Positions 1 to 34,278 of a stretch of DNA of 34,278 nucleotides are shown here, in pieces. The DNA is taken from assembly GCA_021793405.1 (NCBI GenBank), contig JAJYSV010000044.1:1-34278 (forward strand), written 5' to 3'. Below the pieces are notes generated by a model. It was not told where the DNA came from and did no database searches. It was given only the letters and a program-made list of their open reading frames with translations. The position numbers and the translations under genes are program-made. The number at the start of each line of letters is the position of its first letter. Position 1 is the stretch's first letter. This stretch comes from Acidobacteriota bacterium. GTDB taxonomy: Bacteria; Acidobacteriota; Terriglobia; Terriglobales; Acidobacteriaceae.

Positions 1-18
1 AACATGTGGAAATGACCT

Positions 19-119
19 GCCACCGTTAAGGTGGCTCAATCAAACCGGGGCCGCGTTAGCGACCCCGCACCAGCCGCTTTGAGCGGCTCACACAATAAAG
101 CCCCCGGCTCTGCCGGGGG
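19..119. repeat. Cluster of four GC-rich hairpins (REP-like palindromic repeat)
   Basis: Four consecutive palindromes with short loops are read directly: GCCACC/GGTGGC around GTTAA (19-35); a 9-pair stem with one C:A mismatch around GTTA (46-67); AGCCGCT/AGCGGCT around TTG (72-88); and CCCCCGGC/GCCGGGGG around TCT (101-119). Linkers are 10-12 nt or shorter. The stems differ in sequence, so this is a structural array and not a tandem repeat. It abuts the first recognisable codons of the cas3 fragment. It may be a dispersed intergenic repetitive element, a structured RNA, or the end of an unidentified mobile element. Its copy number in the genome is unknown. Confidence 0.7.
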
Positions 120-495
120 ATACTTACCAAGTCGGCGGATGGGACTGTCAATGCGCTCCGCAAACAATTGCTCAAGGATTGTTTGAAGGCGGCGGAAAAG
201 CCGCCAGGCCTGTTCACGCTCACGGCACCCACCGGCAGTGGCAAAACTTTGTCCTCGCTTGCTTTCGCCTTGCAGCACGTCGTTCATCACAACGCAAACT
301 TCGATAGAGACGATCCCCAATGCTTCCGGCGAATCATTGTCGTAATTCCCTACACCAGCATTATTGAGCAAACGGCAAGAGTGTATCGCGAAGACCTTTT
401 TGAATTAGAATTCGGCGAAGATTATGTACTGGAGCATCACAGCGCCCTGGCGCCGCGCGAACGTGAAGAAGACCTAGAACGCGACGCCGAGGAAA
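120..495 (+). pseudogene. cas3: cas3 helicase fragment (type I CRISPR-Cas), truncated at both ends
   Basis: This frame is open from 99 and encodes the start of a Cas3 superfamily-2 helicase domain: a DGTVNALRKQLLKDC segment, Walker A/motif I TAPTGSGKT (about 228-254), the motif Ia-like VVIPYTSIIEQTA and the EHHSAL segment typical of Cas3 proteins. Similarity stops near 495, after a DLERDAEES segment. From there the same frame reads out of phase through recombinase DNA to a stop at 612-614. The HD nuclease domain, the DEAD-box motif II and the second RecA domain are all missing, so no active protein can be made. No other cas gene and no CRISPR array is visible. Assignment to a type I subtype is not possible from this piece, although the spacing resembles I-C-like Cas3. 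Confidence 0.8.
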
Positions 496-531
496 GTTGG
501 CCGCAAGTCCGATGCTCTCAAGCTGTACCAG

Positions 532-1437
532 TTGCGCAAGGCCGATGCGATGGCAGGGCGAAAGTTGCCGGAACTCAGAAACAAGAAAGCTCTAACGCTT
601 TCCGATCTTATTAACGATGCTCTGGAATTTGTCGCCGACCACAAGGATAAGAGGAATTACATCTCGAAAGCCGCGATCGTCAGGAAAGACCTGGGTGCGC
701 TGCCCGCCGCTGATATCACTCCGCAACAAATTGATCGCTGGTTGAGTTCGCATTGCACAACGCCCGCAACCACGAACCGATATAAAGCGTTTCTGTCCCT
801 GTGCTATCGCGAGGGCATGCGAAATGGCAAAGTGAATGTGAATCCCGCTCGGCTTGTCCGGCATCGCCGCGAGCCGGCGGGTCGTCTGCGATTCCTGAGT
901 CGCGACGAGTACAACAAGCTGCATGAGGTGATCGCCCTCCGATTTCCAGAACACGTGGCTGAATTTGTGGTGAGCGTACACACGGGTATGCGATTGTCGG
1001 AACAATACAGTTGTACATGGTCGATGATCCATCTCGACCGGCGTCTGATACGCACCAACAAGGCAAAAAGTAATCGCAAGGTGATTCTGGGTCGCACGAT
1101 TCATCTCAACAACGATGCGATAGCGGCGATCGAGTCCCTCAAGCATCCGGGGCAGAAGCCCGGGGATCCGGTGTTTCCGCGTGAGGGAGAGAAGGAGAGA
1201 TTCGATAATCGATCTTGGTTTCTCCCCTGTCTGCAGGAAGCCGGGATTGAGGAGTATGTTTGGCACGGCAACCGGCACACCTTTTGTTCATGGCTGGCCA
1301 TGGCCGGAGCCTCCATCAAGGAGATCCAGGAAGCAACTGGGCACAAGACGATCACGATGGCTGCACGATACAGTCATCTCTCGCCGGAGCATCGACAGTC
1401 GGTCGTGGAGCGGATCGCCGGAGCGGTCACAGCGTAA
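532..1437 (+). CDS. Tyrosine recombinase/phage integrase, N-terminally truncated
   Basis: Tyrosine site-specific recombinase (phage integrase family). The core-binding SAM-like domain (from ALTLSDLINDALEFV) and the catalytic domain are present, with the catalytic Arg in THTGMRLSE-like context (VHTGMRLSE), a His-x-x-Arg box in WHGNRHTF, the second His in TGHK and the tyrosine in ARYSHLSP. Family similarity begins upstream of the first start codons, at about 490 (VGRKSDALKLYQLRKADAM), directly after the cas3 junction, and the frame is closed by a TAG at 475-477. The arm-type DNA-binding N-terminus is therefore lost. Possible starts are TTG 532 or ATG 550; neither has a convincing ribosome binding site. 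The catalytic residues look intact, but the protein is probably impaired in recognising arm sites. The gene ends 83 bp from the 3' end of tRNA-Leu(CAA), the classic position for a tRNA-integrating element. Confidence 0.85.
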   Translation: MRKADAMAGRKLPELRNKKALTLSDLINDALEFVADHKDKRNYISKAAIVRKDLGALPAADITPQQIDRWLSSHCTTPATTNRYKAFLSLCYREGMRNGKVNVNPARLVRHRREPAGRLRFLSRDEYNKLHEVIALRFPEHVAEFVVSVHTGMRLSEQYSCTWSMIHLDRRLIRTNKAKSNRKVILGRTIHLNNDAIAAIESLKHPGQKPGDPVFPREGEKERFDNRSWFLPCLQEAGIEEYVWHGNRHTFCSWLAMAGASIKEIQEATGHKTITMAARYSHLSPEHRQSVVERIAGAVTA

Positions 1438-1440
1438 ACC

Positions 1441-1464
1441 AACATGCACCAGAACATGCACCAG
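1441..1464. repeat. 12-bp tandem direct repeat, two copies
   Basis: The unit AACATGCACCAG occurs twice head to tail, directly after the recombinase stop codon and just before the terminator hairpin. It lies where an attachment-site or recombinase-binding repeat could be expected in a tRNA-targeting element, but two copies alone do not prove that. Confidence 0.6.
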
Positions 1465-1469
1465 ACAAA

Positions 1470-1497
1470 AATGGCCACTCCGCAAGGAGTGGCCATT
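1470..1497. terminator. Strong stem-loop terminator after the recombinase
   Basis: A perfect 12-bp stem AATGGCCACTCC/GGAGTGGCCATT closes on a GCAA tetraloop. It is preceded by an A-run and followed by TTTTC, so it could terminate in both directions: the recombinase from the left and tRNA-Leu read-through from the right. Confidence 0.8.
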
Positions 1498-1520
1498 TTC
1501 TTGTAAGTCCTTTATTATCC

Positions 1521-1607
1521 TGGTGCCGGGAGGGGGGGTCGAACCCCCATGACCCGAAGGTCGGCGGATTTTGAGTCCGCTGCGTCTGCCAGTTCCGCCA
1601 TCCCGGC
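1521..1607 (-). tRNA. tRNA-Leu, anticodon CAA
   Basis: Read on the minus strand, an 87-nt class II tRNA folds from GCCGGGA (5' acceptor) to TCCCGGC-A-CCA, with the CCA encoded. The anticodon stem GCGGA/TCCGC encloses loop CTCAAAA, giving anticodon CAA, which reads the leucine codon UUG. The variable arm (ACCTTCGGGT) and the T-loop GGTTCGACC are present. The 3' end faces the recombinase at 532-1437, so the gene is the likely attachment site of the element to its left. Confidence 0.95.
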
Positions 1608-1626
1608 TTGGGGGGTGACAGAGTCG

Positions 1627-1632
1627 ATTCTA
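1627..1632 (-). promoter_or_regulatory. Candidate -10 box of tRNA-Leu(CAA)
   Basis: Minus-strand TAGAAT lies 20 bp upstream of the mature tRNA 5' end, a suitable distance for a short leader. A matching -35 box is not obvious, so this is a weak call. Confidence 0.35.
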
Positions 1633-1812
1633 ACCGAAGATGCGGGGTGCTTCCCAGGAAACTGCTGATCTGGAAAAGTGTAGATTCGTGACGGCGATGG
1701 CAGCACCTCACCTCTCGATCCTCGGGATTCTCCGCCATGACCGCTCGCAATGGCGCGCGACCGCAGTGCAGCATGGCCGATGTGGCATCCAACACGCTCA
1801 CCACAAATTCCA

Positions 1813-2409
1813 TTACGGCTGCTTGTGTTCCGCAGCCATGCGATCCAGGGCAAGGTTCAGTTCCAGCACATTCACGCGAGGCTCGCCCAGAAATCCAAAC
1901 TGTCTTGACTCGATGTGGGCCCGCAGCAACTGCTCCAATTGATCCTGTGGCAGGTCACGAACGTGCGCAATCTCGGCAACCTGGTATTCGGCGGCAGCCA
2001 CGGTGATGTCCGGGTCCAATCCCGAGCCGGAGGTGGTTATCAGATCAATCGGCACATCTGTCTGCGCGTTCCCATAATTGGCTTCACGAGTATGCCAAGC
2101 CTGCACGCTCTGCGCCACGCGCGCGATCAGACTCGCGTTCGTCGGACCAAGATTCGAGCCGGAAGAGTTGGCTGCATCATACCCGATACCAGCGGCGGAT
2201 GGTCGGCTGTTAAAGTAGCCCGGACCGGTGAACGGTTGTCCGATCAGTTTGGAACCGATGACGACTCCATCTTTCATGATCAGTTGGCCGTCGGCCTTCG
2301 CCGGCATCAAAATGTGTGCCAGAGCTGTTATTCCAAGCGGGTAGCCGAGTCCGAGAAGAATCGTCGTTACAAGAGTGAATAAACAAGCTGTGATCAGTTG
2401 CTTCCTCAT
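1813..2409 (-). CDS. kdpC: K+-transporting P-type ATPase subunit C (KdpC)
   Basis: KdpC is the single-span accessory subunit of the KdpFABC high-affinity potassium pump and helps stabilise the complex and ATP use by KdpB. The 198-aa protein has one N-terminal membrane segment (about residues 6-32, with the YPLGITA motif), then the characteristic GSKLIGQPF, YFNSRPSAAG, GSNLGPTN and TSGSGLDPDI blocks of the periplasmic domain. Length is normal for the family. The start ATG is 9 bp downstream of the kdpB stop, with a GAGGA-like ribosome site between them, so it is the last gene of the kdpFABC operon. About 205 bp of non-coding DNA separate its end from tRNA-Leu(CAA). Confidence 0.97.
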   Translation of the reverse strand: MRKQLITACLFTLVTTILLGLGYPLGITALAHILMPAKADGQLIMKDGVVIGSKLIGQPFTGPGYFNSRPSAAGIGYDAANSSGSNLGPTNASLIARVAQSVQAWHTREANYGNAQTDVPIDLITTSGSGLDPDITVAAAEYQVAEIAHVRDLPQDQLEQLLRAHIESRQFGFLGEPRVNVLELNLALDRMAAEHKQP

Positions 2410-2418
2410 ATAGTTTCC

Positions 2419-4467
2419 TCAAATCAGGTGCATGGCCGTGATCGCCATGTCGATGAGCTTGATGCCCAGGAATGGAAGAACAATCCCTCCGAGGCCGTAG
2501 ATCAGCAGGTTGTTCCGCAGCAGGATTTCCGCGCTCATCGGCTTGTACTTCACGCCTCGCAATGCAAGCGGAATGAGCGCAACAATAATTAGCGCGTTGA
2601 AGATGACAGCAGACAAAATGGCTGATTGCGGCGTGCGCAGGTGCATGATGTTCAGCGCACCGAGAACTGGGAACGTCGCTGCAAACATAGCCGGAAGAAT
2701 GGCAAAGTATTTGGCGACATCGTTGGCGATGGAGAATGTGGTCAGCGCTCCGCGTGTCATCAAAAGTTGCTTGCCGATTTCGACAATTTCGATCAACTTG
2801 GTCGGGTTGGAATCGAGGTCGACCATGTTCCCAGCTTCCTTGGCGGCCTGGGTGCCAGTATTCATTGCGACACCGACATCGGCTTGCGCCAGTGCAGGAG
2901 CGTCGTTGGTCCCGTCGCCCGTCATCGCGACTAGTTTGCCTTCACTTTGCTCTCGCCGGATCAGGTCCATCTTGTCTTTCGGTTTCGCCTCCGCAAGAAA
3001 ATCGTCCACGCCGGCTTCGCGAGCGATTGCCGCCGCAGTCAGAGGATTGTCTCCCGTAATCATGATGGTGCGGATGCCCATGGCACGAAGTTGCGCGAAG
3101 CGTTCGCGCATGCCGCCTTTCACAATGTCTTTCAGATGGATCGTTCCCAACGCGCGATTGTTTTCCGCAACCACCAGCGGCGTGCCTCCGCTGCGCGCAA
3201 TCCCTTCCACATCCGCTCCCACCTCATCGGCCATTGTGCCGCCGGATTCCTTGATAAATTTTGCAATCGAATCGGCTGCTCCTTTGCGGATCAGGCGGCC
3301 GTCCACGTTGACGCCGGACATCCGCGTCGTCGCGCTGAAAGGGACAAACTCCGCGTGTATCGTGGTAAGATCGCGCCCGCGCAGTCCATAAGTTTCTTTG
3401 GCAAGCACGACGATTGACCGGCCCTCTGGAGTCTCGTCCGCGAGCGAAGAAAGTTGTGCGGCATCGGCAAGTTGATCCTTGGTCACTCCCGGCGCGGGTA
3501 GAAACTCCGTGGCCTGTCGATTACCGAAGGTAATCGTTCCGGTCTTGTCCAGCAGGAGCGTATTCACGTCGCCGGCAGCTTCTACCGCGCGGCCGGACAT
3601 CGCCAGTACGTTGTGCTGTACCAGCCGGTCCATGCCAGCTATGCCGATGGCGGAAAGCAAGCCGCCGATCGTCGTCGGAATCAGACAAACCAGCAGCGAT
3701 ACCAGGACGAACACCGTTTGCGGCGAGTGCGAATAGATGGCGATGGGCTGTAGCGTGACCACGGCCAGCAAGAAAATGATGGTCAGTCCAGCCAGCAGGA
3801 TGTTCAGCGCAATTTCGTTCGGTGTCTTCTGCCGCTCAGCGCCTTCGACTAACGCAATCATCTTATCGATGAAGGTCTCGCCGGGGTTGGATGTAATCCG
3901 AATTTTAATTTGGTCCGACAGTACCCGCGTGCCTCCTGTAACCGCTGAACGGTCGCCGCCCGATTCTCGAATCACGGGAGCGGACTCGCCCGTGATGGCG
4001 GACTCGTCGACCGATGCCACCCCATCGATGATTTCTCCGTCGCCCGGAATCATTTCGCCCGCGGATACGACGACAATGTTGCCAGAGCAGAGTTTCGAAC
4101 TGGGGACCTGCTCAATGCCACCTTTTTCAGTGAGGCGGTTCGCCATCGTCTCCGACTTGGCTCGGCGTAGTGCATCGGCTTGCGCTTTGCCGCGCCCTTC
4201 TGCCATGGCCTCGGCGAAGTTTGCGAATAGTACCGTGAACCACAGCCACAGCGTGATCTGAAGATCGAAAATCCAGGATGATCCATGTCCCCACAGATTC
4301 TCCACCAGCAGCACAGATGTTATGACGCTGCCAATTTCGACAACGAACATCACCGGGTTCTTCATCATGTTCATCGGGTTTAGCTTGGATAAAGAATCGA
4401 CTAGCGCGCGCGTGGCAATTTGCGCGTCCCAGATCGACCTTTGGTGAGTGTTTTTTATTTTCGCCAT
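2419..4467 (-). CDS. kdpB: K+-transporting P-type ATPase subunit B (KdpB)
   Basis: KdpB is the catalytic P-type ATPase subunit that hydrolyses ATP to drive K+ import through KdpA in the inner membrane. The protein has 682 residues, the same as the E. coli subunit. The actuator-domain TGES motif is at 159-162, and its Ser162 corresponds to the inhibitory phosphorylation site known in E. coli. The membrane motif [11 protein letters not shown] is at 261-271, the phosphorylated aspartate in DKTGT is D307, and the hinge motif [11 protein letters not shown] is downstream. All catalytic motifs are intact. The start is preceded by a GGAGAAAG ribosome site 26 bp after kdpA. Long antisense frames across it are shadows of its codon composition. 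Confidence 0.98.
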
Positions 4468-4493
4468 GTTGCTTTCTCCAAACGATGCTTGCC

Positions 4494-6269
4494 CTAGAAA
4501 GTTTTTCCTGCATACAGCAGAAGATGTTCAAGAATTGGACCCAGAGTGAGCGCCGGAAAGAAGGTAAGCGCGCCAACAATCACAATCACTCCCACCAGGA
4601 GAATCGTGAATAAGGGTGTTGTCACCGGAAACGTCCCCGCGGACGCCGGAGCGATTTTCTTTCGGGCCAGGTTCCCAGCCACCGCCAACATGGGCACCAT
4701 CATCAGAAAGCGCCCACTCAACATCACGAACGCCAGCGTCAGATTGAAATAATTCGTATTCGCGTTCAGTCCTGCGAAGGCCGAGCCGTTGTTCGCTGCT
4801 GTAGAGGTAAAGGCATACAGAATCTCCGAGAGCCCATGCGGGCCTGTGTTTGCCAGACTGCTGAGTCCCAGGTGCGGCAACAAGACCGTCACCCCGGTGA
4901 AGCACAAGATCAGCAGCGGGAAGATGAGGATGTACAACATGCACATCTTGATGTCATAGGCTTCGATCTTCTTGCCCAGATACTCCGGCGTTCGGCCGAC
5001 CATCAGTCCGGCGATGAAGACCGACAAAACGACCATGATCAACATGCCGTAGAGTCCCGAACCGACGCCGCCGAAAATGACTTCTCCCAGCATCATATTG
5101 ACCAGCGGAACCATCCCTCCGAGCGGAGTAAACGAGTCATGCATTCCGTTCACGGCGCCGCAGCTTGTGTCGGTGGTCGCAGTGGCGAACAGCGCGGAAT
5201 TGGCAACTCCAAAGCGAACTTCCTTGCCTTCCATGTTGCCGCCTGCCTGCGTTGCCGACACCTGCTGCGCCGCTCCATGCATCAGGGGATTGCCGCGCGC
5301 CTCCGCCCAATATGCCGTGGTGACACCGGCAAAAAACAGAATTCCCATCGCCGCGAACACCGCCCATCCGTGCAGCGGAGAATTGGTCATGCGCCCCATC
5401 GTGACGGTCAGTCCCGCGGGGATGGCAAAGATGGCGAGCATCTCCAATAGGTTGGAAAATGGTGTTGGGTTCTCAAACGGATGCGCGCTGTTGGTGTTGA
5501 AAAAACCGCCGCCATTCGTTCCCAGCTCTTTGATGGCTTCCTGCGAAGCAACCGGACCTTGTGCGATCGTCTGGGTGGTAATGGTTTGTGTGGTGGATTT
5601 GCCGGACGCATCCTGGCTTACAACCTTCTGCGATTCGAGTAGGTGGGCGGTGTCGTAGGGACGCAGGTTTTGCACCACTCCCTGCGACACAAGCGCCAGC
5701 GCAAGCACAATGGAAATGGGCACCAGCACCCACAGAATCGCCCGCGTGGTATCGACCCAGAAATTCCCCAACGTATCTCGCTCGCGCCGGCTTATGCCGC
5801 GAACCAAGGCAATGGCCAACGCGATCCCTACCGCCGCCGAGGTGAAGTTATGATAGGCGAGTCCAGCCATCTGGGTCAGGTAGCTCATCGTCGTTTCGGG
5901 GACATACGACTGCCAGTTGGTGTTCGTAGTAAAGGACGCAGCGGTGTTCAGAGCCAGCGCCGCAGGTACAGCCGGCCAATGCTGCGGATTCAACGGAAGC
6001 CATTGCTGGACGCGCTCGATCAGATAAACGAGCAGCATGGACACAGCGCTGAAGAACAGCATCGCGATCGCGTATTCGGTCCAGCGCATCTCCTTGTCGG
6101 CTTCGACGCCGGTCAACCTGTAGAGAAGGCGCTCGATTGGAGCCAGCACGGGATCGAGAAATGTCTTGCGCCGTTCAAAGACATTTGCCATGTAGATGCC
6201 GAGCGGTCGCGCGATCAGCACGATCAACAGAAAATAGAAGCCAATCTGAAACCATCCATTTGCGGTCAT
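4494..6269 (-). CDS. kdpA: K+-transporting ATPase subunit A (KdpA)
   Basis: KdpA is the channel-like K+-binding subunit, related to Trk/Ktr transporters with four selectivity-filter repeats. The 591-aa protein, slightly longer than the E. coli homologue, has about ten membrane segments and recognisable filter regions: [44 protein letters not shown] and [12 protein letters not shown]. The N-terminus [20 protein letters not shown] is the usual first span. The ATG lies 2 bp beyond the kdpF stop, implying translational coupling. Together with KdpB, KdpC and KdpF it forms the pump induced under potassium limitation. Confidence 0.98.
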
Positions 6270-6271
6270 GG

Positions 6272-6361
6272 TTAGAATTTCTCCGGTCGCAACAGGGCAA
6301 ATACAAGATAGACCAGTAAAATTGCCGAGACGAGAAGCAGAACTGTGGTTTCGATATGCAT
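6272..6361 (-). CDS. kdpF: K+-transporting ATPase small subunit F (KdpF), 29 aa
   Basis: This short gene encodes 29 residues with one hydrophobic span and the family-typical C-terminal ending LLRPEKF. The middle reads LLLVSAILLVYLVFALL. KdpF is a lipid-like stabiliser of the KdpFABC complex, and 29 aa equals the E. coli length. It begins 4 bp downstream of the preceding 28-aa gene and ends 2 bp before kdpA, so it is part of one transcript. Confidence 0.93.
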   Translation of the reverse strand: MHIETTVLLLVSAILLVYLVFALLRPEKF

Positions 6362-6365
6362 GCGA

Positions 6366-6452
6366 TTACCTCAAACGCTCGCAACCGAGCGTATATCCAA
6401 TGGACACTGCAAAAAATGCCAGGGTGCCGATAACCATCCAGACATCTGTCAT
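6366..6452 (-). CDS. 28-aa single-span membrane micropeptide of the kdp operon
   Basis: A 28-codon frame starts at an ATG preceded by a very good GAGGAG ribosome site 9 bp upstream and ends 4 bp before kdpF. The product begins MTDVWMVIGTLAFF, has one membrane span (about residues 5-22) and ends with a short basic, acidic and Cys-containing tail (GCERLR). Its ATG overlaps the stop of the 178-aa upstream frame as ATGA, a typical coupling arrangement. From memory, similar short hydrophobic peptides ending in Cys-Glu/Asp-Arg-Leu occur just upstream of kdpF in other bacteria, usually unannotated. A role as an extra Kdp accessory subunit is inference. The start and coding nature are well supported by context. 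Confidence 0.72.
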   Translation of the reverse strand: MTDVWMVIGTLAFFAVSIGYTLGCERLR

Positions 6453-6985
6453 AAATATTTCTCCTCAAGCCCGCACCAGGAACCCGTCGCCTGCCCAAAC
6501 CGGCAGCCAAGACCCGTTCCCGCCATGCTTTGTTGCGAGACCACTTCGCTTTTGCCAGATGGATGAAAATCAAGCTGGCTCAAAAAGCTCCGGCGCCATT
6601 CCTCAAATCCGTTGAAGCCCTTCGCGAGCAGAGAGGGTGCTGTCACGGTAGATTCGTTCAAAATTTGCAATGTGCTCCTGAACAGCACCTGTGGATCTGA
6701 CCTGTGATCGGCACGAGTGGCCGGCGAAACCTCGCACGGTCTGTTGCCACTGCTCGATTGCTCGTATGCCGACACAGTGAAAACAGTTGAAACCAATAAG
6801 CCAAAGCCGAGATAGCGTGGCGCCATTTTGTATATGTGGGAGGAATCGATCTGGCCCAGAGGATGGACCATGTTGTGCCCGCCTGTCTTCAGCGCTTTCT
6901 GGGTTCGCGCAAAACCGCGATAACAAAATACAAGAAACCCGATTGCTGCGATCCCAATTGCGCCGCTGAGAAGTCCGTCTATCAT
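6449..6985 (-). CDS. Hypothetical two-span membrane protein between kdpE and kdpF
   Basis: This 178-aa frame starts MIDGLLSGAIGIAAIGFLVF, with a GAGG-type ribosome site. It has a first membrane span at about residues 3-21, a basic loop (RGFARTQKALKTGGH), a second span at about 57-72 (GFGLLVSTVFTVSAYE) and a hydrophilic, low-complexity-like tail. The stop overlaps the ATG of the next micropeptide (ATGA), which argues that it is translated. I do not recognise the family. An in-frame ATG at 7030 would add 15 residues but has no better ribosome site. The tail may not be under selection: if the true gene is shorter or decayed, only the membrane part matters. Confidence 0.5.
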   Translation of the reverse strand: MIDGLLSGAIGIAAIGFLVFCYRGFARTQKALKTGGHNMVHPLGQIDSSHIYKMAPRYLGFGLLVSTVFTVSAYEQSSSGNRPCEVSPATRADHRSDPQVLFRSTLQILNESTVTAPSLLAKGFNGFEEWRRSFLSQLDFHPSGKSEVVSQQSMAGTGLGCRFGQATGSWCGLEEKYL

Positions 6986-7033
6986 CGTACTGCCTCGGCG
7001 TAAATTCCCGCCTCGAACAGTTGGCATCACAGC

Positions 7034-7072
7034 GGATAAAAAGTGCGTAAGAAGATCGTAAAAAAGTTATAA
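7034..7072 (-). promoter_or_regulatory. Candidate KdpE operator: three phased T-rich direct repeats
   Basis: On the minus strand, reading toward the kdp structural genes, the repeats CTTTTTTACG, CTTCTTACG and CTTTTTATCC start at 7066, 54 and 43 (that is 7066, 7054 and 7043), spaced 12 and 11 bp, about one helical turn. OmpR/PhoB-family regulators such as KdpE bind direct repeats with this spacing. The first part, TTATAACTTTTTTAC, closely resembles the T-rich KdpE-protected region of the E. coli kdp promoter as I recall it. The site overlaps the kdpE stop codon and precedes the 6985 start by about 50-85 bp. No clear -10 box was identified. Confidence 0.5.
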
Positions 7073-7813
7073 GGACGAGGCGGGCTGAACCCCTTCTGGA
7101 ACAAAACGGTATCCAACCCAGGGCTCAGTCAGGATATAGTGCGGTTTTTCGCCCGGTTCAATCTTCCGGCGGAGCTGCGCAATCAGGACGCGCAATGATT
7201 CTGGCTGATCTGCGTTATAGCCGCCCCACACCGCTACCGTCAGCGTGCGTCGGGTGACCACACGGTCGGGATAGTGCGACATGGCATGAAGCAGATCAAA
7301 TTCTTTCGGTGTCAGATGGACTTCAGCCCCTCGCACAAAGACCTGCCGCGAAGCCGGATCGATACGAAAATCCCCCAGCGTCGCCTCGGCATTTTTGTCT
7401 TTCGAAGCTGCATGGCTTGATCGCCGCAGCAACGCGCGGATTCTAGCCAGAAGCTCATTGATTTGAAATGGCTTGGTCACGTAGTCGTCGGCTCCCGCGT
7501 CGAGCGCCTCGACTTTCATCTTCTCCTGGTTGCGCACGGACAACACCAGGATTGGAACATTGGACTGCTTTCGTATGGCGCGGCAAAGCTCCACGCCGTC
7601 CACCTTGGGCATGGCCAGATCGGTGATGATCAGTTCGGCTGGCCAATCGATCAATATGGCCAGCGCGGATTCTCCGTCCGCCGCGGATCGAACCTGGTAT
7701 CCCTGCGCGGTACATGCCATGGAGACGACACGGGTGATTTGCGGCTCGTCATCGACGATCAGGATCTTCGCTGGGTCTGTACTGTCGCGCGGTGGTGTTG
7801 CTTGATCGGTCAT
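7067..7813 (-). CDS. kdpE: Response regulator KdpE (OmpR family)
   Basis: KdpE is the transcription activator of kdpFABC, phosphorylated by KdpD. The 248-aa protein has a receiver domain with acidic pair DD (residues 21-22), phosphoacceptor D65 in ITDLAMPKVDG, and the conserved Lys in YVTKPFQ. A winged-helix DNA-binding domain follows, with LTPKEFDLLHAMSHYPDRVVTRRTL and a C-terminal recognition region ending PWVGYRF. It is about 20 residues longer than the E. coli homologue at the N-terminus. The start is 6 bp after the KdpD N-terminal gene stop, so the two are co-transcribed. The candidate operator overlaps its end. Confidence 0.95.
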   Translation of the reverse strand: MTDQATPPRDSTDPAKILIVDDEPQITRVVSMACTAQGYQVRSAADGESALAILIDWPAELIITDLAMPKVDGVELCRAIRKQSNVPILVLSVRNQEKMKVEALDAGADDYVTKPFQINELLARIRALLRRSSHAASKDKNAEATLGDFRIDPASRQVFVRGAEVHLTPKEFDLLHAMSHYPDRVVTRRTLTVAVWGGYNADQPESLRVLIAQLRRKIEPGEKPHYILTEPWVGYRFVPEGVQPASSL

Positions 7814-7819
7814 GTCCGC

Positions 7820-8968
7820 TCAATGCTGCTCTTGCGTCACAATATGGACATCCACATGGGGTGCTTCACGAAGCAGCCGTTGAATTGCCATGAAGTAGCG
7901 ATAGTTGCCCCAGCCGCGAACCGCCGACCGGCCCAGGATGATCTGGGTGATGCGGTGTTCTCGGACAAATTCCCCCAGAGTGCTCGCAACTGTTCCGCCC
8001 TGCAAACGAAAAATCCGGGCCGAAAGGTTTTCCGCAAAGCGCAGATTGGCGGCCAGATTCCGGCTCTTCTCTTCACTGGCGTCGTCGGGCAAGTCGACAT
8101 GCAAAATATAAAATTCGGCGTCCATGCCTTCGGCCATGCGCGCGCCGCGCGCAATCAGCTGCTGCGAGGCCGGATTCGAACTGACGCACACCGCCACTCG
8201 CTCCTGGACCATCCAATCCTGGCCAAGCTGCTTGCGGCGCAGGTAGGCGTCCAAGTTTTGATCGACAGCATGGGTGACGCGCTTCAGCGCCAGCTCCCGC
8301 AGCGCGAGGAGATTTCCCCGGCGGAAGAAATTGGCGAGAGATCGCTCAATGCGTTCGGCAGGATAAATGTCCCCGCGGCGCATCCGGGTTTGCAATGCTT
8401 CGGGAGTAACGTCGACCAGAACTACTTCGTCCGCCCTGCCCAGCACCCAGTCCGGCACTGTTTCACGTACAGTAATGCCCGTAATGCTCTGCACCGTGGG
8501 AGCCACGCTTTCGACGTGCTGTACGTTCAGCGCGGAAAGGACATCGATGCGGTTCTGCAGCAGCTCCAGCACATCCTCATAGCGCTTTTCGTGCTTGCTT
8601 CCCGGAATGTTTGTGTGTGCCAGCTCATCGATCACCACCACCGAAGGCTTTCTGGCCAGTACGGCTTCCAGGTCGAGCTCTTCAAAAAATGTGCCCTTAT
8701 ATTCCACCCGCCGAGGCGGAACCGCCTCCATCTGGGCGGCCAGCTCAATTACGCGAGGCCGTTGATGCGTCTCAACGAATCCGATCACCACATCTTCACC
8801 GCGTTTACTGCGCCGGATGGCTTCGCTCAGCATGTTGAAGGTTTTGCCGACGCCGGGCGCGTAGCCCAGAAAGACCTTGAAAATCCCCGCCGTCTTTTCC
8901 GGAGCGGCTGTTTCCAGCCATTGCTCAGGCGTCTTTATCGGCTTTACGTTTCCGGCTTGTGGGGTCAT
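7820..8968 (-). CDS. kdpD: KdpD N-terminal sensor half (KdpD domain + USP domain), stand-alone
   Basis: The 382-aa soluble protein equals only the cytoplasmic N-terminal part of KdpD. It has the KdpD ATP-binding domain with Walker A GYAPGVGKT (residues 35-43), ETHQRP and the Walker B-like VVVIDELAHTN, followed by a universal-stress-protein-like domain (about 250-375) ending in a GRSAVRGWGNY nucleotide-binding-like motif and VDVHIVTQEQH. It stops exactly where E. coli KdpD would enter the membrane. The kinase half lies in the neighbouring, oppositely oriented gene at 8996-10462. In E. coli this region binds ATP and, through its USP domain, c-di-AMP or other signals in some species. Here it presumably acts in trans on the kinase half. 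N-only KdpD proteins are also known in cyanobacteria (Anabaena). Confidence 0.93.
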   Translation of the reverse strand: MTPQAGNVKPIKTPEQWLETAAPEKTAGIFKVFLGYAPGVGKTFNMLSEAIRRSKRGEDVVIGFVETHQRPRVIELAAQMEAVPPRRVEYKGTFFEELDLEAVLARKPSVVVIDELAHTNIPGSKHEKRYEDVLELLQNRIDVLSALNVQHVESVAPTVQSITGITVRETVPDWVLGRADEVVLVDVTPEALQTRMRRGDIYPAERIERSLANFFRRGNLLALRELALKRVTHAVDQNLDAYLRRKQLGQDWMVQERVAVCVSSNPASQQLIARGARMAEGMDAEFYILHVDLPDDASEEKSRNLAANLRFAENLSARIFRLQGGTVASTLGEFVREHRITQIILGRSAVRGWGNYRYFMAIQRLLREAPHVDVHIVTQEQH

Positions 8969-8995
8969 GGCTTAAGCGACCTGAGTAGAATTGTA

Positions 8996-10462
8996 ATGGT
9001 GTTGCAGCATAGAACATCTCCGATGACCCGTTACGCGGCGTCCGCGCTCGTTGTCGCCCTGATCGTCTGGGTATATTTTTCCCTGCTGCATGTCAATCAC
9101 ACGACGGTCGCTCTTACTTTATTGTTATACGTCCTATTTATTGCGGGGCGATGGGGACTTTCCAACGCCATCTTCACTTCAATCCTTTCCACCCTGGCCA
9201 TGAATTTTTTCTTTCTGCCCCCGGTTGGAAAATTCACTGTCGCCGATCCTCAGAACTGGGTTTCTCTGGGCGCGTTCCTCATTACCGCAATCCTGTCCAG
9301 CCGGCTTTCCGACCGTGCCCGGGATGAAGCCAAAGAGGCGAAAAGTCAACGAATCGAAATGGAGCGCCTGTACGACTTTAGCAGGCAGTTGCTCGCGACC
9401 GACAATATCCTCGATCTGTTGAACTCCATTCCCAAGATCATTACGGCGACGTTTTTTACGGAGGGTACTGCTCTACTGGTGACTGCCAGAAGCCGCATCT
9501 ACCATTCCGGTAGAAGCAGCGAGCGGATCAGCGATGAGATGCTCCGTGCCGCTTCCCACGAACGCGACATTCAGAGAAATGATGAGACGGGAATAACTCT
9601 GGTCCCGCTCATGATGGGCGTGCGTCCCATTGGCGCGCTGGGGATTTTGGGAAAAAGGCCGTCGAGGCAGAGTTTAGAGGCGTTGGGCAGCATGGTGGCC
9701 ATTGCCGTGGAACGAGCCGGTGCCGTCGAGCAACTGGGGAGAACCGAAGCCGCCCGGGAAAGTGAACAGATTCGCAGCGCGCTGCTGGATTCTGTGACTC
9801 ATGAACTGCGAACCCCTCTCACTTCGATCATGGGGGCCGTCAGCAGCCTGCGCTCACAACTGCAGCTGACAGAGCAGGAGCGAAACGAGCTGCTTTTCAT
9901 CATTGACGAGGAAAGTGGACGCCTGAACCGTTTGATTGAAGAAGCTGTGGAAATGGCGCAGTTGGATGCCCACGAGGTGCAGTTGGACCTGCAACTCCAC
10001 CCGATCAAGGAGCTTGTCGATCTATCGGTTAAGAATGCTCAGGAAGTCGTTGCCGCCCACCCCATCAGCGTGCGTCTAGCGGACGACCTGCAACCTGTCC
10101 TGTTCGACTTGCGCATGATCGAAAAAGTCCTCCATCATCTGCTGGAAAACGCCGCAAAATACTCACCTCCCGGCAGCCCTGTCTGCATCAGCGCGGAACA
10201 GACTACGGACGCGCTTGTCGTCAGCGTGGCCGATCGTGGAGTTGGAATCGGGATGCTGGAAAAAAGCTTTATCTTCGACAAGTTCTACCGCGGTCCAGAA
10301 CAACGCTACCAGGTCCACGGAACCGGTATGGGACTGGCCATCGCCAAAGCCATCGTGGAAGCGCATGGCGGCAAAATCACCGTAACCAGTCAGGTCGGAC
10401 ACGGTTCCGTCTTCTCGTTTGAATTGCCGCTTCAGGCACGGCTGTCGGAACTGCGTGATTGA
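8996..10462 (+). CDS. kdpD: KdpD C-terminal half: membrane histidine kinase (DUF4118-GAF-HisKA-HATPase)
   Basis: The 488-aa product contains four closely spaced membrane spans (about residues 13-31, 37-53, 57-76, 87-103; the DUF4118 module of KdpD), a GAF-like region (about 125-245), a HisKA domain with phosphoacceptor H269 in DSVTHELRTP, and a HATPase with N-box LLENAAKYS, G1 DRGVGIG and G2 GTGMGLAIAK. It lacks the KdpD/USP sensor domain, which is encoded divergently 27 bp away. The two products together add up to about the length of a complete KdpD. ATG 8996 is preferred. ATG 9023 is an alternative and neither has a strong ribosome site. The frame is open far upstream, but that part is antisense to the KdpD N-half gene and not coding. 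Confidence 0.92.
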   Translation: MVLQHRTSPMTRYAASALVVALIVWVYFSLLHVNHTTVALTLLLYVLFIAGRWGLSNAIFTSILSTLAMNFFFLPPVGKFTVADPQNWVSLGAFLITAILSSRLSDRARDEAKEAKSQRIEMERLYDFSRQLLATDNILDLLNSIPKIITATFFTEGTALLVTARSRIYHSGRSSERISDEMLRAASHERDIQRNDETGITLVPLMMGVRPIGALGILGKRPSRQSLEALGSMVAIAVERAGAVEQLGRTEAARESEQIRSALLDSVTHELRTPLTSIMGAVSSLRSQLQLTEQERNELLFIIDEESGRLNRLIEEAVEMAQLDAHEVQLDLQLHPIKELVDLSVKNAQEVVAAHPISVRLADDLQPVLFDLRMIEKVLHHLLENAAKYSPPGSPVCISAEQTTDALVVSVADRGVGIGMLEKSFIFDKFYRGPEQRYQVHGTGMGLAIAKAIVEAHGGKITVTSQVGHGSVFSFELPLQARLSELRD

Positions 10463-10542
10463 CCGGCACACCAGTCCATCGGCGGTTGGCCGAGGAACCA
10501 TGGGACTGTTAGTCTGAAGGCTCGACCGCGGGCTGCCGAAGA

Positions 10543-10556
10543 GGGGAACGTTCCCC
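10543..10556. promoter_or_regulatory. Perfect 14-bp palindrome upstream of the osmC-family gene
   Basis: GGGGAACGTTCCCC is a perfect palindrome without a loop, ending 48 bp before the ATG of the OsmC-family gene. Its size and position fit a dimeric repressor or activator operator. It is preceded by GAA and followed by ATCG, with no T-run, so it is not a terminator for the kinase gene. The regulator is unknown. Confidence 0.5.
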
Positions 10557-10604
10557 ATCGTACCTGCATCCAAATTTTAGGATCACAACCAAGGAGAACT
10601 ACAT

Positions 10605-11030
10605 ATGCAACGCAAAGCAAGCGCAGTCTGGCACGGCACGTTGAAAGAAGGCAAAGGTACCATTTCTACCGAAAGCGGAGTGCTGAAAGATACCGCATAC
10701 TCCTTTCATACGCGGTTTGAAGATGGTAAGGGAACCAACCCGGAAGAGTTGATTGCCGCCGCTCACGCCGGCTGTTTCACCATGGCGCTAAGCGGCCAAC
10801 TGACCAATGCGAAGCTGACACCCGAGTCGCTGGAGACCACTGCGGACGTTACGCTCGAAATGCTCCAGGGGGGTCCGACCGTCACCAAGATCCATCTGAT
10901 CACGCGCGCAAAAGTGCCGGGCGCCAGCAAAGAGGCCTTTGCGACAGCGGCGAATGAGGCAAAGATCAATTGCCCCATCTCGCGCCTGCTAAAAGCAGCC
11001 GAAATCACTCTGGATGCCCAATTAACCTGA
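10605..11030 (+). CDS. osmC: OsmC-family peroxiredoxin-like protein
   Basis: OsmC/Ohr-family proteins are small cytoplasmic dimers that reduce organic or lipid hydroperoxides with two cysteines. This 141-aa protein has both expected Cys contexts: C57 in [12 protein letters not shown] and C123 in INCPISRLL. The N-terminal [16 protein letters not shown] and [12 protein letters not shown] blocks are those of the OsmC (YP_-type OsmC, not Ohr) branch. The ATG has an excellent AAGGAG ribosome site. It follows the KdpD kinase half by 142 bp with a palindrome between, so it probably has its own promoter. Osmotic-stress-linked expression would suit its place beside kdp but is not shown. Confidence 0.93.
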
Positions 11031-11058
11031 GTCTGGCCATCGTCCCGCGCCGGTCTTC

Positions 11059-11088
11059 GAGCAACTCTCCGAACACGGGGAGTTGCTC
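11059..11088 (+). terminator. Stem-loop terminator candidate after the osmC-family gene
   Basis: GAGCAACTC (11059-11067) pairs with GAGTTGCTC (11080-11088) around a 12-nt loop, 29 bp after the stop codon. The T-tract is poor (ACATTTCG), so termination may be partial or the hairpin may stabilise the mRNA end. Confidence 0.55.
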
Positions 11089-11154
11089 ACATTTCGTCGC
11101 TGTAGCCGTTCGTGGTCGGAACGGCTGCGTCAGCCCAGTTCTCCCTCTACACCT

Positions 11155-11397
11155 TCAAGCACTGTGTGTGCGGATGAACTCTCGCAATTGTTGATGAATC
11201 TTCAAGGCCTGCTGTGCTCCCCCATCCAGCAGGCCGATCCACTCCTTCACCGGTCCCTCTATCTCTGCTGTGTTCAGCAGATACCCAGCTTGCAGCACAA
11301 TTTCCAGCGCATTGCTCAGGTCATGCATCAGTCGGCGTATCTCCGCGGAAAGTTCCGGGGGAATCCTGGCGGTATTTGTCAGGGAAGAGTTCGTCAT
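11155..11397 (-). CDS. Stand-alone H-box (DHp-like) small protein, 80 aa
   Basis: The 80-aa product contains an RLMHDLSNALEIVLQAGYLL helix (about residues 22-41) that matches the H-box of the HD-x-(S/N)-N type of histidine kinase dimerisation domains (compare HDLNNLLTVI in hybrid kinases). A second helix, LLDGGAQQALKIHQQLREFI, is in the position of the second DHp helix. There is no ATPase domain and no sensor domain. A GAAAGG ribosome site precedes the ATG. It could be a phosphotransfer or decoy dimerisation module, but the histidine may simply be structural. The gene is monocistronic, convergent with the osmC-family gene. Confidence 0.65.
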   Translation of the reverse strand: MTNSSLTNTARIPPELSAEIRRLMHDLSNALEIVLQAGYLLNTAEIEGPVKEWIGLLDGGAQQALKIHQQLREFIRTHSA

Positions 11398-11540
11398 GCC
11401 GCAGCCTTTCTTTATGGCGTCTACTGGATTTCCATGCGCGAATCGCGATCAGGCTCTGAATTAGGGTGAAATCTCAGGATACTCGCGCCCGTCGCGATTG
11501 CAAATCAGCCGGATACTCATTCCCTACTCGGCCCCAAATG

Positions 11541-11568
11541 TTGACAGCATCTGCCGTCTTTGTAAGAG
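11541..11568 (+). promoter_or_regulatory. Candidate promoter of tRNA-Leu(CAG)
   Basis: A consensus -35 TTGACA (11541-11546) is followed after 16 bp by TAAGAG (11563-11568), a modest -10. The tRNA begins about 50 bp further on, which allows a processed leader. Confidence 0.4.
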
Positions 11569-11617
11569 TAAGAACTGCCGCCGCTTTCGCGGTGGCCAGC
11601 TAGCCCCTGGTATCCAG

Positions 11618-11704
11618 GCCGAAGTGGCGGAATTGGCAGACGCGCATGGTTCAGGTCCATGTACTCGCAAGGGTGTGGGGGTTCGAGTCCCTTCTTCGGC
11701 ACCA
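11618..11704 (+). tRNA. tRNA-Leu, anticodon CAG
   Basis: An 87-nt class II tRNA runs from GCCGAAG to CTTCGGC-A-CCA with encoded CCA. The anticodon stem CATGG/CCATG surrounds loop TTCAGGT, giving anticodon CAG for the leucine codon CUG. The T-loop GTTCGAGTC and a long variable arm are present. Its 3' end points away from the kdp block, toward a repeat-bearing stretch with small unknown genes. Confidence 0.95.
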
Positions 11705-11775
11705 AACAAGCGGTAAATTATTGAAAACAAGGCAAATGCTGTAGCGAAAGAGTTTATAATAAGTCGGTCGCGCCG

Positions 11776-11851
11776 CGTTGTATCGTAAAAAATCCCTTAT
11801 ATGCCAAATTTGAGGGATTTTACTTACAACGGCACTTTCGACTTACAACGG
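11776..11851. repeat. Inverted repeat with terminator-like core and two 11-bp direct repeats
   Basis: The core AAAATCCCT (11789-11797) pairs with AGGGATTTT (11813-11821) around a 15-nt loop and can terminate tRNA transcription. The pairing extends outward: CGTTGTA (11776-11782) matches the end of TTACAACG. The outer arm is repeated directly: ACTTACAACGG at 11822-11832 and again at 11841-11851, 19 bp apart. Such nesting could mark the edge of an integrated element or simply be an elaborate terminator. Confidence 0.55.
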
Positions 11852-11912
11852 GCTTTTTCAATGATTTAGATATTCGGGTGATCCCGGTCGGGTTCCTTGC
11901 AGTCAGGTGTCT

Positions 11913-12470
11913 ATGCCGAGGAAAAGAAAAAGGCCATCGAAACCTAAGCATGCAGGTCCGCCACCGATTGAGAGTCCGCCAAGCTCACGATTGAATCTGG
12001 GGAAGTACATCCTAGCCGGGATCGCGGTCCTCGGATTTCTGATTGCCCTACTCACCTTATTACCGCGCATTACCGTCAATGCTTCAGAGCCGGTCGATCC
12101 GACTAACTCCCTGTCGGCTTTATTTACGATTACGAACAGCGGGTTCATTCCTCTACGAAAAGTATCGGCTTCTCTTGGGCTCGGCGAAATACAGCCCGTC
12201 GGGAAACCGCTCGACCCAGATGTGGGATTTGATAATCCAAGCGGACTCGCCCGGACTGCTTGGAGCAATCATTCGCTCGATATGGATGATAGCTACACGA
12301 TCAGTCCATTTGAAATGATCCACGCGTACGGGGACAGACAAGCCGCGATTGAGATAATTATTCAATACAATCCTTGGCTTCTGCCTTGGACCGTCACGAG
12401 ACGATTCCGATTCGAGACACGCAGGCAGAGCAACGGAAGGCTGTATTGGTATTCAATACCGGCGAAATAG
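11913..12470 (+). CDS. Hypothetical single-span membrane protein
   Basis: The 185-aa product starts with a very basic, Pro-rich cytoplasmic segment (PRKRKRPSKPKHAGPPP), followed by one membrane span at about residues 32-51 (YILAGIAVLGFLIALLTLLP) and a roughly 130-residue outer domain ending SNGRLYWYSIPAK. The outer part looks beta-rich (TNSLSALFTITNSGFIPLRKVSASLGL reads like an Ig-like or DUF-type sandwich strand pattern). GTG 11907 in frame just upstream is an alternative start. I do not recognise the family. It is convergent with the next small gene, 28 bp away. Confidence 0.6.
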   Translation: MPRKRKRPSKPKHAGPPPIESPPSSRLNLGKYILAGIAVLGFLIALLTLLPRITVNASEPVDPTNSLSALFTITNSGFIPLRKVSASLGLGEIQPVGKPLDPDVGFDNPSGLARTAWSNHSLDMDDSYTISPFEMIHAYGDRQAAIEIIIQYNPWLLPWTVTRRFRFETRRQSNGRLYWYSIPAK

Positions 12471-12498
12471 AAACTGCCATCTAACGCCCGCCCGATAT

Positions 12499-12669
12499 TT
12501 ACTTCTTCTTCTTAACGAGTGTGCCGGGAATCGCGATATAGGTTGCGATGTCGTCGTTATTCTTGTCTAGGAAGTGAATCGTCTTGGAGTCTGTCGAAAT
12601 GACATAAGCGTCGGCTTGGATTTCAATTTCCTTACCGTCTTTCGGAGGAGTGATCACATAAGTATTCAT
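12499..12669 (-). CDS. Hypothetical small cytosolic protein, 56 aa
   Basis: From ATG 12669 the product is MNTYVITPPKDGKEIEIQAD followed by a strand-rich stretch (AYVISTDSKTIHFLD, ATYIAIPGTLV) and a terminal KKKK. An AAAGGAAA ribosome site lies 10 bp upstream, which favours this start over the ATG at 12690. The alternation of short beta strands suggests a small barrel or a transcript-encoded unit of an island. No family recognised. Confidence 0.55.
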   Translation of the reverse strand: MNTYVITPPKDGKEIEIQADAYVISTDSKTIHFLDKNNDDIATYIAIPGTLVKKKK

Positions 12670-12689
12670 CTGTAGATTTCCTTTCAACA

Positions 12690-13122
12690 AACATTTTGAA
12701 AACCCACTTTAAGTATTTGCTTGGCGCCCCGAAGAATCAAGCACGAATCACCTCGGCAAAACAACAAGGGGCGAGAGACTGTTGCGCCTGTGTCTTCTCT
12801 CGGGGGCTGCTCGTAGGATCGCTCGATCCCGGAAACGCGATTCACTTTAGTAAATGCCCCAATTCGGTCAGCGGGTTCCCGTGGCTGTCGCTGGTCATTA
12901 AGCTGTACGTATGTGATCAGCAAGAAATCGCGATGGTTTGTAGCGAAACTAAAGAGGTTACGCATTTCCGATTCCAACACCCTTGTTGATTGGGTGGTTT
13001 TGAACAGTTCAATTTGGTTGATGACTGCGATCCGGCACATCACCCGACGCTCGCGCACCCGATTACGCGTCTCTCCATTGACCTGGCGCCTAAATTATCC
13101 ACGGTGTTTTTCAGCGTGATAA
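12690..13122. other. 433-bp stretch without recognisable gene
   Basis: A 124-codon frame exists on the minus strand (12684-13058), but it has no ribosome site, no recognisable motif and an overlap with the upstream end of the small gene at 12499-12669. I see no transposase remnant, tRNA fragment or strong hairpin. The stretch separates the tRNA-adjacent patch from the rhamnoside locus. Confidence 0.5.
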
Positions 13123-13986
13123 TCACGAGAGTTTTTTAAGCCAGAGGTTACGGAATGAGACCTTTGAAGGGAAGCCTTCAATCTGTAGCCCAACTAGGCC
13201 TCTCACATTGTTTGAGGATGCAGGATCATCATCGATCAGTACGGCCATCAACTGCCCGTTCAGAATGTGAATAAACGTGCCGCCGCGCACCATAATGTTG
13301 TATTGGTTCCAGTCTCCAGTTTTTACATATTTACCGAGAGCAGTTCGATCCCCAATGTCACCGACCAGCCTCGGCATCTTGCCGGGCAGGGTATTCACCA
13401 CCTGGCCTCGCCATGCGATGATGCCGCGTCCAGTATTCTGCGAATACAGCTGGCCCGTATAGCTGCTGGCAATCTCACTCACGGGGTACCAAAAGTCGGC
13501 CTGTGGACCTATTAGCGTCCATCTTGCTCTTGCGGGTGGAGCGAGGGGCCCGCCGGGACGGCCGCGATATCCTGTCCCGCCGGGTGGTGGCATCCCTGTA
13601 GTACTCCTATACTGCACGCCACTGCCGCCGCCATATTCCACCTTGATCTCCAATTTCAGATCGAAATCTTTCGCCTCCGTGCCGTGGTACACAATGAAGG
13701 TGTTGCCTGCAGGTTTCTCACTGGTCGATATACCTACAATTGCTCCATCTTCGACGCGCCACACATCTGGATTTCCGTCCCAATGCTGCAAGTTCTTTCC
13801 ATCGAAAATTTGCACAAAGCCGGAATGATCCTCGAAATCTATGGGCGCCGGTTGTCGAAAACCGGGTGGCGGAAGCGCGTGCTCTTGTGCGTTGTGCTGC
13901 GCGCTTTGCCCATCCAACTCTGTGGTTCCCGACAGGGCGCCTAAGGCTCCCAAACCGGCCAACTTGTGAAATGTTCTTCTATCCAT
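13123..13986 (-). CDS. DUF1080 / 3-keto-disaccharide hydrolase-like exported protein
   Basis: The 287-aa protein starts with a twin-arginine-type signal (MDRRTFHKLAGLGALGALSG), followed by a jelly-roll DUF1080 domain: GFVQIFDGKNLQHWDGNPDVWRVEDGAIVG, FDLKLEIKVEYGGGSGVQYRS and the closing QIEGFPSKVSFRNLWLKKL. Members of this family include 3-keto-glycoside hydrolases and many exported glycan-binding or glycan-cleaving proteins. The exact substrate cannot be read. A Pro/Gly-rich insert (about residues 132-152) interrupts the fold. A GGAGAT ribosome site precedes the ATG. It lies 145 bp downstream of the amidohydrolase gene, on the same strand, and probably shares its transcript. Confidence 0.85.
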   Translation of the reverse strand: MDRRTFHKLAGLGALGALSGTTELDGQSAQHNAQEHALPPPGFRQPAPIDFEDHSGFVQIFDGKNLQHWDGNPDVWRVEDGAIVGISTSEKPAGNTFIVYHGTEAKDFDLKLEIKVEYGGGSGVQYRSTTGMPPPGGTGYRGRPGGPLAPPARARWTLIGPQADFWYPVSEIASSYTGQLYSQNTGRGIIAWRGQVVNTLPGKMPRLVGDIGDRTALGKYVKTGDWNQYNIMVRGGTFIHILNGQLMAVLIDDDPASSNNVRGLVGLQIEGFPSKVSFRNLWLKKLS

Positions 13987-14131
13987 TTCTTATCTCCGCG
14001 AAATACTCAGGTATGATCGATCGCCTTGCCAGGTAGCGCTGATTTCAAGTCAGCAGAGAAACTGGCTCGATCTATTGTGTGACGTGTCAATCCGCCCAGA
14101 AGCCATGCTCCTGCAAACAAAGAATCGTTCC

Positions 14132-15097
14132 TCACAGAATGGGCTGGTCCGGCAGCCTTCGATGCCACTTGTAGGCCGCGATTGAGTTTTGCCAGAAGAA
14201 TTTTTGACAGACTTTGTGGCCCTTTGGGGCGACATAGCCACGCACAATGGCGAGTGTTTCCGCATAGGTTGCCAAATGATCGCTATTCGGCCAATCACTC
14301 CCATACAGGATGTGGTCTTCTCCGAAGACATCCCAGATGGCATCCAGTCTCTCCTTGTAGAAGGCTGGATCCTTCGGCACTTCTTGACCTACACGTACGG
14401 GAATTTCGGAGAGTTTGATAAAAACGCGAGGATTTTGGCTCAAATGGCGCAACTGCGACCAGTATTCCCTGCGAGCGGGCGCTGCGGTCGGAATCGGGGA
14501 TGAGGGCAGGTGATCGATTACGATCCTAAGGTTAGGAATCCGGTCGGAAACATCGGCGATGGCATGGATCAGGGCAGGATCTGGATTTGCGCTGTCCAAC
14601 TCCAGCCCTAACTCGGCGAGCCTCTTGAGGCCAGCAAGAAAGCCCGGCTTTTTCATATCCAATCCCAAATCTCGGTTCCAGAGGTTGCCGTACCGAATCC
14701 CTAAGAACAGGGGATTGGTATGTAACCGATCAAGTTCCCGTAGATAAGATGGTGATCCCGGGACGAGGTCACCGACCATGCCGACCATGATGGGATGATC
14801 AGCCAAAACACGCAGTACCCAATCATTGTCTGTGGCTAAAGGGCTGGCTTCAATGGCGATGGCACCGACGACGCCGAGAGGCTCTGCGATTTTTGCATAG
14901 CGGCCCGGTAGCGCGGGCTTGTAGATGGCGATATCGCTTTTCTCCGGCCAGGGCACGCCGCCCGGGCGGGCGGTATTGAATAGATGAACATGCGAATCGA
15001 TGATTGGGATCGACGAGGGAAGCGCCGACACCATGGGACTAGTAGCGCAAGCTACTCCTGCCGATGCCGCGAGTTTTAGAATGTCTCGCCGTCGCAT
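14132..15097 (-). CDS. Amidohydrolase_2 family protein, lactonase-like, Tat-type signal
   Basis: The 321-aa TIM-barrel metal-dependent hydrolase carries the HxH metal motif in PIIDSHVHLF (about residues 30-39), a second His in IVIDHLPSS, and the C-terminal Asp in ILYGSDWPNSD. This architecture is that of COG3618 (L-fucono-/L-rhamnono-lactonases and 4-sulfomuconolactonase-like enzymes). Given rhamnosidase neighbours, an L-rhamnono-lactone hydrolase is the most attractive hypothesis, but the sequence alone does not prove it. The N-terminus MRRRDILKLAASAGVACA is a twin-arginine signal, so the enzyme probably acts in the periplasm, which is unusual for a lactonase of an intracellular pathway. A strong GGAGG ribosome site precedes the ATG. 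It is transcribed divergently from the GH106 gene. Confidence 0.85.
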   Translation of the reverse strand: MRRRDILKLAASAGVACATSPMVSALPSSIPIIDSHVHLFNTARPGGVPWPEKSDIAIYKPALPGRYAKIAEPLGVVGAIAIEASPLATDNDWVLRVLADHPIMVGMVGDLVPGSPSYLRELDRLHTNPLFLGIRYGNLWNRDLGLDMKKPGFLAGLKRLAELGLELDSANPDPALIHAIADVSDRIPNLRIVIDHLPSSPIPTAAPARREYWSQLRHLSQNPRVFIKLSEIPVRVGQEVPKDPAFYKERLDAIWDVFGEDHILYGSDWPNSDHLATYAETLAIVRGYVAPKGHKVCQKFFWQNSIAAYKWHRRLPDQPIL

Positions 15098-15512
15098 GAA
15101 ACCTCCGTGCGCTCAAAATTAGTTACTCGCTATTGGTTGAGTTAGCTGGGATGGAATGGACCAAGGCGTTCCTCTATTCGTTTTGGCCGAAAGTATTGTC
15201 TAGAGAACAAAACGGAAACAGCATCATTTCCAAAAGAAAAACTGTTTCGATACCGCAGCAAGCGTACCCAACGGCTAAATCTCCTGTCAAGCTGGCTGTT
15301 GTGAGGATCCGAGCCGCACGGATTGTTGTTGGTTTACAGGCGAAGGGCGTCAATCTCCAAATATTATCTAATGATACATTTGCTCTATTGACGATGAATG
15401 TGATATCAGAGTGTGTATTTGCGGAGTCGGCAAATCCGGTTGTCTACCGCTGGCCGCATACTTTCACTCGAAGACACTACAGAACAAAGACAAGTTGAAA
15501 GGATTTATTCCA
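15098..15512. promoter_or_regulatory. 415-bp divergent intergenic region of the rhamnoside locus
   Basis: It must hold the promoters for the minus-strand amidohydrolase pair and the plus-strand GH106-MFS pair. GAAACAG (15215-15221) and CTGTTTC (15242-15248) form a 7-bp inverted repeat with 20 bp between and are candidate operator halves. A TTGACG at 15388-15393 could be a -35 element for the GH106 gene, but the -10 is unclear. A 121-codon frame here has no gene-like features. Confidence 0.4.
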
Positions 15513-18500
15513 ATGATCAGGCGCCAAGCAATCGCAATCATAGCGATATCGCTTCTCTGTTCGTGTGTGGGAATCGGAGCGCAAGCACAAACCAAGCTGG
15601 ATCCGTTGACGCAGGGATTTGAAAATCCTCCGAGCAGCGCGAAGCCGCGAGTGTGGTGGCACTGGATGAATGGCAACATCTCCAAGCCAGGTATCAAGCT
15701 GGACTTGGAGTGGATGCACCAGGCCGGGCTGGCCGGTTTCCAGACTTTCGATGCCGCGTTAGCCACGCCCCAGGTGGTGCCACATCGGCTCGTATACATG
15801 ACGCCAGAATGGAAGGACGCTTTCCGATACGCGACCAGTCTTGCCGGTCAATTGGGAATGGAAGAAGCCATTGCCGGTTCACCCGGCTGGAGCGAGACGG
15901 GTGGACCCTGGGTTCCGGCATCGCAGGGAATGAAGAAATATGTATGGAGCGAAACCGATATCGAAGGGGGCAAGCCATTCACGGGCACGCTGAATCATCC
16001 CCCGACGAACACCGGTGCATTTCAAAACATGACAATACATGATCTTTTGAACGCTCCGAAGGGCGCCAAACCGATTCCGCAATTTTATGCGGATTCCATT
16101 GTCATTGCCTATCGCAGGCCAGCCACGGATGTGCCATTCGAATCCCTGCATCCGAAGATGACGGCCAGCGGAGGCGCACCCAATGCCGCGATGCTGATCG
16201 ATGGAGATGTACGAAATACAACGAATCTCCCGATCCCGGCAATCGGCTCCGACGCTTGGATCCAATATGAATTTCCTCAACCGCAGACGATGCGCGCCAT
16301 CACCGTGGTGATCAGAGGCGTCGGTGGGCGTGCTGCCATATTTTCCGGGATTTCAAACCCAGAGAAATCACTTGAGGCAAGTGACGATGGACAGAACTTC
16401 CGGACGATCGTAAAACTTCCTGATGATAGATCGCCCGAACAGACAGTTTCGTTTCCGGCTGTAACGGCGAAGTATTTTCGTGTAGTTTTCAAGCGGACCC
16501 CCCCTCCTCCTTTGCCTGCATGGGCGAAGGGTATGGATCTAAAATCCCTAGGCATAAATATTGGCCCGCCTCCGACCGACTATGCAATTGCTGAACTTGA
16601 GCTGCACCCCGGCGCGTGGGTAAACAGGTTTGAAGAGAAGGCGGCCTTCGTTCCGGTCCCGGATCTATACGAGTTTGCGACTCCCGCGGTGTCGCCTGCG
16701 GACGCAATCCAGAAAGGCGATGTCATCAACTTGGCGAGCAAGATGCGTCCGGACGGCACACTGGACTGGACCCCTCCACCGGGCGACTGGGTGGTGCTTC
16801 GCTTCGGCTATTCCTTGCTGGGAATTACCAACCATCCCGCGACTGCGGAGGCCACTGGCCTGGAAGTGGACAAGCTGAATCGGACCTATGTCAAGAACTA
16901 CATGTCCAATTATCTGGATAGTTATAAGCAGACGGTTGGCGCAGACAATATGGGCAAGCAGGGCATCCAGTACGTCGTAACCGACAGCTGGGAAGCCGGG
17001 GCGCAGAACTGGACCGACGACATGATCGCGGAGTTCAAGAAACGGCGTGGCTACGATCCAGTGCCGTGGATGCCAGTTCTCGCTGGACATGTAGTGGAGA
17101 ATTCCGCAGCCAGCGACCGGTTTTTATGGGATTTTCGCAAGACGATCGCAGACCTGACCGCTGATGAACATTATGGTCAGGTAGAGGCTTCTCTGAAAGA
17201 ACTGGGTATGGGCCACTACGGAGAGTCTCACGAGTCGGGGCGCGCGTTTATCGCAGACGGCATGGAAGTCAAGAAGCTCGATGACATTCCGATGGGTGCG
17301 ATGTGGACGCAGACGCCGGGCGTGAACAATATTCAATACGACTACAACGCGGACGATAGAGAATCGGCGTCGGTGGCGCATATCTACGGCCAGAATATCG
17401 CTGCGGCGGAATCGATGACAGCGGCTGCCGCACCCTGGGCATGGTCGCCTGCGACGCTAAAGCCTACAGCAGATCAAGAGCTGCTGAATGGAATCAACCG
17501 CTTTGTCATTCATGAGTCGGCACATCAACCGCTGGTGGGCAAAGGCACCGCGCCGGGGTTGACCCTTGGGCCATTTGGCCAGTGGTTTAACCGCAACGAA
17601 ACCTGGGCAGACGAGGCACGTCCGTGGATTGACTACCTGGCGCGCAGCAGCTATATGTTGCAGCAAGGGCGCTTTGATGCGGACCTGGTGTACTTCTATG
17701 GGGAGGACTCGAACCTTACGGCGATCTTCAACAAGAAGGCTCCAAATGTCCCTGCCGGCTACGGTTTCGATTACATCAATGCCGATGGCTTGATCCACGA
17801 ACTGAGTGTCACCAATGGACGTATTACGACCAAGAGCGGAATGAGTTATCGCGTGCTCGGGCTCGATCCATACAGCCAGCATATGTCTCTGCCGGTATTG
17901 CAAGCCATATACAAACTGGTGGAGGACGGTGCTGTTGTAGCCGGTCCCAAGCCGTTCGACGATCCAAGCCTTGCCGACAATCAGGCGGAGTTCCATAAGC
18001 TGGACGACGAGTTATTTGGCGACGGGACAGGTGTACAGCACATCGGTCAAGGCACGGTCTATGCAGGCCAGAGTCTGGCGGATGTTTTCAAAACGTTGGG
18101 GATCGCCCCGGACTTCGATTACACCAAACCGGAGGAAGACACACGAATTCTCTTCGCACATCGCAAGCTGGCGGACGGCGATATCTACTTCGTAGACAAT
18201 CGCAATAACCGTGATGAGACCGTGGAAGCGAGTTTCCGCGTGGCGGGTAAGGCGCCCGAGCTATGGTACGCCGAGACCGGCAAATCGAAGCCTGCGTCCT
18301 ACAAAATCGCGAACGGCCGCACAACGGTGCCGCTGCATCTGGAACCATGGGGAACAGTGTTCGTTGTGTTTCGCAAACCGACGACGCAGACGTCACGCAC
18401 GCTGCCAACGCCGGCTGAAACAGAAGTCGCGACGCTGCACGGTCCGTGGGCTGTCAGTTTTCAGCCGGACCTCGGAGCACCGCCATCCATCACTCTGGAC

Positions 18501-18917
18501 AAGTTGATTTCCTGGAGTGACAGCACGAAGGACGGAGTGAAATATTTTTCCGGCACCGGTACCTATACCAAGACCATTCAAGCGCCGGCGACTTGGTTCA
18601 AGAAAAATGCTCATCTGTGGATCGACCTAGGTGATGTGAAGAATCTGGCGGATGTGACGGTGAACGGGAAAGATCTGGGAGTCGTGTGGCACGCGCCGTA
18701 TCGCGTGGATGCAACCAGTGCATTGAAGCCTGGGACCAACCAAGTGACGGTCAAGGTGACAAATGCATGGGTGAACCGCTTGATCGGCGATCAGCAACCG
18801 GATGCAACCAAGAAATATACGTTCACCGATATCAAGCCATATCATGCAAACTCTCCACTGCTACCATCAGGCTTGCTCGGACCTGTGCAAATTACCTCTG
18901 TAGCAATGCAGCGATAG
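15513..18917 (+). CDS. GH106 alpha-L-rhamnosidase-like secreted enzyme
   Basis: The 1134-aa protein has a signal peptide (about residues 1-25, cleavage around GAQA-Q) followed by the GH106 TIM-barrel signature RVWWHWMNGNISKPGIKLDLEWM (46-68). A discoidin/F5/8-like insert (about 210-330: LIDGDVRNTT, ASDDGQNFRT, KYFRVVFKRT) lies within the N-terminal third. The central barrel region includes GQFSESHE-like GHYGESHESGR and QTPGVNNIQYDYNADDRESAS. The C-terminal beta-sandwich (TYTKTIQAPATW, WIDLGDVKNLADVTVNGKDLG) is the GH2-like carbohydrate-binding fold found at the end of GH106 enzymes. GH106 members cleave terminal alpha-L-rhamnose from pectin side chains and other glycans. The start ATG 15513 has an AAAGGA site. 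Its stop is one base before the MFS transporter start, so the two are co-translated. Confidence 0.88.
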   Translation: MIRRQAIAIIAISLLCSCVGIGAQAQTKLDPLTQGFENPPSSAKPRVWWHWMNGNISKPGIKLDLEWMHQAGLAGFQTFDAALATPQVVPHRLVYMTPEWKDAFRYATSLAGQLGMEEAIAGSPGWSETGGPWVPASQGMKKYVWSETDIEGGKPFTGTLNHPPTNTGAFQNMTIHDLLNAPKGAKPIPQFYADSIVIAYRRPATDVPFESLHPKMTASGGAPNAAMLIDGDVRNTTNLPIPAIGSDAWIQYEFPQPQTMRAITVVIRGVGGRAAIFSGISNPEKSLEASDDGQNFRTIVKLPDDRSPEQTVSFPAVTAKYFRVVFKRTPPPPLPAWAKGMDLKSLGINIGPPPTDYAIAELELHPGAWVNRFEEKAAFVPVPDLYEFATPAVSPADAIQKGDVINLASKMRPDGTLDWTPPPGDWVVLRFGYSLLGITNHPATAEATGLEVDKLNRTYVKNYMSNYLDSYKQTVGADNMGKQGIQYVVTDSWEAGAQNWTDDMIAEFKKRRGYDPVPWMPVLAGHVVENSAASDRFLWDFRKTIADLTADEHYGQVEASLKELGMGHYGESHESGRAFIADGMEVKKLDDIPMGAMWTQTPGVNNIQYDYNADDRESASVAHIYGQNIAAAESMTAAAAPWAWSPATLKPTADQELLNGINRFVIHESAHQPLVGKGTAPGLTLGPFGQWFNRNETWADEARPWIDYLARSSYMLQQGRFDADLVYFYGEDSNLTAIFNKKAPNVPAGYGFDYINADGLIHELSVTNGRITTKSGMSYRVLGLDPYSQHMSLPVLQAIYKLVEDGAVVAGPKPFDDPSLADNQAEFHKLDDELFGDGTGVQHIGQGTVYAGQSLADVFKTLGIAPDFDYTKPEEDTRILFAHRKLADGDIYFVDNRNNRDETVEASFRVAGKAPELWYAETGKSKPASYKIANGRTTVPLHLEPWGTVFVVFRKPTTQTSRTLPTPAETEVATLHGPWAVSFQPDLGAPPSITLDKLISWSDSTKDGVKYFSGTGTYTKTIQAPATWFKKNAHLWIDLGDVKNLADVTVNGKDLGVVWHAPYRVDATSALKPGTNQVTVKVTNAWVNRLIGDQQPDATKKYTFTDIKPYHANSPLLPSGLLGPVQITSVAMQR

Positions 18918-18918
18918 C

Positions 18919-20226
18919 GTGGCGGTTGCCGAAAATTTCGTTGACCAGGCGATCGCGCGCGCACGGCGACGACTGGTTCCTTTTCTGCTGCTCATGTATG
19001 TGGTGTCATTTCTCGATCGCGCCAATATTGGTTTCGCGAAAGAGGCTTTGCGTGCATCTGCCGGAATTTCCGACGCCACATACGCGATGGGGGCCGGACT
19101 ATTTTTCCTGACCTACGCAATTTTTGAGGTGCCCAGCAACCTCATCCTGCACAGGGTAGGAGCGCGGGTCTGGATGTGCCGCATCATGGTGAGCTGGGGC
19201 CTTGTGTCCATGGGAACCATGTTCGTCGCAGGCCCGCGATCGTTTTATATGCTGCGCCTATTGCTGGGAATCGCTGAAGCTGGCTTCTTTCCCGGCGTCA
19301 TTCTCTATCTCAGCTATTGGTTTCCGAATCGAGTCAAGGGTCGGATCCTGGGACTGTTTTATTTTGGAGCGCCACTGGCTTTCATTTTTGGAGGCCCACT
19401 ATCCGGAGTGCTGCTCGATATGCCGACAAGCGCCGGTTTACGAGGTTGGCAGTGGATGTTTCTATTGGAAGGCTTCCTGGCCGTTGCCGTTGGGATTTGG
19501 GCATATTTGTATCTTGGCGATAAGCCAGCGGATGCGTCCTGGCTTCCCAATACGGAGAAACAGGCGCTACTAACAGTTCTGCAAGAAGAAGAACAGGCGA
19601 GGCGATCCTACGGCTCCTCGGCATTTCCCGCAGTGCTTACTGACTGGCGGGTCCTGCACTACGTGCTGATCTACTTCCTGATCCAGATGAGTGTGTATGG
19701 CGTGGTATTTTACCTGCCAACAGAGATTGCGACACTCCTGGGCAAATCCGTGGGGATAGAAGTTGGGCTCGTATCGGCAATTCCCTGGGTTTGCGCCATA
19801 GCGGCTACGTATTGGATACCGCGAGCGGCAGACAGACACAAAAATCCTCGGTCTCTCGCCGTTCTTGTCCTGATAGTCTCAGGTTTGGCGAGTGCAGTGT
19901 TCCCAACGAGCGTACCAATGATCGCGCTACTTGCCTTGTGCGTTGCTGCATCGGGTTTCATCGCTGTCCAACCCTTGTTTTGGACTTTCCCCACGGGTTA
20001 TCTCGCCGGTACAGCGGCTGCGGGCGGCATCGCGTTTATCAATGCGATGGGGGCCCTGGGCGGATTTTTTGCGCCCAACGCAAAAGTATGGGCAGATGCC
20101 CACTTTGGATCTCAGCGCGCTGGACTGTATCTGTTGGCGGGCCTCACCCTGGCAAATGCGGTGCTGATCGGCTTCGTGCGCCAGCGCAAATCCCCCGGGA
20201 ATAGCCAACCTCGTCCTTCAATTTGA
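18919..20226 (+). CDS. MFS transporter, anion:cation symporter (ACS) family
   Basis: The 435-aa protein has 12 predicted membrane spans and the ACS-family hallmarks: ARRRLVPFLLLMYVVSFLDRANIGFA in span 1, the loop GARVWMCRIMVSWGLVS, RLLLGIAEAGFFPGVILYLSYWFP and the loop 2-3-like FPNRVKGR. Family members import carboxylated sugars such as galactonate, glucarate, tartrate and L-rhamnonate (RhmT). With a lactonase-like protein and rhamnosidases next door, L-rhamnonate or a related sugar acid is a reasonable but unproven substrate. The GTG start lies 1 bp after the GH106 stop, so expression depends on coupling. No independent ribosome site is evident. Confidence 0.9.
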   Translation: MAVAENFVDQAIARARRRLVPFLLLMYVVSFLDRANIGFAKEALRASAGISDATYAMGAGLFFLTYAIFEVPSNLILHRVGARVWMCRIMVSWGLVSMGTMFVAGPRSFYMLRLLLGIAEAGFFPGVILYLSYWFPNRVKGRILGLFYFGAPLAFIFGGPLSGVLLDMPTSAGLRGWQWMFLLEGFLAVAVGIWAYLYLGDKPADASWLPNTEKQALLTVLQEEEQARRSYGSSAFPAVLTDWRVLHYVLIYFLIQMSVYGVVFYLPTEIATLLGKSVGIEVGLVSAIPWVCAIAATYWIPRAADRHKNPRSLAVLVLIVSGLASAVFPTSVPMIALLALCVAASGFIAVQPLFWTFPTGYLAGTAAAGGIAFINAMGALGGFFAPNAKVWADAHFGSQRAGLYLLAGLTLANAVLIGFVRQRKSPGNSQPRPSI

Positions 20227-20310
20227 ACCTCTCTATCTGTATCTAAACGTCCATCCCAACGGTTCAAATTCGTGCCGATGCCTGATCTTGCCCTCTAAAT
20301 AATTTTACTA

Positions 20311-20340
20311 TTGACTTGTTTCCTTTTAGGCGACTACTAT
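20311..20340 (+). promoter_or_regulatory. Candidate sigma-70-type promoter of the TonB receptor gene
   Basis: TTGACT (20311-20316), an 18-bp spacer and TACTAT (20335-20340) form a good promoter ending 56 bp before the receptor ATG. It indicates that the receptor is not simply the third gene of the GH106-MFS transcript. Confidence 0.55.
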
Positions 20341-20396
20341 GGCCGCGCGTGGAAATTGTTTCGCATATGGATTCCAAAAATTAGGGGGCGTTTTTT

Positions 20397-23300
20397 ATGA
20401 TGTGTAAGAATCTTTGGAAAAAGTCGCTGCAATCCATGGCGATCATCTCCTTCTTACTGGTAGGCGCGGGCTGGCTCCATGCACAGGTCACCACCGGGGC
20501 GATTACTGGCAGTGTAACGGACTCTACGGGGGCAGCTGTTGCCGGGGCCACGGTCGTGGTCACCAACCAGGGGACTGGGGTTCCGCGGACATTGACCACC
20601 GATGATAGCGGCTTCTATTCGGCGGAGGGTCTCCCTGTTGGCCTATATCGTATCCAAATATCGAAGCCGGGCTTCCAGCAAAATGTCACCCAGGACATAC
20701 AGCTCAATCCCGGCCAACGCCGCGCAAACAACATCGTTCTTGCTGTAGGCAGTGCCGCCACCAAGGTAACGGTCACAGCGGCTATGGAACAAATAAATAC
20801 GACGACGTCGGAAAGTGGCGGAACCATTTCCAGTAAGCAGATCAGTAACCTGATGTTGAATGGCAGAAACTTTCAGACCCTTGCAATTGCAGTACCGGGC
20901 GTGAGTAGTACGGCTGGTGCCAACGCTCTGAATGGCGGAGGCTTACTAGGCGGAACGACGCTAATTGTCAATGGCGCCTCCGTCGAATACACAACGTATA
21001 CCATTGACGGCGTCTACAATATGAATTCCGGCAACCTTGCAAACGTCAATATCCTGCCGATCGTAGATGGAATCTCCGAGTTTAGCGTTCTGAAAGACAA
21101 CTACAGTGCAAAATATGGGTTTGCCGGCTCAGGGCAAATTGTTGTCGAGACAAAGGCCGGAACCGATACCTATCATGGAAGCGCATGGGACTATTTGCGC
21201 AACAATGCCTTCGACGCGAATAATTACTACACAACGCGCACTCAGCCGCTCCACCAAAACATTTTCGGGTATACCCTTGGCGGACCTCTTAGTATCCCGA
21301 AAATTTACAATGGAAATGCAGGGACGAGAAAGACATTCTTCTTTGCTTCCAACCAATGGTATAAGATTGCCGCCGGAGTGGTTTCACGCGGTGCGGTTTT
21401 TCCACAGGCTATGCGCAATGGAGATCTGACACTAAGTCCCACCCTTAAGGGCAATCTGACTCTAGACGCACATAGTCAGGCTCTCTTGGCGTCCCAAGGT
21501 CGAACGAATTGCATTCTTGGACCAAAAACACTGAATCCGGCGTGCCTTGATCCAGTTGCAGCCGCGTTACTGAACGCCTATGTACCCCTTCCGAATAATA
21601 TTCCTGGAGGATTTCTTAATTACATCAACCAGGGTTCATTGACCACCAGTCAGCTTGATTACCAATTCCGAGTAGATCACTATATCAACAAAGACAACCA
21701 ATTGATGACTCGCATTATGTACGAGCCAGTCAAGAATGGGTTTCCGTACGATGCCTGGGGAGGGACTCCCTACTCCACAATCACCGATAGCTATTACACG
21801 ACAAGCTTCAATGGTTTGGTCCGCGTACAGTCTTCGATCACACCGAATTTATTAAACACGGCGGGTGTATCGGAAACATATGACAAACCGCGAATCAATT
21901 TAACGAAGGGTGGACTTCTCCCCAGCGGCGTGTCCTACATTCAAGCGTTTCCGAATGCGCCAACTCTGGGCAGGATTCCGAACATCAGTATAGCGGAAGG
22001 ATGGTCAGGGAACGGAGTAAGTTCTCAGCCCATCACGGCATCCGACGGTGAAGGCACCATATCCGACGATGTGGCTTGGGTAAAGGGAAACCACGTTTTA
22101 CAAACCGGTGCGTTGTATATCTTTGGCATCAAAAGCCAGAATGTATTTACAAATCCCCAGGGCAGCTTTAGTTTTAGTGGAGTCCATACTGGAGATCCGG
22201 CTGCCGACTATCTGCTCGGCCTCGATAGTAGCTATACCCAGGCAAGTTCACAAAAATTGGGCCATTACCACTATCGTCAAGGAGAGGCGTACGTCCAGGA
22301 CGATTGGAGAGTGACTCCCCGCCTGAGCTTAAACCTTGGAATGCGCTGGGTATATTTTTCCAGCGATACGGTGAGTGGGGATGAAGTTACCAGTTTCAAT
22401 CCTGCACTCTACAATCCTGCGCAGGCACCTGTGGTAAATATAAACGGAACACTGCAGGTCAATAGTTCAAATCAGCCTGTCACCTCGACTGGACAAGTCG
22501 CGAATCTTCTCAATGGACTTGCGTTTGCAGGGAAAAACGGTGTGCCAAGTGGCTTTTTCATCCCTGTTAAAACCAACTTCGGGCCTAGGATCGGCTTCGC
22601 CTATGACGTCTTTGGAAACGGGAAAACATCTCTTCGTGGTGGATACGGAATAGGATATACGAGATTACCGCTTGAACCGATATATAACGCCTTTGGCCAA
22701 AATCCGCCGTATAACCTAAGTGTCAATATCCTAAATAGCTCACTCAGTAACGGAACCCTAGGTACAGCTGCAGCACCCAGTACGCAGACCCTAGGCAATG
22801 TACCCTTTCATTTTGTCCCGGCGCAGATACAATCCTACAGTCTGACGATTGAAAATCAAGTGAGGAGTAGCATGGTGGCTGCTATTTCTTACAACGGCAG
22901 TCAAGGACGACACCTGACAGGCGCTCAGGACATCAATTTCCCGCTGCCTGTATCTACCCCAACTGTTATCAATTGTGTACCGCCAGGGCAAGGGGTTTCG
23001 AGTTCCTACGACTTCGATCCATGCATTAATACGGGCGCATCTTCACCGAACTATACCCGTCCATTCCTGGGATACAGCACGATCAACAACACCCAATATG
23101 ATGAAGGCAGCTCGAACTACAATGCCCTGCAGTCTGCTCTTACGTATAGATCCGGGCCTTCGCAATTTACCGTGGCTTATACATATAGTAAAGTGCTCGC
23201 AACAGTAGGCCCACACGGCTCTGGGAACACAACATCCATTGGTACCGGTGCGCAGAATCCTCGTAACTTCCATGCAGAGTATGGGCCGCCATCCTATGAT

Positions 23301-23804
23301 TTTACAAACAATTTTACCGCCACGTGGGTCTATGGCATTCCGTATTTTAAGCACGGAAGCAAGGCGGTTGCGCTTGTATTGGGCAACTGGAGTTTTGCCG
23401 GTCTGGCCTTGCATCAAAGTGGCTTCGCGCTGAGTCCAGGAATGTCAATAAGCACAGCGGGCTTGGCCACACGCCCGAACCAGGTAGCGCCAATTCACAA
23501 AGTAGGCAAGTTAAGTGAATGGTTTAATACAGGTGCTTTCGCCGCCCCCAAGTATGGTTTCTTCGGAGATGCGAGCAATGGTTCGATTCGTGGTCCTGGA
23601 TATACTTCCATCAATGTATCTCTCTATAAGACCTTTCCTATCACCAAGCGCTTCAATGCGGAATTCCGCGCAGAGGCATTCAACGTTGCGAACCACCCTA
23701 ATTTTTCAGGTGTAAGCACGGGGCTGGGGAGTGCCAATTTTGGTCAGGTAACGAGTGCGGGCGATCCCCGCATTCTGGAGTTCGCAGCTAAGCTCCTCTT
23801 TTAA
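20397..23804 (+). CDS. TonB-dependent receptor with carboxypeptidase-regulatory-like domain
   Basis: The 1135-aa outer-membrane receptor has a signal peptide (residues 1-29, ...GAGWLHA-Q), then a carboxypeptidase-D-regulatory-like Ig fold (about 33-115: GAITGSVTDSTGAAVAGATV, GFYSAEGLPVGLYRIQI), then a TonB plug (SSKQISNLMLNGRNFQTLAIAVPGVSS, TYTIDGVYN, ISEFSVLKDNYSAKYGFAGSG) and a beta-barrel ending in ILEFAAKLLF with a terminal Phe. This Oar-like architecture is very abundant in Acidobacteria. It probably imports rhamnose-containing oligosaccharides for the neighbouring hydrolases. There is no SusD-type partner. An AGGGGGC ribosome site precedes the tandem ATGs. Confidence 0.93.
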   Translation: MMCKNLWKKSLQSMAIISFLLVGAGWLHAQVTTGAITGSVTDSTGAAVAGATVVVTNQGTGVPRTLTTDDSGFYSAEGLPVGLYRIQISKPGFQQNVTQDIQLNPGQRRANNIVLAVGSAATKVTVTAAMEQINTTTSESGGTISSKQISNLMLNGRNFQTLAIAVPGVSSTAGANALNGGGLLGGTTLIVNGASVEYTTYTIDGVYNMNSGNLANVNILPIVDGISEFSVLKDNYSAKYGFAGSGQIVVETKAGTDTYHGSAWDYLRNNAFDANNYYTTRTQPLHQNIFGYTLGGPLSIPKIYNGNAGTRKTFFFASNQWYKIAAGVVSRGAVFPQAMRNGDLTLSPTLKGNLTLDAHSQALLASQGRTNCILGPKTLNPACLDPVAAALLNAYVPLPNNIPGGFLNYINQGSLTTSQLDYQFRVDHYINKDNQLMTRIMYEPVKNGFPYDAWGGTPYSTITDSYYTTSFNGLVRVQSSITPNLLNTAGVSETYDKPRINLTKGGLLPSGVSYIQAFPNAPTLGRIPNISIAEGWSGNGVSSQPITASDGEGTISDDVAWVKGNHVLQTGALYIFGIKSQNVFTNPQGSFSFSGVHTGDPAADYLLGLDSSYTQASSQKLGHYHYRQGEAYVQDDWRVTPRLSLNLGMRWVYFSSDTVSGDEVTSFNPALYNPAQAPVVNINGTLQVNSSNQPVTSTGQVANLLNGLAFAGKNGVPSGFFIPVKTNFGPRIGFAYDVFGNGKTSLRGGYGIGYTRLPLEPIYNAFGQNPPYNLSVNILNSSLSNGTLGTAAAPSTQTLGNVPFHFVPAQIQSYSLTIENQVRSSMVAAISYNGSQGRHLTGAQDINFPLPVSTPTVINCVPPGQGVSSSYDFDPCINTGASSPNYTRPFLGYSTINNTQYDEGSSNYNALQSALTYRSGPSQFTVAYTYSKVLATVGPHGSGNTTSIGTGAQNPRNFHAEYGPPSYDFTNNFTATWVYGIPYFKHGSKAVALVLGNWSFAGLALHQSGFALSPGMSISTAGLATRPNQVAPIHKVGKLSEWFNTGAFAAPKYGFFGDASNGSIRGPGYTSINVSLYKTFPITKRFNAEFRAEAFNVANHPNFSGVSTGLGSANFGQVTSAGDPRILEFAAKLLF

Positions 23805-23852
23805 CCAAGGGTGGACTTCTTCTGGCAGCCGTCTGATGAACGATGCCATTCT

Positions 23853-23889
23853 TCGGCACACTTTGTTTGATATTGGACAGGTGTGCCGA
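23853..23889 (+). repeat. 9-bp inverted repeat between the TonB receptor and GH78 genes
   Basis: TCGGCACAC (23853-23861) and GTGTGCCGA (23881-23889) form a perfect stem around a 19-nt loop, 49 bp after the receptor stop, followed by GTGTAGTTTTACT. It may be a weak terminator or an operator for the downstream GH78 gene. Confidence 0.45.
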
Positions 23890-23951
23890 GTGTAGTTTTA
23901 CTCCCTGGCAATACATGTTCTGCAAGGAGTCCTGAGGTTGTGTATCCGTAG

Positions 23952-26609
23952 ATGGGACAGGAAATTACACGCCGTAAGTTCTTGAAACTGACGGCCGGAG
24001 CTGCAACTTTGCAGAGCGTTTCTCCTGCTATGCGCGCGGCTTCAGGACACCTTCAGGAACACACTTCAACGCCGTATCGCTTGCATGCCGGGTTGGGTAT
24101 GCCAGAACCATACAGGTTGCTCAGCGGAGGCGGGTTTAGCGGCTCTTCCATTCCTGAATCCTGGGACCCTTTGGTCCGCTATCGCTGGAGCAATCCAGTA
24201 GCAAGCGATGATCTACAGATATATACTCTTCTCCCCGTTCGCGCGTTCACGGATACACCCGCCTCCTTTAAGAATTTACTATCAACATTGGACAAAGAGT
24301 GTGAGGTCCTAGTGCAGGGACGTGGCTCGCTTTGCTTTGATTTCGGTGTTGAGAGTGCTGCGTGGCTAGAGTTCGACAGTCCAGATCTGGCTGGATCTAT
24401 TGAGATGAGCATCAGCGAATATAACGAGCCAGCAATTGTGAATAGCCCGCCTTCTCCAGGCGGAGATCCGGAACATCGCATCAAAACAATGACGCCGCGA
24501 CGTTATGGCAATACGTTCCGTCTGGAGCTCAATAAGGAGTTATACGAAGGTGTACGCTTCGGGTGGATTCACGTTCGCGACTTCGATAAGCCTTGGCACA
24601 TCACTGCCGTCCGAGCCGTGTGCCAGGTTAAGCCTACCAATTATAACGGTCAGTTTTCCTGCAGCGATGAAATGCTGACACGCATTTGGTACACAGGCGC
24701 TTATGGAGTCAAAGTCAATTTTTGCAAAGATTACTTCGGAGCGATCCTTATGGATCGGGGTGACCGTATCTCATGGACCGGAGATGCCCATCCGGCGCAG
24801 GACGCGGCATTGGTTGCCTTCGGCGACTGGGATTTCATAAGACAGAATCTGGAACGCACGGCTACGAGCAGCAACGGGATTGAAAGCTACTCCCTTTATT
24901 GGATTTTGAGCCTTCTTAGCTATTATCAACATACAGGTGATGCAGAGACGCTGAAAAAATATATTGGGCACGTTCAAACGATGCTGAAGCATGCTAGCGA
25001 TATCTATTCCGATCCGATCATTACTTTTTATGGCCATGATGAGCGTCTCGGAGCATGTTTTGAGGAACCCGACCGTTATGAAACAAAAACAGCCTACCGA
25101 ATGCTTTTTGTGCGCACCTGCAATGAATTTTCCCTGGCTATGGATAGTATTGGCCGAAATGACATTGGAAGCGCACACCGCGAGATCGCACTGCAAAAAA
25201 TGAAAGAGTTCCGAACAAACCTGCGTTGGTTTGAATCGTTCGGCGTGCATGCACTCGCAGATGCTGTCAATACTGCTTTGACGACGAAAACTGAGCAAGC
25301 AGCGATGTTTGCGCAGGAGTTCTCCGATCGTCTAAACCGGCTCTCGTATTCCCCATTCAATCAATACTTCATCCTACAAGCCATGGGTAAGATGAATCAC
25401 TATGACGAGGCGTTGGTTAGTATTCGGGATCAATGGGGCGGCCAAATCGAGTATGGAGGCACCTCATTCTTTGAGGTCTATACGCCATCCTGGAATCGGT
25501 GCCTGAAAAAGAATGATGCCGTGCCGAATTGCCAGGTCGGTTACACAAGCCTTGCGCATGCGTGGGGCGGCGGAGTAACAGCTTGGCTGTCCAAAGAGGT
25601 GCTTGGGATCACGCCCGTGGCGCCTGGTTTTACGAAGGTCGATATCATACCCCATTTGGGACGGACCATTACCTGGGTTTCTGGAAGCGTGCCGACGCCA
25701 CGTGGGTCAGTGAAGGCTCATTTTGACGTCCAGGCGGGTTCCTGTGAGATAACGATTCCGGCGGGGTCGGTCGGTCGCATCGGCATACCGGCTACGGACC
25801 GGACAATTCAAACGATCATTGTCAATCAGCATCTAGTTTGGGATGGGCAGTTCAAGGCGGTGCCTGGGGTGGGAGGGGCAAAAGCCGAATCGGATTTTAT
25901 TTATCTGAACGACGTTCAGCCGGGTCAATATGCGATGTCCATTTCCTATCGCGGCTCCAGAAAGTCATTCGCAAATCAGCCGCTTGGGTATCCGATGAAT
26001 TCTGTGAAAGAAGATGCCGTCACCCACGGTAACTGGGGCGGTGTGTATGGTCGCGATGGTTATGTGCTCTTCGACTATGATGGTGTGGGCAAGGACCGGA
26101 GAAGACTACCGTCGTATGCCATCGCCATAGAAGCAGCTGCCTTCAGGAAGACCGGCAACTGCGTACATGCACAAATCATCCCCGCAACTCACGATCATCG
26201 CGCTCTGGCTGGAGATGAGAATAATGTAGGCTCCCGCAGTGTAGGCCAACTTTATACGGGCGCACCACGGGCATGCTGGGAGACAATGACCGTTGATGTG
26301 ACAGTAGCTGCCAACTCAAAGTACCAGATGGCATTGTATTTCCTTGATTGGGATGGATTAGGCCGTCGTCAGGCAATCGAGATATTCGATCTGGACACTC
26401 TCAAACGCATAACAGAGGTGCAGCTAGTTCGAGACTTCTCCAACGGAAAATACCTGATCTATCAGTGTGACCGCTCGATCAGGATAAGAATTAACCAAGT
26501 GCGCGGGGAAAATGCGGTATTAAATGGAATGTTCTTTGATCGGGTTGCAACCGATGCGCCTTTTGTACGCCCAGTGTCTATGGGGGTGTGCTCAACAGTG
26601 CAGCATTGA
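23952..26609 (+). CDS. GH78 alpha-L-rhamnosidase-like enzyme, Tat signal, extra C-terminal module
   Basis: The 885-aa protein opens with a Tat signal (ITRRKFLKLTAGAATL, residues 5-20). An N-terminal beta domain precedes the (alpha/alpha)6 catalytic domain. The GH78 signature region is DRGDRISWTGDAHPAQDAAL (268-287). The position usually occupied by the general-acid Glu in E-R-x-G-W-x-G-D appears to be Asp271. The second acid is probably E508 in YGGTSFFEVY. The GH78 C-terminal sandwich is clear (SLAHAWGGGVTAWLSKEVLGI, H536; WVSGSVPTPRG). An additional module of about 200 residues (685-885; GVYGRDGYVLFDYD, ALYFLDWDGLGRRQAIEIFDL, IRINQVRGENAVLNG) follows. An in-frame TAG sits immediately before ATG 23952, fixing the start. 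It should release terminal rhamnose, but specificity is open. Confidence 0.85.
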   Translation: MGQEITRRKFLKLTAGAATLQSVSPAMRAASGHLQEHTSTPYRLHAGLGMPEPYRLLSGGGFSGSSIPESWDPLVRYRWSNPVASDDLQIYTLLPVRAFTDTPASFKNLLSTLDKECEVLVQGRGSLCFDFGVESAAWLEFDSPDLAGSIEMSISEYNEPAIVNSPPSPGGDPEHRIKTMTPRRYGNTFRLELNKELYEGVRFGWIHVRDFDKPWHITAVRAVCQVKPTNYNGQFSCSDEMLTRIWYTGAYGVKVNFCKDYFGAILMDRGDRISWTGDAHPAQDAALVAFGDWDFIRQNLERTATSSNGIESYSLYWILSLLSYYQHTGDAETLKKYIGHVQTMLKHASDIYSDPIITFYGHDERLGACFEEPDRYETKTAYRMLFVRTCNEFSLAMDSIGRNDIGSAHREIALQKMKEFRTNLRWFESFGVHALADAVNTALTTKTEQAAMFAQEFSDRLNRLSYSPFNQYFILQAMGKMNHYDEALVSIRDQWGGQIEYGGTSFFEVYTPSWNRCLKKNDAVPNCQVGYTSLAHAWGGGVTAWLSKEVLGITPVAPGFTKVDIIPHLGRTITWVSGSVPTPRGSVKAHFDVQAGSCEITIPAGSVGRIGIPATDRTIQTIIVNQHLVWDGQFKAVPGVGGAKAESDFIYLNDVQPGQYAMSISYRGSRKSFANQPLGYPMNSVKEDAVTHGNWGGVYGRDGYVLFDYDGVGKDRRRLPSYAIAIEAAAFRKTGNCVHAQIIPATHDHRALAGDENNVGSRSVGQLYTGAPRACWETMTVDVTVAANSKYQMALYFLDWDGLGRRQAIEIFDLDTLKRITEVQLVRDFSNGKYLIYQCDRSIRIRINQVRGENAVLNGMFFDRVATDAPFVRPVSMGVCSTVQH

Positions 26610-26662
26610 CAGCTAAAAAGAAATATCTGACGTGAACAGGTGGCGTTTCACGAGGATAGAGA

Positions 26663-29512
26663 ATGGTTATGAAAGGCCGTCATTCGTTCTTCATTCTGTA
26701 TTCGGTCATGCAGCGCGTTTTGCGGAGCACACCAGATTCCTGGTGGGTCTATTTGTTTTGTTTGCTCTTGATTCTGTCTCCAAGAATGCTTTTCTCGCAG
26801 GCGGCTCGCGGTGCAGCAGTTTCACCTTTGACGCACATGCAGCAAGAATTTCGGACACCGCCAGACAATTGCCGAATCATGATGCGGTGGTGGTGGTTTG
26901 GGACCGCTGTCACCAAACCGGAGTTGATGCGGGAAATCAAGACGATGAAGGCGGGGGGAATCGGCGGATTCGAAATCCAGCCAGTATATCCTTTAGAGTT
27001 GAATGACATAGCAGGTGGCATCAAGAACTTCCCCTACCTTTCCAGCGGCTTCCTGGATGCACTTCGCTTCGCTGCAGATGAGGGTCGGGTGCAAGGGATG
27101 CGCGTCGATCTCACCCTTACAAGTGGTTGGCCTTACGGGGGTGCATATCTTCCCGTTTCACTCGCAGCGGGAATGCTGCGTCTCGTTCGAGTGCCCCTCA
27201 AGAATGACGAGAACTCTATCCCAGTACCCTATATCGAGGGGGGAGAGAAGTTACTCGCAGCTTTTCGCGTGGCCGGAGACGGGACGGATTTTCGCCACAT
27301 AGACCCGGAACAAATTCCTTTGGTTATACAAAATGGACGGCTGCAAGTTCCTGTCACGGGCCCCCAGCCGGAAACTGTTCTATTCTTTATCTCCAGTCGT
27401 ACCGGACAGATAGTCAAGCGGGCGGCAGTCGGCGCATCAGGATTCGTTCTCGATCATTATGATCGGGCTGCAATCGAAGATCATTTGCATACAGTGGGCG
27501 ATCGTTTGATGCAGGCCTTTGGAACTCATCCGCCATATGCGGTCTTCAGCGACAGCCTGGAGGTCCTCGATTCCGACTGGACGCCTGATTTTCTCCATCA
27601 ATTTCAACGACGACGCGGCTACGATCTGACACCCTATCTTCCGGCACTGGTCGGAAATATAGGCCCTAACACACAGGCTATTCGTCACGACTGGGGCCAG
27701 ACGTTGACGGAATTGGTGAATCAGAACTACTTGGCACCTATCCATGCGTGGGCCGAACAGCACGGCACACGATTCCGTGCCCAGAATTATGGCGTTCCGC
27801 CGGTAATTTTATCCAGTTACTCACTTGTAGATCTTCCAGAGGGGGAGAACTATCGCTGGAGAGAGTTTTCTGAAACGCGTTGGGCTTCTTCAGCCAGTCA
27901 TCTATATGGTCGACCTGTCACATCCGCTGAGACGTGGACGTGGCTCCACTCCCCTGCCTTTCGTGCAACTCCTTTGGATATGAAGGCCGAGGCCGATCTG
28001 GATTTCTTGAATGGAATTAATCAGTTGATCGGTCATGGTTGGCCCTACTCTCCGCCGTCTGTCGGGGAACCCGGATGGCGCTTCTATGCGGCAGGAGCAT
28101 GGAACAATCACAACCCATGGTGGTTTGTTATGCCGGAGATAGCGCGATATCTGCAGCGCATCAGTTATGTACTTCGCCTGGGAAAGCCGGAGAATGATAT
28201 TGCCATTCTGTTGCCGACGGACGACGCATGGGCAAACTTCACGACTAACCGTATCTCTGTCAGCCAGAAAATGAAAGCCCTCCTTGGTCCAAATCTTATC
28301 TCACAAGTTCTTGATGCCGGTTTCAATTTTGACTATATCGATGCGGCTGCAATCGCCACAGTAGGCATCCCGTACCGCGTACTGATCCTTCCGAATATCA
28401 CACGCATTCCTCTATCGACATATCGCACGATACAGCAGTATCAACAGCGCGGCGGGATCGTGATTGCTACGCGCAGACTTCCATCTACAGCACCTGGGTT
28501 TGTGAATTCTGTGGAGGAAAGTAAGCAAATCCAACAGCTCTCTCAGCGGCTATTTGAAGGTTCAAGTGCCCACGGCCACTTTGTTGCAAATGAACAGAAC
28601 CTCGCCTCAACACTTTCTCGTCTATCACAGCCGGATGTCGTGATCGTACCGCAGACGCAGGATATTGGATTCGTTCACCGCAAACTTCCGGATGCAGATA
28701 TATATTTCCTGGCCAATACCAGCAATCAGCCACGGGAATTCCAGGCGAAGTTTCGCGTATCAGAAGAAACTGCGGAATGGTGGGATCCAGACTCCGGAGA
28801 AATAGAACGTGCTGGGCCTGGAAACCTTCAGCATATTTCATTACAACCATACGAGACTCGCCTCCTCATCTTTTCGCATCAGAACGCCGCTACATTCAAA
28901 AAATATGTCAGGTTGACGCCGGCGCCTGGAATAGTGGATCTAAATAATAACTGGCAGCTGCATTTTCTGGGGGAGGATCGCATAAGGGATTATCAGCACT
29001 TGCATTCCTGGACAACGGAGTCGTCCACAAGATTTTATTCTGGCGAAGTTGCTTACAACAAAATGATCGTTGTTCCGGAATCCATGTGTAAGCCTGATAC
29101 AACGGTATATCTCGACTTTGGTTCGGGAATCCCAGTAACCCCAAAGCCAAGCAACGGCCCAGGAATGCAGGCATGGCTGGAAAGTCCAATCAGAGAAGCA
29201 GCGAAGGTTTATATAAATGGAAAACCTGTTGGTAGTCTTTGGCATCCTCTGTACCACCTGGATGTGACACGCTTTGTACAGCCAGGAAGGAACCAGCTAA
29301 GAATCATCGTGGGAAATCTTGCCATCAACGAAATGGCTGGCCACACATTGCCAGACTATCGGCTATTGAACAGCCGCTATGGCAAGCGGTTCGAATCACA
29401 AGGCATGGACGACATTCATCCCATCGCATCTGGGCTATTGGGATCAATTCGCTTAATACCGTATCACCACGTTCCCGATGAAAACTGTATGCCTAAGAAC
29501 CTCGGGGGATAA
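26663..29512 (+). CDS. GH106-like glycoside hydrolase, secreted, 949 aa
   Basis: The 949-aa protein begins with a long hydrophobic segment (about residues 28-43, YLFCLLLILSPRMLFS) that serves as signal peptide or anchor. The GH106-type start RIMMRWWWFGTAVTKPELMREI (about 71-92) is followed by GGIGGFEIQPVYPL, MRVDLTLTSGWPYGG, VFSDSLEVLDSDWTP and ETRWASSASHLYGRPVTSAETWTW, all in the order expected for the family. The C-terminal sandwich has AAKVYINGKPVGSLWHPLYHLDVTRFV. It shares only scattered blocks with the enzyme at 15513 and lacks its discoidin insert, so it is a divergent paralogue with probably different linkage specificity. ATG 26663 has a GAGGA site. It lies 53 bp after the GH78 gene and is likely co-transcribed. 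Confidence 0.82.
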   Translation: MVMKGRHSFFILYSVMQRVLRSTPDSWWVYLFCLLLILSPRMLFSQAARGAAVSPLTHMQQEFRTPPDNCRIMMRWWWFGTAVTKPELMREIKTMKAGGIGGFEIQPVYPLELNDIAGGIKNFPYLSSGFLDALRFAADEGRVQGMRVDLTLTSGWPYGGAYLPVSLAAGMLRLVRVPLKNDENSIPVPYIEGGEKLLAAFRVAGDGTDFRHIDPEQIPLVIQNGRLQVPVTGPQPETVLFFISSRTGQIVKRAAVGASGFVLDHYDRAAIEDHLHTVGDRLMQAFGTHPPYAVFSDSLEVLDSDWTPDFLHQFQRRRGYDLTPYLPALVGNIGPNTQAIRHDWGQTLTELVNQNYLAPIHAWAEQHGTRFRAQNYGVPPVILSSYSLVDLPEGENYRWREFSETRWASSASHLYGRPVTSAETWTWLHSPAFRATPLDMKAEADLDFLNGINQLIGHGWPYSPPSVGEPGWRFYAAGAWNNHNPWWFVMPEIARYLQRISYVLRLGKPENDIAILLPTDDAWANFTTNRISVSQKMKALLGPNLISQVLDAGFNFDYIDAAAIATVGIPYRVLILPNITRIPLSTYRTIQQYQQRGGIVIATRRLPSTAPGFVNSVEESKQIQQLSQRLFEGSSAHGHFVANEQNLASTLSRLSQPDVVIVPQTQDIGFVHRKLPDADIYFLANTSNQPREFQAKFRVSEETAEWWDPDSGEIERAGPGNLQHISLQPYETRLLIFSHQNAATFKKYVRLTPAPGIVDLNNNWQLHFLGEDRIRDYQHLHSWTTESSTRFYSGEVAYNKMIVVPESMCKPDTTVYLDFGSGIPVTPKPSNGPGMQAWLESPIREAAKVYINGKPVGSLWHPLYHLDVTRFVQPGRNQLRIIVGNLAINEMAGHTLPDYRLLNSRYGKRFESQGMDDIHPIASGLLGSIRLIPYHHVPDENCMPKNLGG

Positions 29513-29614
29513 TGGGCGAAGAATTGCCTGAAGAGAGGTATGTAGTGTGAAAAACTATGCGATGTAGCAAATCGGGACAAGGAAGGGAACAGCCGTGTCT
29601 ACATTGTGTGACTG

Positions 29615-29637
29615 TTCAGCCAGGTATAGCGGCTGAA
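29615..29637. repeat. 7-bp inverted repeat upstream of the 29731 gene
   Basis: TTCAGCC (29615-29621) and GGCTGAA (29631-29637) enclose 9 bp in the 218-bp gap between two GH106-like genes. It could be an operator or leader hairpin. The gap otherwise shows only the ribosome site of the next gene. Confidence 0.3.
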
Positions 29638-29730
29638 TACCTGCATCATACTCGGACAACTGTGGAATAGTGCCGCCAGAAAAGCCCCTGCTCATCGGGG
29701 AACCATATATAGAATTATAAAGGAGGACAA

Positions 29731-32700
29731 ATGAAAAGACCCATTGAGCTGTGTGTCTTGATAGCTTTTTCTATCTTGGTCGCAGTACCGACGGTCGCTC
29801 AGGTTTCGGCCGGTAAACCCGACCAGCTTTACGAACAATTTTTAAATCCTCCGCGGGACTATTCACCCATGCCATTTTGGTTCTGGAACGGCAAGATGGA
29901 GGGCCCGAAGATCCAGCAGGAAATACGAGACATGGTAGATCAACACGTCTATGGGTCATTCCTGCATGCACGTGATGGGCTGGAGACCCCATATCTTTCT
30001 GAAGATTGGTGGAAAGCGATAGGGGTCGGCCTTGAACAAGCTAAACAATCCGGCTTTGAGTTCAATTTTGTAGATGAGTACGACTGGCCCAGTGGAGAGG
30101 TACGGAATGTGCACATGTCCGGAAATCATCAAAGTGAAGTATTGGCGCAGCGCCCAGACTTCCGCATGAAAACATTGGCATATACATCGACGGTTGTCCA
30201 AGGGCCACAATCATTGGAACTGACTGCTGAGCCAAACCTCCAATCGGTTGTGGCGGCACGGTGGCTAAGTGAGGGACATATCGACGGTAGCAGCTTGACT
30301 CTCCTTACTTCTAGGCTGGTAAACAGCCGTATTCAATGGTCCGTTCCTGAAGGGAAGTGGGTGATTGTGCAGTTCCATCTGCAATCAGCGATGGGATTTG
30401 ATGGCGGCTTTGTAGATCTCATGAATCCAGACGCCATGAAACTCTATTTTCAGTTGACATATGGGCAATACTATCGCCGCTTCAAGCCCTATTTTGGGGA
30501 CACGATTCATTATTCTTTCTCAGATCACGAAGGGGATTACGGATATCGTATTGCATGGACGCCACAGCTGTTTGATACGTTCCAGGAACGAGCCGGCTAT
30601 GACCTGCGAAAAATGCTACCACTCCTCATTTACGACGGTGGCGACTTAACAACTAAGGTCCGTACGGATTATCTATCGACAGTTACGCAACTATATGCTT
30701 CCTCGTTTTGGAATGGAATTACCAATTCAGCGGCACAGCTTGGTATTCATCGAACGGGCCACGCATGGGAGGAGAGCCTGCAGTGGGCAGCCGCGCTTGA
30801 AGGGAATCTCTTCGCGGTGGAAAGGGGGCTTAACCCAGTAGGTGTCGACTCGCTCGTAGACTACGGCCGCCAGCCTCTAAATTTTAAAGTCGCACAATCG
30901 GTGGCCGACTATGAGGGCCGCCGGTTCGTGTGCGAGAATCAGGGCGTCCAAGGCACTGACTCTTATCTCGATCTGCAGGGAATCCGTAAAGGAACGAATG
31001 CCATTGGTGCGTGGGGCGTGAATCTGTTCGTCCCCCATGCCTTCGACTACGACACAAATCGTGCCAATTATCCTCCTGACTGGTTGCACCAGCCTTATTG
31101 GTCCTATTTTCATTATTATGCTGACTACACTCGACGGATCAGCTACATGAACGCCGAGAGTCATCATGTGACGAACGTCTTACTGTATTATCCGATTACG
31201 ACAATGTGGGCACATACAGAGCCACTGTTCTCCGGATCTACAAAATATCAACAGATTGGTCAGCCGGCGGCCTGGAAGAATAGAACAATCCTAATTAACG
31301 ATTATTACACCCGTATAATCCTTGAGTTAGCTAATCATCACTGGGATTACAATATTGCCGACGATCAGTACATTGACAACGCGAGTATTGATGGAGGCCA
31401 ATTGGTAATTGGTCCACAGAGGTTTCGGACGATTATCATTCCCCCCATCACAACGCTCAGTCGAAGAACACTGAAGAAGCTTCAGGAATTCCACAATGCT
31501 GGAGGAACAATTCTTGCGATTAGACTACTGCCAAAGTCATCGCCAGAAGCGGGAGGAAACGATTCTGTCATTAAAACTGGCATAGAGTCTTTATTTGGCG
31601 TAAGTGCTTCAGCTCCGAACGCTTCTTTAGCAAATCAGCGAGAATTTCACGCTGGCGGGGCCTACTACATCGCAGACTCGGTCGACACGCTCATTAGCGT
31701 TCTTGGTGCGACAACACCGAAGGACGTCCAGGTTGTATCCGGACCATCGGGACACCTGTATTTTGAGCATCGTCGGAAGCTGCGGAGTGATTATTATTGG
31801 ATAGTAAACGACACGGATAGTGCTCGAATCAATCAAGTGCACTTCTCGGTCAAGGGAGTGCCGGAAAAATGGAATGCTCTGACAGGAGAACGCGAGCCGC
31901 TGTTTTATGTCAACGACTCTTCAGGAACAGATGTCAGGCTGAATTTGACTCCATGGGATGCTTACTACATTGTGTTTCGTCCGCTATCTGGAGATTCTCA
32001 GAACGCGGTACTAGTAAGTACCAATGCGGAAAATGTAGACGACGTCGTTCATCAGAGCAATTCAATCGATGTGCATTTATCCGGACCCGCCAGCGTGTCT
32101 CAGACCTATATTAAGATGCGGAAAGGAAACGATTTCTATAGCGCTCAGGTGGCAGGTAACGATCTGCGACCTGTCATTCTCTCTGGTGAATGGCAATTTC
32201 GTCCACAACCAGCGCGCATATCGGTGCCTTACGCGAAAGTGAATGATGCCTCCAGAGCCGAGGGAAAGATGTTTGGCTGGGAGAAGGCAGAATTTGACGA
32301 TACAGGATGGCCATCTCTGTGGTTAAGCATGGAACAAACCACTATACGCGACTGGCAGATGATCGGCCCTTTTCCGAATCCAGATAACAATGGGTTCACA
32401 ACAAGTTATCCACCGGAGACTGAATTCGATGTAAGCAAACAATATGTTGGCTTGAACGGTCGAATGGTTGGCTGGAAAGACTATTACGGAAATGAACCCC
32501 ATCTGGCGCTAGAAGACTGGGGCATCTGGATGAAAATCAAGGGCGGGCAATTCTCTGACTCGGGGTACATCGTTCAGTTTAATCCGGAATTGTTGACAGA
32601 CACAGACAATTGGGTTGTCAGTTATGCCCATACATACTTGTATTCTCCGTCGAGTCAACAAGCACAATTTATTGTTGCCGCCGATAACTGGGACCGGATC

Positions 32701-33582
32701 TGGCTAAACCATAAGGAGGTGTTCGAACAGTTGCGAACACCGTTTTGGTATGAACTCAACGACAACTGGGCAGATCGCATTCAGGTGGATCTACATGCCG
32801 GCTGGAATGAGGTCCTCATCAAGGTTGGCAAAGGGCGTGGTGTATCAAGTGGGTTTTATGGATTCTCTTTCCGAGTTGCGGATGAGAAGGGGAATAGCCT
32901 ACCCAACGTGTTCGCAAGCATAATACCGCAGAGCGTGCACGGACCGACTTCCGAAGGAAAGTCTATGCGATGGTATCGAATACAGATACCGCCTGGTTGC
33001 GTAGCGATTGTGCCCCCAGATCTCCATAGCCCCTATCAAATGATGGTTAACGGCCACGATGTCAGCTCGAAGGGAAAGGACCCCGTCGATATACGTAGAT
33101 TTCTCAATGGCCGAAAGAATTTCCTCGTCATCATCGCGCATAGTGGTGATCTACTGGATTCGTCTGTGCAATTTGTGACGGGTGCTACTCCTTTCTCACT
33201 TCAACCGTGGACACACACTGGACTTGCTAATTTCTCTGGGACTGCGATTTATACCAAGACGTTTATAGTCCCGGAATCTTTTCTTCATGAACGTATCTTG
33301 ATCGACCTTGGTCGCGTAAGTTCCGTTGCAGACGTTTATGTGAATGGCAAGCATGCTGGAACACTAGTCTGGCAGCCTTATCAGCTGGATATTTCAAAAT
33401 TTATCAAGGCTGGGCAGAATCAGTTGAAGATTGTAGTCACGGATACAGAAGCAAATGGCCGAGCCGTTGGAACTTCCCACCCTATTTTGTCGGCGATCGA
33501 TATCTGCGGATTGGAGGGTCCGGTGCAGCTTATTCCGTATATGAATCGAGTCGTGACATTGTATCCAGTTCAGAATAAGTAG
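29731..33582 (+). CDS. GH106-like glycoside hydrolase, secreted, 1283 aa, multi-domain
   Basis: The 1283-aa protein has a signal peptide (residues 1-24, ...VPTVAQ) and a GH106-like barrel: PMPFWFWNGKMEGPKIQQEIRDM (about 47-69), GFEFNFVDEYDWPSGEVRN, HYSFSDHEGDYGYRIAWTPQLF, GHAWEESLQWAAALEG and WGVNLFVPHAFDYDT. From about residue 850 a jelly-roll/PA14-like region (DWQMIGPFPNPDNNGF, VAADNWDRIWLNHKEVF) is inserted before the C-terminal sandwich (IDLGRVSSVADVYVNGKHAG, WQPYQLDISKFIKAGQNQLKI). This layout differs from the other two GH106-type proteins and may reflect binding of a different glycan. An excellent AAGGAGG ribosome site sets the start. I see no frameshift. Confidence 0.82.
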   Translation: MKRPIELCVLIAFSILVAVPTVAQVSAGKPDQLYEQFLNPPRDYSPMPFWFWNGKMEGPKIQQEIRDMVDQHVYGSFLHARDGLETPYLSEDWWKAIGVGLEQAKQSGFEFNFVDEYDWPSGEVRNVHMSGNHQSEVLAQRPDFRMKTLAYTSTVVQGPQSLELTAEPNLQSVVAARWLSEGHIDGSSLTLLTSRLVNSRIQWSVPEGKWVIVQFHLQSAMGFDGGFVDLMNPDAMKLYFQLTYGQYYRRFKPYFGDTIHYSFSDHEGDYGYRIAWTPQLFDTFQERAGYDLRKMLPLLIYDGGDLTTKVRTDYLSTVTQLYASSFWNGITNSAAQLGIHRTGHAWEESLQWAAALEGNLFAVERGLNPVGVDSLVDYGRQPLNFKVAQSVADYEGRRFVCENQGVQGTDSYLDLQGIRKGTNAIGAWGVNLFVPHAFDYDTNRANYPPDWLHQPYWSYFHYYADYTRRISYMNAESHHVTNVLLYYPITTMWAHTEPLFSGSTKYQQIGQPAAWKNRTILINDYYTRIILELANHHWDYNIADDQYIDNASIDGGQLVIGPQRFRTIIIPPITTLSRRTLKKLQEFHNAGGTILAIRLLPKSSPEAGGNDSVIKTGIESLFGVSASAPNASLANQREFHAGGAYYIADSVDTLISVLGATTPKDVQVVSGPSGHLYFEHRRKLRSDYYWIVNDTDSARINQVHFSVKGVPEKWNALTGEREPLFYVNDSSGTDVRLNLTPWDAYYIVFRPLSGDSQNAVLVSTNAENVDDVVHQSNSIDVHLSGPASVSQTYIKMRKGNDFYSAQVAGNDLRPVILSGEWQFRPQPARISVPYAKVNDASRAEGKMFGWEKAEFDDTGWPSLWLSMEQTTIRDWQMIGPFPNPDNNGFTTSYPPETEFDVSKQYVGLNGRMVGWKDYYGNEPHLALEDWGIWMKIKGGQFSDSGYIVQFNPELLTDTDNWVVSYAHTYLYSPSSQQAQFIVAADNWDRIWLNHKEVFEQLRTPFWYELNDNWADRIQVDLHAGWNEVLIKVGKGRGVSSGFYGFSFRVADEKGNSLPNVFASIIPQSVHGPTSEGKSMRWYRIQIPPGCVAIVPPDLHSPYQMMVNGHDVSSKGKDPVDIRRFLNGRKNFLVIIAHSGDLLDSSVQFVTGATPFSLQPWTHTGLANFSGTAIYTKTFIVPESFLHERILIDLGRVSSVADVYVNGKHAGTLVWQPYQLDISKFIKAGQNQLKIVVTDTEANGRAVGTSHPILSAIDICGLEGPVQLIPYMNRVVTLYPVQNK

Positions 33583-33738
33583 GCTTGTTGTCAGGTAACC
33601 CGTGAGCGCTATGCGAGCGGCATCTCATTTTGAACGTGGAATTGCGTCACGGTGTTGAGCTGTCTTCCTCCGATTAGTCCAGCAGGCGTGAGAGTTCTCC
33701 CATAATAGGGTCTAGCGGTTGTGGGCCGAGGAGAACGG

Positions 33739-33993
33739 ATGAAGAAGAGCCGGTTTACGGAAGCGCAGATCATGGGGATTTTGAAGCAGCATGAGGCCGG
33801 GGTAAAAACGGCGGATCTGTGCTGGGAGCATGGGATCAGCGCAGCCACTTTCTACCGCTGGAAGTCGAACTTCGGCGGGATGGACGTGAGCGATGCGCAG
33901 CGGCTGCGGCAGATGGAAGATGAGAAACGGCGGCTGAAGTCGCTGGTTGCCGATCTGAGCCTGGACCGGGAAGTGCTGAAGTCGGTGATTTGA
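33739..33993 (+). CDS. IS3-family transposase OrfA
   Basis: An 84-aa HTH protein (MKKSRFTEAQIMGILKQHEA, then TADLCWEHGISAATFYRWKSNFGGM) with a C-terminal leucine-zipper-like helix (LRQMEDEKRRLKSLVADLSLDREVLKSVI) is the standard IS3 OrfA that binds transposon ends. A GAGGAG ribosome site precedes ATG 33739, which favours it over the upstream GTG at 33721. Confidence 0.92.
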   Translation: MKKSRFTEAQIMGILKQHEAGVKTADLCWEHGISAATFYRWKSNFGGMDVSDAQRLRQMEDEKRRLKSLVADLSLDREVLKSVI

Positions 33994-34155
33994 AAAAACG
34001 GCTGGAGCTTGCCGGCCTGAGAGAGGATATTGTGTTCGCTCAGGCCGAACACGGTGTGAGCGAACGCAGGGCTTGCAAGCTGCTGTGCATGGATCGAGCC
34101 AGCTATCGATATGAGCCGAGGCCGGATCGGGACGCGGAGTTGCACGAGGAACGTA
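33990..34155 (+). pseudogene. IS3-family transposase OrfB, truncated
   Basis: The frame begins in the -1 register relative to OrfA, as usual, with LELAGLREDIVFAQAEHGVSERRACKLLCMDRASYRYEPRPD, the OrfB start. Similarity ends after about 50 residues (DAELHEE), before the DDE catalytic core; the remaining codons to 34226 are foreign. The element cannot transpose by itself. Confidence 0.85.
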
Positions 34156-34191
34156 AGCGTCCGGAGTGGGCCGTGAGGGGTAGGCTGGGAA

Positions 34192-34227
34192 CTCAAGTGT
34201 CCATAAGTTGGCAAGTGGACACTTGAG
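34192..34227. repeat. Perfect 11-bp inverted repeat next to the truncated IS
   Basis: CTCAAGTGTCC (34192-34202) and GGACACTTGAG (34217-34227) enclose 14 bp. It begins about 35 bp after the orfB breakpoint. It may be the end of a second insertion that truncated the IS, or a recombination target. The window ends before a partner gene is visible. Confidence 0.6.
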
Positions 34228-34278
34228 ATCAGGCAAGATTGCTCTGAGAGTGAGGTGCGGCGACATTCCAAGGCAGCA

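What the first reader, a model, noticed from the sequence alone, without database searches (positions are those of the whole stretch)
7820..10462. KdpD split into a sensor gene and a kinase gene, inverted relative to each other
KdpD-N (KdpD+USP domains, 382 aa, minus strand) and KdpD-C (four spans, GAF, HisKA, HATPase, 488 aa, plus strand) meet head to head with 27 bp between their starts. Their sum is about the length of intact KdpD and the break falls exactly at the cytoplasm-membrane boundary. Signal sensing and kinase activity would then be joined in trans. With so short a gap the promoters must lie inside the coding ends, which allows unequal dosing of the halves.
Basis: partly seen in the sequence, partly recalled or inferred. 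Interest (0 to 1): 0.65.

Follow-up and report, generated by a model that had tools for sequence, protein, structure and literature searches.

The report
Split potassium sensor, genes head-to-head
An acidobacterium carries the potassium sensor KdpD as two separate proteins whose genes point away from each other, an arrangement of a known kind shared by many members of its family, and here it seems to work without the second messenger known to switch such a short sensor.

Summary
Observation confirmed. KdpD-N (382 aa, minus) and a DUF4118-HisKA-HATPase kinase (488 aa, plus) meet head to head, 27 bp between ATGs (30 if the kinase starts at GTG 8999). No other KdpD domain was found in the genome. 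The layout is conserved: 89 of 94 loci with this KdpD-N type. The split itself is published: PMC11018627 names Acidobacteriota among the phyla where it is commonest; D. radiodurans has separate halves; Alicyclobacillus has split kdpD in divergent operons (title seen). The 'sensor half' is better read as the atypical serine kinase that phosphorylates KdpB Ser162; its key residues (Trp39 is Phe) and the target serine are there. A -10 box sits 4-8 nt before the kinase start in 62 of 89 loci, so that mRNA is probably leaderless. Beyond what I read: no diadenylate cyclase was found in this genome or 7 others of its genus, so the c-di-AMP switch published for a short KdpD seems unavailable, whereas split KdpD-N elsewhere in the phylum nearly always has a cyclase beside it in the genome (57 of 60 rows); and a second KdpD-N type follows a different (HAMP-PAS) kinase. 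Coupling of the halves is plausible, unproven; rate covariation mildly favours it.

The parts
7820..8968 (-). KdpD-N: KdpD (Walker A/B atypical serine kinase) domain plus Usp domain, 382 aa
   Evidence: PF02702 E 1.2e-89, Usp 23.5 bits; NF038185 387.7 bits, below its cut-off 550; catalytic residues
8969..8995 (.). 27-bp gap between the two ATG starts
8986..8991 (+). -10 box TAGAAT of the kinase gene; TANAAT upstream of the kinase start in 67 of 89 loci
8996..10462 (+). DUF4118 / HisKA / HATPase histidine kinase (C half of KdpD), 488 aa from ATG 8996 or 487 aa from GTG 8999
   Evidence: H269, N385, D413 and G-box glycines kept in 38 of 38 rows
7067..7813 (-). KdpE response regulator, directly behind KdpD-N (6 bp between the genes)
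   Evidence: Response_reg and Trans_reg_C; receiver Asp65 kept in 43 of 43 rows
6272..6361 (-). kdpF
   Evidence: read; peptide ending RPEKF
4494..6269 (-). kdpA
   Evidence: PF03814 match
2419..4467 (-). kdpB, with the serine-kinase target Ser162 in TGES
1813..2409 (-). kdpC
   Evidence: PF02669 E 1e-68

Best explanation
This is a two-chain KdpD of a known class (serine-kinase chain plus histidine-kinase chain), in a head-to-head gene order that is typical of the window's family. KdpD-N is a soluble atypical serine kinase that shuts the K+ pump by phosphorylating KdpB Ser162. The membrane kinase encoded next door phosphorylates KdpE when K+ is low and switches kdpFABC on. The two genes are transcribed apart, the kinase from a promoter whose -10 box sits just before its start codon (probably leaderless mRNA), KdpD-N presumably together with KdpE. 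Shown here: gene layout, its conservation, kept active-site residues, -10 box. Inferred from E. coli and D. geothermalis work: the serine phosphorylation. Inferred only: the leaderless mRNA, the KdpD-N-KdpE operon, and that the two chains also influence each other.
For: Walker A glycines and GKT, Walker B D109-E110 and R190 are kept in 46 of 46 divergent-type KdpD-N; W39 is Y or F in 45 of 46. TGES is present in 100 of 101 KdpB sequences of the surveyed loci, window Ser at 162. HK H-box His and N-box Asn 38 of 38, KdpE Asp 43 of 43. Head to head in 89 of 94 loci. TANAAT in the gap on the kinase strand in 31 of 46 loci against 2.5 expected, 2 against 2.4 on the other strand. PMC11018627 (abstract, sections 7 and 8, first part of section 9 read): the isolated E. 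coli KdpD domain phosphorylates KdpB; [quoted passage not shown]
Against: I saw no biochemistry on an acidobacterial KdpD-N. The switch published for a short KdpD is c-di-AMP, and no diadenylate cyclase was found in this genome, so what turns the serine kinase on is unknown. W39, which with R190 binds adenine in E. coli, is Phe here. NF038185 (the non-kinase KdpD model) is hit at 387.7 of 550 bits. KdpD-N is not behind the pump genes, where that paper places it in three other species and sees a reason of dosage. No recognisable -35 was found.
Confidence: 0.75

Rival explanations
1. One reading: the halves form one sensor in trans. KdpD-N docks on the membrane kinase and tunes its kinase/phosphatase balance; the serine-kinase role is secondary or lost.
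For: Partial rate correlation of KdpD-N with HK 0.41 (se 0.10), against HK-KdpE 0.48 and KdpA-KdpB 0.58, in 34 loci with five proteins; without the pump proteins 0.72 (se 0.05) in 66 loci. Both halves are one clade each. Two full-length KdpD (L147, L150) nest in the split clade in both trees, i.e. halves were fused again; one origin of all full-length KdpD is rejected on the N half (AU p 1e-5). E. coli: N domain interacts with the C domain, and truncated KdpD cannot repress at high K+ (PMC2714519, passages). Type B KdpD-N lies directly behind a different kinase in 5 of 5 loci read.
Against: In the first 18 loci with all five proteins KdpD-N to HK was 0.09 (se 0.11) and KdpD-N to KdpB 0.50, so the signal depends on the sample; neighbouring genes can covary for other reasons; KdpD-N to KdpA is as high (0.38). 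Outside this family the two chains are mostly encoded apart. The serine-kinase residues are kept.
Confidence: 0.35
2. A recent inversion cut an intact, E. coli-like kdpD in two; the halves are decaying or improvised.
For: The break lies at the domain border and full-length KdpD exists in other Acidobacteriota. On the N half alone a union with full-length KdpD is not rejected (AU p 0.43).
Against: HK half with full-length KdpD as one clade is rejected (AU p 0.0004). The layout is in 89 loci and the catalytic residues are kept in the rows checked. Many other Acidobacteriota have the two-chain state in other gene orders.
Confidence: 0.06
3. KdpD-N answers to c-di-AMP as in D. geothermalis, the messenger coming from an unrecognised synthase.
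For: The Ser244 equivalent and the C-x-S start of the published motif are kept. 63 of 115 type A genomes do have a cyclase, and so do the genomes of 57 of 60 split KdpD-N rows outside the family.
Against: No cyclase in the own genome (PF02457; TIGR00159) nor in 7 others of the genus (completeness 73-98%), with 11 of 14 control genomes ringing. The Y271 equivalent is His here, S246 is Asn and N249 is Ser. Caution: Y271 to His tracks one deep split and differs in 0 of 3 independent pairs; DAC-positive relatives also lack the full motif (Ala at N249 in 41 of 41).
Confidence: 0.1

Closest known systems
Two-chain KdpD (KdpD/Usp serine-kinase chain + TM/GAF/DHpCA histidine-kinase chain), PMC11018627
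   Same: Same two chains, same domain border, KdpE present; Acidobacteriota named as one of the commonest homes
   Different: Gene order in Acidobacteriota is not described in the sections I read or in the passages found for 'Acidobacteri', 'divergent', 'opposite' and 'orientation'; the paper links short KdpD with diadenylate cyclase, not found here
Alicyclobacillus acidocaldarius kdp region (Schleussinger et al. 2006; title only, seen in a reference list)
   Different: PMC11018627 says the serine-kinase chain there lies downstream of the pump; here it lies with KdpE upstream of the pump and directly head to head with the kinase gene
Deinococcus radiodurans kdp (PMC5716572, passages read)
   Same: KdpD-N and the kinase (C half) on separate genes in opposite operons
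   Different: There kdpD-N is in the operon with kdpBAC and the response regulator goes with the kinase; here the regulator goes with KdpD-N
NCBIfam NF038185 KdpD_non_kinase
   Same: Aligns over 12-379 of KdpD-N, 387.7 bits
   Different: Curated cut-off of 550 not reached

Membership tests
Two-chain (split) KdpD | Stand-alone KdpD/Usp protein without histidine-kinase domains | tested here: met
   PF02702 and Usp only, 382 aa; Usp 0.5 bit under its cut-off
Two-chain (split) KdpD | Separate kinase with TM (DUF4118), GAF and HisKA/HATPase | tested here: inconclusive
   DUF4118, HisKA, HATPase_c met; GAF only E 0.12, though NF007793 aligns through that stretch
Two-chain (split) KdpD | No full-length KdpD in the genome | tested here: met
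   One PF02702 match in the genome
Two-chain (split) KdpD | KdpE and KdpFABC present | tested here: met
   none of the NCBIfam equivalog cut-offs shown for the regulator was reached, KdpE model 177.6 of 325 bits, so 'KdpE' rests on its place
KdpD atypical serine kinase | Walker A, Walker B D-E, adenine pair W39/R190 | tested here: inconclusive
   Walker A, D109-E110, R190 kept; W39 is Phe here and Tyr or Phe in 45 of 46; full-length KdpD of the phylum also has Tyr or Phe there in 19 of 20 rows
KdpD atypical serine kinase | Target KdpB E161-S162 | tested here: met
   TGES with Ser162
KdpD atypical serine kinase | Phosphorylates KdpB | not testable with these tools
   needs protein
c-di-AMP-regulated short KdpD | Diadenylate cyclase in the genome | tested here: not met
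   own genome 0 (PF02457; TIGR00159); genus 0 of 8 (TIGR00159)
c-di-AMP-regulated short KdpD | Motif (A/G/C)xSxSxxN and Y/F in the Usp domain (PMC8214093, passages) | tested here: not met
   C-V-S kept; S246 Asn, N249 Ser, Y271 His. The motif comes from Firmicutes and DAC-positive relatives lack it too, so this is weak

The most novel reading that the evidence does not exclude
KdpD-N is a transferable regulatory module. In members of this family that have lost c-di-AMP synthesis its serine-kinase activity is gated by a partner membrane histidine kinase in trans: the DUF4118 kinase in the head-to-head type A, a HAMP-PAS kinase in the tandem type B. A K+ pump would thus be shut by a serine kinase whose switch is a separate two-component sensor.
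Probability: 0.18. Interest if true: 0.6.

Novelty: new variant of a known kind. Interest (0 to 1): 0.36.

Why it matters
The split puts the two jobs of KdpD on genes that can be deleted one at a time, and the missing diadenylate cyclase removes the one input published (in what I read) for a short KdpD. That makes the open question of what gates the serine kinase directly testable. The repeated fusions and the second kinase partner suggest that KdpD-N is swapped between kinases in evolution.

Tried and rejected
Gene fusion in G036 (872-aa frame): rejected, it is an antisense frame over the kinase gene. Recent fission of a full-length KdpD: rejected for the kinase half, undecided for the N half. 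c-di-AMP motif decay after cyclase loss: the Tyr to His change looks striking (Tyr 41 of 41 DAC-positive, His 56 of 66 DAC-negative), but the tree needs only 4 changes of cyclase status and none of 3 independent pairs differ, so it is in essence one lineage event. Many other columns segregate as well, so I give it no weight. 'KdpD-N co-varies with KdpB and not with the kinase': seen in 18 loci, not upheld in 34. Rfam: at E up to 1 only two tRNAs in window 1-13000, no riboswitch such as ydaO. The simple sigma-70 scan found nothing in 8700-9300. A KdpD-N promoter inside the kinase coding end: TANAAT 26 times over 88 loci at 90-119 nt upstream against 2.3 expected, but the control was a mononucleotide shuffle and the hexamer may follow from conserved codons, so it stays a hint.

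Rows dropped: 7 near-identical loci in the first two trees, and in the kinase tree also matches under 380 aligned residues or without the membrane part; L122 and L089 before the kinase test; L161, L169, L123, L173, the 8 paralogues and every second divergent row before the N-half test; near-copies before the rate comparison (73 to 66 and 19 to 18 loci, 35 to 34). In the layout count the 30 short loci were left out and one locus per genome was kept. The family cyclase count leaves out one weak match (G424), and G359 (E 9.8e-4) was counted as lacking the gene. On checking I withdrew two statements of my own: that type B never occurs beside a cyclase (note), since G410 and G419, both cyclase-positive, have a second copy of 42-43% identity; and that type B always abuts its kinase (84 nt or more lie between in L032). 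Against that, the 57 of 60 count was added.

Full report
What is there. KdpD-N is PF02702 plus Usp; the kinase is DUF4118 plus HisKA plus HATPase_c. They align to positions 10-375 and 407-884 of the full-length KdpD model, so the border is just before the membrane domain. A KdpE-like regulator follows KdpD-N after 6 bp, and kdpF, kdpA, kdpB and kdpC follow on the same strand. The genome has one KdpD domain in all.

How common. In an even draw of 396 genomes of the phylum, 142 have a KdpD domain over cut-off; open frames of about 370-460 aa (split) and about 900 aa or more (full length) are the commonest, with some of 550-715 aa. I fetched 94 stretches around KdpD domains with short frames (93 loci) or of the family (G036), not all 142, and 20 around full-length ones. 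In the window's own family KdpD-N mostly sits head to head with the kinase and KdpE follows KdpD-N; elsewhere in the phylum KdpD-N mostly sits after kdpABC, and the DUF4118 kinase, where seen, is next to KdpE except in two weak matches, L089 and L122. In the family draw of 200 genomes, 163 have a KdpD-N match, and 115 have the window's type, which I call type A (57% identity or more). In 94 type A loci (window, 35 of the phylum draw, 10 named loci of which L151 and L158 are from one MAG, 48 of the family draw), 89 are head to head. Of the 5 misses, L227, L236 and L251 have 1046, 2 and 6 bases of contig left upstream, while L223 and L231 have 2 kb and show no such kinase. Pump genes lie downstream on the same strand within the fetched stretch in 38 of 55 loci, counted by eye (21 of 35; two more end at a contig edge, one has the pump on the other strand; 17 of 20).

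The gap. On the kinase strand, TANAAT occurs in the gap in 31 of 46 loci (2.5 expected from dinucleotide shuffles); on the KdpD-N strand in 2 (2.4 expected). In the larger set it is in 67 of 89; the distance from the box to the first in-frame start is 4, 6, 7 or 8 nt in 62 of the 67, and 17 of the other 22 loci have a looser TAnnnT 6 or 7 nt before a start, for which I ran no control. A -10 box so close to the start means that transcription begins at or near the start codon, hence a leaderless kinase mRNA (inference). In the window the box is 8986-8991; ATG 8996 is 4 nt away and in-frame GTG 8999 is 7 nt away, the commonest distances being 6 and 7. With a 17-nt spacer the -35 region would fall on 8963-8968, over the KdpD-N start codon, but no good -35 is there. 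The listings of five paper searches (an open-access library only) showed no paper on this gene order or promoter; I opened only the papers named here.

What each half does. In E. coli the isolated KdpD domain phosphorylates KdpB Ser162 and needs Walker A, D109, E110, and W39 with R190 (PMC11018627, section 7 read). All but W39 are kept in 46 of 46 divergent KdpD-N; W39 is Tyr or Phe in 45 and Phe in the window. Ser162 is present in the window's KdpB. The kinase and KdpE keep their phosphorylation sites. So each half looks complete for its own job.

What switches KdpD-N. The D. geothermalis short KdpD is turned on by c-di-AMP (PMC11018627, section 8 read). Here PF02457 finds no cyclase in the own genome while 11 of 14 control genomes ring. 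In the phylum draw 305 of 396 have one. In the family draw 90 of 200 match TIGR00159, own genus 0 of 8. Type A KdpD-N is in 115 family genomes, 63 with and 52 without cyclase; 40 of the 52 are listed as at least 90% complete (counted by eye). Outside the family, 57 of 60 split KdpD-N rows with known status come from genomes with a cyclase (status). So the head-to-head layout does not depend on the cyclase, and many genomes of this family keep a short KdpD without the published switch. Of 19 full-length rows of the phylum 6 come from cyclase-less genomes, where the fused K+-sensing part could do the switching. The Usp pocket differs from the c-di-AMP motif, but that argument is weak.

Do the halves talk? 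Rate covariation over 34 loci gives partial r 0.41 (se 0.10) for KdpD-N with the kinase, 0.38 with KdpA, 0.22 with KdpB and 0.24 with KdpE, against 0.48 for kinase-KdpE and 0.58 for KdpA-KdpB; linear and rank versions give 0.39 for KdpD-N with the kinase. Without the pump it is 0.72 in 66 loci, but a first run with the pump on 18 loci gave 0.09. I read this as mild, unstable support. In E. coli the N domain interacts with the C domain and truncated KdpD cannot repress at high K+ (PMC2714519, passages read).

Origin. The head-to-head KdpD-N and kinase each form one clade (support 100). Kinase with 18 full-length KdpD as one clade is rejected (p 0.0004); for KdpD-N it is not (p 0.43). Two full-length KdpD, in G063 and G346, nest in the split clade in both trees, and one origin of all full-length KdpD is rejected on the N half (p 1e-5): fusion has happened again. 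All trees are quick searches.

Against what is known. Split KdpD in Acidobacteriota is in print as a class (PMC11018627, Discussion). Split kdpD in divergent operons is in print for Alicyclobacillus (title only), and opposite operons for D. radiodurans (PMC5716572, passages). What I did not find in those readings is this gene order, the start-hugging promoter, the cyclase-less state and the type B partner. I therefore call it a new variant of a known kind, of modest interest.

Noticed in passing
L032, L043, L047, L067, L072 (type B KdpD-N): A second KdpD-N type in the family (40-43% identical to the window's) lies directly behind a HAMP-PAS-HATPase kinase without DUF4118, same strand, in 5 of 5 loci read (HisKA found in 3). 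Of 48 family genomes with only a non-type-A match 45 lack a cyclase, and the other 3 have weak matches; but cyclase-positive G410 and G419 carry a second copy of 42-43% identity beside type A, not read. Of 9 type B genomes 8 have KdpA, elsewhere in the genome, and G394 has none.
   Followed up: partly
L056, L073, L089, L091, L092, L099, L102, L121: Tandem KdpD-N pairs in which one copy belongs to a divergent clade of paralogues. The Walker B Glu is Gly or Pro in 7 KdpD-N rows of the survey (6 outside the family, 1 in it); I did not check that these are the same copies.
   Followed up: no
L147 (G063), L150 (G346): Full-length KdpD genes nested in the split clade in both trees, i.e. independent re-fusions.
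   Followed up: yes
L162, L168, L172 (Actinomycetota): Kinase-KdpE pair divergent from KdpD-N with about 150-200 bp between first aligned residues: another head-to-head split in another phylum.
   Followed up: no
window 6366-6452 minus: 28-aa membrane-like ORF ending GCERLR directly before kdpF; a crude pattern G[CS]x[RK][LIV] in short ORFs upstream of kdpA matches in 32 of 95 loci, no control run.
   Followed up: partly
G000:C125:1643-1957 minus: A second, weaker DUF4118 match in the genome (36.7 bits, frame 451 aa); two more fall below the cut-off.
   Followed up: no
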